From: Cyclobacteriaceae bacterium | Lineage (GTDB): Bacteria; Bacteroidota; Bacteroidia; Cytophagales; Cyclobacteriaceae | Length of the DNA: 64,000 nucleotides | Direction of reading: 5' to 3' | Assembly: GCA_019638395.1 (NCBI GenBank) | Contig: JAHBTX010000002.1 | Coordinates: forward strand, 124,001 to 188,000 | Shown: in pieces, positions 1 to 64,000 of the stretch | Layout of the letters: every line of letters starts with the position of its first letter | How positions within the stretch are numbered: position 1 is the stretch's first letter | Program-made: the position numbers and the translations under genes | Notes under the pieces: generated by a model | The model's input: the letters and a program-made list of their open reading frames with translations, nothing else | Database searches by the model: none | What the model was told of the DNA's origin: nothing

Positions 1-534
1 CACAAATGCAATTCCTGTGGACAGCGCTACAAGCGTATCCATGTTTGCTTTACCGTGTCTGGCTTGCTTCCAGGCATTCACGAAGAAGTTGCGACCAAAA
101 TAAAATACAACGGGCGCGGTCAACATCATAGAAATGTATGTTCCATAAGGCATGTCCATAAAAAACATTCCTATCACCACCACTGGTATTGAAAAGATAG
201 TAGACCAGATTGTGCGTTGCTTTACGGCTTCATAGTGTTTTCGCTGCGCTTCTTCCTGAACGGCCTGTGGGTCTTCCACGTTCACCACTAAGTCATAACC
301 GATCGAGCGAACTGCATTTTGAAGATCAGCGGGTTGAGAAACGGAACTATCATACTCTACCCAAGCAGATTGATTGGCGAAATTCACGCCCGCGTCTTTT
401 ACACCAGTAGTGGTTTTCAGAATGGACTCGACACTTACGGCACAGGCAGCACAGGTCATTTCCAGCACAGGAAATGTTTCGCGTTTAACTTTCGATGTTT
501 TGTTTTTAGTAATTGTTAGGGTATCCGGAGACAT
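1..534 (-). CDS. copA: Copper-translocating P-type ATPase, N-terminal part (runs off the left edge)
   Basis: Only the first 178 codons are in the window; the frame is open to base 1. I translated it from the ATG at 534-532. The N-terminus holds a heavy-metal-associated domain with the Cu(I)-binding motif MTCAACA (C28, C31). It is followed by a linker and the first membrane helices (a hydrophobic stretch near residues 107-125, then a second one). This order is typical of CopA-type P1B ATPases, which pump Cu(I) out of the cytoplasm. The phosphorylation and ATP-binding domains lie outside the window, so metal specificity rests on the CxxC motif and on the copper-related neighbours. The gene lies 86 nt downstream of the HMA-AraC regulator on the same strand and is probably co-transcribed with it or controlled by it. 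Confidence 0.88.
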   Translation of the reverse strand, partial: MSPDTLTITKNKTSKVKRETFPVLEMTCAACAVSVESILKTTTGVKDAGVNFANQSAWVEYDSSVSQPADLQNAVRSIGYDLVVNVEDPQAVQEEAQRKHYEAVKQRTIWSTIFSIPVVVIGMFFMDMPYGTYISMMLTAPVVFYFGRNFFVNAWKQARHGKANMDTLVALSTGIAFV

Positions 535-620
535 AAGGTTATGCGCTTGTTTTATAAATGCAAGTATACAGTGAAACTTATCTTTGGGATTTGCACTTTA
601 GCGGTTACTGTTTACATGAT

Positions 621-1208
621 TCACAATTCTGCAACAATCTTTTTGATTAGGTTCTTCTTCTCGTTTCGTAGAGACTTGAAATGAGAAGGCGTTAGACCTG
701 TCAGTTCTTTGAACTGCCGCGATAGATGATGAATGCTATTGAATCCCGTGATGTAGGCTATTTCTGTTAGAGTAAATTCGGTGTAAACCAATAGCTCCTT
801 AACCTTTTCAAGTCGTTTTGTTATGATGTATCGTTCCAGCGATAAACCTTCCGTTTCGGAAAATGCCTGACTGATAGCGTCATAGTTCATATGAAGCGTA
901 TCTGCCAGCAATCCTGAAAACCTGACCTGTGCGTCATATTGAATGTTCTGATTGAAAACATCATCTATTACTTTTTTGACTTGGCTGACAATTTTATGTT
1001 GTCGGTCAGTAATCAACTCGAATCCGGCATCTGCTAAAAACTTGGAAATCTTGTTCTTATCTTGTTTTGAAAGGTTCTTATCAAAAACAACACGCCCTAA
1101 ACTAATGCGCTGAACAACGTGCCCCAGATCCTCCAGGCCTTGTTTGATTACAGAAATACAACGGTCGCACACCATTCCTCTAATCAATAGTTGATTCGCC
1201 TTATCCAT
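621..1208 (-). CDS. AraC-family regulator with N-terminal heavy-metal (HMA-like) domain, copy 1
   Basis: This 195-residue protein begins with a beta-alpha HMA-like segment carrying MVCDRC (C14, C17). A middle region follows, and then a C-terminal AraC-type double helix-turn-helix (about residues 105-185, with the pattern TLTEIAYITGFNSIHHLSRQFKELTG). AraC proteins activate or repress nearby promoters. An HMA fold on the sensing side suggests direct Cu(I) or other soft-metal sensing, which is inference. It sits directly upstream of copA on the same strand. A paralogue with the same architecture lies at 1572-2147. The family is common in Bacteroidota and usually annotated only as AraC; I know of no detailed functional study. 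Confidence 0.87.
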   Translation of the reverse strand: MDKANQLLIRGMVCDRCISVIKQGLEDLGHVVQRISLGRVVFDKNLSKQDKNKISKFLADAGFELITDRQHKIVSQVKKVIDDVFNQNIQYDAQVRFSGLLADTLHMNYDAISQAFSETEGLSLERYIITKRLEKVKELLVYTEFTLTEIAYITGFNSIHHLSRQFKELTGLTPSHFKSLRNEKKNLIKKIVAEL

Positions 1209-1335
1209 AGTGTTATCATTCGTATAACAAAAGTCGGTTGCGTAGCAGCCAAGGGTGTTACACTATACCCGAAAAGAATTATAGAATTTCATACGGCAAT
1301 TCAAGCGTTTGGGAATCTTTTGTGTATTTATTTTT

Positions 1336-1564
1336 ATGAACACTATAGAAATGAAGAGATCGCTTAGGGTAGCCTTAAGTCCTCATTTGAAGAATCTTAG
1401 AGTAGCGAAGGCAAAAATGTCTGACCGGGAATTTGCCGGTTTGGTAGACTAGTTTCAGTCAAAAATTGTTGAGCAATCCCGAGGCATACTTAGCAGGTGT
1501 GGGCGATTCCCACCACCTAAAATTAACTATTGAGAGCATCATTGATGAGATTGCTGAAAGTTAA
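1336..1564 (+). pseudogene. Frameshifted small gene between the two HMA-AraC regulators
   Basis: This stretch fills most of the 363-nt gap between the two regulators and lies on the opposite strand. Frame 1 gives a 38-residue start from the ATG at 1336, ending in DREFAGLVD and a stop at 1450-1452. Frame 2 then continues, starting FSQKLLSNPEAYLAGVG near 1454 and ending in IIDEIAES with TAA at 1562-1564. A single-base shift near 1444-1453 would join them into one protein of about 76 residues. The phrase 'KLLSNPEAYLAGVG' loosely recalls leader-peptide-like small proteins, but I cannot assign a family. It could be a decayed gene or a sequencing error. The rest of the gap (1209-1335) holds only regulator upstream sequence. 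Confidence 0.45.
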
Positions 1565-1571
1565 GTGAGGT

Positions 1572-2147
1572 TTAATTGATATTGTCCAGAGGTTTGCGCT
1601 TCTGGTCAATGTCTCTTGACTTCTTTAATTCGGAGGGGGTAAAACCCGTCACTTTTTTAAACTGTGCTGATAGGTGAGCCACACTGCTATAACCCAGGCG
1701 GTCGGCTATTTCACTGAAGTTTAGTTCGGCATAGAATATCAGCTCCTTTACGCGTTCAATTTTTTGGCGAATGATGTATTGCTCTAATGTAATACCCTCC
1801 ACCGAAGAGAATAGATTGCTCAAGAGGTTGTAATCCACATTCAATTCTTCGGAAAGCATCGTTGACCAATTGAACTTTAGGTTCACCGATTCTGCCCGAT
1901 GGATTTTCTGAATTACAATATTCTTGATTGATTCAATCAATCTAGCCTTGCGATCATCTATTCGTTCAAATCCCAGCGTTACCAAAGAGGTATCTAAGCG
2001 ACTTAGTTGCGTATCATCGAGGTGACTTTCTTCGAGACTAACCTCACCCAACGACACTTTTTGTGGATGCAGCCCCTGCTTCTCCAACTCTTGTTGCACT
2101 ACTAAAATGCAACGGTTGCATACCATGTTTTTGATGTAGAGGGTCAT
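1572..2147 (-). CDS. AraC-family regulator with N-terminal heavy-metal (HMA-like) domain, copy 2
   Basis: This 191-residue paralogue of the 621-1208 protein has the same plan: an N-terminal HMA-like segment with MVCNRC (C10, C13), a middle linker, and a C-terminal AraC helix-turn-helix pair (FSEIADRLGYSSVAHLSAQF, then KKVTGFTPSE). The two copies agree through most of their length, so they probably arose by duplication. Its start codon lies 3 nt after the stop of the tyrosinase gene on the same strand, so the two form a tight operon. A metal-sensing role is inferred from the CxxC motif and the copper-enzyme partner. Whether it controls its own operon or copA is unknown. Confidence 0.87.
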   Translation of the reverse strand: MTLYIKNMVCNRCILVVQQELEKQGLHPQKVSLGEVSLEESHLDDTQLSRLDTSLVTLGFERIDDRKARLIESIKNIVIQKIHRAESVNLKFNWSTMLSEELNVDYNLLSNLFSSVEGITLEQYIIRQKIERVKELIFYAELNFSEIADRLGYSSVAHLSAQFKKVTGFTPSELKKSRDIDQKRKPLDNIN

Positions 2148-2150
2148 GGA

Positions 2151-3143
2151 TTAATCTGCCCAGAATGGACTAATGGGTTGCCATGAAAAATCAGTAATGT
2201 CAAAGGATTTCATACTCTTTTCGTAAACCACTCCTAGTTTGGTATTGTCCAGGGTTTCTTCTACCGTCAATTTAAATGGAGCAAGTACATCCTTAAGATT
2301 ATGACCCTTCGGGCCACCGCTGACTGGCACATAGTGTGGAGTGGCTTCCGGATTGTTTATTTTTTGGATTTCCTGCCAATCGGCCCATACTTTATCCACG
2401 TAGCAGTGGTGCAAGAAAAATACGGGGTCGTTCGGTGATGTCATAGGCATCATAGAACCGCCCACCCAGAGATGAACGCGGTTGTGAAGTTGTGAGCCAT
2501 CGGTTTTAACCCGATAGTCACCGCGTTTAGTAATCCATCCCTCCAATCTGTTTCTGAATCCGATGGTGAAAGGACTATTGTTAGAATTGGGGACATCGTA
2601 GAATGCTTCAGTCATGGCCAAGCGAAGATCGTCTTCATTTGGCAGTGTGTCGATGGAAATATTTCCTGCTTTAAATCTTCCTAAGCTACGCCTGAGTTCA
2701 GGACCCGCATCATCCATTACAATGTTCCAGTTACCCATCGTAAACGCAAATGCTCCTGATTCAACAATATTTGAGTTTGTTTCGTTTCCATCTCCCCCCA
2801 TAAAATTCTTATCCCAAATAGGGGCAGATTTTGGATCAGGAAGTTTTGAGTCAGCCACCCAGTCCCAGTAAGGTATTGTAACGGACTTGTCAATTTGTTG
2901 AAGATCGTTTTCCACAGCTTTCAAAAAAGCCCGATGCCAAGGCAAGAAAGCTGGCCCGCGATGGGCACCATTTCTGTAGTTAGGATCGTTGGGCTCATTA
3001 GGGAACACCGTTGGTATCATGACGTGATGATGCCAATGCACATACTGGTCATACTTGCCCTGTTTCTTTAGCTCAATCAAAGCGTTAACAAATGTCTTTT
3101 TCTCCGCATCGGATAAAGCCGCTATACTTTTTCTAATATTCAT
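2151..3143 (-). CDS. Tyrosinase (type 3 dicopper monooxygenase)
   Basis: The 330-residue protein carries both copper sites of the tyrosinase family. CuA ligands lie in VHWHHHV (about H38-H40) and in HRGPAFLPWH (H61, H70). CuB ligands lie in HNRVH (H220, H224) and DPVFFLHH (H246 region). Tyrosinases hydroxylate monophenols and oxidise o-diphenols to quinones, leading to melanin-like pigments. No signal peptide and no C-terminal caddie domain are visible, so this is a short cytoplasmic form or one exported by another route. It leads an operon with the second HMA-AraC regulator. Only 32 nt separate its start from the integrase stop codon, and a TATTTTTG box lies in that gap. Confidence 0.93.
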   Translation of the reverse strand: MNIRKSIAALSDAEKKTFVNALIELKKQGKYDQYVHWHHHVMIPTVFPNEPNDPNYRNGAHRGPAFLPWHRAFLKAVENDLQQIDKSVTIPYWDWVADSKLPDPKSAPIWDKNFMGGDGNETNSNIVESGAFAFTMGNWNIVMDDAGPELRRSLGRFKAGNISIDTLPNEDDLRLAMTEAFYDVPNSNNSPFTIGFRNRLEGWITKRGDYRVKTDGSQLHNRVHLWVGGSMMPMTSPNDPVFFLHHCYVDKVWADWQEIQKINNPEATPHYVPVSGGPKGHNLKDVLAPFKLTVEETLDNTKLGVVYEKSMKSFDITDFSWQPISPFWAD

Positions 3144-3163
3144 GGTTGTAATGTAATCTTAGT

Positions 3164-3171
3164 CAAAAATA
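3164..3171 (-). promoter_or_regulatory. Candidate -7 promoter box for the tyrosinase operon
   Basis: Read on the minus strand this is TATTTTTG, an exact match to the Bacteroidota -7 consensus TAnnTTTG. It lies 20 nt upstream of the tyrosinase ATG (3143). No TTTG -33 element is seen at 19 nt, so support is from the -7 box and position only. Confidence 0.45.
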
Positions 3172-3175
3172 CAAA

Positions 3176-4435
3176 CTATAATTGAGTTGAGATTTGCGTG
3201 ATTGATTTGGACTCGTTTGTCATCTTAGATCTAAGGAGTTCCATATCCTTACTGATTTTCTTCTGCACAATCTTTCCGTAAATCTGAGTGGTGCGAATGT
3301 CTGTATGCCCCAGGAGTTCCATAGTCGTTTCCATCGGTACATCGTTAGTAAGGCACACTGTTGTTGCAAATGTGTGGCGGGCTGTATGCGTAGTTAGCTT
3401 CTTCTTAATACTACATAAGTCAGCTACCTCTTTGAGATAACCATTATAGCGTTGATTACTGTTAAGAGGCAGCAATTTGCCATGCGTTTTACAGTAAGGA
3501 TGGTTTTTATACTTCTCTACGATTTTCAACGGTATCGGTAGCAGCGGGATATTTTCCACAGTATCTGTTTTTTGTCGATCCCGAATGATCCACTTTCGCC
3601 CGTCTATCCCTATTGCCACATGCTCTGGCCCTAGGGCTTCAGCATCAGAATAGGCATAGCCAGTATAACAACTAAAGATGTAGCAGTCTCGCACCTCTTC
3701 AAGCCGCGCAACAGGCATCGGTTTCTCATACATTCGGTGCAACTCTTCATCGTCTAAAAATTCACGCTTTGTACGTTTATATGTACACTTGAAGTCAGCA
3801 AATTTATTAGAGGGTACATACTCCAATGTAACGGCATATTTCATTACCTGCTTGAGGTCTTTAGCGTACTTCATTGCTGTGTTGTGTCCAATCTTTTCAA
3901 TCGTTCTCAGATATTGCTGAAACTCGGTGATGAAATTCAATTTGGCTTCGTCAATCAAGATATCAGCTTTCTTCATTTTGTGCTTGAGGAAGGCGATACA
4001 TTTGCCTCTGTTCACTTTAAACCGATCATAGCGCCTTTGCTTGATGTCACCTGCTTCAACTTTATCCTTTAAATGAGTTAGGTATTGCTCGAAAATTTCC
4101 AATAGTGTTTTTCGTTCTGGCTTAATCCCTTTGTAGCTGTTTTTTACGTCTTCAGACGTGACATATTCTTGAGTCGTTGCTAAGATGTGGTAATGCTTGG
4201 TGATTTCGGCCTCGACCAATACCAGATGTTTGTTTATTGCTTTCGCATCTGGACAAATATTTGAAACACAATTATTAACGGTATCCCAATGCGAGGGTGT
4301 TACTTGCTTCAATGCAGACACTTCTGTGCGTCTACCGTCAATGGTAATCCGTGCCCAGATAGGTACAAGGCCATGGCTGTTTACTTTTCTTTTGTTCAAC
4401 CAAAAGTTGACGCTGAATTTTTGACTGAGGTTCAT
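3176..4435 (-). CDS. Tyrosine recombinase / integrase of the Bacteroidota mobile-element type
   Basis: This 419-residue site-specific recombinase has an N-terminal arm-binding region, a SAM-like core-binding domain (about 110-215) and a C-terminal catalytic domain. Visible catalytic residues are K289 (RQKT), H350 and R353 (HTARH), H377 (LLGHTDI) and the nucleophile Y386 (QIYGK). The usual first arginine of the TGLR motif is alanine here (TGYAYSD, A261); loss of that arginine is known in some Bacteroidota integrases such as IntDOT. It lies 222 nt from the 3' end of a tRNA-Lys gene, a classic integration target, with repeated words in between. It therefore probably catalyses integration and excision of the copper island to its left. 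Confidence 0.93.
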   Translation of the reverse strand: MNLSQKFSVNFWLNKRKVNSHGLVPIWARITIDGRRTEVSALKQVTPSHWDTVNNCVSNICPDAKAINKHLVLVEAEITKHYHILATTQEYVTSEDVKNSYKGIKPERKTLLEIFEQYLTHLKDKVEAGDIKQRRYDRFKVNRGKCIAFLKHKMKKADILIDEAKLNFITEFQQYLRTIEKIGHNTAMKYAKDLKQVMKYAVTLEYVPSNKFADFKCTYKRTKREFLDDEELHRMYEKPMPVARLEEVRDCYIFSCYTGYAYSDAEALGPEHVAIGIDGRKWIIRDRQKTDTVENIPLLPIPLKIVEKYKNHPYCKTHGKLLPLNSNQRYNGYLKEVADLCSIKKKLTTHTARHTFATTVCLTNDVPMETTMELLGHTDIRTTQIYGKIVQKKISKDMELLRSKMTNESKSITQISTQL

Positions 4436-4511
4436 AGTGTTTTACAGTTATGGTTTACCTCGTCCTTTGAGGATGCGGGCAGAATGAAACTGAAAACCTT
4501 ACGTAAGTTCT

Positions 4512-4556
4512 GGTGACCAATGTACGTCACGACCATTGGTCACCGGATTGGTCACC
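4512..4556. repeat. Three ATTGGTCACC iterons between integrase and tRNA-Lys
   Basis: GGTGACCAATG (4512-4522) and CATTGGTCACC (4534-4544) form a perfect 11-bp inverted repeat around an 11-nt spacer. A third copy, GATTGGTCACC, follows at 4546-4556. The two direct copies are 12 nt apart. Lying just upstream of the integrase start and beside its tRNA target, they could be integrase or excisionase arm sites, or an autoregulatory operator. Confidence 0.6.
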
Positions 4557-4657
4557 TAAAGGATGGTTTTGTTTGTTGTTTTTTGGATTCCCTACCTTCG
4601 AAATCAGGCTAAAAAATAGGGCATGAAATGAAAAAGGGACCAATGAATGGCCCCTAG

Positions 4658-4730
4658 TGATCCCGCTGGGACTCGAACCCAGGACCCATACATTAAAAGT
4701 GTATTGCTCTACCGACTGAGCTACGAGATC
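4658..4730 (-). tRNA. tRNA-Lys (anticodon TTT)
   Basis: Read on the minus strand, a 7-bp acceptor stem pairs GATCTCG with CGGGATC (one T-G pair). The D arm holds GCTCAGTCGGTAGAGC and the anticodon loop CTTTTAA has anticodon TTT. The T arm is GGGTTCGAGTCCC and the discriminator base is A. No CCA is encoded. The 3' end points toward the integrase, as expected for a tRNA used as an attachment site. Confidence 0.97.
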
Positions 4731-4795
4731 TTACCTTCCGTTTTTTGCCTATTTTTGAGGCGTTTCCGTAATTGAGGGCACAAAGGTAACAGGAT

Positions 4796-5533
4796 ATGAA
4801 AAATATACAAACCGGCTTTTTAAAAATTCTTGGTATTGGATTGTTGCTATTTGCACCGGTTTGTAGCTACTCCCAAACACCAGCAAGCCTCTTGCAAAAG
4901 GCTGATTCTCTGTATGCAAAAAAACAATTCACACAATCGTTCGAAGTGTATAATCGTATTCATAAAGCCGGCCAATACTCCCCAGCCATGTTTTTGAGAA
5001 TGGCCTTCATTCAGGAGGGGTTAAACAAACCAGGCCTGGCCCTCTACTACCTCAACTTATATTATCTGGCCAGTGGCGATACACACGCACTTATTAAAAT
5101 GGACGAACTGGCCGCAAAAAACGGTTTATCAGGTTATGAACACACACAACTTACGCAAGCCCGCGAGCTCTTGAACCAATATCGTTTACATATTGCCGGT
5201 GCAATTACCTCAGTAATTCTTTTATTGATGGCGATTGGCGTATTTCAAACGAGAAAAGGCACCAAGCCCGTTGTAGCTCCTGTATTAACGTTAGTTGGAT
5301 TGGTATTTCTTGGTTTGTTTGTAAACTTTACTCAACCTGACCGAACGGCTATTATAACCGGTGCTAACACAATAGTTATGAACGGACCATCTGCTGGTGC
5401 TTCGGCTATTGGGTTGCTAAAAGAAGGCAACAAGGTTCGTATCAAAGATAAAGAAGATGTGTGGCTAAAAGTATATTGGGCCGATCGCTATGTATATGTG
5501 CGTCAATCGCAAGTACAGGAAATAATACTTTAG
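4796..5533 (+). CDS. Exported TPR/SH3-domain membrane protein
   Basis: The 245-residue protein starts with a signal peptide ending near SYSQ. It continues with tetratricopeptide-like helices (about 30-125) and two closely spaced membrane helices (about 133-152 and 160-180). It ends in a bacterial SH3-like beta domain (about 185-245, with AIGLLKEGNKVRIKDKEDVW). This layout resembles BatE-type proteins of Bacteroidota, but no other bat genes are nearby, so I do not use that name. The role is probably in the envelope. It lies divergent from tRNA-Lys and is the first gene right of the putative island. Confidence 0.75.
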   Translation: MKNIQTGFLKILGIGLLLFAPVCSYSQTPASLLQKADSLYAKKQFTQSFEVYNRIHKAGQYSPAMFLRMAFIQEGLNKPGLALYYLNLYYLASGDTHALIKMDELAAKNGLSGYEHTQLTQARELLNQYRLHIAGAITSVILLLMAIGVFQTRKGTKPVVAPVLTLVGLVFLGLFVNFTQPDRTAIITGANTIVMNGPSAGASAIGLLKEGNKVRIKDKEDVWLKVYWADRYVYVRQSQVQEIIL

Positions 5534-5660
5534 TTTAACCGAACTATGCTACACCTAAAATGCTTTCTGCTACATTTTGATTAGCCAAGCCAGCACTTAG
5601 ATTAGAAATCAAGAACAAGTTAAGCCTACCAGGCGTACCTTGTACTAAAACTTTATTGTT

Positions 5661-6734
5661 ATGACTGCTCGTATTGTTCTATTGGCCGTACTGATGTGGG
5701 GTTGCAATGAGAACAAAAACCTGGTAACCCCACAGGTTAAACCACTCATGGAAGCAGTTTATGCTTCCGGCTTTGTAGTTTCCGACCAGGAATACCAGGT
5801 ATTTTCGCAAGCAGACGGAACAATAGACGAAATTCTGGTGCCCGAAGGAGAAGCTATAAAAAAAGGTAATACCATTTTAAAGATTAAGAGTATCGCGGCC
5901 TCAGCCCGGTATGAACAAACACGCCAAACTTACCAACAGGCTTTACAAACCAAAAATCCGGTACTTGCCGAACTAACAGCCATTACACAAAGTGCACGCG
6001 CCAAAATGCAACTTGATTCTTTAAACTTTGTTCGATTTACTAATTTATTAAAAGCCAACGCCACAACACGTGTAGAGCATGATCGGGCCGAATTGCAATA
6101 CAAAAATTCGCGTAACGATTTTGAGGCTGCTAAAAGTAAGCTTACCAAAGCTAAAACCGATTTGGAAACAGCCATCAAAAATGCTTACAACCAATTGCAG
6201 ATTGCCGAAGAAGAATCAAGTAACCACAGCGTGCGCAGCGATAGAGATGGTGTTGTATTAAAAATTATGAAAGAACAAGGCGAACTGGTGCGCAGAAGCG
6301 AAGCCGTGGCCATTGTGGGCAAGCCAGCTAATTTTTACCTGAAACTTACGGTGGACGAGTTGGACGTGCAACGTGTAAAAACCGGACAACCGGCCCTGAT
6401 AAAAATTGATGCGTTATCCGGAAAGATTTTAAACGGTAAGGTAACAAAAGTGTATCCGCTGGTAGATACACGCCAACAGTCGCTTCGGGTAGATGTTGCG
6501 TTTAACGATACCACGAACCAACTTATTTCAGGCATGGCGGTCGAGGTAAACATTGTTATTCAGCAAAAAGAAAATGCATTAGTGATACCGAAGCAATTAC
6601 TGCAACCGGGCGATTCGCTTTGGGTGATGGAGCATAACAAAAAACAAAAAGTAAAAATTGTGCGGGGTATCGAAACCCTCGATGAAGTAGAAATCATTTC
6701 AGGTATTACACGCCAAAGCACACTACTAAACTAA
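5661..6734 (+). CDS. Efflux adaptor, HlyD/MacA-like membrane fusion lipoprotein
   Basis: This 357-residue protein has an N-terminal lipobox (LMWGC, C15) and a lipoyl-like half near residues 48-75 (the pattern GTIDEILVPEGE). A long helical hairpin (about 80-175), the second lipoyl half and a beta-barrel domain follow. That is the standard order of periplasmic adaptor proteins, which link an inner-membrane transporter to an outer-membrane channel. The next gene starts 2 nt after its stop and encodes a FtsX/MacB-type permease, and an ATPase follows, so the three form one ABC efflux complex. No outer-membrane channel gene is adjacent. The substrate is unknown. Confidence 0.88.
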   Translation: MTARIVLLAVLMWGCNENKNLVTPQVKPLMEAVYASGFVVSDQEYQVFSQADGTIDEILVPEGEAIKKGNTILKIKSIAASARYEQTRQTYQQALQTKNPVLAELTAITQSARAKMQLDSLNFVRFTNLLKANATTRVEHDRAELQYKNSRNDFEAAKSKLTKAKTDLETAIKNAYNQLQIAEEESSNHSVRSDRDGVVLKIMKEQGELVRRSEAVAIVGKPANFYLKLTVDELDVQRVKTGQPALIKIDALSGKILNGKVTKVYPLVDTRQQSLRVDVAFNDTTNQLISGMAVEVNIVIQQKENALVIPKQLLQPGDSLWVMEHNKKQKVKIVRGIETLDEVEIISGITRQSTLLN

Positions 6735-6736
6735 TT

Positions 6737-8005
6737 ATGGGTGCCGGGTTTTCATCGTTAACGCTCACGCTCAACATTGCACGTGTGCATTTGTTTAGCA
6801 AACCCAGGCAAACCATTATTGCTATGCTGGGGGTTACGTTTGGTATTGGAATGTTCATAGCGCTGGTAGGGTTAATGACGGGACTAAACGATTTCACGGA
6901 AGAAATAACCATGACTTCCTCGCCCGATATTCATATTTACCACGACATAACCGAAGCCCGGCCTACTATTCTGGAAGTTGTAAATCCCACAGGCTTTAAT
7001 GTAGTGCATCATCAAAAACCAAAAAACGAAACAGCTAAGCTGCGTAGTGCTGCCCGTATGGTTGAAGTATTACGACAGGATACACGCATACTAGGTGTAG
7101 CCCCTATGATAACCTCGCAGGTATTTTTTAACTATGGCCCGGCACAACTCAATGGACAAATTCAAGGCGTGGAAATTCTGGAAGAGGATAAACTATTTGA
7201 CCTGAAATCGAAAATGAAAGATGGGCGGTTGGAAGATTTGTTAGCTTTTCACGAAGGGGTAATTATGGGCAGTGGGCTTGCCCGAAAACTAAATGTAAAA
7301 AAGGGCGATCGTGTGGTAATTACTACTCCGCAAGGTTTTACACGCACACTTAAAGTGGTAGGAATTTTTCAAATTGGAATAGGCGCTGTGGATAACATCC
7401 GAAGTTATGCCAACATGAGTATGGTACAAACTATTTTGCAACAAGATAAATCCTTTATTACCGACATTAACATTAAACTGAAAGACCGGCATCAGGCAAA
7501 AGCCATAGCCGCTGAATTACAAACTAACTTTATCTACAAAGCAGAAGATTGGGAAACGGCTAATGCTACTTTTTTAACCGGTGTTACCATTCGCAACATT
7601 ATTACCTATGCCGTTAGCTTCACATTATTAATTGTGGCAGGGTTTGGTATTTATAATATCCTGAACATGACCATCTATAACAAAATGAAAGACATTGCTA
7701 TCTTAAAAGCAATGGGTTTTGCCGGCAGCGATGTGCGCAGCATTTTTATGATTCAATCGCTGGTTATTGGATTGCTGGGTGGATTGCTCGGCTTGTTAGT
7801 AGGGTTTACTTTGTCATCATTAATTGCACAAGCCCCTTTTGATGGTGGCGATGTGATAAGTCTGGATCATTTTCCGGTAAACTTTAAGCTGAAGTATTAT
7901 ATAACAGGAATTGTATTTGGTGTTACTACCACGGCAATTGCCGGTTATATGCCCTCGCGCAAAGCAGCCAAAGTTGATCCCATTGAAATTTTACGCGGCC
8001 AATGA
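6737..8005 (+). CDS. ABC transporter permease, MacB/FtsX family
   Basis: The 422-residue protein has an N-terminal membrane helix (about 30-52), a large periplasmic domain (about 55-285) and three C-terminal helices in the FtsX fold (about 290-312, 340-368 and 388-405). The C-terminus ends in the typical [16 protein letters not shown]-like pattern (here SRKAAKVDPIEILRG). It is the membrane half of a MacB-type mechanotransmission ABC system working with the upstream adaptor. Its stop overlaps the start of the ATPase gene by 4 nt (ATGA), a sign of translational coupling. Confidence 0.9.
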   Translation: MGAGFSSLTLTLNIARVHLFSKPRQTIIAMLGVTFGIGMFIALVGLMTGLNDFTEEITMTSSPDIHIYHDITEARPTILEVVNPTGFNVVHHQKPKNETAKLRSAARMVEVLRQDTRILGVAPMITSQVFFNYGPAQLNGQIQGVEILEEDKLFDLKSKMKDGRLEDLLAFHEGVIMGSGLARKLNVKKGDRVVITTPQGFTRTLKVVGIFQIGIGAVDNIRSYANMSMVQTILQQDKSFITDINIKLKDRHQAKAIAAELQTNFIYKAEDWETANATFLTGVTIRNIITYAVSFTLLIVAGFGIYNILNMTIYNKMKDIAILKAMGFAGSDVRSIFMIQSLVIGLLGGLLGLLVGFTLSSLIAQAPFDGGDVISLDHFPVNFKLKYYITGIVFGVTTTAIAGYMPSRKAAKVDPIEILRGQ

Positions 8006-8679
8006 ACACGGTTTTACATGCCCGGGGTATTACCAAATACTTCTATGAGCCTGACAAATTTCAGGTACTCAAAAATATTGAATTGAACGTAGAGCGGGGG
8101 CAGTTCCTTTCGCTGGTTGGTAAATCCGGTTGTGGAAAATCAACATTAATGTATGTGCTATCCACCATGGATACCGACTACGAAGGCCAATTACAAATAG
8201 CCGGAAAATTGTTAACAGGTAAATCGCAAAACGAACTTGCCAAGTTCCGAAACCGGCACATTGGGTTTGTTTTTCAATTTCATTACCTACTACCCGAGTT
8301 TACGGTATTACAAAATGTTATGATACCAGCTTTGAAGTTAGGCGAACTGCCCTACGCTGAAATTGAACAGCGCGCTATTGAAAAACTTACGTTACTTGGC
8401 ATGGCCGAACATGCCCTTAAAAAAACAAATAAACTTTCAGGCGGACAGCAACAACGGGTAGCCATTGCGCGGGCCCTGATCAATAACCCCGATGTATTGA
8501 TGGGCGATGAACCCACCGGTAACCTGGATTCGCATAATTCAAACATAGTGTTCGATATTTTCAGAGAACTAACAACAGTACATCAGCAAACTATTATTGC
8601 CGTAACACACGATGAAGAATTTGCCCGAAGAACCGATCGGGTTGTAGAAATGAGCGATGGAAAAATTATCACACATTAA
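8002..8679 (+). CDS. ABC transporter ATP-binding protein, LolD/MacB type
   Basis: The 225-residue nucleotide-binding subunit shows Walker [10 protein letters not shown], signature [15 protein letters not shown], Walker [13 protein letters not shown] and the switch histidine in AVTHDEE. Length and motifs place it in the LolD/MacB/FtsE family, which powers FtsX-like permeases. The ATGA overlap with the permease gene and the adaptor just upstream define the complex. A LytS/LytTR pair follows 200 nt downstream and may regulate the operon. Confidence 0.95.
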
Positions 8680-8734
8680 ATCTGAAATAGGGGTATTAAC
8701 ATAACAAGGTGTCATAGTAAAAAAATCAGTTTTT

Positions 8735-8872
8735 ATGGCAGCAAACTCCACACAGAAAAACGAACTACAGTTGGCGGGTTCGTACGTTAGTCTTTTTCAG
8801 GTAGCATTAACTAACTTGTACCTGTGGCAAATGGAACAAACTAAAAACCGGCAAAAGCGCACTAAACCCTGA
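8735..8872 (+). CDS. Small ORF, 45 residues, just upstream of the histidine kinase
   Basis: This frame runs from ATG 8735 to TGA 8870-8872 and ends 1 nt before the ATG of the LytS gene. The product starts MAANSTQKNEL, has a mildly hydrophobic centre (VSLFQVALTNLYLW) and a basic tail (KNRQKRTKP). I do not recognise it. The tight spacing and protein-like composition suggest a real small gene translated with the kinase, but chance cannot be excluded. Confidence 0.4.
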   Translation: MAANSTQKNELQLAGSYVSLFQVALTNLYLWQMEQTKNRQKRTKP

Positions 8873-8873
8873 T

Positions 8874-9905
8874 ATGCAGCTAAACCCTCTACTCGGTTAT
8901 AAGAGTTGGCGTAATCTCTATAAAACCTATGCTATTATAACTGGCTTATGCGTACTGGGCTTTTTGGTTCGGGTATTGGCCGTTCAATCCTTTACAATAG
9001 AGTTTCAGTTTCGCGTATTACTTGTTTCGTTACCCATTGTAATTATAAGTTGGGAAACATTACGTGGTATTAATTTACTATTGGATCGGGTTTATCCGTA
9101 TAGCCGCAACGTAGCTGTTCGGATTATTCTGCAACTTGTTTTGGGCACTATGTTTGGGTTAATAAGCCGGATATTGATTTATTATTACGGTGAACCCCGC
9201 ATTCCCATTCCGGTTGATGAATTGTTCCTGAAGCTAACCTGGGCGGGGTACATGTTTTTTCCCGGTATTGTAAACATGGGCTTTTTCATAGCGTACTTTA
9301 TAGGTAAATGGAAAGAAGAATTACTTAAAGCCGAACGCCTTGAAAAGGAAAAGGCACAGGTTCAATTCGATAATCTTAAAAATCAACTTAATCCACATTT
9401 TTTATTTAATGTGCTGGCATCACTTCATAGTTTAATTTTAGAAAACCAACAGCTTGCTTCCCGGTTTTTGCAACACCTGTCAAAAGTATATCGATATGTG
9501 TTGCAGCATAAGGAACATAACCTGGTGGCGTTACAAACTGAATTGGATTTTATTCAAAACTATATTTTCTTAGCTCAAACCCGTTTCGATAATGCACTTG
9601 AGTTGTGTGTAGCTGTAAAGGAAGAAGACCTGGATAAACAACTGATACCTGTTACGTTGCAGGTTCTATTGGAGAATGCTTTTAAGCATAATGTAATCGA
9701 TGTTAAACGACCTTTAAAAATTAAAATCTTTACAGCCGATGATTTTCTAATTGTACATAACAACCTGCAAATACGAAGGCGTGTGGAAGATTCAAATGGG
9801 CAAGGCCTTGATAATTTGAGCAAGTTATATCGCTACCTTACCGGAAAGAACGTAGAAGTAGTGGCAACCGAAAAAGATTTTACCGTTAAAGTGCCGCTTG
9901 TATGA
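8874..9905 (+). CDS. LytS-type sensor histidine kinase
   Basis: This 343-residue membrane kinase has four hydrophobic helices in the first 150 residues, a short coiled coil (KWKEELLKAERLEKEKAQ) and a His_kinase domain. The phosphorylation motif is NQLNPHFLFN and the N-box is LLENAFKHN. The ATP-binding part is short, as usual for this family. It overlaps the LytTR regulator gene by 4 nt (ATGA), so the two form a two-component system. The position directly after the efflux genes suggests control of them. The signal is unknown. Confidence 0.92.
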   Translation: MQLNPLLGYKSWRNLYKTYAIITGLCVLGFLVRVLAVQSFTIEFQFRVLLVSLPIVIISWETLRGINLLLDRVYPYSRNVAVRIILQLVLGTMFGLISRILIYYYGEPRIPIPVDELFLKLTWAGYMFFPGIVNMGFFIAYFIGKWKEELLKAERLEKEKAQVQFDNLKNQLNPHFLFNVLASLHSLILENQQLASRFLQHLSKVYRYVLQHKEHNLVALQTELDFIQNYIFLAQTRFDNALELCVAVKEEDLDKQLIPVTLQVLLENAFKHNVIDVKRPLKIKIFTADDFLIVHNNLQIRRRVEDSNGQGLDNLSKLYRYLTGKNVEVVATEKDFTVKVPLV

Positions 9906-10651
9906 ATGTATTGATTATTGAAGACGAGCCGTTGGTAGCTAAAGACCTGCATACCATGTTAACCCGGCTTGAATCGGCCGTACATATAGTTGCCACACTG
10001 GCAAGCGTGGAACAAGCCCGATCCTGGTTTGCCGCAAACCCACAACCCGATCTTATTCTGGCCGATATTCAGTTAGCCGATGGTGTAAGCTTTGAGGTTT
10101 TTGAAAAACTTAAAATTACCTGCCCCATTATTTTTACTACTGCTTATGATGTGTATGCCATCCGTGCTTTTAAACTTAATAGCATCGACTACCTGCTAAA
10201 ACCAATTGACGAGAAGGAATTAGAGCGCGCCCTTACCAAGTATAAAAAAATTTCGGTGGGGTTACATGCCGAGTCGTTGCTCAATCTGTTACACCATCTT
10301 AACACCGAGCCGCGAAAATACAAGGAGCGCTTTTTATCCATGCAGCGAAATAATTTTGTGCCCATACCTGTAAGTGAAATCGCCTTTTTCAGTAAAGAAG
10401 AACTGATTTTTATTAACACCCTGACGGGCGAAAAGCTATTGAGCGACCACCACACCATGGACGAATTGGAATCGTTACTCGATCCGGCTGTTTTTTTTCG
10501 TGTAAACCGGCAACACCTGGTTCACATTAAAAGCGTAGCCCGAGTAAAGACCACAAACAAAGGCTTGATTGTACAACTCAAGCCTCCGTACACTATTGAA
10601 CTGGAAATGAGCCGCGAAAAAGTTACAGCCTTTAAGCAATGGCTGGGTTAA
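9902..10651 (+). CDS. LytTR-family response regulator
   Basis: The 249-residue protein has an N-terminal receiver domain with the acidic pocket IEDEP, phosphoacceptor D55 (LADIQLAD), T in FTTAYD and K in LLKPID. A C-terminal LytTR DNA-binding domain follows (about 150-245, with FFRVNRQHLVHIKSV). LytTR regulators bind direct repeats upstream of target promoters. It is the partner of the preceding LytS kinase. Its stop codon is immediately followed by the stop of the convergent Dabb gene. Confidence 0.94.
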   Translation: MNVLIIEDEPLVAKDLHTMLTRLESAVHIVATLASVEQARSWFAANPQPDLILADIQLADGVSFEVFEKLKITCPIIFTTAYDVYAIRAFKLNSIDYLLKPIDEKELERALTKYKKISVGLHAESLLNLLHHLNTEPRKYKERFLSMQRNNFVPIPVSEIAFFSKEELIFINTLTGEKLLSDHHTMDELESLLDPAVFFRVNRQHLVHIKSVARVKTTNKGLIVQLKPPYTIELEMSREKVTAFKQWLG

Positions 10652-11059
10652 TTATGCATTGATGGTATCATATACCACTACCTTCTCCCACAAGTGCGAG
10701 CACTCGGCTATAAACTTTTGGTGAATAGGATGATCCTGGTATGTTTTCTGACCAGCCAGGTCTTTAAAGAACATCAGTTCCGATACTGCATAACTATTAT
10801 CTACCACATCGCGTTTTTCGGTGCTGGCCGGAACACCCACGTGTATGTATTGAATGGTTTCAATTTTGGCGAGCGACTTTACACCTGCCACTAACTTAGC
10901 CAGATCTTCTTTCGAATTCGGATTCTTAAGCCAGAAGAACACATGGTGCACCAGCACATTTTTTTCTTGATCCATGGGAAATACATTTAAAGCAGGTGCC
11001 AAAGATAGCAAAGAGGCGCTTGCTAAAAACTTTCTGCGCGATGACTTTACCTTCGTCAT
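10652..11059 (-). CDS. Exported Dabb (dimeric alpha/beta barrel) domain protein
   Basis: The 135-residue protein begins with a Tat-like signal (SRRKFLASASLLSLAPA), which predicts export as a folded protein. The rest matches the stress-responsive A/B-barrel domain: it starts VHHVFFWLKNPN, has repeated beta strands, and ends near WEKVVVYD. Dabb proteins form dimers, and most have no known reaction. A CAAAAATA sequence at 11103-11110 (TATTTTTG on this strand) could be its -7 box. Confidence 0.85.
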   Translation of the reverse strand: MTKVKSSRRKFLASASLLSLAPALNVFPMDQEKNVLVHHVFFWLKNPNSKEDLAKLVAGVKSLAKIETIQYIHVGVPASTEKRDVVDNSYAVSELMFFKDLAGQKTYQDHPIHQKFIAECSHLWEKVVVYDTINA

Positions 11060-11156
11060 AATTTTTTGATAAGATTAAAAATTAAAATTTATAGAGCCTA
11101 CTCAAAAATAGATTTATTTGATCACCTTTTCTAAATCCGTGCTAAATTTGTTTCAT

Positions 11157-11230
11157 CGGGATGTAGCGCAGCCCGGTAGCGCGCTTCGTTCGGGACGAAG
11201 AGGCCGTGGGTTCGAATCCCGCCATCCAGA
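11157..11230 (+). tRNA. tRNA-Pro (anticodon CGG)
   Basis: The anticodon stem CTTCG/CGAAG encloses the loop TTCGGGA, giving anticodon CGG. The D arm is GCGCAGCCCGGTAGCGC, the T loop is TTCGAAT, and the C1-G72 pair is the one typical of tRNA-Pro. The acceptor stem CGGGATG/CATCCAG has a G-A mismatch at the second pair, which is unusual. No CCA is encoded. Confidence 0.93.
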
Positions 11231-11281
11231 CTACACATTAATGATCAGTTTGATACACTACTCATTCTGTATCTTTACCGC

Positions 11282-12325
11282 ATGATTTCCTTTTATCCGG
11301 GTCCATCGCAAGTACACAGCCGTGTGGCTGCCTATGTAAAAGAGGCCCAACACGCAGGCATGTTAAGCATGAACCACCGCAGCCCGGCCTGCATGGCGCT
11401 GGTAAAAAAAACCATAAGCGAACTGAAACAAAAATTGAATGTTCCAAAATCCTATACCGTCTTATTCCTGTCTTCGGCTACCGAATGCTGGGAGGTGCTG
11501 GCACAATCGCTGGTAGCGGAAAGCAGCACGCATATTTATAATGGCGCATTTGGCAAAAAGTGGTTTAGTTACACACAAGCGCTTAAGCCAGGCGCCACAC
11601 CCGTTGTGTTTCATCACGAAGAAGAGTTACCGGTTGCTCCATACCCAGGTGAAATAATTTGCATTACACAAAACGAAACCAGCAACGGCACACAAGTAAG
11701 TATGGAAACGCTGCGGCAGTTGCGCAAAAAAAATCATAAAAGCATTTTGGCTGTAGATGCCACCTCATCGATGGGTGGACAAGTACTTGATTTTTCGGTG
11801 GGCGATGTGTGGTTTGCTTCGGTACAAAAATGTTTTGGATTACCAGCCGGGCTTGCTGTAATGGTGTGTTCACCACGTGCAGTGCAGCGCGCGCAACGCC
11901 TGAACGAACACGCACATTATAACAGCCTGGTTAATCAGCTTCACTTTGCTGCTAACCATCAAACCACGCATACACCCAATGTATTGGGAATTTATCTTTT
12001 GTATCGGGTACTGCAAGATTCAACCGCAATACAACCCATTCATAAACGTTTAAGGCAACAGGCAGCAACTTGTTATACACATCTTACTAAGACCAAAAAT
12101 CTTCAGCCACTTATTCAAAACCCTGCAGTACGATCCGATACGGTAATTGCAGTTACCGCTTCAGATGCTGTTATTAAGCGTACTAAGGCAAAAGCGCAAA
12201 AGGCAGGCTTGCTGTTAGGCGAAGGCTATGGCGAATTAAAGCGTTCCACCTTCCGGGTGGCTAACTTCCCGGTTATAAAACCGGCTGCCTTCAGGCTGTT
12301 GTTAAACGTTTTAAAAAATAGCTGA
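11282..12325 (+). CDS. Class V aminotransferase (phosphoserine aminotransferase-like)
   Basis: This 347-residue PLP enzyme starts FYPGPSQV and shows NHRSP (residues 31-35), the cofactor aspartate in DATSSMGG (D159) and the probable Schiff-base lysine in SVQKCFGLP (K183). The pattern is closest to SerC-like members of the alanine-glyoxylate/phosphoserine family, but the usual partner serA is not adjacent, so I leave the symbol empty. The C-terminal GYGELKRSTFRVANFP motif is standard for the fold. TATCTTTA at 11270-11277 is a near-consensus -7 box close to the start. Confidence 0.83.
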   Translation: MISFYPGPSQVHSRVAAYVKEAQHAGMLSMNHRSPACMALVKKTISELKQKLNVPKSYTVLFLSSATECWEVLAQSLVAESSTHIYNGAFGKKWFSYTQALKPGATPVVFHHEEELPVAPYPGEIICITQNETSNGTQVSMETLRQLRKKNHKSILAVDATSSMGGQVLDFSVGDVWFASVQKCFGLPAGLAVMVCSPRAVQRAQRLNEHAHYNSLVNQLHFAANHQTTHTPNVLGIYLLYRVLQDSTAIQPIHKRLRQQAATCYTHLTKTKNLQPLIQNPAVRSDTVIAVTASDAVIKRTKAKAQKAGLLLGEGYGELKRSTFRVANFPVIKPAAFRLLLNVLKNS

Positions 12326-12428
12326 TCACCGCGAAGCAGATAAAACCTGCGCAGTTTCAATGCTTTCATTTTCAACCAACAGGTTTGTTCAACTACAAAA
12401 GCCGGGCGGTAGCGTTGCTATTTTGTAT

Positions 12429-12436
12429 TACCTTTG
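12429..12436 (+). promoter_or_regulatory. Candidate -7 promoter box for the MarC gene
   Basis: TACCTTTG matches TAnnTTTG and lies 16 nt before the ATG at 12453. It falls inside the longer open frame that begins at 12360, so the downstream start is preferred. No good -33 box is seen. Confidence 0.45.
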
Positions 12437-12452
12437 CCCGACATTTTTCCGT

Positions 12453-13022
12453 ATGAATTTCAAAGAAGTTTTTTCCGTTTCGTTAATCCTGTTTTCGGTA
12501 ATTGATATTATCGGGTCGGTGCCCTTTATTATTCTGATTAAAAAAAGAGAGGGTAGGATTTATGCCGAAAAAGCTACGTTAATCTCGGCTGTGTTGATGG
12601 TTGGGTTTTTGTACCTGGGACAATCCATCCTTAATCTTTTTGGCCTGGATGTGGCCTCCTTTGCAGTGGCCGGAGCCATTGTTATTTTTATTGTAGCGAT
12701 GGAAATGATTTTGGGCATTACGTTAATCAAAGACGATCCCGATGCAAAAGGTACAGGCTCAGTAGTACCACTCGCATTTCCATTAATTGCCGGAGCCGGA
12801 ACCTTAACTACTATACTTTCGCTACGCGCTGTATATGAAGAAACAAACGTATTAATTGGTATTTTGGTAAACCTGATTTTTGTTTACCTGGTGCTGCGCT
12901 CTTCTTCGTGGTTAGAGCGTGTAATCGGTAAGTCGGGCTTTGCGGTTTTACGTAGGGTATTTGGCGTAATTTTGTTGGCGATAGCCGTAAAGATTTTTAA
13001 GGGGAATGTACTTCCTATTTAA
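12453..13022 (+). CDS. MarC-family integral membrane protein
   Basis: The 189-residue protein has six hydrophobic helices and the MarC family features FSVIDIIGSVPFII near the start and FPLIAGAGTLTTILSL in the middle. Despite the name, MarC proteins have no proven antibiotic-resistance role and their function is open. I take the ATG at 12453 rather than 12360: the upstream 31 residues are not MarC-like, and a TACCTTTG promoter box lies within them. The gene appears monocistronic. Confidence 0.9.
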   Translation: MNFKEVFSVSLILFSVIDIIGSVPFIILIKKREGRIYAEKATLISAVLMVGFLYLGQSILNLFGLDVASFAVAGAIVIFIVAMEMILGITLIKDDPDAKGTGSVVPLAFPLIAGAGTLTTILSLRAVYEETNVLIGILVNLIFVYLVLRSSSWLERVIGKSGFAVLRRVFGVILLAIAVKIFKGNVLPI

Positions 13023-13139
13023 CCCTTCTGTATGAAATGAACATAACCAGATGCATACCCAATGGAATGTTTAATTTCACCGCACTGGTTGGTAGCGGCA
13101 CACTTCGTTTGCGAATTCAGTTGATCTTATTGTACAAAA

Positions 13140-13682
13140 ATGAAAATTAACACTATGAAATGGCTGGCTGCCGTATGGCTTATAGTTATAACCGTTGCCG
13201 TATGGGCTCAGCCACAAGAATATGTGTGCATGCCCTGCGGGCAGGCGTGCGATAAAGTAATCCATAACAAACCAGGTACATGTTCTGCATGCCACATGAA
13301 ACTGGTTTTAAAAAGCAGCCTGCAATTTGAAAATCTGAATGCTGAAGATTTTTGCCAGCGTATTACTTCAAATCCAAAAGCTATTTTGTTAGATGTACGA
13401 TCAAAAGCCGAGTTTGAGGGTCGAAGCTTAAGAAACACCTACGGGCATTTTATCAATGCAATTAATATCAATATTGATGAGTTAGAGAAGCGGCTTCCGG
13501 AATTGAATGACTACAAAGATCGGGAGATTCTGGTTTATTGCAGCCACAGTGTAAGAAGCCCGCGGGCGGCTATCCTGCTTAATAATCATGGTTTTAAAAA
13601 TGTGAAAAACCTGGATGGAGGCGTTTCTGTGTTGGATCCTACAACAACCTGCCTGAAAAAGAATTTCAAAATGCACGAATAG
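13140..13682 (+). CDS. Secreted rhodanese with N-terminal heavy-metal-binding segment
   Basis: The 180-residue protein has a signal peptide (cleavage near VWAQP), and the alternative start M6 gives the same mature form. A Cys/His-rich segment, YVCMPCGQACDKV and then PGTCSACHMKLV, resembles the heavy-metal-binding domain found in Cu/Zn resistance proteins. The C-terminal rhodanese domain (about 68-170) has LLDVRSKAEF, and the active-site cysteine is in VYCSHSVRS. Rhodaneses move sulfane sulfur. Here the extracytoplasmic site and metal-binding part suggest metal or redox handling in the periplasm, which is inference. Confidence 0.85.
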   Translation: MKINTMKWLAAVWLIVITVAVWAQPQEYVCMPCGQACDKVIHNKPGTCSACHMKLVLKSSLQFENLNAEDFCQRITSNPKAILLDVRSKAEFEGRSLRNTYGHFINAININIDELEKRLPELNDYKDREILVYCSHSVRSPRAAILLNNHGFKNVKNLDGGVSVLDPTTTCLKKNFKMHE

Positions 13683-13697
13683 AAAATCAAATTCGAA

Positions 13698-13728
13698 ACA
13701 ACGAGGCTGATGAAGGGAACCTCGTTGT
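13698..13728. terminator. Hairpin between two convergent genes
   Basis: ACAACGAGG (13698-13706) pairs perfectly with CCTCGTTGT (13720-13728) around a 13-nt loop. It lies between the stop codons of the rhodanese and YiaAB genes, so it may end transcription in both directions. The T-rich tract is poor, so this may work weakly or need other factors. Confidence 0.5.
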
Positions 13729-13744
13729 AATATCGGCAAGTTGA

Positions 13745-14164
13745 TTATAAAGTTTGATCTTGTCGTTCGGCCCATTGGCTATCGCGTGTGTTTTTCTGAA
13801 CGGCAATAGCCCCAAACAAACTTAAGGTAAACGACATGGCATAAAATCCTTTTTCACTTCTAATCAACTCGGCATTCCATAAACCTACCACCAACAATAC
13901 AATTGATAGCACAGTACAAAACCACGCAAGGCTATAATACATGTTGGTTACCGGAATATTTTCCAGTTGATCGCGTACTGCTTTTTGTAACGAGATAGCT
14001 GCAAACAAGCCAAATATCAGTACGGTAAAATAAAATCCTTTTTCATTCAACTGCATATCAGCATTCCACAAACCAATGATGTAAGCTAACATACCCGTTA
14101 ATAAAGCCACCCACGAAGCAGTAATAAATGCATTAGAGGGTTTTTGAATCGATTTGTTTTCCAT
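13745..14164 (-). CDS. YiaA/YiaB two-helix domain membrane protein
   Basis: The protein starting MENKSIQKP has 139 residues and contains the same two-helix unit twice (FITASWVALLTGMLAYIIGL..., then YYSLAWFCTVLSIVLLVVGL...). Each unit ends with a WNA.....EKGFY motif, typical of YiaAB domains. The function is unknown. I prefer the ATG at 14164 over 14245 because the upstream residues are atypical and a TACATTTG promoter box lies in that segment. It is downstream of a Crp-like gene on the same strand but has its own likely promoter. Confidence 0.87.
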   Translation of the reverse strand: MENKSIQKPSNAFITASWVALLTGMLAYIIGLWNADMQLNEKGFYFTVLIFGLFAAISLQKAVRDQLENIPVTNMYYSLAWFCTVLSIVLLVVGLWNAELIRSEKGFYAMSFTLSLFGAIAVQKNTRDSQWAERQDQTL

Positions 14165-14185
14165 TTTTAGTTGGTTTAACCGATT

Positions 14186-14193
14186 CAAATGTA
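14186..14193 (-). promoter_or_regulatory. Candidate -7 promoter box for the YiaAB gene
   Basis: On the minus strand this is TACATTTG, an exact TAnnTTTG match, 21 nt upstream of the ATG at 14164. It lies inside the longer frame and supports the shorter start. Confidence 0.45.
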
Positions 14194-14250
14194 GAAGCCA
14201 ACCCTTGTGGCTACTTTGATATATGTCAAAAAAAGTGCTTAGCAATTTTT

Positions 14251-14814
14251 TTACACTTTGGTGCGAATACGGCTAAGGGTTTCTTGTGTAATGCCGAGGT
14301 AAGAAGCAATGTAGCCCAGTGGCACGCGTTGCAAAATATGGGGTGCCGTGCTCATCAGATTTTCATATCGCTCGCGGGCCTCTTTGAAGTGATTCGCTAC
14401 AAACCGCTCTTCCAGCATTACATAATAGCGTTCGTGCATTATTCTACCTAATCGCTCCATGTCTTTATGCCTGGCGTACAACGTTTGCAAATCGTTGTAG
14501 CCAATAGCCCACAGCGTACAATCTTCAATTGCCTGAATATTTTCTACTGCCGGTTTGCGCGAAATAAAACTAAAGAAGGAAGTAACGAAGCTATCTTCAA
14601 ATCCAAACCAATAGGTAATTTCTTTGCCATCTAAATTATAAAATCCGCGTAAGCAACCTCGCTCAACAAAATAAACATGGTTGCATACTTTCGCTTCTGT
14701 TACCAGAAATTCACCTTTTGCCAATTGTACCTGCCGCAAAACTTTCGCAAGATCGTGAAGTGCGGTTTGACACAACGGAGAAAACTGATTGATATGATCG
14801 AGCAAAGATTTCAA
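14251..14814 (-). CDS. Crp/Fnr-family transcriptional regulator
   Basis: The 187-residue protein has an N-terminal cyclic-nucleotide-binding-like beta roll (about 20-115, with GEFLVTEAKVCNHVYFVERGCLRGF) and a C-terminal winged helix (about 150-187, ending in YLGITQETLSRIR). Residues for cAMP binding are not conserved, so the ligand is unknown; many Bacteroidota members are of this type. It starts 5 nt after the stop of the SRPBCC/GyrI-like gene, so the two are one operon. Confidence 0.9.
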   Translation of the reverse strand: MKSLLDHINQFSPLCQTALHDLAKVLRQVQLAKGEFLVTEAKVCNHVYFVERGCLRGFYNLDGKEITYWFGFEDSFVTSFFSFISRKPAVENIQAIEDCTLWAIGYNDLQTLYARHKDMERLGRIMHERYYVMLEERFVANHFKEARERYENLMSTAPHILQRVPLGYIASYLGITQETLSRIRTKV

Positions 14815-14819
14815 TTGTA

Positions 14820-15743
14820 CTACACAACCGGAAAATGTACTTCGGTTACCTGCTCGTTTTCAGCCGCGCTACCCGGCATGGTGTTATAGGTTTCAAAGGG
14901 ATCAATCCCCTTTTTCCATTTAAAAACTTTGGCTTGTTGCAGGTTGTACTGTGCACTCCAGGCATTGCCTAGGTGTTTGTAATTTCCGATGTGGGTTATT
15001 GTGTTTACCTTAATTGCGGGTATGGTTCCGGTTATGGCCCCGGCCGGTACGTTTGCAGGTATAGACTTTATCGGAAACGCTGCCGTATAAATAACCTCCT
15101 TTTTCACAACATCCCATTTATGGTAAATCGAAAAAGGAATTCCGTTGAGTGAGCCTGGGTTATTATTATTCCAGCTAAACAGCTTGCCAAAGTCGGCTTT
15201 CATTTTTTCATCAATGGCATCCATTGCACAAGTGGTTTTAAAACCTATGTAGGTGCACCCGGCAAAATCGGTAATACCTTTAAAGGTAAGGTTGGACGGA
15301 ACCGCACCAGTCTCCAGGTAATCCTTCAGCATAAGTAGGCCTCGGTTATAATCCATGCCAATGTAGGCTGTCATCATCTTTTTCATGAAGAATAAAAAGA
15401 AAGGCAGGCTGCCATTCATACACCACGTAAGGTGGGTGCCAGTGGTAGTTGGCTTAAGTTCAAACCAGGTTGAAGAGGTGGACTTCCATGGTTTCAGAAA
15501 TGTAACTTGTGTATCCAATCGCTGGGCTGGATTTTCGCTGGTGATTTTCATTTCGCCACTGCCAGTACGCTTGCCATCCCAGGTATAGTGCTTACCTCCG
15601 GGCGCAACCGTTACTTTTGATTCTGGTTCCAGTATAAGCCAGGGCGACCACACACGCCAATTATGAAAGTCGGCTAAGAAAGCATACACTACATTGGGTG
15701 ATACGTTAATCTCAATTGATTTTTCAACATGAAAGGCAGGCAT
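14820..15743 (-). CDS. SRPBCC domain fused to GyrI-like effector-binding domain
   Basis: The 307-residue protein has an N-terminal polyketide-cyclase/START-like domain (about 1-145, starting EKSIEINVSPNVVYAFLADF) and a C-terminal GyrI-like small-molecule-binding domain (about 155-290). Both halves bind hydrophobic ligands in other proteins. No catalytic motif is evident. The following Crp/Fnr gene is co-transcribed, so a ligand-responsive regulatory module is possible (inference). A weakly basic stretch near 115-130 is not a convincing membrane helix. Confidence 0.8.
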   Translation of the reverse strand: MPAFHVEKSIEINVSPNVVYAFLADFHNWRVWSPWLILEPESKVTVAPGGKHYTWDGKRTGSGEMKITSENPAQRLDTQVTFLKPWKSTSSTWFELKPTTTGTHLTWCMNGSLPFFLFFMKKMMTAYIGMDYNRGLLMLKDYLETGAVPSNLTFKGITDFAGCTYIGFKTTCAMDAIDEKMKADFGKLFSWNNNNPGSLNGIPFSIYHKWDVVKKEVIYTAAFPIKSIPANVPAGAITGTIPAIKVNTITHIGNYKHLGNAWSAQYNLQQAKVFKWKKGIDPFETYNTMPGSAAENEQVTEVHFPVV

Positions 15744-15829
15744 AGCATATGGGGTTTATGTGAAGGTATTAATTTGTTCTGAATTTTATATTTTCGAGGA
15801 TAGTATTGGTAGTACAACCTAACTTTATA

Positions 15830-16438
15830 ATGAAACTTTCTCTATTTATTTTGTTGGTAGTTGGCTACCAAACACAGGCACAACCGGATTCCACAGCCAT
15901 TATTCGCGAGGCTAAAAAATTTCAACAAGAGTTAAACCGATCTTACCAAAATAAAAAGACCTCGCCCCTTAACCCTGCCGACCTTCGAAAATTCAAGCAG
16001 CACGATTTCTTTCCTATTGCTACAAACTATGCAGTTACGGCCAAGGTTACTTTAACACCCAACACACCTTACAAACCGATGCCGGCAACCGGCCCAATTG
16101 TAAATAGTTACAGGGCGTTTGCATTACTTGATTTTGAATTGGATGGTCAACCCTGCCAACTCACACTCTATCAGTCGAAAGAATTAAACAACAACCCCGA
16201 ATATCACGATTATCTTTTTCTTCCTTTTACAGATCAAACAAGTGGCAGCGAAAGTTATGGAGGTGGCCGCTACCTGGATATGCGAATTCCGGAAGGTGAT
16301 ACAATGGTAATAAACTTTAACCTTGCTTATAATCCATACTGTGCCTACAGCACACGGTACTCATGTCCGCGGGTTCCTGCCAATAATCATCTGCCTGTGG
16401 CTATTAAAGCGGGGGTACGATTCAAATCAGAATATTAG
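15830..16438 (+). CDS. DUF1684-family exported protein
   Basis: From the ATG at 15830 the protein has 202 residues, with a signal peptide (LFILLVVGYQTQAQ). The conserved DUF1684 motifs are visible: FKQHDFFPI, YRAFALLDFELDG, YGGGRYLDMR and FNLAYNPYCAYS, the last near the end. The family has no assigned function. The longer frame from 15806 adds residues that spoil the signal peptide, so I choose the second methionine. Confidence 0.87.
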   Translation: MKLSLFILLVVGYQTQAQPDSTAIIREAKKFQQELNRSYQNKKTSPLNPADLRKFKQHDFFPIATNYAVTAKVTLTPNTPYKPMPATGPIVNSYRAFALLDFELDGQPCQLTLYQSKELNNNPEYHDYLFLPFTDQTSGSESYGGGRYLDMRIPEGDTMVINFNLAYNPYCAYSTRYSCPRVPANNHLPVAIKAGVRFKSEY

Positions 16439-16466
16439 AAGCATGATGATGCTGAGACAATTCCTG

Positions 16467-16664
16467 TTACTTGAAAATATTATACTTAGCCACCATTTGT
16501 TTGTAATGGGGCATCAGTTTTTCGTAGGCAGCTTCATCAGCTTTTTTCAGCATGTTCATCAACCCTCCAATGCCGGAATCTTTCAAGCTTACTTTTTGAT
16601 TTTTAATGTCTTCCATCTTCAGGCGGATGGAGGCTTCCAGTTTGCGCAGGTCGCGTTCGGTCAT
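16467..16664 (-). CDS. Small conserved-looking cytoplasmic protein, 65 residues
   Basis: The product starts MTERDLRKLEA and is charged and helical, with no signal or membrane segment. I do not recognise it. The start at 16664 is chosen over 16670 because it gives better spacing (19 nt) to a TACCTTTG promoter box at 16691-16684. It is convergent with the DUF1684 gene. Confidence 0.6.
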   Translation of the reverse strand: MTERDLRKLEASIRLKMEDIKNQKVSLKDSGIGGLMNMLKKADEAAYEKLMPHYKQMVAKYNIFK

Positions 16665-16683
16665 AAACAAAGTTGGTATAGTA

Positions 16684-16691
16684 CAAAGGTA
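16684..16691 (-). promoter_or_regulatory. Candidate -7 promoter box for the small 65-residue gene
   Basis: The minus strand reads TACCTTTG, an exact match to TAnnTTTG, 19 nt before the chosen ATG. It is the main support that this small ORF is expressed. Confidence 0.42.
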
Positions 16692-16765
16692 GTTTCTTTC
16701 GTTGTTATTTAAACCTTTATTACCATGTTAGTGTCTATGATTGCAGAAACCATAAATTAAAAGCT

Positions 16766-17131
16766 ATGAAAAATCGGGTGTGCTTTGTTCTTCTAACAAT
16801 TTTGTTGTGGAGCTGCGAATCGCAAACTATTAAGACTACAGGGGGCTGTATTCCGGTTGTGCAAATTGGGGGAATCTGCGGTCAGGCAGTTTTACAAATT
16901 CAAGACCCCGACCTTTATCATTTTGGTGAAGATAGCGATGGCTACGAACATGTTTTTCTGGCTACCCTGGAATGCAACGCGCCACAAATCGAATCTGGAA
17001 AAACATTTTATGTACAACTTAACCCGGATAACTTCAATACTAGTTGTGCCACCTGTTTAGCAGCTGTTGATTATTCGGGTAGTAAAAAATACCCGGTTCG
17101 TGTTTTTAATTCGTGCTCGAATAAGGAATAA
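16766..17131 (+). CDS. Small lipoprotein, 121 residues, cysteine-rich
   Basis: It begins with a lipoprotein signal (LLTILLWSC, C17). The mature part is short and rich in cysteine (GGC, GGIC, LEC, SCATC, NSC). No domain is recognised. It is probably anchored to the outer membrane or periplasmic face. The 228 nt that follow contain no gene. Confidence 0.7.
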   Translation: MKNRVCFVLLTILLWSCESQTIKTTGGCIPVVQIGGICGQAVLQIQDPDLYHFGEDSDGYEHVFLATLECNAPQIESGKTFYVQLNPDNFNTSCATCLAAVDYSGSKKYPVRVFNSCSNKE

Positions 17132-17326
17132 GCAAAACACTTAAACACATGGTTGGCTCAGCAGGCGTTCATTCTTTGCCAAGAAAGATTTACTGAACTA
17201 TCAGGCTCAGTTTCTGATATAACGGGGTTACTGCGAATTGTCGTTGTTTTATGTGAAAAAAGAGGGCTTGGATTTATAGAGCAAGAATCCTTTACCAGTC
17301 GTCAAAATTTTTGATTATCAAATGCA

Positions 17327-17359
17327 GGTACTGATTACTTTTCGTTAACAATCAGTACC
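17327..17359. promoter_or_regulatory. Perfect inverted repeat abutting the DPP-IV start codon
   Basis: GGTACTGATT (17327-17336) and AATCAGTACC (17350-17359) are perfect 10-bp arms around a 13-nt centre that includes TTACTTTT, a near -7 box. The right arm ends exactly before the ATG at 17360. It could be an operator over the promoter or an mRNA hairpin that controls translation. Confidence 0.55.
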
Positions 17360-19618
17360 ATGAAAAAAATCGTTACAATCTTTTTTGTCTTATCCGGGTT
17401 AACCGCTCTTACTCAACCTATATCCACACAAGACTATCAGCGAGCGGTTAGTTTTATGTGGGACAATCTGAACAACAAAAAAGTTTTTAACCTGCACATA
17501 GTACCCAACTGGTTTGCCGATAGTACCGGCTTTTGGTTTACACACCATTCACCGGCAGGTAAAACCTATTACCAGGTTACTTTCAAGCCCCTTCAAAAAT
17601 CGGTGTTGTTTAATCACGAACTGGTTGCCGAAAAATTAGGTTCGCAACTAAACACTCCTTTCGATTCTAAAAGTTTAGACATCGCGGCCATTACGTATCT
17701 AAAACCCGGTCAAATTTCATTTACGACCAAAGGCAAAAAGTTTATCTGGAACTCAAACCAAAATACGTTGAGCGTTGATGCCACCCAGGAAGCGCCACGC
17801 AACTGGTTGGAATCCAAATCGCCCGATGGCAAGTGGATTGCCTACATCGAAAATTATAACCTGTACATCCGCTCTACCGAAACCGGAGCTGTTAAGCAAC
17901 TGAGCTCGCGCGGTTATAAAAACTATGAGTATGCGAGTTTTTACGGCTGGAGTGATATGATAGAAGGCGAAAACAGCGAGCGCCCCAAACGCTTTAGCGT
18001 AAGCTGGTCGCCCGATAGCAAATGGATTCAAACTTCGGTGTGCGATTTGCGCTATGCTCAAAAAATGTATCTGCTCGATTGGAGTGTAGATACATTATAT
18101 CGGGCACGGTTACTCTCCTACTACCGTGGTTCACCGGGCGATACCACCATTGTACACTTAGAACCTGTAGCCTTCAACATCGAAACCGGAAAAGAATTTC
18201 GCTTACCGTTACCGCGCATTGCGCACGAAAACGGATATTTCTTTCGATGGTCGGAAGTAACAAACGGTGTGGGCTATGCCAGCTACCGCGAACGCGGATT
18301 TCAAAAAGGACATCTCATTAAAGTTGATTTAAACACGAACCAACATACAACACTGTTTACCGATTCAAGTACTACCAACATTGATGGATTTAATTACTGG
18401 CTATATGAAAAAGCAGGTTGGACTTTTGTTACGTCCGAACGTAGTGGTTGGAAACAACTGTATTCCATCAACCTGAAAACGCTTGAACTAAAACCTGTTA
18501 CACAAGGAAATTATTTTGTAAGCGATGTACATCACTTCGACTCCAAAACCAATACACTCTATTTTTCGGCATTGGGTAAAGAAGCGGGCAATCCCTATCA
18601 GCCTTACCTGTATAGTATTTCGCTTAGCGGAAAAAATCTAAAATTACTCACCCCCGAGCCAGCCACACACACATTGGCATTTGCACCCAATAATAATTTT
18701 ATAGTCGATAATTATTCAACACCGGTTAATCCAACCGTTACGGTATTGCGTGACGTGAAAACGGGCAAGGTGTTATTAGAACTTGCAAAGGCAGATGTTA
18801 CAGGATTACAAGCCATGGGCTACCAGGCACCAGAACCCTTCACAGCCATTGGTAAAGATGGTGTTACACCCATTTATGGTTTGCTCTGGAAGCCCTCTGA
18901 TTTTGATGCCACTAAAAAGTATCCTGTCATCGACCACAGCTATACCGGACCGCATGGTAACATTGTGCCTACCACGTATGTGCGCACCATTAACATCAAC
19001 AACCAGGCACTTGCAGAACTTGGTTTTATTATAATGATGGTAGATGGACTCGGTACCGCCAATCGCTCGAAAGCATTTCATGATTACTCGTATAAAAAAA
19101 TGGGCTACAACCTGCAAGACCACGTGAATGCCTTGCAACAACTTGCCAAAACCAAACCGTGGCTGGACATTACACGTGTTGGCATATTCGGCCACTCGGC
19201 CGGTGGTTATGATGCCGGCCATGCGTTATTGCAGTATCCTGATTTCTACAAAGTAGGTGTAGCCAGTTCGGCCGATCATGATTTCAGAATGGAGAAGGCA
19301 TGGTGGCCAGAAATGTATATGGGTTGGCCGGTGGATACCGCTTACCACAATCAATCGAGCATTACGATGGCTAAAAATCTAAAAGGAAAATTACTGATTA
19401 CGCATGGCGGTATTGATGAGAATGTAAATCCTTCTGCTACACTTAAACTTGCCGAGATGTTACAGCGTGCCGACAAACAATTTGATTTGATGATTTTCCC
19501 CAGCCAACGTCATGGGTATATAGGCGACCACCAACGGTACTTTACCAAACTACGCTGGAATTATTTTGTGAAACACCTGCGGGGGGATGAACCGGTGTGG
19601 GAGTTTGCGTGGAAGTGA
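17360..19618 (+). CDS. Dipeptidyl peptidase IV-like serine peptidase (S9 family)
   Basis: This 752-residue exported enzyme has a signal peptide (SGLTALTQP) and an N-terminal eight-bladed beta-propeller (about 60-480, with SPDGKWIAYIENYNLYIR). The C-terminal alpha/beta hydrolase has the nucleophile in GHSAGGY (S613), D686 in HGGIDEN and H718 in SQRHGY. S9B enzymes remove Xaa-Pro dipeptides from peptide N-termini and help peptide uptake in the periplasm. The length is normal and the triad is intact. A perfect inverted repeat sits right before the start codon. Confidence 0.93.
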   Translation: MKKIVTIFFVLSGLTALTQPISTQDYQRAVSFMWDNLNNKKVFNLHIVPNWFADSTGFWFTHHSPAGKTYYQVTFKPLQKSVLFNHELVAEKLGSQLNTPFDSKSLDIAAITYLKPGQISFTTKGKKFIWNSNQNTLSVDATQEAPRNWLESKSPDGKWIAYIENYNLYIRSTETGAVKQLSSRGYKNYEYASFYGWSDMIEGENSERPKRFSVSWSPDSKWIQTSVCDLRYAQKMYLLDWSVDTLYRARLLSYYRGSPGDTTIVHLEPVAFNIETGKEFRLPLPRIAHENGYFFRWSEVTNGVGYASYRERGFQKGHLIKVDLNTNQHTTLFTDSSTTNIDGFNYWLYEKAGWTFVTSERSGWKQLYSINLKTLELKPVTQGNYFVSDVHHFDSKTNTLYFSALGKEAGNPYQPYLYSISLSGKNLKLLTPEPATHTLAFAPNNNFIVDNYSTPVNPTVTVLRDVKTGKVLLELAKADVTGLQAMGYQAPEPFTAIGKDGVTPIYGLLWKPSDFDATKKYPVIDHSYTGPHGNIVPTTYVRTININNQALAELGFIIMMVDGLGTANRSKAFHDYSYKKMGYNLQDHVNALQQLAKTKPWLDITRVGIFGHSAGGYDAGHALLQYPDFYKVGVASSADHDFRMEKAWWPEMYMGWPVDTAYHNQSSITMAKNLKGKLLITHGGIDENVNPSATLKLAEMLQRADKQFDLMIFPSQRHGYIGDHQRYFTKLRWNYFVKHLRGDEPVWEFAWK

Positions 19619-19661
19619 TTTCTTTTGAAAGAAGCCAGCCTGGCTACATAGTTAATCACAG

Positions 19662-20909
19662 CTAATTCTTGGACTTCTCCTTTGTTATGAGCGAGCTGAC
19701 AACAGCGGAATATCCAATTTGAATCTGAACAAAAGGATTATTGCCTCCATTCATCTCTTGAAAGTAGTTGGTTCTAAAAAATATGCGACTTGAATGATTA
19801 TTTACCGGATTCCAATAAGCAGTAACTCCAAGCCTCAAAATCGGCTGTAACATTGATAACTCATCCGTTAATCCACTAAATTTTTGCCATAGTACTCTAC
19901 CATTGAAGTCCAAACCAAAATTGTTGAGTTCCTTAAATTCAAACAGGGTTTCCAAAAAAAGGAATTGACTGCTAACCAATGTTGTGTCCTGCATATTCTT
20001 TAAACGCACCAAATGCAAACCTGCACCACCATTAAGAGAGGCCCAACTTCGTGATTTGGTTTGCAGCCATGATCCTATAAGATTAAGTCCTATTTCAGCA
20101 CTTACAGTATTACGTTGTATCGCTTTTAATCGCGTAAAAGAACTATCCAGCTCTGTAAATTGAAATTTGGAATCGAGCTTTGATGCTTGTAATAGAAAAT
20201 ACCCATATCGGAAAGGAGTTGTACTTCGTTTAAACCAATTTTTATTATTAATAAAAATCCTTGAGCTACCTTCAATTTGGGCCAAACCATTGGGCTCACT
20301 TCCAAGTGCAGCAAACATATCTGTGAATATGCGTAAATCCACAACTTGGTTTATTCCAGCACCTCGGGTCAGAATTTTTTTGTCTCCCTGCTTATAAAAA
20401 GTAAATGTTACATTATCAGGCACAGCAACTCCTTTTCTTACAATATTTAGAAAATCGCACGTATGCACATATCTATACTCAGGCTTCACCTGATGAATCT
20501 TACTTTTGGGATCTGGAACAAGGTACCTACTGGTTAACCAACTGCAAGTATTATTGAAGCGAGTTATGGCGATAGGAGCCCAGTAATTTGTAAACACGCG
20601 ATTATCATTATCTATCACCTGAATATCCAGAATTAACCCATCGCGAATATCAAATACAATTTCCCTAATTTGTATTGTATCCGTTGCCTCTTGATCATTG
20701 TTATAAACAAGGATATCAGCAGTTCTCTTCAGACAAACAATTGCAGCAGTATCCTTTTCATCTTCATGGCTTTTAATTGTCTTTGACAGACTGTCTATAG
20801 CCTTTCTCAGTTCTGTGATTTGTGTGGAAATAGAAACACTATCAGAATTTGACTGTGAAAAGCCACAAAAAAAACTTAATAGGCTGATGAGTTTTACAAT
20901 GCATTTCAT
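19662..20909 (-). CDS. Exported protein, probably outer-membrane beta-barrel, unknown function
   Basis: The 415-residue protein has a signal peptide (SLLSFFCGFSQS) and a short coiled coil (TELRKAIDSLSKTIKSHEDE). A mixed domain follows. The C-terminal half (about 265-400) alternates hydrophobic and polar residues like beta strands, for example AEIGLNLIGSWLQT and IFFRTNYFQEM. I do not recognise the family. It lies 23 nt downstream of a decayed gene and may be the last gene of the 19.7-26.3 kb minus-strand cluster. Confidence 0.65.
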   Translation of the reverse strand: MKCIVKLISLLSFFCGFSQSNSDSVSISTQITELRKAIDSLSKTIKSHEDEKDTAAIVCLKRTADILVYNNDQEATDTIQIREIVFDIRDGLILDIQVIDNDNRVFTNYWAPIAITRFNNTCSWLTSRYLVPDPKSKIHQVKPEYRYVHTCDFLNIVRKGVAVPDNVTFTFYKQGDKKILTRGAGINQVVDLRIFTDMFAALGSEPNGLAQIEGSSRIFINNKNWFKRSTTPFRYGYFLLQASKLDSKFQFTELDSSFTRLKAIQRNTVSAEIGLNLIGSWLQTKSRSWASLNGGAGLHLVRLKNMQDTTLVSSQFLFLETLFEFKELNNFGLDFNGRVLWQKFSGLTDELSMLQPILRLGVTAYWNPVNNHSSRIFFRTNYFQEMNGGNNPFVQIQIGYSAVVSSLITKEKSKN

Positions 20910-20932
20910 AAGATATGTTATATTAAATAGAG

Positions 20933-21533
20933 CTAGTAATTTTCTACTTTATCGGGTGTACTAATAAGAATGTTTAATCTTGAATTTGTTTTATCAAACT
21001 CGTGAAGAGCTGTCATTTTGTTTCTATTTGATGCCGTATCTGATGTAATGATTGAAGTATGTTTAAAGTAAAGGCCTCTTTTATGCCATGAATACTGTCA
21101 GCTTTTGAAGATCCAATACTTTGGTAATTGCTAGCCAACGAATCGACAATAAGTACATAGCGATCAAATTTAGCTTTATCCACATCCCTCAGATAATCCT
21201 CTTTAATGCAACACTGTCGAGCTCACGAAGACTTTACATCAACTGGATTTTAGTATCCCTTAATTTGATTGTCTGAATCTTCTCTTTGTTTTCTTTTTTG
21301 AAGTATATCATTTCTACCAATTGCTGGTAATCCTAAAACCCAACAACAACCAAATTCAAAAAATTAATACCACTAAAAAAGTAAATAATGTTCAAGATTG
21401 ATCTTCTTGGATTATCTCTTTCTTGCTCCTTTTGAATCAACCTAAACGACATAACAACTAAAACAATACAAAATCCGGAAACACCATAACTTAACAATTT
21501 AGTAAGCGGGTCTATCTTAGAAAATATATCCAT
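20933..21533 (-). pseudogene. Decayed gene for a membrane-anchored coiled-coil protein
   Basis: An intact 66-residue start (MDIFSKIDPLTKLL..., two membrane helices) ends at a stop near 21333. The same frame continues (DYQQLVEMIYFKKENKEKIQ), reaches a second stop near 21238 and goes on (SLRELDSVALKR). After a shift the frame reads EDYLRDVDKAKFDRYVLIVD and beyond. A further shift near 21060 gives a fourth piece ending NILISTPDKVENY and TAG at 20935-20933. Together this describes one gene of about 200 codons broken by two stops and two frameshifts. It explains most of the AT-rich gap 20910-21737. I see nothing in 21534-21737 except upstream sequence. Confidence 0.7.
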
Positions 21534-21737
21534 AACTTATTAGTTAAACTGGCTTAAAAAATTATCAAGTACCTGATATCAACATGCGTTGCTGAATACA
21601 ATGCGGTTGTCTGCTTCTAAAAATTTCATTAAACCTTTGTTGTGTCCATATGAACCCATTCTTATTAGACGATAAAAATTTTAAGAATCTACTCTCCTTC
21701 TGATTTCGACATACTCAGTCATCAATTTCTATTAGAG

Positions 21738-22835
21738 TTAATTAGTTGGAGGGCTAGAATTGGCTATTTTATTTTTACTAATAAAGCCTTCAATAAAATC
21801 GGTTCCTGCATAGCCAGCTGTCAAAAATGCAAGCAAGGTGGACTTGTCGATTGTTTCAACACTTGTCATATTTATAGCCGCTAGCACGCCCGCCACACCA
21901 CCAATAGCAAATGCCATTACTAGGCTGAAAGTGGTGCGCCTGTAATCTGTTTCAACATTCGCATCAGCAGCCTTTTTAAGACCCACAATAACCCGAAGCA
22001 GCTGCCCCACAGTGCCTACTATTCCGCCTAACAAAATTAAGATGAGATAATCCATTGGTAATAAAGGTTTAGTTGAAGTATTTGAATTAGTGCCCAAGAC
22101 AGAAGTATTAACCGATAAAAAATCTGCCTCACTTTCTACGTTGTTGGCAATAACAACATCCTCCGTATGCAGGTATTCTTCAGTTATATCTTCAAAACTT
22201 GTAACTGGATGTACCTCCCAACACGTTTGCCTGTTGTATCCAGCAACATCGCCACATTTTTGAGGATTATAACTGCATGCATCTTTCTCATGTTCGGCAT
22301 CATAAAACAGCCACCCGCTTATTCTAACCTTCCGCCCAACGTAGTTTTGAATTTCACCATGCGTCCAATCAATGCCTTGTTGATGCATGAGTTCGCGTAG
22401 GCGGGGTGTAATCTCTACTGTTATTGTACTTCCATCTTTTGGCTCATCAGGTGTGAGAGCTAACTCCAAATGTTGGTCGGTATAAAAAGTACTTGTACTC
22501 TTACAATTGCATGTTTCCGATGAACCTTTCTTTGCTGCATATACAATATAGCCTTCAATGGTAGCTGCTTTATTAACATTAAACTTATTCCGATCCGGCT
22601 TACCCCTATCCTCCAGCATTTTCTCAAGGGTAACTGAGTTATCAAAGTCTGCAGCTGCTGGGAAGTTATATCTGTTCTTAAGGCGGTTCAGTGCCTCCAA
22701 CTGCCTGATACGTTCAGGTGCATTGTTTTGACTGACTTTTCCTTCTAAAGGGCAGTCGTTGTATATATCAAGATTTTGACCATACAAAACCCAAGAGAAT
22801 AATAGTAATACAAAGACGGTAATGCTTTGTTTCAT
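21738..22835 (-). CDS. Secreted protein with OB-like domain and C-terminal membrane domain, unknown
   Basis: The 365-residue protein has a signal peptide (LLFSWVLYGQN) and a cysteine-containing N-terminal part. A beta-rich domain (about 90-215) carries VGRKVRISGWLFYDAEH and WEVHPVTSFED, a pattern seen in secreted OB-fold-like domains. A linker follows, then two or three membrane helices (about 260-285, 305-325 and 335-350) with the motif AGYAGTDFIEGF. I cannot name the family. It is 55 nt downstream of the 3-TM gene in a minus-strand cluster. An envelope-spanning role is inference. Confidence 0.68.
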   Translation of the reverse strand: MKQSITVFVLLLFSWVLYGQNLDIYNDCPLEGKVSQNNAPERIRQLEALNRLKNRYNFPAAADFDNSVTLEKMLEDRGKPDRNKFNVNKAATIEGYIVYAAKKGSSETCNCKSTSTFYTDQHLELALTPDEPKDGSTITVEITPRLRELMHQQGIDWTHGEIQNYVGRKVRISGWLFYDAEHEKDACSYNPQKCGDVAGYNRQTCWEVHPVTSFEDITEEYLHTEDVVIANNVESEADFLSVNTSVLGTNSNTSTKPLLPMDYLILILLGGIVGTVGQLLRVIVGLKKAADANVETDYRRTTFSLVMAFAIGGVAGVLAAINMTSVETIDKSTLLAFLTAGYAGTDFIEGFISKNKIANSSPPTN

Positions 22836-22890
22836 TTTTGAGATTCTTTTCGCGCCTACTCTTCTTCGGATTTTCGGCTTACTCCGTTAT

Positions 22891-23751
22891 TTAATTACTG
22901 TCATTCAAGTCTTCGGTACTTATCGTTCGTAAACCGGTCACCCCTTCGGGGTTAAAGCCTAGGCTTATCTTGTTCAGGTGCTCCATATCCTTTTCAACAC
23001 GATTGATAAGCTGGATAAGAACTGTGTCTTTGGAGCAAGGCTGCTGAAGCATGTCGCGATGTTGCGGGTAGGATGCCAATGCATTTCTTACTTTTTCTTC
23101 CAGGTTTACATGTGAGGCATAGAGTTGGAAATTATTAGTGGCATTCTCTTCCTGCTTAAAGATGGTGGTTAAACCAAAAAAGAAAGTTCCAAAGCCTGCA
23201 CTTATTACAGCCGTGAGAATCAAATTGGTACTGGCATTGGCTAAGCCTACTTTTGTAATAAAGGCAAGTGCAATTGCTGCAATGATAAAATAAAGGGATG
23301 CTGCTGACACACATACAAATGACTGCACCATAAATTCCTCAGCAATCAATAAATGATTGTGGGCACGCAATGCCAGCGTAGTAATCTGCTCAAACAATCT
23401 TTGGATATGACAATTGGTTGTTTTTTCTAAGGGAAGCGATATGTAGATGTATTTTTCCTTTTGCACGATTACTTCCTTACGATAAAGACTCAATTTATAG
23501 TCCGTGTAACCGTCCTTTGATGGTGAGTATTTATCACGAAGTGAATCTAGAATTGTATAAGAATACTTTAGGCCGCGCGTAAACTTATTAGATGATTTAA
23601 GTTTACCATAATGGTAAAGCTTATCCTGAATGATAAATGCTGATACTAAAAAGATCAGAACTAACAGAAGCTTAGATAAATATCCCTGATTGAATAACCA
23701 TTTGACATTGTTACTCATACTTTCCATTAATTTTAGAATATACTCTTTCAT
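22891..23751 (-). CDS. Three-helix membrane protein, unknown
   Basis: The 286-residue protein has one N-terminal membrane helix (about 26-44) and a soluble segment. A tight pair of membrane helices follows (about 145-167 and 177-200), and then a charged cytoplasmic tail (EEKVRNALASYPQHRDML). A paired-helix plus helical tail loosely resembles two-TM effector modules of bacterial conflict systems, but no diagnostic motif lets me claim this. It begins 4 nt after the M19-like gene ends, which indicates co-transcription. Confidence 0.65.
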   Translation of the reverse strand: MKEYILKLMESMSNNVKWLFNQGYLSKLLLVLIFLVSAFIIQDKLYHYGKLKSSNKFTRGLKYSYTILDSLRDKYSPSKDGYTDYKLSLYRKEVIVQKEKYIYISLPLEKTTNCHIQRLFEQITTLALRAHNHLLIAEEFMVQSFVCVSAASLYFIIAAIALAFITKVGLANASTNLILTAVISAGFGTFFFGLTTIFKQEENATNNFQLYASHVNLEEKVRNALASYPQHRDMLQQPCSKDTVLIQLINRVEKDMEHLNKISLGFNPEGVTGLRTISTEDLNDSN

Positions 23752-23755
23752 AACT

Positions 23756-25189
23756 TTAAATATTCCTTTTCAAAAACTCCACCGCATTCTCTCCTATCAC
23801 TTGCTTTACTACTTGCTGTACATCCGCTGGTGCTAAATCCACACCGGCATACATGGCCATGCGTGGCAGCCATTCTACCAACCCACCAAATAGAAATTTA
23901 AAAGCTCCGGCATGGGTAGTGTAGTTGATGGGGTCAATCAGTCCATCGAAATCGGAGCCAATTGCAATTTGTTTCCACACGCGGTTGCCCACCTTCGGTT
24001 GACCAACTTTTACAATGTGTAAAATGTGATTGCACAAGTGGCGCAGGTGCCAGGTCTTTACTTCTTCGGGGTCATCATAGTCTTCCACGCGCAACTGGTG
24101 CAGGCGCGGTTCGGCTATGGTTGTAAAGTCGGTGTCTTTAAATTCATCGGGGCTTACCAATTCTTTGGCGGGTGTACCACAACCCAGTATGCGTTGGTCG
24201 AGCGATAAACCAATTAATCCATTGGATAAAAGAATTTCTACAATGTCTTCATCGTATAAATTAATACTCCACGGATTGAAGTACGTATCCAACACCCCGG
24301 GTTGGCGGTAGTATGTTACTTCATAACAGGCTTCTTTCTTATCATACTTATACTTACACACCGGTTTGCGTTGCCACGAACAGCCAGTAAGGCCCATGTG
24401 CGAGGCCATGATGGGTGCATCGGGAAACTCGGTTGCGCGCAACGCATAAAATTGTTGTCGCGCCAGCACACTCATGTGTTTTACATCGATGAGGATGCGT
24501 TTGCCGTTGGTGGTGCTGAGTGCTTCACGGATAAAGCGTTTGCCAAGATTACTCAAGCCGCGGCCTTGTGGATTAAAGGCATTGCTCTTGAGCATCTTCA
24601 TACCAAAGGCATGTGTACAATATTCAGAGTGCGACAGATGTGTGATGGTGATATACACCAACCGCACACTTTGGGGAAGTTTAAAATAGAGTAGCCGATC
24701 GATTACTTTTTGCGTTTGCCCGAAGCGTTGGCCATAGTCGTAAAAGTTATGGCCGCCTTCGGCACACAACATAATTTGTAAGTGCGGGCTGTTGGAATCG
24801 AACTGGCTGCCAGCGCGGAGTAAGGTAAATTGTTTGTCGGCTGCGATGTTGGCCGAACTCAACAAATGATTCATATCGGCCTGCATCAATTCGAAGTAGC
24901 CGTATTCTTCACGCTCAATTTTTTGCAGGAATCTTTTTTTGGCGTTGTAGGAAAGTCCGGCAGCCAGTTGAATGAGTTTGGCTTTGGCAAATACATTTTC
25001 AAGTGCATACAACGGAACTACTGCGAGTTTTACCTGTCCGTTTACCAACTGACTTAAACTGGATTGTGAATCGAGAATTTTAAAATCAAGATCATAGTTT
25101 AAGTTGGTCCAGCAGTTTTTGCGTTCAGCCTGGTGTTCGCTACCAATAAAGGTTTTGAACTGCGGATGGCAATGTATATCAACATACAT
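23756..25189 (-). CDS. M19-like membrane dipeptidase / amidohydrolase
   Basis: The 477-residue protein shows the ordered metal-site motifs of the M19 dipeptidase branch: DIHCHP at the start (H6, H8; the family usually has HxD), AEGGHNF, IDVKHMS, ASHMG, IGSDFDGLIDP and a C-terminal GENAVEFLKRN. M19 enzymes are zinc hydrolases that cleave dipeptides and beta-lactams. It is longer than usual and has no signal peptide. The pairing with an alpha/beta hydrolase 2 nt upstream is striking. The substrate is unknown. Confidence 0.82.
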   Translation of the reverse strand: MYVDIHCHPQFKTFIGSEHQAERKNCWTNLNYDLDFKILDSQSSLSQLVNGQVKLAVVPLYALENVFAKAKLIQLAAGLSYNAKKRFLQKIEREEYGYFELMQADMNHLLSSANIAADKQFTLLRAGSQFDSNSPHLQIMLCAEGGHNFYDYGQRFGQTQKVIDRLLYFKLPQSVRLVYITITHLSHSEYCTHAFGMKMLKSNAFNPQGRGLSNLGKRFIREALSTTNGKRILIDVKHMSVLARQQFYALRATEFPDAPIMASHMGLTGCSWQRKPVCKYKYDKKEACYEVTYYRQPGVLDTYFNPWSINLYDEDIVEILLSNGLIGLSLDQRILGCGTPAKELVSPDEFKDTDFTTIAEPRLHQLRVEDYDDPEEVKTWHLRHLCNHILHIVKVGQPKVGNRVWKQIAIGSDFDGLIDPINYTTHAGAFKFLFGGLVEWLPRMAMYAGVDLAPADVQQVVKQVIGENAVEFLKRNI

Positions 25190-25191
25190 AA

Positions 25192-26268
25192 CTAACGGGC
25201 TTTACCGGTTAAGCGGAAGATATTTTTATGCTGCAGGTATTCGCGCCCTTTGATGAGTTCGGTATGAATGCCGGAGAATACCTGCCGGATGTCGTGCGCT
25301 ACCGTTTCGCTGTTCACATAGTACCAATGATCTATTAACTTCTCTTCAATTCCCTGCGCGTCCTTTATTTTAGAAGCCTCGACTACATTTACGTTCATGC
25401 GCAACTCCAAAGGGCGAGTGGGGCCGGTAAGGCCAAGCCTATTGGTTTTGTTTTTTGTCAGGTTCGAGATTTTTAAAGCATCATCACTTTTGTGAAAATA
25501 GATATGAACACGGTCGCAGAAATCGGTGATGTGATGTAGTGGTTTATTGGGTTCGAGTGCATCGTTATCTATATCGGGTGCTGCCAACACTACTTGTTTG
25601 AAAATTGGTGCTGCCGGTATATGTGAGCTAATGATCTCCTTCACCATGCGTTCAAACACCTGATTACCCATGGAATGGCAGAGCACGTGAATATTGTTTT
25701 TGCAATGTTTATCCGGGTCGCTTAAATACTCACTAAAAAACTTCAACAGCTTGTGATACCCACGCGCTAATGCTATACCGGCATAACCTGCATCGGCCTG
25801 ATCTTTCCGGTACTCGGTTAGCATATCATTTGAAGGCCACGAGAAGGCAACAATACGGGCGATTGGGTTAGATCGATCCTTTACAAAAATCCGATCAAGA
25901 TCAATCAGGCTCTTAATCAAACATTCATAGCCGCAATTGAATCCGTGAATAAAAAAAAGTGTATCGTTGCCACTTTTACGCTTGGTCCCCATTTCATCGT
26001 ACAAGGACTTGAACCATTGTGCTGAACCCGGCAGGTTTTCTGTAGCCTCCAGATTTTTATAGGTGAGTTCTTTAAACTTGTTGTTGTGCAACGGCACATC
26101 CGGAATGATTTCCACCTTTGCCTTGGGTTTACCATCGCGGCCTTTTACAATTTCGGCTGTACCGAAGCGCAGGTTGTAGGTAGTAGCAGCCTGGTTGCTT
26201 TCGTCAATTTGCTCTTGCCCGTTTTTTACGCGCACGGGGCGGTTGGTGATGATGTAGTGCTTACTCAT
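25192..26268 (-). CDS. Alpha/beta hydrolase of the DUF900 type
   Basis: The 358-residue protein contains FFIHGFNC (oxyanion region), the nucleophile elbow LCHSMGN (S199), LAAPDID and a late histidine in DHWYY (H314). Together these match DUF900-type lipases/esterases. No signal peptide is seen. It is the first gene of a minus-strand cluster whose next member, the M19-like gene, starts 2 nt after its stop. Such hydrolases appear in bacterial defence and toxin loci as well as in metabolism, so context does not settle the role. Confidence 0.82.
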   Translation of the reverse strand: MSKHYIITNRPVRVKNGQEQIDESNQAATTYNLRFGTAEIVKGRDGKPKAKVEIIPDVPLHNNKFKELTYKNLEATENLPGSAQWFKSLYDEMGTKRKSGNDTLFFIHGFNCGYECLIKSLIDLDRIFVKDRSNPIARIVAFSWPSNDMLTEYRKDQADAGYAGIALARGYHKLLKFFSEYLSDPDKHCKNNIHVLCHSMGNQVFERMVKEIISSHIPAAPIFKQVVLAAPDIDNDALEPNKPLHHITDFCDRVHIYFHKSDDALKISNLTKNKTNRLGLTGPTRPLELRMNVNVVEASKIKDAQGIEEKLIDHWYYVNSETVAHDIRQVFSGIHTELIKGREYLQHKNIFRLTGKAR

Positions 26269-26462
26269 AACAAAATGGATTTAGGAGATATAAACTACCT
26301 GGGAAGGATTTTGACACAGTTAGCCTCTGCACCTTGCATTCGTGCTTGCCCGTTCTTTACAGGTAAGGAAGGTGTGTGTTTATTAACTTAATTCCGAACG
26401 GAAACTTGTAGTGGCAGGCTACGGTTTAGAAAACGGCTGGCAATTGGAAGAAGTTGGCAATC

Positions 26463-27077
26463 TTAAACCGGCTGGCGTACGCGCCAAAAACCAATCGTAT
26501 AAATTAAGTAAGCGAGCATGTTAATGATAGCATGTGCATACCACACCCCCACCATTTTACTACCCAAAATTCCCATCAGGAAGAAGGTACTAAAACAATA
26601 AAAAAATATGCCTAACCAAAACCAAAAAACCGGGCGCTGGGTAGCGTCTGCCTCTCGTTCCAGTAATTGTAAAATACAAAAGGCCGCTCCAAAGGCTTCA
26701 ACTATTTGTGTACTTGTTTTGAATACAGGTATTGTGTTATACAAAAATCTGCTGGCCCAAAATAAAACGAGAAGTACGGTAGCCGTAGAAAAAAATTTCT
26801 TTATAGGGCCCGAACTGGTGGTGTAGGCTATAAACAGAAAAAAAAATACCGCTTCAAATAAATCGTAGGCATTGCGCACGTACATGTTAGCCTCCGCATT
26901 TTCTGTTGCATAACAATACCATCCACACAAATCAGTAATAAATCCAACAATTAAGTAATAGAAAAAAATACGATCTATATTTTTACTCGTTTTAAAAACG
27001 ATAAAGCCTGCTATCAAAGGTATTAGGGTTGCAAGCGTACCTGCAACTTGCCAGTAGTATAAAGTTTTTAGAGACAT
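26463..27077 (-). CDS. Six-helix integral membrane protein, unknown
   Basis: The 204-residue protein is almost wholly hydrophobic, with about six membrane helices and short loops. Characteristic pieces are FITDLCGWYCYATENAEAN and FGAAFCILQLLERE. I recall similar uncharacterised proteins beside regulators in Bacteroidota but cannot name a family. It is followed upstream on the same strand by a lipoprotein and a LytS/LytTR pair. Confidence 0.7.
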   Translation of the reverse strand: MSLKTLYYWQVAGTLATLIPLIAGFIVFKTSKNIDRIFFYYLIVGFITDLCGWYCYATENAEANMYVRNAYDLFEAVFFFLFIAYTTSSGPIKKFFSTATVLLVLFWASRFLYNTIPVFKTSTQIVEAFGAAFCILQLLEREADATQRPVFWFWLGIFFYCFSTFFLMGILGSKMVGVWYAHAIINMLAYLIYTIGFWRVRQPV

Positions 27078-27159
27078 AGCCTCGCTAAACTACTACTCAA
27101 AACATAAAAAGTGGCGAGTTACTTCAATTTTCTATTAATCTTTTTAAGCAGGTTCTGCA

Positions 27160-27942
27160 TTAAATAATTGGAGGTGGTGGTGGCCAGCCGTTTTGAAGCC
27201 CTTGCCCGCCATCATCGTATAATTCGAGTGCGCCTGTCTTGGTATTACCATCTTTATCGGTTGCAATTAATATAATCCGAATGCGGTTTGATTTATAGCG
27301 TTCGCCATAACCCAGGTAGTACCGTATAAACCCATCTTTGCCAGCCCAATTAACAAAAGTTTTATAATCAGAGCCCCATATAAAATAGTTAAACGGGTAC
27401 TTTTGGTAAGTTACTCCGGTATCATCGGTTGTCTTCTGCATTAACGAATCAAAACTTGTAACGAACCGCGATACGCTTGCATTATCAATTCGTGTTGACG
27501 GGCCTGTAATTTTTTGATTGAGGATAAAATCTTTAACATCTTTCTCGGTGGGTGAAGCATCCGTATAAAGAAATGTGGTCTCAGGCCTTTTTAACACAGC
27601 CTGTACAGGTGCTTTCGGGAGATTGGCTGTATCATAATGCTGATACGGTTCAACAGCCATAAATAATTGCTTGGTTGCTGCATCAAAACAATACCACATC
27701 AGCAGGCCTTCATTCTTTTCATCGGGTGTAAAATCAGCCACCGGCAACACGCCACCCAGTGTATAGTTACTTAAATCAATGCGCGAATTAGTAAGGTAAT
27801 CTGAAATAAGTAAACTGGCATCATCAATCGAAACCAGTGCCTTTGTTGATGGCGGAATTGCTTGCTGTGAAACCTCGGTGGTTGACTTTTTTGCCTGGCA
27901 GGCTGCTAAAGCTACCAGTACAATCATCCATATTTTTTTCAT
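27160..27942 (-). CDS. Lipoprotein of unknown function with proline-rich end
   Basis: The 260-residue protein has a clear lipobox (LVALAAC, C15) and is predicted to be exported and lipidated. It contains no domain I can name. A tryptophan/tyrosine-rich central part (NYFIWGSDYKTFVNW) is followed by a C-terminal run of five prolines. The start is 19 nt downstream of the end of a small beta-rich gene, so the two may be co-transcribed. Confidence 0.75.
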   Translation of the reverse strand: MKKIWMIVLVALAACQAKKSTTEVSQQAIPPSTKALVSIDDASLLISDYLTNSRIDLSNYTLGGVLPVADFTPDEKNEGLLMWYCFDAATKQLFMAVEPYQHYDTANLPKAPVQAVLKRPETTFLYTDASPTEKDVKDFILNQKITGPSTRIDNASVSRFVTSFDSLMQKTTDDTGVTYQKYPFNYFIWGSDYKTFVNWAGKDGFIRYYLGYGERYKSNRIRIILIATDKDGNTKTGALELYDDGGQGLQNGWPPPPPII

Positions 27943-27961
27943 CAGGTTTGGGGTTTATTTA

Positions 27962-28225
27962 TTAACATGAAAAACGAAAAGTGCCTAAATCTTTTTTTGC
28001 TTTCGGTATTGCCCGTGTAAGTTGAAACTGTGCTTCTTTGGGTGCTGAAATTGTAATGGAAAATGTTTGGCCCACCTCACCTTTTACAAACCAATGGATA
28101 ATGTATTCCTGCCCTGTTTCCAGTTCAACAGTTACGGCATCGCTGTTTTGCATTATCAACTGGTTATCAAGGTACACTGCCAGCGCACCGTTTGCTATAA
28201 AGGCAGAGGCTACAAGTTTGGTCAT
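27962..28225 (-). CDS. Small beta-rich protein, 87 residues, unknown
   Basis: The 87-residue product has alternating hydrophobic and polar residues (ALAVYLDNQLIMQN, then YIIHWFVKGEVGQTFSITI), suggesting a small beta-sandwich. It lacks a signal peptide and ends in FRFSC. I do not recognise it. It lies 19 nt before the lipoprotein gene and 114 nt after the LytTR gene, on the same strand. Confidence 0.6.
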   Translation of the reverse strand: MTKLVASAFIANGALAVYLDNQLIMQNSDAVTVELETGQEYIIHWFVKGEVGQTFSITISAPKEAQFQLTRAIPKAKKDLGTFRFSC

Positions 28226-28339
28226 TTGGTTGCGATAGTTAACCTACAGTTAGTTAATGCAATATCCATAATTTGCCAAGCATTGACCAGAATCTGGTTG
28301 TTGTGAATTAGTAAGTGGTTACTGAGTAACAGTGCGTGG

Positions 28340-29077
28340 CTATTTCAATAATTTCAAAAATTCATCTTTACGCCTGCGTGCTACATCTACCTGGCTGCCG
28401 TCTTTCATTTTTACGGTTCCACCCTCGCCTTTTATATATTCTTTAATGTAATCCATGTTTATCAGGTGCGAGTTGTGAACCCGAAAAAAGCGATAATCGC
28501 CCAGCATCTGCTCGCATTCTTTTAACGTGCGCGATACTATTATTTTCTGTTTGTCCACTGTGTAAAAAGTAGTGTAAGTATTGTCCGATTCGCAGCGTAT
28601 TACATCGTTGATTAATACAAATAAAAAACCGGTAAGGGTAGGCAATGCAATACGGGCCTGGGCGGGGCGCTGCAGGTTGGTTAACAAATAACTGAGGTTT
28701 TGCTCGCTTTCGCGGATGTGTTTGCGTTGCCGGAATTTATCCAACGCACTGGTAAGCTCCGATGGGGTAACGGGTTTCAATAGGTAATCGACAGCGGCCA
28801 GCCGAAAAGCCTTGATAGCAAATTCTTCGAACGATGTGGTGAATATAATTTCAAACGGAATCGGGTTGAAGGTTTGCCATAACTCGAACGAAGTATGCGG
28901 GGGCAATACTACATCGCTCAACACCAGATCGGGTTTAAGCTGGTGCAACAACGTGCGGGCTGTTTCAATATCGGTGGCATAACCCACCACTTCCATATCA
29001 ACCACAGCCTGCAAACAAGTACGCAAGGTATTCAATGCATGCACATCATCTTCCAAAATGAATACCCGGTACATCAT
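28340..29077 (-). CDS. LytTR-family response regulator
   Basis: The 245-residue protein has an N-terminal receiver (acidic residues in LEDD, phosphoacceptor D55 in LSDVVLPP, lysine in LLKPVT) and a C-terminal LytTR DNA-binding domain (about 145-245, with FFRVHNSHLINMDYIKEY). It starts 2 nt after the LytS-type gene, so the two form one two-component system. The targets are probably local envelope genes, but no repeats confirming this are visible. Confidence 0.94.
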   Translation of the reverse strand: MMYRVFILEDDVHALNTLRTCLQAVVDMEVVGYATDIETARTLLHQLKPDLVLSDVVLPPHTSFELWQTFNPIPFEIIFTTSFEEFAIKAFRLAAVDYLLKPVTPSELTSALDKFRQRKHIRESEQNLSYLLTNLQRPAQARIALPTLTGFLFVLINDVIRCESDNTYTTFYTVDKQKIIVSRTLKECEQMLGDYRFFRVHNSHLINMDYIKEYIKGEGGTVKMKDGSQVDVARRRKDEFLKLLK

Positions 29078-29079
29078 AG

Positions 29080-29934
29080 CTACATAAGCGGAATAGTTAG
29101 TGTAACCTGTTTGCCTTTCACACCATCGGTACGGTCGGCTAATGTAAAACTGGCCTGTGTTTGGTGCAGATTATTAATCAGGTTAAAGCGCTCGCGCATT
29201 AACGAAGTACCCATCGAAGATTTTTTAACAGCACCGGATAAATCGGTTGATACATGCGCATACTCTTTTTTACCCTCGTCCTTAATAATACATTGTATAT
29301 GCCTGTTGGCAGCCGGTAAAAAATGCAATTCAACAACACCCCCGCTACCCAGGCCATGCCAGATAGCGTTTTCCACAAAAGGTTGTATCATCATGGGTGG
29401 AATTTCCAACTGCGTAACATCTAACCCGGGGGCAATATGTATGTGGTAGGTAAGTTCATAATTCATGCGCAGTTGTTCCATTTCGATATAGATCCGGTTT
29501 GCGGCAATCTCATCGGCCAATGAAACACTACGCAAGGCCGAACTTTCCAGCACGTGGCGGATTAACCGCGAAAATTTTATAAGATACTCTCCGGCTTTGG
29601 GGCCATCGTTTGTAAACATATAGTGATGTATGGAGTTAAGACAATTAAAAATAAAGTGCGGGTTGATTTGTGCCCGCAGTGCCTTCAGTTCACCTTCTGC
29701 CAAACTAAGTTTCAGTTCGGTTTCCTTGTGTCTGAAATAGGCCTCGCGCCTGGCGCGATAAAACACAAACACCACAAACGAAAATGCAACCACCACCGGA
29801 ATTAGTGCCAGCAATACTGTACGCTGAATCAGGTCATTCTCGTGTACTTGTGTAGGCGCACCAACTGGCACTTGCACCAACACCGTTTGCAACTCACCTA
29901 TAGCCATTCCAACAGGCCCAAATATCCCTTCCAT
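29080..29934 (-). CDS. LytS-type sensor histidine kinase, short sensor
   Basis: The 284-residue kinase has one membrane helix (about 41-60), a short linker and a His_kinase domain with the motif AQINPHFIFN and the N-box MIQPFVENAIWHGL. The usual G1 box DxGxG is degenerate here (IKDEGKKE), though a later SSMGTSLMRERF is kept. The extracytoplasmic part is only about 38 residues, so the signal may be sensed through another protein. It precedes its LytTR partner by 2 nt. Confidence 0.88.
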   Translation of the reverse strand: MEGIFGPVGMAIGELQTVLVQVPVGAPTQVHENDLIQRTVLLALIPVVVAFSFVVFVFYRARREAYFRHKETELKLSLAEGELKALRAQINPHFIFNCLNSIHHYMFTNDGPKAGEYLIKFSRLIRHVLESSALRSVSLADEIAANRIYIEMEQLRMNYELTYHIHIAPGLDVTQLEIPPMMIQPFVENAIWHGLGSGGVVELHFLPAANRHIQCIIKDEGKKEYAHVSTDLSGAVKKSSMGTSLMRERFNLINNLHQTQASFTLADRTDGVKGKQVTLTIPLM

Positions 29935-30095
29935 AGACCTTCAAAAGGTAGGAAAGAATTTCTGATGAAAATGCCGGCATGCAAGATTGAAGTAGGTTTA
30001 GTTTTAAACTTATACGATAGCAGCCTGATAAAGGAGTTGCGGACATATTTTGGCTCCACTCGGCTAACAAAAAACTGGACTTTACAACCTGGTGT

Positions 30096-31040
30096 TTATA
30101 CCACCTTTACGCCTATTGCACCCCAGGTTTGAGGGCCGGCTATTCCATCAGCTAAAATTTTACTTTTCTTCTGAAAGTTTTTAAGCGCCTGATTGGTTTC
30201 GGTATCAAATACGCCATCTTCACTAAGCATGGGGTGTGCCCCGTGTTTATTAAGTGCCCTTTGCAAGGCTACTACAGCCGGCCCGCAATCGCCTTTGCGC
30301 AAAAAAGCACCATTAATAATCCGCTTATTTACAGTTTTGGGGCGCACCAGTTCTGCCTCCAACACCCCAATTAAAATTGCAGTAACTGTTCCGGTAATGG
30401 CCAGGCCTTTCTTACTTTGAAATTCTTTAACGGTGCGCTCGGTTTTGTATCCAAAGTCGCCATCCACGGTAATAGTATAATCCAAATCGTACAATAACTT
30501 TTGAAGTCGCACCACATCAGCACCTTTACTGCCTCTTTTCAGAACCATTCCGGGTGCACGCGGTTGAAACAAATCGTTGCTGAATACACCTGGGTTTACA
30601 AAAGCCTTAACATTGGCCGCATGGCGCGTGCGCAACATTACGCTACCTCCGTTGCTATCGTTATTCAAAGCAGTATTACCCTCCCAGCATTGAAAGGTTT
30701 TACCCGAATCAATCCACTTCACAAAAATGCCGGTGTGATCGCAAATGCCATCACCATTCCAATCAAATATTACAATATCGGCTGGTTGTGGTGCTTCGGT
30801 AAGGCAATTGTGAACTTTCCAATAATTAAAGGCCGAAGGACAATATTGAAAACCCCGGGCAGTGTCAATATGCCCCAGCGGATGGCCGGCCTTATCAAAA
30901 ACCCAGCTTACAAAAATAGCACACCAGGGTACTCCGTTTAAGCCATACCAGGTTCCGTATTTGGTTTTATTTGAGTTAGGAGGATTTTCGCAAGTTCCGC
31001 TTTCAGCTTCGGCAACATCAAGAACAGTTTGGCGCGACAT
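30096..31040 (-). CDS. CHAP amidase/endopeptidase with two peptidoglycan-binding repeats, no signal peptide
   Basis: The 314-residue protein has an N-terminal CHAP domain with the catalytic cysteine in GVPWCAIF (C40), histidine in CDHTGIF (H102) and a polar residue in WEGNT (E120/N122). Two PG_binding_1 repeats follow (about 165-225 and 245-310), each with a DGxxGxxT-like core. CHAP enzymes cut peptidoglycan stem peptides or amide bonds. There is no signal peptide, so it may be an endolysin-like protein, a secreted effector or an intracellular toxin. No phage lysis gene is nearby. Confidence 0.88.
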   Translation of the reverse strand: MSRQTVLDVAEAESGTCENPPNSNKTKYGTWYGLNGVPWCAIFVSWVFDKAGHPLGHIDTARGFQYCPSAFNYWKVHNCLTEAPQPADIVIFDWNGDGICDHTGIFVKWIDSGKTFQCWEGNTALNNDSNGGSVMLRTRHAANVKAFVNPGVFSNDLFQPRAPGMVLKRGSKGADVVRLQKLLYDLDYTITVDGDFGYKTERTVKEFQSKKGLAITGTVTAILIGVLEAELVRPKTVNKRIINGAFLRKGDCGPAVVALQRALNKHGAHPMLSEDGVFDTETNQALKNFQKKSKILADGIAGPQTWGAIGVKVV

Positions 31041-31099
31041 TACAGGAAAGAATAGTTAAGAGTTAGATAATTGAGTTGTATGATTTTTAAATAGCATAA

Positions 31100-31495
31100 C
31101 TACAACCGCAAGGCTTTGGAGGTATCTATAAAGTTGTTGGCAGTTTCCTCCAGCAAGTGGAGTTGAGCAAGATCAACACCATCTTCGGTTATCAGGCTTC
31201 GTAACAGTTCTAACCGCTGCAAGCGCAGAAAAGATTGTGATGCCATGCGCGCATTTTCTTCGCGGGCTAAAACAGCCAGCTTAAAGTAAAGCTCCTCGCT
31301 TAAAATTTCGGCATGCGCTTCCGATTCAGGCAGCCGACCTTCGGCTAAATCAACACAGGTTTCTTTTATTACATAGCCAATATGTTCCAATAGGTTGGCT
31401 AAGCGAACGCGTTCGTAAGTGGTAATGCGTTGCGTGCGCTGGCCAATTTCTTTTACCTCGTTGCCAATCCGCCAGATGTCCATAACCGCACTCAT
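31100..31495 (-). CDS. Small helical protein, paralogue of the preceding gene
   Basis: The 131-residue protein is all-helical and cytoplasmic by composition. It aligns with the 31492-31953 product through its C-terminal half: LSEELYFKL against LSDKVYFQL, LLEETANNF against LLDEAAGHF, and a shared ...KALRL/...KMLQL end. It overlaps that gene by 4 nt, so it is translationally coupled. I do not recognise the family; it is not the S23 four-helix type. Confidence 0.7.
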   Translation of the reverse strand: MSAVMDIWRIGNEVKEIGQRTQRITTYERVRLANLLEHIGYVIKETCVDLAEGRLPESEAHAEILSEELYFKLAVLAREENARMASQSFLRLQRLELLRSLITEDGVDLAQLHLLEETANNFIDTSKALRL

Positions 31496-31953
31496 AGCTG
31501 CAACATTTTAGCCGTTGCAGAAAAATGACCAGCAGCTTCATCTAACAGAACCAGGTCGCGCGGATCAATCGATCCGGAAGTAAACTCGCGGTGCAGTGGT
31601 TCTACCCGGTGCACATGCTTCAATCTATCGGCCAAAGCCTGGGCATGATTAGGACCTAAGGCCAGTTCAAGCTGGAAATACACTTTATCGCTCAGGCGTT
31701 CCAGCCTTTCGCAATTGCCGCTCGGAAAAATTCCCATGTTTAGCCTTTCGAAGGTATCTTTTGTTACCTCACTCACCTCATTAAGCGTAAGCGTTAGCGC
31801 ATCTCTTTCCTCTTTTGGTTGGCGTTTTAAAAGATTAATGAAGTAATAGATTTCGCGGCTAACCCGTAAAATATCGATGATCAAGGCTACAGAAACCCGT
31901 CTGTGAGAAAAGTGATCTTCAGCAACTTCCGGACGTGGGTAAAATGAATTCAT
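31492..31953 (-). CDS. Small helical protein, first of a tandem paralogous pair
   Basis: From the ATG at 31953 the protein has 153 residues and is helical and charged, with no signal. The longer frame begins at 32163 but runs across a 41-nt palindrome and is not plausible as protein. Its partner at 31100-31495 is a divergent copy. The pair lies opposite an orphan response regulator, with the palindrome in the shared upstream region. The function is unknown. Confidence 0.7.
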   Translation of the reverse strand: MNSFYPRPEVAEDHFSHRRVSVALIIDILRVSREIYYFINLLKRQPKEERDALTLTLNEVSEVTKDTFERLNMGIFPSGNCERLERLSDKVYFQLELALGPNHAQALADRLKHVHRVEPLHREFTSGSIDPRDLVLLDEAAGHFSATAKMLQL

Positions 31954-32009
31954 GGCTGAAAGTTCGGCCACGCACGCGATCCGTGTCAACGGGGAAAACC
32001 ACGTTTTTT

Positions 32010-32050
32010 TTTGCGGGTTTACCGCAAAATTTTTGCGGTAAACCCGCAAA
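32010..32050. repeat. Perfect 41-nt palindrome between divergent genes
   Basis: Two 20-nt arms (32010-32029 and 32031-32050) are exact reverse complements around a single T. Each arm contains a GCGG...CCGC half-site pair, so the whole has four such words. It lies in the 322-nt gap 31954-32275 between the helical-protein pair (minus) and the response regulator (plus). It is likely an operator or the site of a strong hairpin. The rest of that gap shows no other gene. Confidence 0.85.
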
Positions 32051-32275
32051 TGTCTGATTCTGATATAAAAATCAACATTGTAAACTTTGCTACTGGTTGC
32101 AACATCAAACAAAAAATTGTAGCCCATCAATCGTGTGAAGGTTAAAATCAAAAAAAGTAACAATTACTTACTTACCATACCCGCTTTTGGCGGGCTTACC
32201 TTATTTTTAAGCACAATCAAAAAAAAGCTGTTTGATTTTGACACCATACTAATTCTTATTTCAGGTTTAAAGTAT

Positions 32276-32920
32276 ATGAACATTTCGATTGGGTTGGTTG
32301 ATGACCATGTGTTGTTTAGTAAATCGCTGGCTTCTTTGCTGCAGGGTATTAATGGATTTAATGTAGTGGTTGATGCGCGCCATGGTGCCGATTTGATGGA
32401 GAAACTAATCACGCTGCCGGCATTGCCTGATGTTATTCTTGTAGATGTAGAAATGCCAATTATGGATGGTGAGCAAACAGCCCGCACCGTTAAAAGCGTT
32501 TATCCCTCTATCAAGTTGATTGCACTCTCCATGAATGATAGCGATAACACGGTGCTGAGTATGATTCGGGCCGGTTGTTGTTCTTATCTGCTTAAAGATA
32601 CTTCGCCACAGGTACTGGAAGAAGCCATCCGCGAAGTGCATGTGAACAGTTATTATAACTCCGAAATTCACCTCAACTCCTTAGGCCGGCTATTGGTTGC
32701 TTTTCAAAGCGGGCAACTTCAAACGGGGATGAATGAAATAGAAATGGAGTTTTTAAGATTAGCTACCAGCGAAATGTCGTATAAAGATATTGCCGATAGT
32801 ATGAATGTGAGTGAACGTACCGTAGATGGTTACCGGGCAAGTGTTTTTGAAAAACTAAAAGTACAATCGCGCACAGGCATGGTTCTGGAAGCGTTACGAA
32901 AAGGATTAATCAAATTATAA
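32276..32920 (+). CDS. NarL/FixJ-type response regulator, orphan
   Basis: The 214-residue protein has a receiver domain (acidic pocket LVDD, phosphoacceptor D57 in VDVEMP, lysine in LLKDTS) and a LuxR-type helix-turn-helix at the C-terminus (about 150-214, with YKDIADSMNVSERTVDGYR). No histidine kinase is adjacent. I take ATG 32276 because the receiver starts right there; the longer frame from 32135 adds a non-receiver extension. It may act on the palindrome upstream. Confidence 0.9.
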   Translation: MNISIGLVDDHVLFSKSLASLLQGINGFNVVVDARHGADLMEKLITLPALPDVILVDVEMPIMDGEQTARTVKSVYPSIKLIALSMNDSDNTVLSMIRAGCCSYLLKDTSPQVLEEAIREVHVNSYYNSEIHLNSLGRLLVAFQSGQLQTGMNEIEMEFLRLATSEMSYKDIADSMNVSERTVDGYRASVFEKLKVQSRTGMVLEALRKGLIKL

Positions 32921-32981
32921 ATACCATCGGTAATAGAATTGGGAAGCCGGCAGTAAATAATTCCCATTAGCCGCAAACTTA

Positions 32982-32989
32982 TATCTTTG
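32982..32989 (+). promoter_or_regulatory. Candidate -7 promoter box for hpt
   Basis: TATCTTTG is an exact TAnnTTTG match and lies 17 nt before the hpt ATG. No clear TTTG is present at the -33 position. Confidence 0.45.
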
Positions 32990-33006
32990 CAGCCCTATTC
33001 TGTTTT

Positions 33007-33537
33007 ATGAAGGTACAAGACCTTGAGTTTAAAAAGTTTATTCCTGCTGCCGCCATCACCGAAAAGGTTAAAGCGCTGGCAAACCAACTTAATCACGATT
33101 ATAAAGACAAGACTCCAATATTTCTGCCTATTCTGAACGGGTCGTTCATGTTTGCATCCGATCTGTTAAAGGAAGTAAAAGTTCCGTGCCGCATCTCGTT
33201 CGTAAAAACGTCATCATATTCAGGAACTTCCAGCACAGGTCAGCTTAAAACACTTATCGGGCACGATGAGAGCTTGTTCAATCAACACATTATTATAGTA
33301 GAAGATATTGTAGATACCGGGCTTACACTTGAAAAAATTATTGAAGAGTTGCGCAGCCTGGGGGCTAAATCGGTTGAAGCTGTAACCTTGCTTCGCAAAA
33401 AGCCCGCCCGCGAAAAAAAAGTGGATGTAAAGTATGTAGGTTTTGATTTGAACGATGAGTTTGTTTTAGGCTATGGACTTGATTATGATGGCCTGGGCCG
33501 CAACCACAAAGATTTATACAAACAGGCCGAGAAATGA
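33007..33537 (+). CDS. hpt: Hypoxanthine phosphoribosyltransferase
   Basis: The 176-residue enzyme has the PRPP-binding motif IIVEDIVDTGLTL (about 98-110), the flexible-loop region SYSGTSSTG and the late VGFDLNDEFVLGYGLDY motif. It makes IMP/GMP from hypoxanthine/guanine and PRPP in purine salvage. Length and motif order match Hpt. Adk follows 89 nt downstream and then obgE, an arrangement common in Bacteroidota. Confidence 0.95.
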   Translation: MKVQDLEFKKFIPAAAITEKVKALANQLNHDYKDKTPIFLPILNGSFMFASDLLKEVKVPCRISFVKTSSYSGTSSTGQLKTLIGHDESLFNQHIIIVEDIVDTGLTLEKIIEELRSLGAKSVEAVTLLRKKPAREKKVDVKYVGFDLNDEFVLGYGLDYDGLGRNHKDLYKQAEK

Positions 33538-33626
33538 GCACCTGCAACACTCCAAAAATTAAGGTTAGCGAATTGAAGCAAGGGTACTTATCTTGCCATC
33601 CCCTTATTAATTAAACATATACCTGC

Positions 33627-34196
33627 ATGATTAATCTTATTCTCTTTGGCCCACCCGGAGCCGGCAAAGGCACACAAAGCGAAAAATTGATTCAGAAATA
33701 TGGCTTTGTGCACATCAGCACGGGCGATCTATTCCGTTGGCATACAAAAAACGATACTCCGCTTGGTAAACGCGTAAAAGAAATAATGAACAGTGGGGCA
33801 TTGGTACCCGATGAAATTACCATTGCCATGCTGAAGGAAGAGTTAGATAAAAATCCTCAGGCAAAAGGTTTTTTGTTTGATGGCTTTCCGCGCACTGTAC
33901 CACAAGCCGAGGCGTTAGACGCATTCATGAAATCGAACAGTTCGGCTATTCACCATGTAATTGCATTAGATGTAACCGAAGCCGAAGTACGCAGCCGCAT
34001 TGCCAAACGCAGAACAATTGAAAACCGGGCCGATGATGAAGAAGAGAAATTAAACAAACGCATAACCGAATACTTCACCAAAACCATTCATGTGTTGCCC
34101 CACTACGAAAAACAAGGCCGCCTGAAAACGGTGCACGGTATTGGCGACATTAGCGAAATCTTCAACAACATTACAGCTATTATCGACCAGAAATAA
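33627..34196 (+). CDS. adk: Adenylate kinase
   Basis: The 189-residue enzyme shows the P-loop GPPGAGKGTQ, the AMP-binding STGDLFRW and the FDGFPRT motif, followed by RIAKRRTIENR in the lid area. It lacks the long zinc-type LID insertion, as in other short adenylate kinases. It interconverts ATP, AMP and 2 ADP. Nested hairpins fill the short space before obgE. Confidence 0.96.
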   Translation: MINLILFGPPGAGKGTQSEKLIQKYGFVHISTGDLFRWHTKNDTPLGKRVKEIMNSGALVPDEITIAMLKEELDKNPQAKGFLFDGFPRTVPQAEALDAFMKSNSSAIHHVIALDVTEAEVRSRIAKRRTIENRADDEEEKLNKRITEYFTKTIHVLPHYEKQGRLKTVHGIGDISEIFNNITAIIDQK

Positions 34197-34206
34197 TTCG
34201 TTACCG

Positions 34207-34238
34207 GTTACCGGTTGCCGGTAACTGGAACCGGCAAC
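34207..34238. repeat. Overlapping inverted repeats between adk and obgE
   Basis: GTTACCGG (34207-34214) pairs with CCGGTAAC (34218-34225). GTTGCCGG (34214-34221) also pairs with CCGGCAAC (34231-34238). The two hairpins share bases and cannot form together. They fill the gap just before the obgE start, so an effect on obgE translation or read-through is possible. Confidence 0.6.
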
Positions 34239-34242
34239 TGTT

Positions 34243-35232
34243 ATGTCATCACCCAACTTCATCGATTATGTAAAGTTCAATGCCCGCTCAGGCAATGGAG
34301 GAGCCGGCTGTTTACATTTTCATAGGGAAAAATTTATTGAAAAGGGTGGCCCCGATGGTGGCGATGGTGGTCGCGGAGGACATATTATTTTACGGGGTAA
34401 TGCACAATTGTGGACGTTGTTACACCTGAAATACCGTAAGCACATACATGCCGAAAATGGTAAACCGGGCGAAGCGCAGAACTGCACCGGCTCATTTGGT
34501 AAAGATGAAATTATAGAAGTACCATTGGGTACCGTGGCCCGTATTGCCGATAGCGAAGAAATTGTATGCGAAATAAATGATGATGGGCAGGAAATTATTC
34601 TGCTGCCCGGAGGCCGTGGCGGAAAAGGAAATGCATTCTTTGCAACCTCTACCAACCAGGCACCGCAGCATGCACAACCAGGCGAGCCGGGTCGCGAAGA
34701 ATGGGTTATACTGGAACTAAAGTTATTGGCCGATGTGGGATTGGTAGGATTTCCCAATGCCGGTAAGTCCACATTGCTTTCGGTTGTTTCTGCGGCCAAA
34801 CCTAAAATTGCCGATTATGCATTTACAACGCTTACTCCCAACTTGGGCGTAGTTAAATATCGCGATGAGCGTTCTTTTGTAATGGCCGACATTCCCGGTA
34901 TTATTGAAGGAGCAGCAGAAGGCCGCGGGCTTGGAATCCGGTTTCTAAAACATATTGAACGCAACTCGTTGCTGCTTTTTCTTATTCCAGCCGATGCCAA
35001 AAATATTTCTGATGAGTATGAAATCTTATTGAATGAACTTCGGAAGTACAATCCTGAATTACTCGATAAGAAAAGAATACTCGCTATTTCCAAGAGCGAT
35101 ATGCTTGATGAAGAACTGAAAACCGAACTCAAAAAAGAAGTGCCAACCGAGTTGCCTTCCATTTTTATTTCGGCCGTAACCAACCAGGGCATTACCGAAT
35201 TAAAAGATTTAATCTGGCGAACGTTACATTAG
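34243..35232 (+). CDS. obgE: Obg-family GTPase
   Basis: The 329-residue GTPase has the glycine-rich N-terminal Obg domain (about 1-155, with [11 protein letters not shown]) and a G domain with GFPNAGKST (G1), [16 protein letters not shown] (G3 with switch II) and SKSD in the G4 position. Obg acts in late 50S ribosome assembly and stress response. It is essential in many bacteria. Its stop overlaps the convergent higA-like stop by 4 nt. Confidence 0.96.
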
Positions 35233-35594
35233 GTCATCAAAATCTCATATGGAATTCCCAATCCCTCATGCAGTGCCTTAATCATCTTCTTCGAAAGCTC
35301 ACGCCTGCCAGCTAAAAAAGATGATACAGAGGCCTTACTTCCATTAAAGTATTTTACCAGGTCTTTCTGGTTAAGTCCCCTCTCTTCCATAATATATTGA
35401 ACAGCCTTTATAGGATCAGGCGCATCAATTTTATAATGTTTGTTCTCGTATACCTCAACCAAGGTAGAAATCAAATCCAACTCATCATACGCTTCTGTTC
35501 CCTCTGTTGGGTTCAGGGCGATGAGTTCATCTATTCGCTTCATGGCAAGGCGATATTCTTTCTCAGATCGAATCGGTTTTATTTTAAACTTCAT
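35229..35594 (-). CDS. HigA-like antitoxin (XRE helix-turn-helix)
   Basis: The 121-residue protein has an N-terminal arm and a C-terminal XRE-type helix-turn-helix ([31 protein letters not shown]). It resembles the long HigA antitoxins, which bind both toxin and operator DNA. It overlaps the upstream toxin gene by 4 nt, and its stop overlaps the convergent obgE stop. The toxin-first order is that of the HigBA type. Confidence 0.88.
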
Positions 35595-35890
35595 ATCGTA
35601 GTAGCATCTATTTTATCATACTGTGAATGAGTACCCACAAATCGAATAAAAAACTTATGGTATTTAAACATGGTGAAAACTATAATTTTGTATTTGTTTC
35701 CTTTAATATTAAATACCAATCGATTATTACCAACCACACTTACCGAAGCAAAATCACGCTTCACGTCATTCGAATCTTTCCAGGTTGCTTTCTCAACAAT
35801 TTTATACCAGGTTTTCAGGGGTATTTCTGCATCAGGATGTTGCTCCCAAAAAAAACGTAAAGTGCTTTTAGCTATTATCCTCATTAACAC
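35591..35890 (-). CDS. HigB-like toxin (RelE-superfamily mRNA interferase)
   Basis: The 99-residue protein has the HigB pattern: WEQHPDAE near the start, then KTWYKIVEKATWKDSNDV, NNRLVFNIKGNKYKIIVF and the ending FIRFVGTHSQYDKID. HigB toxins cleave mRNA on the ribosome. The start may be M1 or M3. It is coupled to the antitoxin gene by a 4-nt overlap and has 109 nt of upstream sequence before grpE, divergent. Confidence 0.9.
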   Translation of the reverse strand: MLMRIIAKSTLRFFWEQHPDAEIPLKTWYKIVEKATWKDSNDVKRDFASVSVVGNNRLVFNIKGNKYKIIVFTMFKYHKFFIRFVGTHSQYDKIDATTI

Positions 35891-35999
35891 TATAAAGTTA
35901 TAAAAAGTTTACTTTTTGTAAACCAGCATACCGTCATCTTGTCAATATTCCGCTATTGGCAAAATTCTTGTCATTTTTGCCGCTCAATAAAGCGAACCA

Positions 36000-36560
36000 A
36001 TGGAAAATCATACTCAACCGGAACAAGAACTCGAAAAACACGATGAATTGAATACCGAAGTCCCAAAAGGGCAATCGGAAGAACCCACCGAAGCTCCTGC
36101 TAAAGAAGAAATCGATCCGCTTAAAAAATTGCAGGACGAATTGGCAGAAACCAAGGACAAATATGTACGCTTATATGCCGAGTTCGACAACTTCAGACGC
36201 AGATCAGCCAAAGAGAAATTAGAAATGATTCAATCGGCCAACGAACAACTTCTAAAAGCTTTATTACCAGTGGTAGATGACTTTGAGCGGGCTGAAAAAT
36301 CTTATAAAGACCGAAGCGATAAAGAAGCCGAAGGCTTTGCGCTCATCCATAATAAGTTTAAAAAAACGTTGGATCAGTACAGTGTAAAAGTAATGGAAAC
36401 AAGTGTTGGTACAGTCTTTAATGCTGACTTGCATGAAGCGATTACACAAGTACCTGCACCCGATGAAAAGTTGAAAGGAAAAATTATTGACACGGTTGAA
36501 AAGGGTTACTTACTGAATGACAAAGTAATTCGTTTTGCCAAAGTAGTTGTGGGAAGCTAA
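36000..36560 (+). CDS. grpE: Nucleotide exchange factor GrpE
   Basis: The 186-residue protein has an acidic, disordered N-terminus, a long coiled coil ([22 protein letters not shown]) and a C-terminal beta-wing ([23 protein letters not shown], then [16 protein letters not shown]). GrpE releases ADP from DnaK. It precedes dnaJ by 38 nt, whereas dnaK is 17 kb away. Confidence 0.97.
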
Positions 36561-36598
36561 TCCATAACCCTTTACCACTGTATCCTAACTCAAGAAAG

Positions 36599-37717
36599 AT
36601 GTCAACCAAACGCGATTATTACGAAATATTAGGTGTAAGCAAAAACGCCACTCCGGAAGAAATAAAAAAAGCTTACCGGAAAGTAGCCATTCAATTTCAC
36701 CCCGATAAAAACCCGGGCAATAAAGAAGCAGAAGAAAAATTTAAAGAAGCTGCCGAAGCCTACGAAGTATTAAGCGACAACGATAAACGCGCGCAGTACG
36801 ACCGCTTTGGGCATCAGCGCCCCGGGGCTGGTGGCTTCCGCGGACAAGACATGAATATGGAAGATATCTTCAGTCAGTTCGGAGATATTTTTGGTGGTGG
36901 CAGCCCGTTCGATAGCTTCTTTGGCGGTGGTGGTGGCGGTAGAACCCGTCAGCGCAAAGGCTCTAACCTGCGTATCAAGCTCAAACTTTCATTGGAAGAA
37001 ATTGCCAATGGTGTGGAGAAGAAGATAAAAGTAAATCGACTTATACGGGCCGAGGGTGTAACTTTTAAAAATTGTACTACCTGCGGAGGCACCGGCCAGG
37101 TACGCAAAGTAGTTAACACCATGTTGGGCCAAATGGTATCCACCTCAAGTTGTCCTGCGTGTAATGGAGCCGGCCAACTGATCGATAAGCGACCACCCGG
37201 TGTAGATAGCTCCGGTCTTGTTTCAAAAGAAGATGTTATTAGTGTAAAAATACCAGCCGGGGTTAGCGATGGTATGCAGCTATCTATGTCGGGTAAAGGA
37301 AATGAAGCCCCGGGTGGTGGAGTTCCTGGCGACTTATTAATTCTGATTGAAGAAACCGAAGACAAAGAGCTAAAGCGCAATGGTAATGATCTGATCTACG
37401 ATTTGCACATCAGCTTTATTGATGCTGCGCTGGGCACTACGGTAGAAGTGCCATCCATTGGTGGCAAGGCCCGCATTAAAATTGAACCCGGTACCCAGAG
37501 TGGAAAAATTTTACGCTTGCGCGGAAAAGGGTTGAAAGACATAAATGGCTACAGCAGTGGTGATCAGCTCATTTACATTAATGTGTGGACACCCAAAAAA
37601 CTTACAGCCGAGGAGAAAACTAAATTAGAGGGGTTGCGTAACTCCCCTAATTTTCAGCCGCACCCCGACAGCTCAGATAAAGGCTTTTTCGACCGGATGA
37701 AGGAATATTTCGGGTAA
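36599..37717 (+). CDS. dnaJ: Chaperone DnaJ, with reduced zinc-binding region
   Basis: The 372-residue protein has a J domain with HPD at 34-36 and a Gly/Phe linker (about 72-115). The zinc region has only two CxxCxGxG motifs (C159/C162 and C185/C188), and the C-terminal substrate domains follow. Bacterial DnaJ normally has four such motifs. The positions of motif I (near LIRAEG) and motif IV (near [11 protein letters not shown]) lack cysteines. The remaining pair corresponds to the second zinc centre. It follows grpE and works with DnaK. A hairpin plus T-run lies 40 nt downstream. Confidence 0.95.
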
Positions 37718-37757
37718 AACCGAAATATTTACCCTGAATATATAACCCTTTGGAGAG

Positions 37758-37792
37758 TAACCCGTATAAGAACCATTACGGGTTATTTTTTT
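37758..37792 (+). terminator. Intrinsic terminator after dnaJ
   Basis: TAACCCGTA (37758-37766) pairs with TACGGGTTA (37777-37785) around a 10-nt loop, followed directly by a run of seven T. It is placed to end the grpE-dnaJ transcript. Confidence 0.85.
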
Positions 37793-37875
37793 GGCTTTTC
37801 AGCAAGAAAAACCAACATCTTAACCCGCTTTTTAGGAAAATAAACATTAACCTGAACTAACACGTATTTACATAC

Positions 37876-38766
37876 ATGTGGCGTTTGATTGCATTCGTAT
37901 TGGTGGGTAGCAGTGTGACTGTTAGCGCTCAGATTAAAAAGCAGTTTTCGGTAGAAAATTCCAGCCAGTGTGGACAGGTTTACCTGAAGTTACGGGCCAA
38001 AACCGGAAATTGCTTTATTCGCCCCAGCCAAAATCAGGATATTCTTAATATTTACAGCAACCAAAATCTGGAGGAATATACCCATTCATTCAGCAACGAA
38101 ATACAAGGCACTACCTGTGCCGTAAACCTGGCCTTGCAACAAGACAATGAGCGGGGTGTAGGGCAAAAAATTTCATACAAAATGTTTGGCACCGAAGCCG
38201 CACCATCCGATAAATTCTGGAAAGTTTATCTTACCGAAAGCACCCCTTACATTCTTGATCTTGACTATGGCCTGGGAAATGCCAACATTGATCTATCTGG
38301 TCTTTCAGTAAAAAAGCTCCGAATTAATACAGCCAGTGCCGATGTAAGCATTAACTACAGCACCGGTATCGAAAACAAAGTAGATATGGATACCTTTTTT
38401 GTGAAGGTAGATATGGGCTCGTTAAATGCACGCCAACTCAATCTGGCTCGCTCTAAAGTGGTAATGGCCGAGGTTGGTTTCGGCAATATGTTTTTAGATT
38501 TCAGTACCCGGCCTGCCCTTAATTACCGCGTAATAGGAAGTGTAGGTGCCGGCAATCTTGTTATTCAATTGCCCGAGGCTGAAGTGCCCGTTATTGTAAC
38601 CATCAACGAATCGTGGTTATGCAGCATTAGCCTTTCCAGCAGCTTAAAGAAAATTGCTCCCACTAAATACGCAAATGCTGCCTATACTAAAGACAGCAAA
38701 GATGCGCTTGTGTTCGATCTGGATGTAAGCATGGGCAAAATCGTGTTTCGCGAAAAGGTTAATTAA
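37876..38766 (+). CDS. Secreted protein with repetitive beta structure, unknown
   Basis: The 296-residue protein has a signal peptide (SSVTVSAQ). Its mature part is built from short strands such as DYGLGNANIDLSGLSVKKLRI, KVDMGSLNARQLNL and VGFGNMFLDFS. This resembles the right-handed toast-rack folds of LiaF/DUF4097-like proteins, but no exact family is claimed. It lies between dnaJ and an ABC exporter on the same strand, with a terminator upstream. Confidence 0.72.
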   Translation: MWRLIAFVLVGSSVTVSAQIKKQFSVENSSQCGQVYLKLRAKTGNCFIRPSQNQDILNIYSNQNLEEYTHSFSNEIQGTTCAVNLALQQDNERGVGQKISYKMFGTEAAPSDKFWKVYLTESTPYILDLDYGLGNANIDLSGLSVKKLRINTASADVSINYSTGIENKVDMDTFFVKVDMGSLNARQLNLARSKVVMAEVGFGNMFLDFSTRPALNYRVIGSVGAGNLVIQLPEAEVPVIVTINESWLCSISLSSSLKKIAPTKYANAAYTKDSKDALVFDLDVSMGKIVFREKVN

Positions 38767-38872
38767 TCCAAATTATTTTCAACAATCAGAATTACCAGCC
38801 AGTTTTTACTGGCAGGATGTAATTCTATTTCTATTTTTGTTACTAACACTTTACTAATAAAATCCTATTTGC

Positions 38873-39811
38873 GTGAATGCACTCGAAGCCCGGAATGTTA
38901 CCAAGCAATACGCTACTCACAAAGCCTTAGACTCGGTAAGCATAACCATTCCTGAAAAAACTATTTATGGTTTATTAGGTCCTAACGGAGCCGGTAAAAC
39001 TACTCTTATCCGCATCATCAACCAGATTATAAATGCCGAAGCCGGCAGTATCGAAATATTTGGTGAGCCTTTGCAAGAAAAACATGTGGGCATTATCGGC
39101 TACCTGCCGGAAGAGCGCGGGCTTTACAAGAAGATGAAGGTGGGCGATCAACTTATGTACTTGGCACAATTGAAAGGCTTAAGCCGAAAGGATGCACTGG
39201 CCCGGATAAAAGTGTGGCTCGAAAAATTCGAAATAAAAGATTGGTGGAATAAAAAAGTAGAAGACCTTTCGAAAGGGATGGCGCAAAAGGTGCAATTCAT
39301 CAGCACCGTTATGCACGAACCACGCCTGATCATACTTGATGAACCCTTTTCAGGATTCGATCCGGTAAACGCACAATTGATAACTGAAAAAATTCTGGAG
39401 TTAAAAGAAAATGGCAGCACGATTATTTTCTCTACACATCGGATGGAAACAGTTGAATCGTTGTGCGATCATATTGCCCTGATCAATAAATCAAAAAAAA
39501 TTCTGGAAGGCCCGAAGAAACAAGTAAAGGCTCAGTACAAAAGCAACACCTTTATTGTAGAGCACAAAGGTTCCTTTACCTTACCCAACCGCTACGAACT
39601 GGTGGGACAAAACGTACTAGAAGACGAACTTATTTCAACAACCATAAGAGCACATGACGGTATTAAAGGAAACGAAGTAATTCGCGATCTGATTGATCTA
39701 ACTGAGGTACACTCTTTCCAGGAAAAGCTACCCACCATGGCCGATATTTTTATAAGCCTGGTAAAAGGTGAAGGCGATGAAGCATTGAAAAAACATTTGT
39801 TAGAAGTTTAA
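38873..39811 (+). CDS. ABC transporter ATP-binding protein, Nat/Ccm-like
   Basis: The 312-residue protein has Walker A GPNGAGKTT, signature LSKGMAQK, Walker B LIILDEPFSGFDP and a C-terminal DUF4162-like extension. It starts with GTG (38873), in good context for the family. It pairs with the ABC-2 permease 12 nt downstream. Such pairs export small molecules, sodium or lipids; the substrate here is unknown. Confidence 0.93.
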   Translation: MNALEARNVTKQYATHKALDSVSITIPEKTIYGLLGPNGAGKTTLIRIINQIINAEAGSIEIFGEPLQEKHVGIIGYLPEERGLYKKMKVGDQLMYLAQLKGLSRKDALARIKVWLEKFEIKDWWNKKVEDLSKGMAQKVQFISTVMHEPRLIILDEPFSGFDPVNAQLITEKILELKENGSTIIFSTHRMETVESLCDHIALINKSKKILEGPKKQVKAQYKSNTFIVEHKGSFTLPNRYELVGQNVLEDELISTTIRAHDGIKGNEVIRDLIDLTEVHSFQEKLPTMADIFISLVKGEGDEALKKHLLEV

Positions 39812-39823
39812 GCAAACACGTAT

Positions 39824-41155
39824 ATGAACAAAGTCTGGTTAATTATACAACGCGAATTTTTAAATCGCGTACAAAAAAAATCTTTCTTGATTGCTACTAT
39901 TCTGGTACCATTGATTATTCCTGCAATCATTGGCGGATTGGTTTATGTGGCCATCAAAGAATCAGAATCGGCCAAAGCCGAAACAGTTCACGTGCTGGAT
40001 GAAAGTAAGCTGTTTAAATTCGAGAACAACAAAAAATTTAATTTTGTAGCTGTTGACATGCCTCTGGAGCAAGCCAAGAAAGCTTACAACGAAACAAAAG
40101 ATTTAGCACTGCTGTATGTACCCGCTATTGATATAAATAAGCCTGATGGGATTGCCATTTATACAAAAGAAAATCCAAGCATTGAAAAAGTTGGAGAATT
40201 GGAATCTATACTGGCCGGGCAGATACATGATTTTAAACTGAAAGAATATAACATTGATGAAGCCATTCTGAAAACACTTCGGCCAAAAGTAAATCTGAAA
40301 CAGTTTAACCTAACCGATAAAGGTGAGGAAAAATCCAGCAGCTCAGGTCTTTTATATGGATTAGGCTTCGCATTGGGTATTTTGATTTATATGTTCGTTT
40401 TAATTTATGGCATCCAGATTATGCAAGGCGTTATTGATGAAAAAACTTCCAAGATTGTAGAAGTTATTGTTTCATCTGTAAAGCCCTTTCAACTAATGCT
40501 TGGCAAAATTCTGGGCATTGCATCGGTTGGGTTACTACAATTTATTATTTGGATTGTGTTAATAACCGTGCTCTCATCTGTAACAATGGGCTACTTCGGA
40601 GCCAAAATGCCGCAGCAACAAGCTATGGAACAAATGAACAAATCATTTTCCAGCAACCCCGAAGTTAAAGAAGCAATGAACCAGCAAAACGGAAAAGTAG
40701 GCGAGTTTTTGGCTAATGCCAGTGAAATTCCATTTGCTAAAATTGCTTTCGTTTTTGTGTTCTACTTCTTAGGTGGCTACTTATTGTACGGAGCGTTGTT
40801 TGCGGCTGTAGGCTCAGCCGTTGATTCGCAACAGGAAGCACAGCAATTTCAGTTTCCGGTAACGATACCCCTGTTGATTGGCTACCTCGGTTTATTTATG
40901 TTTATTCTACGCGATCCGCATGGCCCAATCAGTTTCTGGCTTTCGGTAATTCCATTTACATCGCCAGTTGCCATGGTAGGTCGTATAGCATTTGGTGTAC
41001 CCGATTGGCAATTGGCCCTCTCCATGGTGTTGCTTATTGGTGGCTTCTTATTAACCACCTGGATTGCCGGAAGAATTTACCGCGTAGGTATTTTAATGAC
41101 GGGTACCAAAGTAAGCTATAAAGTACTGGCCAAATGGTTTATGCAAAAAGGATAA
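39824..41155 (+). CDS. ABC-2 type transporter permease (NatB-like)
   Basis: The 443-residue protein has one N-terminal helix (about 20-42), a periplasmic domain of about 140 residues and five or six C-terminal helices (from about residue 185). It shows YGIQIMQGVIDEKTSKIVEVIVSSVKPFQLMLGKI, the hallmark of NatB/YhaP-type permeases. It forms an exporter with the upstream ATPase. A hairpin follows about 30 nt downstream. Confidence 0.92.
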   Translation: MNKVWLIIQREFLNRVQKKSFLIATILVPLIIPAIIGGLVYVAIKESESAKAETVHVLDESKLFKFENNKKFNFVAVDMPLEQAKKAYNETKDLALLYVPAIDINKPDGIAIYTKENPSIEKVGELESILAGQIHDFKLKEYNIDEAILKTLRPKVNLKQFNLTDKGEEKSSSSGLLYGLGFALGILIYMFVLIYGIQIMQGVIDEKTSKIVEVIVSSVKPFQLMLGKILGIASVGLLQFIIWIVLITVLSSVTMGYFGAKMPQQQAMEQMNKSFSSNPEVKEAMNQQNGKVGEFLANASEIPFAKIAFVFVFYFLGGYLLYGALFAAVGSAVDSQQEAQQFQFPVTIPLLIGYLGLFMFILRDPHGPISFWLSVIPFTSPVAMVGRIAFGVPDWQLALSMVLLIGGFLLTTWIAGRIYRVGILMTGTKVSYKVLAKWFMQKG

Positions 41156-41185
41156 AGCACTTATCAGCCTAAGTTATACAAACCC

Positions 41186-41217
41186 ATGCCTCAACAATGT
41201 TGGGGCATGTTGCTTTT
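41186..41217 (+). terminator. Hairpin after the ABC permease
   Basis: ATGCCTCAAC (41186-41195) pairs with GTTGGGGCAT (41199-41208) with one G-T pair and a 3-nt loop. A short tract ending in TTTT follows. It may end the exporter transcript, but the T-run is interrupted. Confidence 0.6.
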
Positions 41218-41253
41218 CAGGTCGTCCTATTTTTTAACTAATTTCCGAGCCTG

Positions 41254-42477
41254 ATGGCTAAGAAAACACCTCTACCGGCATCGATGGATTTTTACCAGGA
41301 TAACACCAAACTAAAGTGGGTTATTCTGGTAGTATCGATATTAATTAGTGCCGGTTCTATCTATTATACCAACCGCCTGGTAAATCAACTGAAAGAAAGG
41401 GAGAAACAACAAGTAGAATTGTTTGCCCGTGCTATGGAGTATGCCATTAATGAAGACTTTAGCACCAACGTACTTTTTGTTACCGAAGAAATCATCAATA
41501 AAAATTACTCCATTCCTATTATTCTGGTGGATGACAACGGCAAAATTGTTTTTACACGTAATGTTACTATCGACTCCACCGCTAACCCCAGGAAAATCAG
41601 CGAACAACTGGATCGGGAAATTACGTTGATGAACGAAACCTACGAACCTATTGTAATTGAACTGCGAGACCCTACCGTTAACAATGAAGTATTCGGCACT
41701 CAAAAGCTATACTATAAAAACTCAGCACTCCTCTCTCAACTCATCGCCTTCCCCTACATTCAGCTTTCTGTGCTGGCCATCTTTGGTTTTATTTCGTACC
41801 TGGCCTTTAACTATTCGCGAACGGCCGAACAAAACCAGGTATGGGTTGGACTTGCAAAAGAAACTGCGCATCAATTAGGTACCCCCCTATCATCACTTAT
41901 GGCGTGGGTAGAAGTGTTGCGCGAAGATCATGACATTAAGAACAAAGGCATTGTAGATGAACTCGACAAAGACGTGCGCAAATTGCGCGTAGTTACCGAA
42001 CGTTTCTCCAGCATTGGTTCTACCCCCATTTTAAAAGATGAAAATGTCTATCAATTGGTAAACAATGTGGTAGGCTACCTGCAACCCCGTGTATCGTCTA
42101 AAATAAACTTTGAAGTTTATACGCTTTCCGAAACGATTGAAGCCCGTGTACATGCACCGTTATTTGAGTGGGTTGTTGAAAACCTGTGCAAGAATGCAGT
42201 AGATGCCATGGGAAGCGCAGGCACCATCGCCATTAAAATACTTCGTGGCAGCGACTTTAAAGTGTTTATTGATATTTCCGATACCGGTAAGGGCATACCA
42301 AAAACAATGATATCAAACGTGTTTAAGCCGGGCTTTACCACTAAAAAAAGAGGCTGGGGCCTGGGGCTCGCCCTGGCCAAACGCATTATTGAAATGTACC
42401 ACGAAGGCAGAATTTTCGTGAAATCATCGGAAGAAAACATGGGCACCACTTTTCGGATTGAGTTGATGAGTGCCTGA
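41254..42477 (+). CDS. Membrane sensor histidine kinase
   Basis: The 407-residue kinase has membrane helices near 21-39 and 165-186 that frame an extracytoplasmic sensor of about 125 residues. An H-box follows in KETAHQLGTPLSSL (H206), then N-box ENLCKNAVDAM, G1 ISDTGKGIP and G2 KRGWGLGLALAKRII. It is a classical HisKA-type kinase. No response regulator is adjacent, so it is orphan in this window. The gene is followed by the atpD promoter region. Confidence 0.92.
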   Translation: MAKKTPLPASMDFYQDNTKLKWVILVVSILISAGSIYYTNRLVNQLKEREKQQVELFARAMEYAINEDFSTNVLFVTEEIINKNYSIPIILVDDNGKIVFTRNVTIDSTANPRKISEQLDREITLMNETYEPIVIELRDPTVNNEVFGTQKLYYKNSALLSQLIAFPYIQLSVLAIFGFISYLAFNYSRTAEQNQVWVGLAKETAHQLGTPLSSLMAWVEVLREDHDIKNKGIVDELDKDVRKLRVVTERFSSIGSTPILKDENVYQLVNNVVGYLQPRVSSKINFEVYTLSETIEARVHAPLFEWVVENLCKNAVDAMGSAGTIAIKILRGSDFKVFIDISDTGKGIPKTMISNVFKPGFTTKKRGWGLGLALAKRIIEMYHEGRIFVKSSEENMGTTFRIELMSA

Positions 42478-42567
42478 TACCAAGGCTTATTCTTAACTCT
42501 TTGATAATCAAATTCCTGAAAAGGATTTTTGAGCAGATTATTACCTCAATAAAACATCCAACCGCAG

Positions 42568-42598
42568 TTTGCATTAACCCTGTAAAAAACTACTTTTG
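42568..42598 (+). promoter_or_regulatory. Promoter of the atpD-atpC operon
   Basis: TTTG (42568-42571) and TACTTTTG (42591-42598) are separated by exactly 19 nt and match both elements of the Bacteroidota primary promoter (TTTG-N19-TAnnTTTG). The predicted start of transcription leaves a leader of about 65 nt before atpD. Confidence 0.85.
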
Positions 42599-42668
42599 CG
42601 TCCGGATTTTTCGGCCTTCAGGGTTCGACTAATCTGCAACCCAACTAATAATCTTAAAATTCTAATAA

Positions 42669-44177
<1,509 letters not shown>

Positions 44178-44250
44178 TTAGAGTTCAAGATTTAAAATTT
44201 CCTCATTCTGGTTTTAAATCTTGAATCTTAAATCTTGAATTGGAAATAAG

Positions 44251-44496
44251 ATGCACTTAGAAATAATAACACCGGAAAAGAAAATTTTTGAAGGCGAAGT
44301 ATCGGTAGCTACTTTTCCGGGAGCAGATGGTTCGTTTCAAATTTTGAATGACCACGCACCGTTGGTTAGCTTGTTAAAAGATGGTGTGGTGGAATACAAA
44401 TCGAAAGAGTTAGCCGAACAAATTCATATTACAGGTGGTGTTGTGGAAGTATTGAAGAATAAAGTAATTCTGTTGGCCGATGGCCTGCAGGATTAG
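44251..44496 (+). CDS. atpC: ATP synthase F1 subunit epsilon
   Basis: The 81-residue protein carries only the beta-sandwich of the epsilon subunit (EIITPEKKIFEGEVSVATFPGADGSFQIL...). It lacks the long C-terminal helical pair seen in many bacteria, as is usual in Bacteroidota, so the ATP-hydrolysis brake may be absent. It follows atpD directly and ends before a strong hairpin. Confidence 0.95.
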   Translation: MHLEIITPEKKIFEGEVSVATFPGADGSFQILNDHAPLVSLLKDGVVEYKSKELAEQIHITGGVVEVLKNKVILLADGLQD

Positions 44497-44520
44497 ACAC
44501 TTGTAAACTATCAGGCAATA

Positions 44521-44557
44521 AAAAAACCCGGTCGCTGGCCGGGTTTTGTTTTTTTAT
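44521..44557. terminator. Bidirectional intrinsic terminator after atpC
   Basis: AAAACCCGG (44523-44531) pairs with CCGGGTTTT (44539-44547) around a 7-nt loop, with A-tract before and T-tract after. It is placed between atpC (plus) and a minus-strand gene, so it works for both. Confidence 0.88.
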
Positions 44558-44567
44558 GCCTGAATGC

Positions 44568-45059
44568 TTATTGCCGTACTAACCATTTTACAAAGAATAC
44601 CACACCAATAATTAAGGCTATACCACCAATAATATAAAATACCTGACCGCTGATAATAAGGGCAACCAGGCCTACAGCTCCAAAAATTGCTGCCAACTTC
44701 AAATCGTGGTCTATTCCCTTTGTTGCGGCAGATGCTTGCACACCCATTTTCTTAGTTGCCTTTTGTTCTTTCAGTATGCTTTTAATTTCAGAGCGAAGTT
44801 GTTTACGCTCTGCCTTGTTCATTTGCAAATAGGTTTTTGATACCACAGCCTCTGCTGCCGGCTCAACCGTTGGGTTTATTTCGGCAAGTACAACCGGAGT
44901 TTCAGAAATGCTTGCCATTAGCTGATTAGGATTAACGGGTGCCGGTGTTGTTGCATAATAAGGCACAGTTGAGTTTACATTATTAAAACTTGCTGTGTAC
45001 TTGGGGCCTGAGCATGCAACAGCGGCTAATGCAATCAACGAGTAAATAAGCTTCTTCAT
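44568..45059 (-). CDS. Lipoprotein with C-terminal membrane helices
   Basis: The 163-residue protein has a lipobox (LAAVAC, C16), a flexible middle with a basic helix (NKAERKQLRSEIKSILKEQ) and two C-terminal hydrophobic helices (about 117-135 and 137-157). I do not recognise it. The neighbouring 45071-45373 gene on the same strand lies 11 nt upstream, so the two are probably co-transcribed. Confidence 0.72.
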   Translation of the reverse strand: MKKLIYSLIALAAVACSGPKYTASFNNVNSTVPYYATTPAPVNPNQLMASISETPVVLAEINPTVEPAAEAVVSKTYLQMNKAERKQLRSEIKSILKEQKATKKMGVQASAATKGIDHDLKLAAIFGAVGLVALIISGQVFYIIGGIALIIGVVFFVKWLVRQ

Positions 45060-45070
45060 AGTAACTGGTT

Positions 45071-45373
45071 TTATTTTTTAAAGTTTGAAAATAGTCGGGC
45101 GAAAAATCTTTTCTCAAAATCCCAAAAAAAGCGGAACTGACCAAAGATGAATCCATAAAACAACAAGAAAAGATTATAAACCGGAAAAATAAGTATCCAA
45201 TAAGCAATACTGGCCCATAAGGGAATCTCTCCATTAGGAAACCAATAAGCAAACAAGGGGCGCTTAATAAGCAATACCGTAAAACCTGTGCAAGCAAAAA
45301 CAATTAGTATAATAATAACCTGAAATACACTTTTAACTTTCCATCGATCTTGTAAGCGGGTAATCCAACTCAT
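45071..45373 (-). CDS. Small membrane protein, DUF6787-like
   Basis: The 100-residue protein starts MSWITRLQDRWKVKS and has two long hydrophobic segments (about 17-35 and 52-75) with a conserved-looking KRPLFAYWFP loop between them. It resembles short membrane proteins annotated in Bacteroidota as DUF6787. I give this name only tentatively. The function is unknown. Confidence 0.65.
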   Translation of the reverse strand: MSWITRLQDRWKVKSVFQVIIILIVFACTGFTVLLIKRPLFAYWFPNGEIPLWASIAYWILIFPVYNLFLLFYGFIFGQFRFFWDFEKRFFARLFSNFKK

Positions 45374-45492
45374 GGCGGGAAGATCGGGCTAATTTTGAAA
45401 ATGCCCAAGCATTCATGGTGTGGCGGTATCAGAAATAAAAAAGACTGTTCCGGTTCGAAACAGTCTTCTATCAAAAAATTTTGTATTTGGAT

Positions 45493-46017
45493 TTAAAACT
45501 TAAAAGCTACACCCAAGCGTGCGTTACCCGATCCGCCAGCACCTAACTCCAGAAATCCGCCAAGGCTGGGTTTGAAATAATACCGCACACCAGCATGAAT
45601 ACCAAAGAAAACACCGCTATCGTACGTATTACCTGCCGAACCGGTAAAGTTATCCTTCCATGTAAAACTTCTGTATCCTAATTGAGCCCCACCATAAATA
45701 TCCAACTCTTCTACATTCAAATCAAACAGTCTGTTGAAATGATAGGAGCCTCTTGCCCCTAAATACAGGATATTAAACCCATATCGGCTGGCTCCGAAAT
45801 TATAACGGTATGATAAATAATCAATACCCAGACCTACACTAATATCATCTGTAATACCATGTTCAAAAGATGCACCCACCGGAATACCACCACTGTAGTA
45901 GGAATTTACACCTATACCTAAATTCAGCAGGTTATCGCCTTTTTCAAATTGAGCCGAAGCCTCAAATGATGCAAACGATACTAAACCAACCACTAAAATC
46001 AATACCAATTTTTTCAT
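45493..46017 (-). CDS. Outer-membrane beta-barrel protein
   Basis: From ATG 46017 the protein has 174 residues and a clean signal peptide (LVGLVSFASFEASAQ). It continues with amphipathic strands and ends with a phenylalanine (ARLGVAFKF), the usual last residue of Bam-inserted barrels. The longer frame from 46071 adds 18 residues before the signal peptide and is rejected. It probably forms an eight-stranded barrel. The role is unknown. Confidence 0.83.
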   Translation of the reverse strand: MKKLVLILVVGLVSFASFEASAQFEKGDNLLNLGIGVNSYYSGGIPVGASFEHGITDDISVGLGIDYLSYRYNFGASRYGFNILYLGARGSYHFNRLFDLNVEELDIYGGAQLGYRSFTWKDNFTGSAGNTYDSGVFFGIHAGVRYYFKPSLGGFLELGAGGSGNARLGVAFKF

Positions 46018-46128
46018 ATGATGTGAATTAAAGTTTAGCACAAAACAATCAATACCATAGCACATTACCAACCTGAGCTATTAAAATAAACTTAAAAAAT
46101 ATGACTTGATTCGAGCAACCTTTTAAAC

Positions 46129-46812
46129 TTAAAGGTAGTCAAACGCTTTCCACCAGGCTGTATATGGCACAGTCGCTTTAATAAGTACACTGGTTTTTTG
46201 TACCGGATGAATAAACTGCAACTGTTGCGCATGCAAAGCAATACTGGCATCTGGCAGTGGTTCGTTATCACCATATTTTAAATCGCCCGCAATCGGGCAA
46301 CCCATACTGGCAAGTTGTACGCGTATCTGGTGCGGTCTTCCGGTTATCGGATTTACTTCTAACAAATGCATACCTCCTTTTGAAGCCACCAGTTTATAAC
46401 TCAACTCCGACTTTAAACCATTTGCATGAGGTTGTGTGTATGCTGTGGTTTTATTCTTTTGCGCATCTTTTACCAACCAATGTATCAGGGTTCCGTCCGT
46501 TTGAGCTGGTTTCGTTTTTACTAAAGCCCAATATGTTTTTTGCGTTTCCTTCGCACGAAACAGTTCGTTCATACGAGCAAGCGATTTGGAGGTGCGGGCA
46601 AAAACCACCACCCCACTTACGGGCCTGTCTAATCGATGTACTACTCCGAGAAATACGGCCCCTGGCTTATTGTATTTGTGCTTAATATGGTTCTTACCTA
46701 ACTCAACCAACGGCACATCGCCAGTAGAATCGCCCTGCACCAACACGCCAACAGGTTTATTAATTGCCAGCAGGTGGTTGTCTTCGTATAAAATATGTAG
46801 GGGATTCAACAT
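46129..46812 (-). CDS. RluA-family pseudouridine synthase
   Basis: The 227-residue enzyme has the catalytic aspartate in HRLDRPVSGVVVFARTSK and the late GRPHQIRVQLASMGCPIAGD motif. It has no S4 domain, so it is a short RluA type that modifies uridines in rRNA or tRNA. The exact target cannot be read from sequence. Confidence 0.93.
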   Translation of the reverse strand: MLNPLHILYEDNHLLAINKPVGVLVQGDSTGDVPLVELGKNHIKHKYNKPGAVFLGVVHRLDRPVSGVVVFARTSKSLARMNELFRAKETQKTYWALVKTKPAQTDGTLIHWLVKDAQKNKTTAYTQPHANGLKSELSYKLVASKGGMHLLEVNPITGRPHQIRVQLASMGCPIAGDLKYGDNEPLPDASIALHAQQLQFIHPVQKTSVLIKATVPYTAWWKAFDYL

Positions 46813-46861
46813 AAAACCTTGTAATTTAGGTTCAGGATAATTTCAATCAAAGTATAATACA

Positions 46862-47746
46862 ATGCGTTATAGCTACTTCATGGCAGTTGTTTTACTCTTA
46901 ACGGGCTGCACTGCCAAACCCGATCGTGAAGAAACTTCCCGCCAAATTGAAACCATACTGCATAAAGCCAAAGGCACATTTGCTGTTGCCTATAAAAATT
47001 TACTTACTAATGAGGAGATTCTGATTAATGAACATGTTTTGTTTCATGCCGCCAGCACCATGAAAACTCCTGTAATGGCCGAGGTGTACCGGCAGGTTGC
47101 AGAAGGAAAATTCTCGTTAAAAGATTCTATTCTGATAAAAAATGAATTCGTAAGTATTCTGGACGGAAGTTCATTTTCAATAACACGCGAGTCGGATAGC
47201 GATACACTTATCTACGACCACATTGGCGAGAAGAGAACCGTTTATTCGTTAATGTACGACATGATCATTATTAGCAGTAACCTGGCTACCAATCTTATTG
47301 TTGAACTGGTTGACGCTAAAAATGTAACGCAAACCATGCGAAACATAGGGGCGAAGAATATCCAGGTATTGCGCGGTGTTGAAGACACCAAGGCCTATGA
47401 AGCGGGAATGAACAATCAGGTAACGGCTTATGATTTGATGTTGCTGTTCGATAAAATAGATAAAGAGGAGGTGGTGAATGCCGAAGCGAGCATGGAGATG
47501 ATGGATATTCTGCTCGATCAAAAATTTAATGACATCATACCGGCCAAGCTTCCTACCGATGTAAAAGTGGCCCACAAAACCGGTTCCATTACCGGTGTGC
47601 GCCACGATAGCGGCATAGTGTTTCTTCCCGATGGCAAAAAATATGTGCTGGTACTACTATCGAAGGATTTGGAAGATGCGGATGCCGGTGTTCGCGCTAT
47701 GGCCGATGTATCGGAAGTGTTATATCAATACACCGTTCAGAAATAA
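46862..47746 (+). CDS. Class A beta-lactamase-like lipoprotein
   Basis: The 294-residue protein has a lipobox (LLLTGC, C16), the serine motif STMK (S65, K68), SSN in the SDN position (138-140), an omega-loop pattern E180-AGM-N184 matching E166/N170, and HKTGS (KTG 239-241). All catalytic landmarks of class A serine beta-lactamases are present. Some details (SSN instead of SDN) differ from clinical enzymes, so activity against drugs is uncertain. Lipidation would keep it on the membrane. Confidence 0.88.
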   Translation: MRYSYFMAVVLLLTGCTAKPDREETSRQIETILHKAKGTFAVAYKNLLTNEEILINEHVLFHAASTMKTPVMAEVYRQVAEGKFSLKDSILIKNEFVSILDGSSFSITRESDSDTLIYDHIGEKRTVYSLMYDMIIISSNLATNLIVELVDAKNVTQTMRNIGAKNIQVLRGVEDTKAYEAGMNNQVTAYDLMLLFDKIDKEEVVNAEASMEMMDILLDQKFNDIIPAKLPTDVKVAHKTGSITGVRHDSGIVFLPDGKKYVLVLLSKDLEDADAGVRAMADVSEVLYQYTVQK

Positions 47747-47792
47747 GTTAGAGAATTTGTAGCTTAGAAATTGACCTCAGAATAAACTCACA

Positions 47793-48350
47793 ATGAAAAC
47801 GGCAAGTATAGATAGAACAAAGAATTGGACAGTGGATGATTACTTGTTGCTGGGTGAAATGAGCACTTTCTGTGAGCTTATAAATGGAGAATTAATCATG
47901 AGCCCCAGCCCCGCTCCATACCATCAGCTAGTTGTTGGAAATCTTTACGACATTCTCAAGGCCTACTCCAGGAAAAGAAACGATCTGATTTTCTTCGCAC
48001 CGGTGGATTTATATATTGACCGCAAAAATGTTTTCCAGCTCGATCTGATTTATGTGGCTGAGGCTAATAAAAAGATAATAACCGAAAGAGGCATTGAAGG
48101 TGTGCCTGACCTTGTGGTAGAGGTTATTTCTCCTTCTAATATATTTTCAGACCGGAATCGGAAGAAAAAAACATATCAGGACATTGGGGTTGGTGAATAT
48201 TGGATTATTGATCCCGCCAATAAAACCTTTGAAATTTATCATAAAGATCAGACCGATAAAGATAGTCCTATACTCTATTTAGCTGAGGAGGGAATAGTGA
48301 GTTCAGCCATACTTAAAGATTTAAGTTTTGATCTGAAAGAAATCTTCTGA
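47793..48350 (+). CDS. Uma2-family (DUF820) putative endonuclease
   Basis: The 185-residue protein matches the Uma2 family: TVDDYLLLGE near the start, an ELINGELIMSPSPAPYHQ motif, then FQLDLIYVAE and VPDLVVEVISPSN, which carry the PD-(D/E)xK-like acidic residues. The family is abundant in Cyanobacteria and Bacteroidota with no firmly known role. Its stop abuts the convergent prfC stop. Confidence 0.9.
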   Translation: MKTASIDRTKNWTVDDYLLLGEMSTFCELINGELIMSPSPAPYHQLVVGNLYDILKAYSRKRNDLIFFAPVDLYIDRKNVFQLDLIYVAEANKKIITERGIEGVPDLVVEVISPSNIFSDRNRKKKTYQDIGVGEYWIIDPANKTFEIYHKDQTDKDSPILYLAEEGIVSSAILKDLSFDLKEIF

Positions 48351-49934
48351 TCAATCCTTAAACTCGCTTGTAAAGTGAAAATTGATTTCAGGAAAGTTAT
48401 CCTGCACCATCTGCAACCACGCCCGCGATTCGGCCATAAATACCAGCTTATCATCTTTATCGCGCGCAATGTGGCGTTGTTTAGAATCGATAAACTCAGC
48501 CAGTTTTTTAGGGTCTTTGCTGCTAATCCAGCAGGCTTTGTAAATATTCTGTCCGGCAAATTCAGCCGAAGCACTGTACTCGTTCTTTAACCGGAATTGA
48601 ATTACTTCAAACTGAAGTGCACCCACTACACCCACTACTTTTCGCTTTCCCAACTCGTATGTAAATAGTTGGGCAACGCCTTCTTCCATTAATTGCAGCA
48701 ACCCTTTTTCCAGTTGCTTGGTCTTCATAGCATCTTTGTTGATTACCTCCTTAAATATTTCAGGCGAGAAACTGGGAATACCCGTGTACATCAACTTCTC
48801 GCCATCGGTAAGGGTATCTCCAATTTTCAGGTTACCGGTATCGTATAAACCTACAATGTCACCCGGCCAGGCTTCATCAACTGTTTCGCGGTCTTGTGCC
48901 ATAAATGCAGTAGCATTTGAAAACCGTATGCCTTTGTCTTGCCGAACGTGGTGGTAGTTGGTGGCACGTTCAAACTTACCGGAACATACCCGCAAGAAGG
49001 CAATGCGGTTACGATGTTTGGGATCCATGTTGGCATGAATCTTAAAGATAAAACCGGTAAACTTATTTTCTTCTGGCTTTATTTCGCGTACGGTTGTTTC
49101 GCGTGGTATAGGTGGTGGGGCTATGCGAATAAATGTATCCAGCAATTCTTTTACGCCAAAGTTGTTTACAGCACTTCCAAAAAATACAGGTGCTACGTTT
49201 CCGGCCAGGTAATCGTTTACGTCAAACTCCGGGTAAACACCTTCAATCAATTCAACATCGGCCCGCAGTTGGTTGGCATAACTTTCGCCAATCAGTTTAT
49301 CCAATTGCTCGCTGTGTATATCTGCTATTTCGATTCCTTCTTCTACCGTTACCTTACTAGCCGTAAATAATTGCAACGTTTTTTCGTACAGGTTGTAAAC
49401 ACCTTTAAAAGTTTTACCCATGCTGATGGGCCAACTGAGCGGCCGCACTTTTATGCTCAGCTTTTCCTCCACTTCGTCCAGCAACTCAAACGGATCGCGA
49501 CCTTCCCGATCCAACTTGTTAATAAAACACAAAACCGGAGTATTGCGCATGCGGCACACTTCCATCAGTTTTTCAGTTTGTGTTTCAACTCCTTTCACGC
49601 AATCAATTACCATTATCACACTATCCACCGCAGTGAGCGTACGATAGGTATCTTCGGCAAAATCCTGGTGGCCGGGTGTATCCAGCAAATTGATTTTAAT
49701 GTCTTTATAATTAAAACCCATTACCGAGGTTGCCACCGAAATACCGCGCTGCTTTTCAATCTCCATCCAGTCGCTGCGGGCATGGTCTTTAATTTTAGAT
49801 GATTTTACTGCTCCTGCTTTTTGAATGGCACCTCCAAAAAGCAAAAGTTTTTCCGTAAGTGTGGTTTTACCGGCATCGGGGTGGCTAATAATACCGAAGG
49901 TTCTGCGCTTGGCTATTTCTTGTTCCAGTGTCAT
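48351..49934 (-). CDS. prfC: Peptide chain release factor 3
   Basis: The 527-residue GTPase has the P-loop [10 protein letters not shown], switch regions ([28 protein letters not shown]) and NKLD, followed by domains II and III. RF3 removes class I release factors from the ribosome after termination. I start it at 49934 because the extra 12 residues of the longer frame lie upstream of a TACTTTTG promoter box. Confidence 0.95.
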
Positions 49935-49945
49935 AATAAAGGGCG

Positions 49946-49953
49946 CAAAAGTA
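49946..49953 (-). promoter_or_regulatory. Candidate -7 promoter box for prfC
   Basis: The minus strand reads TACTTTTG, an exact TAnnTTTG match, 11 nt before the ATG at 49934. It lies within the longer open frame, which supports the shorter start. Confidence 0.45.
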
Positions 49954-50150
49954 ATTAAATTTAAAAACATCCTTCATCGATAAAGCCGCGAAGGTGCATT
50001 TTCACGTTCCTGAATCTTTCGGATTTTGAATGTATCGCACTGCTGCTCTTTGCGATTTTCAGCCAAACAGGTTATGCCTTTGTTATCGAGCACACACTAT
50101 TGCTAAAGCATACATTACAATTTATTGACACCCTACTAAAAGTTGAAAAA

Positions 50151-50158
50151 TACATTTG
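50151..50158 (+). promoter_or_regulatory. Candidate -7 promoter box for the PAP2 gene
   Basis: TACATTTG matches TAnnTTTG and lies 18 nt before the ATG at 50177. It covers the TTG at 50156 that would otherwise extend the frame. Confidence 0.45.
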
Positions 50159-50176
50159 CTCTCTCAGCACCTGTAT

Positions 50177-50866
50177 ATGCCAATTCAATTACACGATCTG
50201 CACCGATTAAATTCAATTGCCGTTCTTTTTTTTCTGGTAACCATTGTGCTAATGGCATTGGCTATTGTTACTCCTCGCGGGCAAGATGTATTTTGGATTA
50301 ACAGCCACCATTCCTTTTTTGGGGATACATTCTTTAGTATAGTTACAAATGCCGGAGATGGCATTTTGATTTTGCCTGTATTTATTATTTTCCTTTTTGT
50401 GCGTTTTCATCTATCCGCTATTCTACTCGTATCTTCGGCAATTACCGGAGTGTTGGTTTCTATCTTCAAGCAGTGGTTGTTATCGGCAGCGCTACGCCCA
50501 ACCCGTGTTTTGGATATAGATGTCTTGCATTTTGTTCCTGGAATAAAGGTACATGCCACTCATTCGTTTCCATCCGGGCACACAGCCACGGCTTTTGCAC
50601 TTGCTTTTGTACTGGCCTTGATATTTAATCGAAAACACATGACGGTACTCTTTTTGTTTATTGCACTTGCGGTAGGCACATCGCGGATTTATTTGTTACA
50701 GCATTTTTTACAGGATGTTGCTGCAGGAGCCTACATGGGTGTGATGTCTGTTATTTTTTCTATTTTAATTTTGGATCGTTTCCGGAATCAGGCATTCTTA
50801 AAAAGCCGGTTGGTGTTTGGCAAACAAAAAATACTGGTTCGTCCGATTGACTCTTCATTGAATTGA
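50177..50866 (+). CDS. PAP2-family membrane phosphatase
   Basis: The 229-residue protein has five to six membrane helices and the lipid phosphatase motifs: a modified first motif near KQWLLSAALRPTRV, PSGHTATAF, and SRIYLLQHFLQDVAAG. Such enzymes remove phosphate from lipid carriers such as undecaprenyl pyrophosphate or lipid A. It is near genes for lipid-linked sugar transfer (50878-54424). The start is set by the promoter box at 50151-50158. Confidence 0.88.
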   Translation: MPIQLHDLHRLNSIAVLFFLVTIVLMALAIVTPRGQDVFWINSHHSFFGDTFFSIVTNAGDGILILPVFIIFLFVRFHLSAILLVSSAITGVLVSIFKQWLLSAALRPTRVLDIDVLHFVPGIKVHATHSFPSGHTATAFALAFVLALIFNRKHMTVLFLFIALAVGTSRIYLLQHFLQDVAAGAYMGVMSVIFSILILDRFRNQAFLKSRLVFGKQKILVRPIDSSLN

Positions 50867-50877
50867 CCATTTCCCAG

Positions 50878-52431
50878 TTACCAACTTTTTAAAACACAAC
50901 TAACCCTATTTTCAAATAAATCCTTCGTACAATAAATCACATCAAGCGGAAGGTGATTCAAATCACTTTGGTACTGTTGTCGGGTTATTACGACTAGCTT
51001 TTTCTTCGTGCGCAGTAATATTTCAATCTCTTCAACTGTGGCCGAAGCAATCGTTTCTTTGCGGGCAAATACAAATGCAGGATTCATAGCCTTGTAATAA
51101 ACGGTTGTTGTCTCATCCAACACGCCCGCGCTTGCATAAATAGGATTATGTTCATCCAATGCCGGGTTCAAAATCCAGAAAAAGATTAGTGAAACCCCTA
51201 TCCATCCGCCAATCAAAAAACCACAGGCAAGCTGACGCGCTTTGTTCCAAAATAAGATTGACAGGGTTGCGGAAAGCGGTAAAATCAACAACAGAAACGA
51301 CAAAGGTGCCAACGCTGCCAGGGTTGCCTCCTGCTGTAAGGCAATGTGGGCGGTTACAGGAATTGAGATGGCAATGACTAAATGTATCGTCAATACCAGA
51401 AAATCGGCTCGGTTGGTTTGCGAAACCTTTAGCCGGTTTGCAAGCCAAACTCCTAGCATAATGGCAAAGAATGGAACAGCCGGTGCCGGGTAGCTAGGTA
51501 AAATGGTTTTAGAGAATGTAAAAAACAAAGCCACCACCCCCACCACTGTCAGGCAAAAGAACAAAAACGGTTGTTGCTTTCGGTTTTGCCAGGTGCCCTT
51601 AACTGCCTGCACAAAAAATAATGAAAGAGGTAGTGTGGCTCCAATTATGATAAGAAAGGGGAGACCAAAAAAACCGCCATGACCTTCCATGGTAGTGGCG
51701 TACCGTTGAAGGTTGTGGTGCAAAAAAAATCCTTCTAACCAAACTCCTTGCGTTTTAATACCAACAGCTATATACCAGGGAGCCGCAATAATCAAAAACA
51801 ATAACACACCCGGTAGCAGTTGAATTTCTTTTAACCTGGCCCAGGTAATTCCTCCGGTAAATAACCAGAATATTAAAATAATTAAACCCGGAAAAACTAT
51901 AGCAATTAAACCCTTACTTAGAAAAGCCAGGGCTGTGCATACGTAAAAAAGATAAATGTATTTTTTCTGTTGCGTGGTTACTCCAACATAAAAACCAAGC
52001 AAACCGGTTGTAAAAAAAAGAATGAGATAAGGATCGGGAACTGCCAAATGAAACTGAATAGCCATTTGCAAGGACGCGATAAGCGTAATAGAAGACCAAA
52101 ACGCAGCTTGTTCGTGCACAATTTTTCGCACAAAGAAGTAAACAACTGCTACCAATAAAACCCCAGCCAATACTGAAAACAGTCGGGCCGAAAATGGCGA
52201 TACCCCAAATGCCTGGTAAGCACCCATCATAAAGTAATAATGCAAGGGTGGCTTATCGGTTCTCAGTTCATTGTTAAAATAGGGAACTATCCAGTTTTCT
52301 TCTTGCCACATCTCCATGGCACAGCCAGCGTTTTTGGCTTCATCTAAAATGTAAATGGAGGTTCCCCAAAAATTTGCACCGTAAACCATTACTGCCATTA
52401 GTATAATAAGGATAAACCGGTTGCTTTTCAT
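50878..52431 (-). CDS. GT39/ArnT-like membrane glycosyltransferase
   Basis: The 517-residue protein has about 12 membrane helices. The first periplasmic loop carries YILDEAKNAGCAMEM, with the acidic residues of the PMT/ArnT active site, followed by RTDKPPLHYYF. These enzymes transfer sugars from polyprenyl phosphate to lipids or proteins in the periplasm. The polyprenyl-sugar donor could be made by the GT2 gene at 52624-53580, which is divergent. Confidence 0.9.
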   Translation of the reverse strand: MKSNRFILIILMAVMVYGANFWGTSIYILDEAKNAGCAMEMWQEENWIVPYFNNELRTDKPPLHYYFMMGAYQAFGVSPFSARLFSVLAGVLLVAVVYFFVRKIVHEQAAFWSSITLIASLQMAIQFHLAVPDPYLILFFTTGLLGFYVGVTTQQKKYIYLFYVCTALAFLSKGLIAIVFPGLIILIFWLFTGGITWARLKEIQLLPGVLLFLIIAAPWYIAVGIKTQGVWLEGFFLHHNLQRYATTMEGHGGFFGLPFLIIIGATLPLSLFFVQAVKGTWQNRKQQPFLFFCLTVVGVVALFFTFSKTILPSYPAPAVPFFAIMLGVWLANRLKVSQTNRADFLVLTIHLVIAISIPVTAHIALQQEATLAALAPLSFLLLILPLSATLSILFWNKARQLACGFLIGGWIGVSLIFFWILNPALDEHNPIYASAGVLDETTTVYYKAMNPAFVFARKETIASATVEEIEILLRTKKKLVVITRQQYQSDLNHLPLDVIYCTKDLFENRVSCVLKSW

Positions 52432-52623
52432 CTGTTTGTAATTTTTGCTTTATAGCTCAATGGGTTCAAATAAGCATACCCATCGGGAGCATCTTTATTG
52501 CCATTTCATAAATGCAAACATCGGTTTTGGAAAGGGTTTAAATATTAGCCGTGTATGAACCCTTCTTCATATTTCCATAATGTTCCGGTAAGGACTGATC
52601 CATAACCTTGTGCAAAAAAATAA

Positions 52624-53580
52624 GTGGAAAAACTCTCGCTTGTAGTAACCCTGCTAAACGAAGAAGACAACGTAGTACCGTTAGTGCATAAAATTCATGA
52701 GGCACTTGCGGGTTATCGCTATGAAATCATTCTGGTAGATGATGGTTCGAGCGATAATACTGTTAAAAAAATAAAAGATTTAAATGATGAACGTATTAAA
52801 CTGGTAATCCTCAGCCGCAATTTTGGGCAAACCCCGGCTATGGCCGCTGGTATTGAAACTGCTTCTGGAGAATACATCATTACCTTAGATGGGGACCTTC
52901 AAAACGATCCATCGGATATCCCGATGATGCTAAACAAACTGCATACTGAAGAATGGGATGTTGTAGCTGGGTTTAGAAAAAACCGGCACGACCACGGATT
53001 ACTAAGAAAACTACCCAGCAAAATAGCTAACCGCATGATCCGCAACCTTACCGGGGTTACCATTCGCGATTATGGCTGCACGCTGAAGGTGTTTCGTAAA
53101 AAGGTGGCCAAAAATTTAGGACTGTACGGAGAGCTGCACCGGTTTATTCCCATACTGGCTGTAATGCAGGGGGCACGCATAACCGATGTAGAGGTAAAAC
53201 ATTTTCCACGCATTCATGGTCAATCGAAATATGGATTAGGCCGCACCCTTAAAGTAGCCAGCGATTTACTGTTAATGGTCTTCTTTCAAAAGTACTTTCG
53301 CAGACCCATTCATTTTTTTGGCCCGGTTGGTTTTGTCTGCTTGGTAATAGGAGCGGCCATTAACTTGTACTTGCTGGTGGTTAAACTTTTCGGGGAAGAT
53401 ATCTGGGGTAGGCCACTGTTAATACTCGGTATAACCCTGGTACTTGCCGGTTTACAATTTTTAACCTTTGGCTTAATTGCCGAATTGGTCATGCGCATCT
53501 ACTATGAATCTCAGCATAAGCCTACTTACAACGTTAAAGAAATTTACACAACAGTATCCACGCACAACCAAAGCCGGTAA
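52624..53580 (+). CDS. GT2 polyprenyl-phosphate glycosyltransferase (DPM1/GtrB-like)
   Basis: The 318-residue protein begins with GTG and has the GT-A core with LVDDGSSDNT, LDGDLQNDP and a QSKYGLGRT motif. Two C-terminal membrane helices follow. This is the layout of enzymes that load sugars onto undecaprenyl phosphate (GtrB, ArnC, DPM1). Its 3' end overlaps the flippase-like gene by about 77 nt. Confidence 0.93.
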   Translation: MEKLSLVVTLLNEEDNVVPLVHKIHEALAGYRYEIILVDDGSSDNTVKKIKDLNDERIKLVILSRNFGQTPAMAAGIETASGEYIITLDGDLQNDPSDIPMMLNKLHTEEWDVVAGFRKNRHDHGLLRKLPSKIANRMIRNLTGVTIRDYGCTLKVFRKKVAKNLGLYGELHRFIPILAVMQGARITDVEVKHFPRIHGQSKYGLGRTLKVASDLLLMVFFQKYFRRPIHFFGPVGFVCLVIGAAINLYLLVVKLFGEDIWGRPLLILGITLVLAGLQFLTFGLIAELVMRIYYESQHKPTYNVKEIYTTVSTHNQSR

Positions 53581-54424
53581 ACTTATCCTTAAGATTTTAC
53601 TTTCGGGTTTGGCATTAGGCATTGTGTCCACACACGTAAATTGGACTTACACCTGGCAACTTGCCAAACAAGTACCTTGGTATGCATTGTTGGGAGGCTG
53701 GGTATTATACAACCTATCGAAGGTAATAAGTGCATGGCGTCTATGGCGAATTTTAAAAATTGAAGAAATTCATGTATCCCCGGTCTTCAATTTGAAACTT
53801 TATTATCAGGGTATGTTTTATAATCTGTTTTTACCGGGTGGTGTTGGTGGCGATGCCTATAAAACCATTATCCTGCACAGGCTTGCAAATAAACCACTTC
53901 GTAGTATTGTGGCCGCGTTAATACTGGATCGCATAAGCGGAGTGGCTGCCTTACTATTACTGGCTGCTTGCTTCGCCATATTATTACAAGGTGAGTTGCC
54001 AACACTTTACACTCGTGTAGCATGGGTGTTGTTAATAGCGCTGGTGCCCGGTTGGTATGTGTTGCAAAGCTGGTTTTTCAAAAAAAGTATTTCAGAATTT
54101 TTTCCGGTGTTGTTACTGTCGGGTACTGTGCAACTTGTTCAGGTGCTGCAGGCCTGGTTGCTATTGGCCTTTCTTGATGTTAAACAAGGTTGGTTTGCTT
54201 ACGGCCTGGTTTTTTTGCTTTCATCGCTGGCTACACTTTTGCCCATTACCATTGGGGGTATTGGTGCCCGCGAATTAGTATTTGTTTTTGCGGCCCACCA
54301 TCTGGGCATTTCGCAAGATGCGGCCATCGCTTTTTCGATTCTGTTTTTTATGATAAACGTTTTAAGCTCTTTGCCCGGAGTTTTTATTAAAACCAAACAT
54401 GCTTATTTGGAGAAAGGGGGTTAA
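53504..54424 (+). CDS. Lysylphosphatidylglycerol synthase TM/YbhN-like membrane protein
   Basis: From ATG 53504 the protein has 306 residues, with six to eight membrane helices and the family motifs LPGGVGGDAYKTIIL, DRISGVAAL and PITIGGIGARELVFV. Members of this AglD/YbhN family are associated with lipid-linked sugar handling or flipping. The gene overlaps the preceding GT2 by 77 nt. A later start would leave less overlap, but the N-terminal helix argues for this one. Confidence 0.82.
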   Translation: MNLSISLLTTLKKFTQQYPRTTKAGKLILKILLSGLALGIVSTHVNWTYTWQLAKQVPWYALLGGWVLYNLSKVISAWRLWRILKIEEIHVSPVFNLKLYYQGMFYNLFLPGGVGGDAYKTIILHRLANKPLRSIVAALILDRISGVAALLLLAACFAILLQGELPTLYTRVAWVLLIALVPGWYVLQSWFFKKSISEFFPVLLLSGTVQLVQVLQAWLLLAFLDVKQGWFAYGLVFLLSSLATLLPITIGGIGARELVFVFAAHHLGISQDAAIAFSILFFMINVLSSLPGVFIKTKHAYLEKGG

Positions 54425-54725
54425 AGAGGTTATGAAACGTAATAATTCATATAGATAAAAAGGGCTTTTGTCGGAAATTCAAATCAGAGAAATTTTACTG
54501 GGAATTATAAATTTGCTTTATCAGCAATAGTAAATGAACATTTGAATCTTATTCATACGAATTGGCAAATGTTCGACCGCATCTAGAAAAATACACAAAT
54601 AGAAGGCTTGCCCCGTAGTCTCATTACTGCCACTCTGTCACCTTTTTCCATCCCAAACCGCCTTGGCATAACCCTTGTTCAAGTGGGTTTTAAATTAAAA
54701 TCTGTAAATAAAAACTGAACATATC
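54425..54725 (+). other. Intergenic region before dnaK
   Basis: I find no gene in this 301-nt stretch. It should hold the dnaK promoter, but no TTTG-N19-TAnnTTTG pair and no clear heat-shock element can be recognised. The final 40 nt before dnaK are A/T-rich. Confidence 0.6.
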
Positions 54726-56636
54726 ATGGGAAAAATTATTGGAATCGACTTAGGAACCACCAACTCGTGCGTAGCCGTAATGGAAGGTAACGAGCCCGTG
54801 GTGATCGCCAACAGCGAAGGCCGCAGAACCACGCCTTCTATTGTGGGTTTTCTGGATAACGGTAAAGGCGAACGCAAAGTGGGCGACCCTGCCAAGCGCC
54901 AGGCGATTACCAATCCAAAAAATACCGTTTCGTCTATCAAACGTTTCATGGGTAAAAAATTTGCCGATGTAGATGGCGAGAAAAAAATTGTAAGCTACCA
55001 GGTAGAAGCCGGCAACAACGATACCGTGCGGGTGCGCATAGGCGATCGGTTATATACACCACAGGAAATTTCCGCTATGATTCTTCAAAAAATGAAGAGC
55101 ACCGCTGAAGATTACCTTGGTACTACCGTAACAGAGGCAATCATTACTGTACCCGCTTATTTTAACGATGCCGAACGTCAGGCAACTAAAGAAGCCGGGC
55201 AGATTGCCGGGCTTGATGTAAAACGAATCATCAACGAACCCACTGCCGCAGCCTTGGCATATGGCCTTGATAAGAAAAACAAGGACATGAAAATAGCTGT
55301 ATATGATTTAGGCGGTGGCACATTCGATGTATCCATTCTGGAATTAGGCGATGGCGTATTTGAAGTTAAATCAACCAATGGCGATGTACACCTAGGTGGT
55401 GATGACTTTGACATGCGCATTATGAATTGGTTAGCCGATGAGTTTAAAGCCGATAAAAACATAGACTTGCGTAAAGACCCCATGGCCCTGCAGCGCTTAA
55501 AAGAAGCTGCCGAAAAAGCGAAGATTGAACTTTCAAGCTCAAACGAAACAGAAATTAATCTTCCGTACATCACTTCGGTGGATGGCGTGCCTGAGCACTT
55601 AGTAAAAAAACTCACCCGTGCCAAGTTCGAGCAGTTGAGCGATGATTTGATTCGCAGAACATTAGAACCTTGCCGCAAAGCCATTGAAGATTCTGGTTAT
55701 TCCGTTAGCCAGATAGATGAAGTAATTCTGGTAGGCGGATCAACCCGTATTCCCCGCATTCAGGAAGAAGTAGAAAAATTCTTCGGCAAAAAGCCATCCA
55801 AAGGAGTTAACCCCGATGAAGTTGTTGCTGTGGGTGCAGCCATTCAAGGTGGTGTATTAACCGGAGAGGTAAAAGATGTGTTGTTGTTGGATGTTACCCC
55901 GCTTTCATTGGGTATCGAAACCATGGGTGGTGTGTTCACAAAACTAATCCACTCCAACACAACCATACCGTCTAAAAAGTCAGAGGTATTTTCAACGGCT
56001 TCTGATAACCAACCTTCGGTAGAAATACATGTGCTGCAAGGCGAGCGCGACATTGCACAGTATAACCGTACTATAGGTCGCTTTCACTTAGATGGAATTC
56101 CGCCTGCCCCACGCGGGGTGCCGCAAATTGAAGTTACATTCGATATTGATGCCAACGGTATTTTACATGTGTCGGCTAAAGACAAAGGCACAGGTAAAGA
56201 ACAAAAGATTCGCATTGAAGCAAGCAGCGGATTAACCGATGCCGAGATACAAAAGATGAAGCAGGAAGCACAGGCCAATGCCGAAAATGATAAGAAAGAG
56301 AAAGAACGGGTGGATAAGCTCAACCAGGCCGATTCACTCATCTTTCAAACTGAAAAGCAATTGAAAGAGTTTGGTGATAAACTTTCGGAAGGAAACAAAA
56401 CCACCATTAATGGTGCACTTGAAAAACTAAAAGCAGCACATAAGAACCAGGATTTGGCAGCTATTGATCAAGCCATGGCAGCCTTGAACAATGCCTGGCA
56501 GGTGGCTTCGCAAGAAATGTATGCCGGTGGTAGCGCGCAGCAAACTGCAGGTAATGCTAACCAAACGGAACAAAACACTAACACCACAGGCGGTAATGGT
56601 AATGCCACCGATGTGGAGTATGAGGAAGTGAAGTAA
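54726..56636 (+). CDS. dnaK: Chaperone DnaK (Hsp70)
   Basis: The 636-residue protein has the ATPase domain with [29 protein letters not shown] and [11 protein letters not shown]. The substrate-binding domain follows, and the C-terminus has the disordered Gly/Asn/Thr stretch and the EEVK end typical of bacterial DnaK. It folds proteins with DnaJ and GrpE, encoded at 36-37.7 kb. It is separate from them here. A terminator follows. Confidence 0.98.
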
Positions 56637-56657
56637 GCATCTTGCACCAACCTAACG

Positions 56658-56692
56658 GCCCTTTGGATTGAAAAAATTCGAAGGGCTTTTTT
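56658..56692 (+). terminator. Intrinsic terminator after dnaK
   Basis: GCCCTTTGGA (56658-56667) pairs with TTCGAAGGGC (56677-56686), with two wobble pairs and a 9-nt loop. A run of six T follows. It lies 22 nt after the dnaK stop. Confidence 0.85.
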
Positions 56693-56752
56693 GTGCCTTA
56701 AATTTTTGGTTAACTCATTGCGCCCTATCTTTACGCCCCTTATAATTTTAAT

Positions 56753-58072
56753 ATGTTAGTCGTAAAATTTGGAGGCACCTCGGTAGGTAAGCCTGAGCGA
56801 ATGAAGAAGATTGCCAACCTTGTTACCGGTATGGCAGGCAAAAAAATTGTGGTGCTCTCCGCACTAAGCGGAACTACCAACACACTGGTGCGCATTGGCG
56901 ATAGTTTATTAGCCCAGCAACAAACATCGGCACATCAGGAAATTGCCGAACTGGAAAAACATTACCAACAATTCATAAAAGAACTTTACGAAAGCGAAGC
57001 CTACCAGGCTATTGGACAGGAAATTGTAAGCCGGTATTTCAGTTTGTTCCGGTTGCTGGCAGCCGGAAGATTTGACGATCGCAGCTACCGAGAGTTGTTA
57101 GCCCAGGGTGAACTGATTTCGACTGAACTTTTCTATCACCATCTGCAAGAGAAAAAAATCTCGGCCAGGCTTTTACCTGCTTTACACTTCATGTCGATAG
57201 ATGAAAACCAGGAGCCGGAGTTGGAAAAAATAAGCGAACGCCTGAAGCCAATTTTAGAAACAATGAGTACGGTGGATATACTCGTTACGCAAGGGTATAT
57301 CTGCCGCAACCATCGCAACGAAATTGATAACCTGAAACGCGGTGGCAGCGACTATACGGCATCATTAATCGGGGCCGCCATCCGGGCCGAAGAAATTCAA
57401 ATCTGGACTGACATAGACGGCATGCACAATAACGATCCGCGCATTGTTAAAAAGACTGTACCCATTGCTGAGCTTACGTTTGACGAAGCTTCCGAACTGG
57501 CTTACTTCGGTGCAAAAATCCTGCATCCATCCACCATTGTGCCCGCACAGAAATACCACGTACCGGTATTGTTAAAGAACACAATGGACGAAAAAGCGAA
57601 AGGCACCGTCATCAGCGATAAAGGCAGCCGGGGACAGTTTAAAGCCATAGCCGCCAAAGATGGCATCACAGCCATTAAGATTAAATCATCGCGCATGTTG
57701 TTGGCCTATGGTTTTTTAAGAAAAGTGTTTGAAGTGTTTGAGCGCTACAAAACGCCTATTGATATGATCTCAACCTCGGAAGTAGCCGTATCTGTCACCA
57801 TTGACGATAACAAAAACCTGAACCTGATACTGGAAGAATTGAAAAGTTTTGGTTCGATTGAAGTAGATACCGACCAATCTATTATTTGTATTGTAGGAAA
57901 TATGCTTTCTGAAAAGGAAGGCGTATTAAAAGAAGTGTTTCAATCCTTAGCACCAGTACCCATCCGCATGGTTTCGTACGGTGGCAGCCCCAATAACATT
58001 TCTATATTAGTAGGAACCGTGTACAAAGAAAAAGCGCTTACACTTCTTAACAGCGGTTTGTTTAATCTCTAA
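56753..58072 (+). CDS. lysC: Aspartate kinase (monofunctional)
   Basis: The 439-residue enzyme has the signature KFGGTSVG, the substrate region RGGSDYTASLIGAAI and IWTDIDGMHNNDPR, and two C-terminal ACT domains (about 290-439). It makes aspartyl phosphate for lysine, threonine and methionine synthesis. No homoserine dehydrogenase domain is present. A near-consensus TATCTTTA lies 20 nt before the ATG, and a terminator follows. Confidence 0.96.
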   Translation: MLVVKFGGTSVGKPERMKKIANLVTGMAGKKIVVLSALSGTTNTLVRIGDSLLAQQQTSAHQEIAELEKHYQQFIKELYESEAYQAIGQEIVSRYFSLFRLLAAGRFDDRSYRELLAQGELISTELFYHHLQEKKISARLLPALHFMSIDENQEPELEKISERLKPILETMSTVDILVTQGYICRNHRNEIDNLKRGGSDYTASLIGAAIRAEEIQIWTDIDGMHNNDPRIVKKTVPIAELTFDEASELAYFGAKILHPSTIVPAQKYHVPVLLKNTMDEKAKGTVISDKGSRGQFKAIAAKDGITAIKIKSSRMLLAYGFLRKVFEVFERYKTPIDMISTSEVAVSVTIDDNKNLNLILEELKSFGSIEVDTDQSIICIVGNMLSEKEGVLKEVFQSLAPVPIRMVSYGGSPNNISILVGTVYKEKALTLLNSGLFNL

Positions 58073-58090
58073 CTAAACCACAAGAATAAG

Positions 58091-58124
58091 AAGCTACCTG
58101 TAACAAGTATGGGTAGCTTTTTTT
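58091..58124 (+). terminator. Intrinsic terminator after lysC
   Basis: AAGCTACC (58091-58098) pairs with GGTAGCTT (58112-58119) around a 13-nt loop, followed by T5. An ATG at 58109 lies in the loop, so it is not the start of the EamA gene. Confidence 0.85.
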
Positions 58125-58138
58125 ATTATTGTCGGTTC

Positions 58139-59026
58139 GTGAAAAATAATACAACGTATTTATTAACAGGCCTTTCTTTTTCCATGCTGTGGGCATCGGC
58201 CTCCATTGCTGGAAAGTTTGGTTTAAATTCAGCCGAACCACTGTTGTTTTTCACCATCCGGTTTTTAATTGCCGGGGTCATTCTGCTGGCTTATGCTCAC
58301 GCAATAAAAAAGTATCGTGTTCCAACCGGTAAGGAATGGTTGCGTCTTTCCATTTTCGGTGCTTTCAACACCGCGCTTTATCTGGGTATTTTTATCGTAG
58401 CCCTTCAATTTATTACCGCTGGCATTACCGCTTTAGCCATAGCACTTAATCCGCTTTTTATCAGTTTGCTTTCATCGCTGCTAAACAAACGCAAAGTAAA
58501 ATGGATGGAATGGGGTAGCATTACGCTCGGCCTTGCAGGAGTATTACTGGCCTCTTACCCCTTGTTGCAACATGAATCTATTTCAATTGCCGGTTTATTG
58601 CTGCTGGGCCTGAGTATGATTACCTACTCAGTCGGGGCTGTTTATTATGCCGGGCAAAAGTGGATGTTGGAGCGCGTTACTATAAATGGCTGGCAGGTTT
58701 TACTTGGCGGATTAATGACAGCACCCTTTGCTTTGTTTATGCATCAGCCTGGTTCCAATCAATTTGATTCTTATTTCTGGCTTTCCTTGTTATGGTTAGT
58801 AGTACCCGTATCGATTGTAGCTGTTAACCTTTGGTTAATATTGCTAAAAGCTGATGCTGTAAAAGCATCTATCTGGCTATACCTGTGCCCCATTTTTGGG
58901 CTCATGCTATCGGCCCTGTTGTTGAATGAACCGCTTACCATTTACACCTGGTTAGGAACTGCCCTTGTGCTGGGTGCCGTTTTTATCGGCCAGCAAAAAA
59001 ACTATGCTGCGGGTCAATCCCGTTAA
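58139..59026 (+). CDS. EamA-family (DMT) transporter
   Basis: The 295-residue protein has ten membrane helices in two EamA repeats and motifs such as WASASIAGKFGLNSAEPLLFFTIRF. It probably exports or imports small metabolites such as amino acids. I set the start at GTG 58139 because the longer frame from 58109 would begin in the loop of the lysC terminator. The substrate is unknown. Confidence 0.88.
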   Translation: MKNNTTYLLTGLSFSMLWASASIAGKFGLNSAEPLLFFTIRFLIAGVILLAYAHAIKKYRVPTGKEWLRLSIFGAFNTALYLGIFIVALQFITAGITALAIALNPLFISLLSSLLNKRKVKWMEWGSITLGLAGVLLASYPLLQHESISIAGLLLLGLSMITYSVGAVYYAGQKWMLERVTINGWQVLLGGLMTAPFALFMHQPGSNQFDSYFWLSLLWLVVPVSIVAVNLWLILLKADAVKASIWLYLCPIFGLMLSALLLNEPLTIYTWLGTALVLGAVFIGQQKNYAAGQSR

Positions 59027-59164
59027 TTATTTTCAGGCTGCCGCTTATCAGTTTTCTAACCCATAATTAATATCTGTGCTGGTTGTCAATAATTAACTTG
59101 CTTCTTTCGCAACGACTTAAGTTTTATTCTATATTTACCAGTATCAACCTATTTCTATTTGCCT

Positions 59165-60487
59165 ATGGAAGCTATAGTAATCACCCTCTTTGTTGTAGGG
59201 TACCTCGCTATCGCACTTGAACATCCTATTAAAATAAATAAAACTGCTTCGGCACTCCTTACAGGAGTTCTTTGCTGGACCATCTATGCTGTTTCCTCAT
59301 CCGATCACATAGAAGAAATCGGCCATCACCTGGCTGAGCATTTGAGTGAGATTGCTGCCATACTTTTTTTCCTGATGGGGGCCATGACAATTGTAGAGTT
59401 GGTGGATGCTTATCAAGGTTTTAAAATTATTACTGATCGCATCAATACAAAAAATCCTAAAAAACTAATGTGGATTATTTGTAGTGTAACCTTTGTGCTG
59501 TCTGCCATTTTGGATAACCTCACTACTTCTATTGTTATGATATCGCTTATTCGTAAGCTGGTACCCAACAAAGATATGCGGTTGTTCTTTGCCGGTATGA
59601 TTGTAATTGCCGCTAATGCCGGTGGTGCCTGGTCGCCCATTGGCGATGTTACCACCACCATGCTGTGGATTGGTGGCCAGATATCATCAGGCAATATTAT
59701 TATGACACTTATACTTCCCAGTCTTGTTTGTATGATTGTGCCGCTCATCTATTTGCAGTTCACCCTGAAAGGCGAATTGGGCAATGCTACCAACGATAGC
59801 AGCCAACCTAATTCGCAAGGGCATGGCGGGCATGGAAACGGAGCTCCCATTAAAGGTTCTACTACCATGTTGATTCTGGGTGTTGGCGGTTTGATCTCCG
59901 TTCCTGTTTTTAAAACTGTAACCCACCTTCCACCCTACCTGGGCATGTTGCTGGCTTTAGGTGTGCTATGGGTAGTATCTGAATTGATAAACCCTGATAT
60001 GGACGAAGCTGAAAAAAGACCTTATACAGCAGCCGGTGCGCTTACGCGGATTGATGTTCCAAGCGTGCTTTTCTTTTTGGGAATATTATTGGCTGTTGGG
60101 GCTTTACAATCCATGCAAATACTTACTCACTTTTCGGCATGGTTAGATAGCACCCTGGGCGACCAACGCATTATAATTACCCTTGTAGGTATTCTTTCTT
60201 CAATAGTAGATAACGTGCCATTGGTAGCTGCCAGTATGGGCATGTATGATATGGGCGTGTACTATCAAGATCATATGATTTGGGAATACCTGGCCTATTG
60301 TGCCGGTACGGGTGGTAGCATTCTGATTATTGGTTCAGCAGCCGGTGTTGCTGTAATGGGTATGGAAAAAATTGATTTTATCTGGTACCTGAAACGCATT
60401 TCGCTATTGGCCATGTTAGGTTATTTTGCCGGAGCTATTGTTTACCTGATTATTCATCCTTTTCTGGCGGTTCATCCTCCGGCTTAG
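59165..60487 (+). CDS. nhaD: Sodium/proton antiporter NhaD
   Basis: The 440-residue protein has about 12 membrane helices. Conserved features are SAILDNLTTSIVMISL, GGAWSPIGDVTTTMLW and IVDNVPLVAASMGM, which contain the ion-binding residues of the NhaD branch of the ArsB/NhaD family. It expels sodium in exchange for protons. I set ATG 59165 instead of the TTG at 59159. Its stop overlaps the convergent dehydrogenase stop by 4 nt, and its terminator sits inside that gene. Confidence 0.94.
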   Translation: MEAIVITLFVVGYLAIALEHPIKINKTASALLTGVLCWTIYAVSSSDHIEEIGHHLAEHLSEIAAILFFLMGAMTIVELVDAYQGFKIITDRINTKNPKKLMWIICSVTFVLSAILDNLTTSIVMISLIRKLVPNKDMRLFFAGMIVIAANAGGAWSPIGDVTTTMLWIGGQISSGNIIMTLILPSLVCMIVPLIYLQFTLKGELGNATNDSSQPNSQGHGGHGNGAPIKGSTTMLILGVGGLISVPVFKTVTHLPPYLGMLLALGVLWVVSELINPDMDEAEKRPYTAAGALTRIDVPSVLFFLGILLAVGALQSMQILTHFSAWLDSTLGDQRIIITLVGILSSIVDNVPLVAASMGMYDMGVYYQDHMIWEYLAYCAGTGGSILIIGSAAGVAVMGMEKIDFIWYLKRISLLAMLGYFAGAIVYLIIHPFLAVHPPA

Positions 60488-61716
60488 TTTACCAACTGCT
60501 TTAATGCAATTTCAAACGAGGTTTGTGCAAGCCTCGTTTTTTTATTGTTGATAGCGTGCGTTTTCTGTAAGGCCATTTTTATCGTATTTGAAATGTCCAA
60601 AAAAATTGCCTCATCAGTCATGCTCACTTCTTTTTCCATAAAGTAAGCAAACACGCGTGCCATACCGCAGTTGGCAATAAAATCGGGAACGATGGAAATC
60701 TTTTCATCGGCATACAAACCGGTGGCACCAAAGAAAATCTCCGGATCGGCAAATGGTACATTGGCTCCACATGAAAACACTTCTACACCTGAAGCAATCA
60801 TGCGGTCAACCTGATCTTTTGTAACCAACCGCGAAGCTGCAGCCGGCACGAACACTTCAAATTCCAGATCCCAGATTTTCTGGTTTACAATATCAAATGG
60901 AAGCAACTCATCTGTTACAAGCTTGTTCCCATCACGATTTAAAACCAGCTCGCAAATTTCTGTATGTGTAAATCCTTTTTGATTTATTAAACCACCTTCG
61001 CGTGTAAGTATGCCTACAATGGTTACTCCCATTTGCGAAAGATAAAAACCGGCTGCTGCGCCTACATTACCCCAGCCTTGTATCATGGCACGTTTGCCTT
61101 TCAGGTTGCCACCCCACAAAGTGTAATAATGTTTAACGGCCTCGGCTACACCATATCCTGTACACATATCGGCCACCGTGTATTTTTTAGTTAGCGATGG
61201 TGTGTAGCTTTCGCTTTCAATTAACTTAATAACACCTTGCCGCAACTGACCAATGCGATTTACTTTCTGCGGTTCGGTGGGCTTGTAATGTCCTGTAAAA
61301 ACACCTTCCTGCGGATGCCAGATACCTACATCTTCGGTATGTGGAATTACTTCATGAATCTCGTCCACATTCAAATCGCCCCCGGTACCATAATAATATT
61401 TTAACAAAGGCATTACTGCTGCATACCAACGATGCAGCACACCCGCTTTGCGCGGATCGTTCGGATCGAAATTGATTCCAGACTTTGCTCCACCAATAGG
61501 CGGCCCCGAAACCGTAAACTTTACTTCCATTGTTTTGGCCAGCGACTCAACCTCGCGCTTATCTAACCCTACGCGCATGCGTGTACCCCCACCGGCAGCA
61601 CCACCCCGCAATGAATTAATAACCACCCAGCCTTCAGCAGCAGTTTCGGTATCTTTCCATTCAAACACAATTTCGGCAGGTTTGCTTTCAAACTTTTTCA
61701 ATAGTTCTTTCATCAT
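60484..61716 (-). CDS. Glu/Leu/Phe/Val dehydrogenase
   Basis: The 410-residue enzyme has the substrate domain with GGAAGGGTRMRVG and the catalytic lysine in GGAKSGINFDPND. The NAD-binding domain has GWGNVGAAAGFYL, and a PAAASRLV motif follows. The pattern is that of the amino acid dehydrogenase family; glutamate and leucine forms cannot be split with confidence. I use the ATG at 61716 (alternative 61713), since a TATCTTTG promoter box covers the longer start. The 3' end carries the nhaD terminator on the other strand. Confidence 0.93.
   Translation of the reverse strand: MMKELLKKFESKPAEIVFEWKDTETAAEGWVVINSLRGGAAGGGTRMRVGLDKREVESLAKTMEVKFTVSGPPIGGAKSGINFDPNDPRKAGVLHRWYAAVMPLLKYYYGTGGDLNVDEIHEVIPHTEDVGIWHPQEGVFTGHYKPTEPQKVNRIGQLRQGVIKLIESESYTPSLTKKYTVADMCTGYGVAEAVKHYYTLWGGNLKGKRAMIQGWGNVGAAAGFYLSQMGVTIVGILTREGGLINQKGFTHTEICELVLNRDGNKLVTDELLPFDIVNQKIWDLEFEVFVPAAASRLVTKDQVDRMIASGVEVFSCGANVPFADPEIFFGATGLYADEKISIVPDFIANCGMARVFAYFMEKEVSMTDEAIFLDISNTIKMALQKTHAINNKKTRLAQTSFEIALKQLVN
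60514..60545 (+). terminator. nhaD terminator inside the convergent dehydrogenase coding end
   Basis: AAACGAGGTTT (60514-60524) pairs with AAGCCTCGTTT (60529-60539; one G-T pair) around a 4-nt loop, with T-tract to about 60543. It lies 27 nt after the nhaD stop and within the last codons of the minus-strand dehydrogenase gene. Confidence 0.85.
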
Positions 61717-61731
61717 ACAAAGTTTAGGTGT

Positions 61732-61739
61732 CAAAGATA
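61732..61739 (-). promoter_or_regulatory. Candidate -7 promoter box for the dehydrogenase
   Basis: The minus strand reads TATCTTTG, an exact TAnnTTTG match, 15 nt before the ATG at 61716. It overlaps the ATG of the longer frame (61734), which is therefore rejected. Confidence 0.5.
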
Positions 61740-61891
61740 TTTAAACTGGTATTATGCATTTCAAGCAAATTTGAATGTTATGTAAAACGGCATGCTCCCA
61801 TCCAGAAAAAAAATGGTTTACGATATGGAATAGTTCAGATAAGATTTTTAATGTTCAGTCCTTGTTAAAATTGTTTTGCAGGCACTTTCAG

Positions 61892-61899
61892 TATTTTTG
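61892..61899 (+). promoter_or_regulatory. Candidate -7 promoter box for coaX
   Basis: TATTTTTG is an exact TAnnTTTG match. An ATTG sequence lies 18 nt upstream as a weak -33. The ATG is only 7 nt away, so the mRNA may be close to leaderless. Confidence 0.5.
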
Positions 61900-61906
61900 A
61901 ACAAAA

Positions 61907-62626
61907 ATGAATCTGGTTATTGATAGCGGAAACACGCGCATAAAGGCTGCGCTCTTTAACCAAGCCGGTTTAGTGCTAAAGGAAAATTTCAGCAACCATT
62001 CCGATCTGAAATTTTTTCTAAACAACCAGCATTATGATCATCTGTTGGTAAGTTCGGTAAGCATTCCGGCAACCGACATAGCAAGCGCTGCTAACAATTC
62101 GGGAAAAAAAATAATATTGAACCCACAACTTGCGCTACCTATAAAACTGAACTACACAACTCCAAATACCTTGGGGGTAGATCGTATAGCGGCTGCCTGT
62201 GGTGCCTACGAAATTTTTCCACATCAAAACTGTCTGGTAATTGATGCGGGCACCTGTATCAATACTGAGTTTATAGATGCATCCGGTACGTATCGGGGTG
62301 GCTCCATTTCACCCGGCATAACCATGCGGTTTAAAGCCATGCATACGTTTACTCAATCATTGCCGTTATTAAACGCTGAAACGAATGCGCCCCTTACCGG
62401 CAATAGTACTGAAACCTGTATGCAAAGTGGTGTGCTAAATGGGGCACTTGCCGAAGTGGATGGACTGATTAAAAAATACCAACAACAACATGAAAACCTG
62501 CGGGTTATTTTATGCGGGGGCGATTATGCGTTTTTTGAAAACAACCTTAAACACGCCATATTTGTAGCCCCCGATCTCGTTTTGACCGGTTTGAACAGGA
62601 TTTTACGCTATCATGCAGAATTTTAG
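61907..62626 (+). CDS. coaX: Type III pantothenate kinase
   Basis: The 239-residue enzyme has the ATPase-fold motifs VIDSGNTRIKAALF at the start, TLGVDRIAAACGAY and VIDAGTCINTEFID, and GGSISPGITMRFKAMH. CoaX makes 4-phosphopantothenate, the first step to coenzyme A, and is not feedback-inhibited by CoA. It overlaps the next gene by 14 nt. Confidence 0.95.
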   Translation: MNLVIDSGNTRIKAALFNQAGLVLKENFSNHSDLKFFLNNQHYDHLLVSSVSIPATDIASAANNSGKKIILNPQLALPIKLNYTTPNTLGVDRIAAACGAYEIFPHQNCLVIDAGTCINTEFIDASGTYRGGSISPGITMRFKAMHTFTQSLPLLNAETNAPLTGNSTETCMQSGVLNGALAEVDGLIKKYQQQHENLRVILCGGDYAFFENNLKHAIFVAPDLVLTGLNRILRYHAEF

Positions 62627-63893
62627 AAGGAATTTCACACTCGCATTCGGATTAATACTGGTTGGCGGGGCAGCAATGGCACAAATTGCTAACACACCAT
62701 TTAGTTACCGGGGTATAGGTGATTTGTTTGGTAATGCACTGGCACATAACCAAGGCATGGCCGGTGTGGGAGTAAGTAACCCACAATATTTCTATCTCAA
62801 CAATCAAAACCCGGCCCTGCTTATTTACAACAGGTTTACGGTGTTTGAAGGTGGCTTTATAGGCCAATACAACACAATAAAAGGCAATGGCTCCTCTGAA
62901 AAAAGTGGCAACGGAAATCTTAATTATCTCATGATGGGTTTTCCGGTAAAGATGGGCAAGTGGTCAACCTCCTTTGGGCTGGCACCATTTTCGGGTGTAA
63001 ACTATCGCACCAACTATACCGATGCTATTGAAGGCAGCACGAATACCGTAAATGTAGAAGAAACCGGAACCGGGGGGGTAAATCAGGTTTTTTGGGCGAA
63101 TGGTGTAGCGCTTAGCAAAACACTTTCGGTTGGAGTAAGAGCTACTTACTTATTCAGCTCAATCGTAAACGAATACTCCAATGCATTAACTACCGACTCC
63201 TCCCCGATTGTATATTTTCCTTCAATTTATGAGCGCACTTACATCAAGGATTTTAATTTTTCGATGGGTGTATCGTATCATAAAGATTCGCTCTTTAATA
63301 AAAACTATCGCTTCAATGTTGGTGCTGTGTATAATTTCAAATCGAAACTAAACACCGAATATTTTACACGCATTGAAAGAAGAAACAACTCAGGCAACGT
63401 AATTGATTCTACAACACTCATCAACAATGTACCCGGTACCATTACGTTGCCTCAATCTTTTACAGTAGGCGTTTCGTTTGGACGCGCAGAAAAATGGATG
63501 ATTGGTGCTGATTATTCTTACCTTAAAAACAGTTTGTTTCGCGATTACTTCGGAAATTCGCAAAACGGTACCGATAGCTGGCGAATGGCAATTGGTGGAG
63601 AAATTACACCAGACCCTATGGCCCTTAGTGGTTATCTGAAGCGGATGACGTACCGAACAGGTGTGAGCCTGGAACAATATCCGTATTTGATTAACGGTAA
63701 ACCCGTAAACGATTTTGGCATTAATTTTGGGTTTACTATGCCTGTAAACCGAATCTCAAGTCTTGACTTCGCTTTTAAGGTTGGCAAGCGCGGATCGGTT
63801 CAGGATCATACCATTGAAGAAAACTATTTTAAGGTTTACTTTGGGGTTACAATTAATGATCAATTTTGGTTTATTAAACGCAGATTTGATTAA
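62613..63893 (+). CDS. Outer-membrane porin-like protein
   Basis: The 426-residue protein has a signal peptide (VGGAAMAQIA) and a long series of amphipathic strands. It has the start PFSYRGIGDLFGNALAHNQGMAGVGVS typical of Bacteroidota proteins found next to coaX. The C-terminus ends in aromatic residues and basic RRFD. It is probably a beta-barrel. The function is unknown. Confidence 0.85.
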   Translation: MQNFRRNFTLAFGLILVGGAAMAQIANTPFSYRGIGDLFGNALAHNQGMAGVGVSNPQYFYLNNQNPALLIYNRFTVFEGGFIGQYNTIKGNGSSEKSGNGNLNYLMMGFPVKMGKWSTSFGLAPFSGVNYRTNYTDAIEGSTNTVNVEETGTGGVNQVFWANGVALSKTLSVGVRATYLFSSIVNEYSNALTTDSSPIVYFPSIYERTYIKDFNFSMGVSYHKDSLFNKNYRFNVGAVYNFKSKLNTEYFTRIERRNNSGNVIDSTTLINNVPGTITLPQSFTVGVSFGRAEKWMIGADYSYLKNSLFRDYFGNSQNGTDSWRMAIGGEITPDPMALSGYLKRMTYRTGVSLEQYPYLINGKPVNDFGINFGFTMPVNRISSLDFAFKVGKRGSVQDHTIEENYFKVYFGVTINDQFWFIKRRFD

Positions 63894-63918
63894 ACATAGA
63901 CTTAAACCACAGAACAAA

Positions 63919-64000
63919 ATGAAAATGAACATGCGATCATCGGTATTGTTGTTGGCGCTTTCCCTTGGTGCATTTGCAGGCTTTGGACAGTGTAAAGATG
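63919..64000 (+). CDS. Start of an exported protein (runs off the right edge)
   Basis: Only 27 codons are in the window. They form a signal peptide (MKMNMRSSVLLLALSLGAF... to GFGQ). In related Bacteroidota the gene after this outer-membrane protein often encodes a TPR protein, but this cannot be verified here. It lies 25 nt after the preceding stop. Confidence 0.7.
   Translation, partial: MKMNMRSSVLLLALSLGAFAGFGQCKD

Follow-up and report, generated by a model that had tools for sequence, protein, structure and literature searches.

The first 4.7 kb of the window, as we call the whole 64,000-nucleotide stretch analyzed here, form the right end of a 127-kb Bacteroidota conjugative element (ICE) inserted in the 3' end of a tRNA-Lys gene, as judged from flanking repeats and from comparison with a second species. 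At this end, a tyrosinase gene occupies a place within what is probably a copper-sensing operon next to the integrase. We hold with moderate confidence that a phenol oxidase was taken up into the copper-sensing operon of the ICE, where it probably gives protection by quinones or melanin that is induced by copper.

The first-pass annotation had placed the start of copA, two HMA-AraC regulators, a tyrosinase, an integrase, and a tRNA-Lys facing that integrase within 4.7 kb. All of these were confirmed using Pfam, ARAGORN, and Rfam, with the HMA part tentatively assigned from motif and structural model. The features are given below in window coordinates; C12 is the contig of the host genome, G000.

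1–534, minus strand: start of copA, encoding a P-type ATPase with an N-terminal HMA domain; the gene continues beyond the left edge of the window (C12:122282-124000)
621–1208, minus strand: HMA-AraC regulator 2, 195 amino acids (Pfam AraC HTH; motif)
1572–2147, minus strand: HMA-AraC regulator 1, 191 amino acids (Pfam AraC HTH; motif; AlphaFold model)
2151–3143, minus strand: tyrosinase, 330 amino acids (Pfam, 7e-43; NCBIfam; PDB)
3163–3175, minus strand: promoter-like element TTTGTATTTTTGA, directly after the integrase stop codon
3176–4435, minus strand: integrase, tyrosine recombinase of the ICE, 419 amino acids (Pfam Arm-DNA-bind_5, Phage_int_SAM_5, Phage_integrase)
4656–4679, no strand: attR core AGTGATCCCGCTGGGACTCGAACC; its partner attL is outside the window, G000:C12:1281-1304, one mismatch
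4657–4730, minus strand: tRNA-Lys (TTT), the gene into which the ICE is integrated, complete at the right junction (ARAGORN and Rfam)
1–4679, no strand: right end (4.7 kb) of the ICE, which spans 127,375 bp, C12:1305-128679 (att repeats and comparison with G052)

Extent of the element and its occurrence in a second species

The 3' end of tRNA-Lys(TTT) points towards the integrase, a site-specific recombinase located at the end of the ICE beside the attachment site, and orthologues of this integrase face tRNA-Lys in G052, G061, G070, G062, and G072. Insertion into the tRNA 3' end would presumably have been carried out by this recombinase, leaving the tRNA intact. The second attachment site had been expected left of the window, as no copy of the tRNA 3' end had been noticed in positions 1-4600, and we confirmed the latter. 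A search for the tRNA-end repeat located attL at C12:1281-1304, 127,375 bp leftward, as a 24-bp copy with one mismatch; attL and attR thus form direct repeats flanking the ICE. Both this spacing and the comparison with G052 rule out an island of only 4.7 kb. The proposal of an island at tRNA-Lys therefore stands in refined form, its extent being about 27 times the span first given and its nature that of an ICE. Base composition was not telling (GC 43.1% in the ICE, 42.0% in the 59 kb to its right, and 44.1% in the tyrosinase gene). We do not favor a phage as the source of the integrase, since the 36 matching phage records all show less than 60% identity.

The att copies enclose a CTnDOT-like ICE. 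Eight of the 10 ICE proteins tried had Pfam matches (RadC, TraM, TraJ, the TraG P-loop, DUF4134, coupling protein, relaxase, and MobC), and the other two had none. The E-values were 1.5e-28 for Relaxase, 3e-21 for T4SS-DNA_transf, 2.6e-229 for P-loop_TraG, 3.7e-60 for TraM, and 2.5e-19 for TraJ, so that relaxase and coupling functions are represented as well as type IV secretion. The likeness to CTnDOT-type ICEs of Bacteroidota extends to the Arm-DNA-bind_5 and SAM_5 domains of the integrase, MobC, a TraG with DUF3875, a TraJ of the CtnDOT_TraJ family, a TraM of the conjugative-transposon family, and a YWFCY coupling protein. The ICE studied here differs from those elements, of which CTnDOT has tetracycline-linked regulation, in targeting tRNA-Lys and in bearing a cargo of metal-efflux genes. 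This cargo includes three P-type ATPases, RND pumps, a multicopper oxidase, and an aquaporin, and a large part of it looks like efflux of copper and other metals.

The left repeat could instead be a chance match or a decayed tRNA, in which case the island would be much shorter and comprise only this end and copA. tRNA 3' ends generally share T-loop sequence, and only 1,280 bp of contig C12 remain past the repeat, which puts the left chromosomal flank out of test. Nevertheless, we regard a short island as highly improbable, because the repeat is unique at up to 7 mismatches (both strands, C12:1-128600), the G052 element ends at the same base, G070 has the same left terminus with 3 mismatches on another contig, and the conjugation genes start just inside the left repeat. 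The left terminus common to the G000 and G052 ICEs, ATTAATATAACCTG, adjoins different flanks in the two genomes.

G052, which belongs to a second species, carries the same ICE at the same tRNA-Lys, in six collinear blocks of ~93 kb in total with 93.8-96.5% DNA identity. The chromosome to the right of the tRNA shows only 74-76% identity between G000 and G052. This difference in identity between the ICE and the adjoining chromosome leads us to conclude that the ICE has moved between species. The suggestion that the genes travel together holds in that the same element recurs in G052 at an identity far above that of the chromosome. It is refined by the finding that the tyrosinase is not a fixed part of the copper set (see below).

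Comparison with relatives having an empty tRNA-Lys had also been suggested. In the four relatives inspected (G012, G023, G017, and G008), tRNA-Lys stands without an integrase. The empty site is seen from the right side only, because none of the 8 tRNA-Lys loci compared contained a match (E ≤ 1) to the ORF left of attL in G000 (C12:350-1102); a two-sided empty site is out of reach because of the contig end. Two candidates for the left flank were rejected. dnaE, ~9 kb left of the ICE in G052, varies in place among the 14 genomes searched and is no general left neighbor of tRNA-Lys, and a luciferase-like gene, considered as the ancestral left flank, adjoins tRNA-Lys on that side in G012 and G023 alone among the 11 genomes searched.

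The HMA-AraC unit next to the integrase

The part of copA in the window encodes 177 amino acids with an HMA domain (Pfam, 3.8e-13), and the complete gene (C12:122282-124534) encodes 750. In both regulators, the AraC HTH is the sole Pfam match and forms a C-terminal double helix-turn-helix; the Pfam HMA model had no match at E ≤ 1e-3 in either of them. The HMA part is tentatively assigned from the motif MVCxRC, kept in 6 of 6 aligned sequences and in 30 of 30 HMA-AraC loci of the genus, and from an AlphaFold model of the 191-residue regulator, in which residues 2-63 run β-α-β-β-α-β and align with copper chaperones at a modest Z score.

The 30 loci are the best-matching HMA-AraC loci of the genus, and seven of them are the ICEs discussed here. 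Within 1.5 kb downstream, 24 of the 30 have copA (20 loci) or a Cus-type cluster (4 loci), a proportion of 17 in 23 once the seven ICE ends are omitted; the remaining 6 have no copper gene nearby. Across the class, HMA-AraC genes were found in 80 of 149 genomes and 62 of 100 genera (E ≤ 1e-25). Judged by the downstream genes in the genus, the HMA-AraC unit next to the integrase is probably copper-sensing.

Known bacterial copper sensors include CueR, CsoR, CopY, and CusRS. HMA-AraC resembles known copper sensors in being a cytosolic regulator with a cysteine motif whose gene lies near copA, and it differs from these four in that its DNA-binding half is AraC-type and its putative sensing half is, in the model, copper-chaperone-like. 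An HMA-AraC class of copper sensors in Bacteroidota was not found in the open-access literature searched. The portion available to us of a survey of copper genes in Bizionia argentinensis (Bacteroidota) gives MerR, CopY-type, and two-component candidates, contains no mention of AraC, and names no convincing cytosolic copper sensor (PMC11213822).

The tyrosinase and its place at the end of the element

The tyrosinase matches the Bacillus megaterium enzyme (PDB entry 3nm8) over residues 2-312 (7.1e-67). Pfam and motif together indicate a central domain with six copper-ligand histidines. The candidate ligands by motif, His-38, His-61, His-70, His-220, His-224, and His-245/His-246, are invariant in 5 of 5 homologues; the printed alignment to 3nm8 begins at residue 64, leaving His-38 and His-61 outside it. 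Glu-201 and Asn-221 align with Glu-195 and Asn-205 of 3nm8, as counted on the alignment. Such a Glu/Asn pair is tied to monophenol hydroxylation and marks monophenolases. Conservation of the predicted catalytic residues is therefore evident from the alignments.

The N terminus, read from the sequence, has no evident hydrophobic signal sequence. Along with the invariant histidine motifs, this would suit a protein that is mainly a cytosolic copper sink, with the protein or its pigment buffering copper and catalysis being secondary. We consider this quite improbable, since a storage protein would not need the residues for monophenol hydroxylation that are kept here, and an active enzyme is known from the species carrying a 62% homologue. 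That homologue is the only tyrosinase match in a Singulisphaera genome and for this reason is probably SinATYR of the planctomycete Singulisphaera acidiphila, a host unlike that of the window (UniProt L0D705), for which the part of the source available to us gives kcat values of 5.55/s with L-tyrosine and 21.9/s with L-DOPA (PMC10515480).

The tyrosinase gene is preceded by the promoter-like element and followed by HMA-AraC gene 1, which begins 3 bp past the tyrosinase stop codon with frames intact. The promoter-like element has one match in the window, where 0.01 is expected. Four sister ICEs have TTTGTATCTTTGA at this position, ahead of the HMA-AraC gene. The sequence TTTGTATYTTTGA follows the integrase stop codon before the tyrosinase gene in G000 and G052 and before HMA-AraC gene 1 in G062, G042, G072, and G059; the element after the integrase stop codon differs in G070 (TTTTGTATTTTTAA), and the looser form TTTGTANNTTTG occurs in 41 of 100 shuffles. 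Three ICEs have the tyrosinase at this point, behind the promoter-like element and ahead of HMA-AraC gene 1, and these comparisons establish its predicted operon position.

Three sister ICEs at tRNA-Lys carry integrase, HMA-AraC, and copA without a tyrosinase. The idea that the enzyme is a constant part of the copper island had to be abandoned. As sister ICEs lack it, the tyrosinase is not needed, and by sequence comparison it is an accessory of the ICE. Among the seven ICE ends compared, regulator 2 is present only in the three tyrosinase carriers, so that three of three ends have both genes and four of four have neither. G060 has two HMA-AraC genes before copA with no tyrosinase match, and the second regulator is therefore not tied to the enzyme. 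Regulator and copA sequences group the three carriers together; by copA alone, G070 lies closer to the non-carriers, at 88-89%, than it does to G000, at 79%. The integrase is equidistant.

The tyrosinase is rare in the genus (4 strong matches in 62 genomes) and was found in 1 of 149 genomes of the class, the window's own. Plasmid-borne homologues amount to 111 records, mostly from Rhizobium, Streptomyces, and Sinorhizobium, all below 60% identity. An ICE bearing a tyrosinase was not described in the open-access literature searched.

Cargo genes often land behind a promoter next to an integrase. The tyrosinase could be such a passenger, a phenol oxidizer that landed there and uses copper only as its cofactor. 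The genes adjoining the integrase vary among sister ICEs, plasmid homologues are common, and in G073 the tyrosinase is beside tra genes with no HMA-AraC or copA in the stretch examined. The Singulisphaera tyrosinase has been studied for wetland phenols, according to the part of the source at hand (PMC10515480). We nevertheless think a passenger less likely: in three ICEs the tyrosinase separates the sensor gene from the promoter-like element, with the 3-bp gap and intact frames; it was gained or lost together with the second HMA-AraC gene in that lineage; and an RND-type pump also lies less than 2 kb from the Singulisphaera relative, by reading of the locus. Within 10 kb of that locus, no integrase or HMA-AraC was seen by eye among ORFs of at least 120 amino acids.

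A possible role of phenol oxidation in copper defense

In our preferred explanation, recruitment of a phenol oxidase by the copper-sensing operon, the unit beside the integrase would consist of copA preceded by a regulator that joins an HMA (copper-chaperone-like) domain to a DNA-binding domain of the AraC type. Because the tyrosinase gene separates the regulator gene from its promoter-like element, both genes should share one transcript, which would be made in response to copper sensed by the regulator. With copper as its cofactor, the tyrosinase would oxidize tyrosine, DOPA, or other phenols to quinones and melanin. This oxidation may remove copper-reducing catechols, and melanin would serve as a copper-binding, radical-quenching pigment; the protection would act beside CopA, the RND pumps, and the multicopper oxidase. 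We infer copper as the inducer, a shared transcript, melanin as the product, and protection as the benefit. A cytosolic tyrosinase could also be harmful rather than protective.

A function in copper handling or pigment formation, as the first-pass annotation had supposed, is suggested by the operon position and by published precedent for copper and melanin. In Sinorhizobium meliloti, the plasmid-borne tyrosinase MepA makes copper-inducible melanin with a defensive role, as stated in the part of the report available to us, which mentions no HMA-AraC operon (PMC7010606). Like MepA, the tyrosinase in the window is on mobile DNA; unlike our ICE, the MepA plasmid is alphaproteobacterial.

Metal-resistance ICEs are already familiar. 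We consider it possible, although tentatively, that HMA-AraC regulators are a widespread class of Bacteroidota copper sensors, that the sensor promoter of the ICE is a landing place that recruited the tyrosinase, and that copper-induced melanization can be transferred by conjugation. Since the same end with integrase, sensor, and copA occurs with and without tyrosinase at the same tRNA, selection of phenol oxidation in copper defense would be testable. The occurrence of HMA-AraC genes across the class, and their place before copper genes in the genus, also make HMA-AraC a candidate for the main copper regulator in Bacteroidota.

Extent and gene content of the element

The gene list that the first-pass annotation gave for positions 1–4730 proved correct: the tRNA, the integrase, the tyrosinase, the two HMA-AraC genes, and the copA start were all found again. 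HMA-AraC denotes a regulator with a putative copper-chaperone-like HMA part and an AraC DNA-binding part, probably a copper sensor.

Genes at the right end of the element (window positions; the window corresponds to C12:124001–188000, C12 being a contig of our genome, G000)
4657–4730, minus strand, tRNA-Lys(TTT)
3176–4435, minus strand, integrase
2151–3143, minus strand, tyrosinase
1572–2147, minus strand, HMA-AraC 1
621–1208, minus strand, HMA-AraC 2
starting at 534, minus strand, copA (750 aa; complete gene C12:122282–124534, partly outside the window)

A second attachment site had been predicted left of the window, and searching upstream for a repeat of the tRNA end located it at C12:1281–1304. 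With 260 bp around the tRNA end as the query, BLAST against C12:1–188000 returned this copy as the single outstanding second match (23/24 bases, E 3.8e-5), and an exhaustive count on both strands of C12:1–128600 gave it as the sole match at ≤7 mismatches. ARAGORN found no tRNA at C12:1281–1304. The hairpin GTGCCTCAGAAAGCATTTTCTGAGGCAC precedes this left copy, as expected of a displaced tRNA terminator; in two relatives (G047 and G008), hairpins of similar stem follow tRNA-Lys.

The repeats lie 127,375 bp apart. Next to the inner side of the left end come RadC and a series of conjugation genes (TraM, TraJ, TraG P-loop with DUF3875, DUF4134), with a coupling protein (YWFCY, T4SS-DNA_transf), a relaxase, and MobC rightward of them; Pfam matched eight of the ten conjugation-region proteins submitted and left two without a match. 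Judged by its sequence, the DNA between the repeats is almost certainly an integrative and conjugative element (ICE).

Ten cargo proteins were chosen by their appearance, and all but one were matched. The cargo includes two P-type ATPases besides CopA (C12:54757–56925 and C12:79348–81351), a multicopper oxidase, two RND pumps, an aquaporin, a cation-efflux protein whose HMA match falls below threshold, and two redox flavoproteins; judging from the ORF list, HlyD- and TolC-type partners, a two-component pair, and an ArsR-like gene are present as well. PADLOC models matched seven of eight proteins (one had no match), giving two AbiE pairs (in one of which AbiEii is just 107 aa long), PDC-M29A, and a type IIG restriction enzyme accompanied by RmrA. 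In kind the element is ordinary, a metal-resistance ICE. A CusA-like pump of the element, outside the window, is split in two adjacent frames (C12:77411–78697 and 75479–77407; 75479–78697 overall), whereas the one in a chromosomal cluster on contig C1 is a single frame of 1058 aa. A SusD/SusC-like pair and anti-sigma-like and sigma-factor-like genes were read from the ORFs at C12:36957–45963.

Occupancy of tRNA-Lys and movement of the element

Of 58 genus genomes searched for the gene on the right side of the tRNA, 48 yielded it, and 30 of the loci were retrieved. Eight of these, the window's own included, carry an integrase relative on the tRNA 3' side within the fetched stretch of ≤1.4 kb (identities 100, 98, 98, 69, 44 over 160 residues, 38, 35, and 22%). 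Longer stretches from G012, G023, G017, G008, and G047 contained no integrase relative, and other ORFs reach near the tRNA; the first four were counted as empty sites, and G047, with 4.7 kb covered, was left aside. Relatives with an empty tRNA-Lys, to which the first-pass annotation had looked for comparison, thus exist, and the gene is a recurrent integration site. At G019:C22, left of the same tRNA-Lys, a related integrase (69%) has different neighbors, which read as ArsR-like, rhodanese-like, and MFS genes.

The same element occupies the same tRNA-Lys in G052. Six collinear BLAST pieces, ∼93 kb in total and 93.8–96.5% identical, extend from the left terminus as far as the tRNA (pieces over 400 bp were kept and shorter ones dropped; one more piece, 413 bp long, is a secondary match), whereas chromosomal DNA to the right of the tRNA is just 74–76% identical. 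This difference bears out the suggestion that the genes travel together. The simple reading is a recent exchange. In our genome and in G052 the left terminus ATTAATATAACCTG adjoins unlike flanks. G070 has a copy with 3 mismatches on a separate contig, and 3/62 genus genomes in all have the terminus.

The two copies differ in that ∼7 kb of ours is swapped for ∼10 kb in G052, which has an extra 21 kb and lacks 27 kb of ours. The segment C12:16638–23732, in whose place G052 has other DNA, holds the type IIG restriction enzyme, the RmrA-like gene, and one AbiE pair; the second pair (C12:15737–16671) is just beyond it. About 4 kb left of the G052 element, a 46-residue repeat of the dnaE end (G052:C20:56515–56652, 91% identical) is perhaps the scar of another insertion. 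Elsewhere in the window, Rfam identified a DUF805b cis-regulatory RNA at 22853–22887 (minus strand, 43.2 bits).

Distribution and position of the tyrosinase gene

Strong tyrosinase homologues occur in 4/62 genus genomes (100, 98, 88, and 86%), and weak matches in a fifth, G056, and in two genomes of the order. At tRNA-Lys, our genome, G052, and G070 share the order integrase, tyrosinase, HMA-AraC 1, HMA-AraC 2, copA. In G062, G072, and G042 the order is integrase, HMA-AraC 1, copA, without tyrosinase or second regulator (the G042 integrase match is confined to the C-terminal quarter). G059 has this short order without a tRNA in the fetched 15 kb; this end lies at C16:149–151 kb, and a tRNA-Lys is ∼39 kb off on the same contig. 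G061 has the right end of the ICE, on a contig that stops just past the integrase, before any tyrosinase position. On these sequence comparisons, the tyrosinase is an accessory of the ICE, not a constant part. The G073 gene (88%; C1, ∼1.003 Mb) adjoins Tra genes, and the stretch examined (L112 and L020) contains neither integrase nor HMA-AraC nor copA, which suggests a rearranged or a different ICE.

An unrooted FastTree built from the regulator together with copA groups the three carriers, so a single gain or a single loss suffices; with copA taken alone, the placement of G070 disagrees. A tandem HMA-AraC pair also stands ahead of copA in G060 (C60), a genome without a tyrosinase match, so a double regulator need not be accompanied by the enzyme.

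Directly after the integrase stop codon, our genome and G052 carry TTTGTATTTTTGA, ahead of the tyrosinase, and G062, G042, G072, and G059 carry TTTGTATCTTTGA, ahead of HMA-AraC 1; G070 has a variant form. This promoter-like element contains TAnnTTTG, the −7 box of Bacteroidota promoters. The window holds one copy of its 13-mer where 0.01 would be expected, though a looser form is not uncommon in shuffled sequence. The tyrosinase thus lies between the promoter-like element and the sensor gene, and 3 bp separate the tyrosinase stop codon from the HMA-AraC 1 ATG. HMA-AraC 2 lies between copA and the intergenic region that directly precedes copA in G062 and G072, shared as pieces of 17–101 bp with 84–100% identity at matching positions. 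The tyrosinase was very probably captured in a probable copper-sensor operon, by gain or by loss in the sisters.

The enzyme and copper

The predicted tyrosinase aligns with the Bacillus megaterium enzyme across residues 2–312. The histidine motifs and a Glu/Asn pair are conserved in five homologues, including one from Singulisphaera that, as the sole tyrosinase match in its genome, is probably SinATYR, which oxidizes both l-tyrosine and l-DOPA (PMC10515480). In Sinorhizobium meliloti, melanin is induced by copper with a contribution from a plasmid-borne tyrosinase; copper builds up at the contact zone during Myxococcus predation, and cells missing both tyrosinase and a multicopper oxidase are more sensitive to this predation (PMC7010606). 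Induction of the ICE tyrosinase by copper is fairly likely, and the chances of a copper-protective role are about even.

The host probably had a copper defense without the ICE, since G000:C1:113070–118288 encodes its own HMA-AraC protein (66% to its ICE counterpart), the single-frame CusA-like pump, and an HMA membrane protein. At a contig edge in G014 (C52), an HMA-AraC gene (76%) has as neighbors a MerR-like gene and one for a small cysteine-rich membrane protein, not copA, perhaps in a mercury context.

A phenol oxidase within a probable copper-sensor operon is an unusual, well-resolved twist on a metal-resistance ICE.
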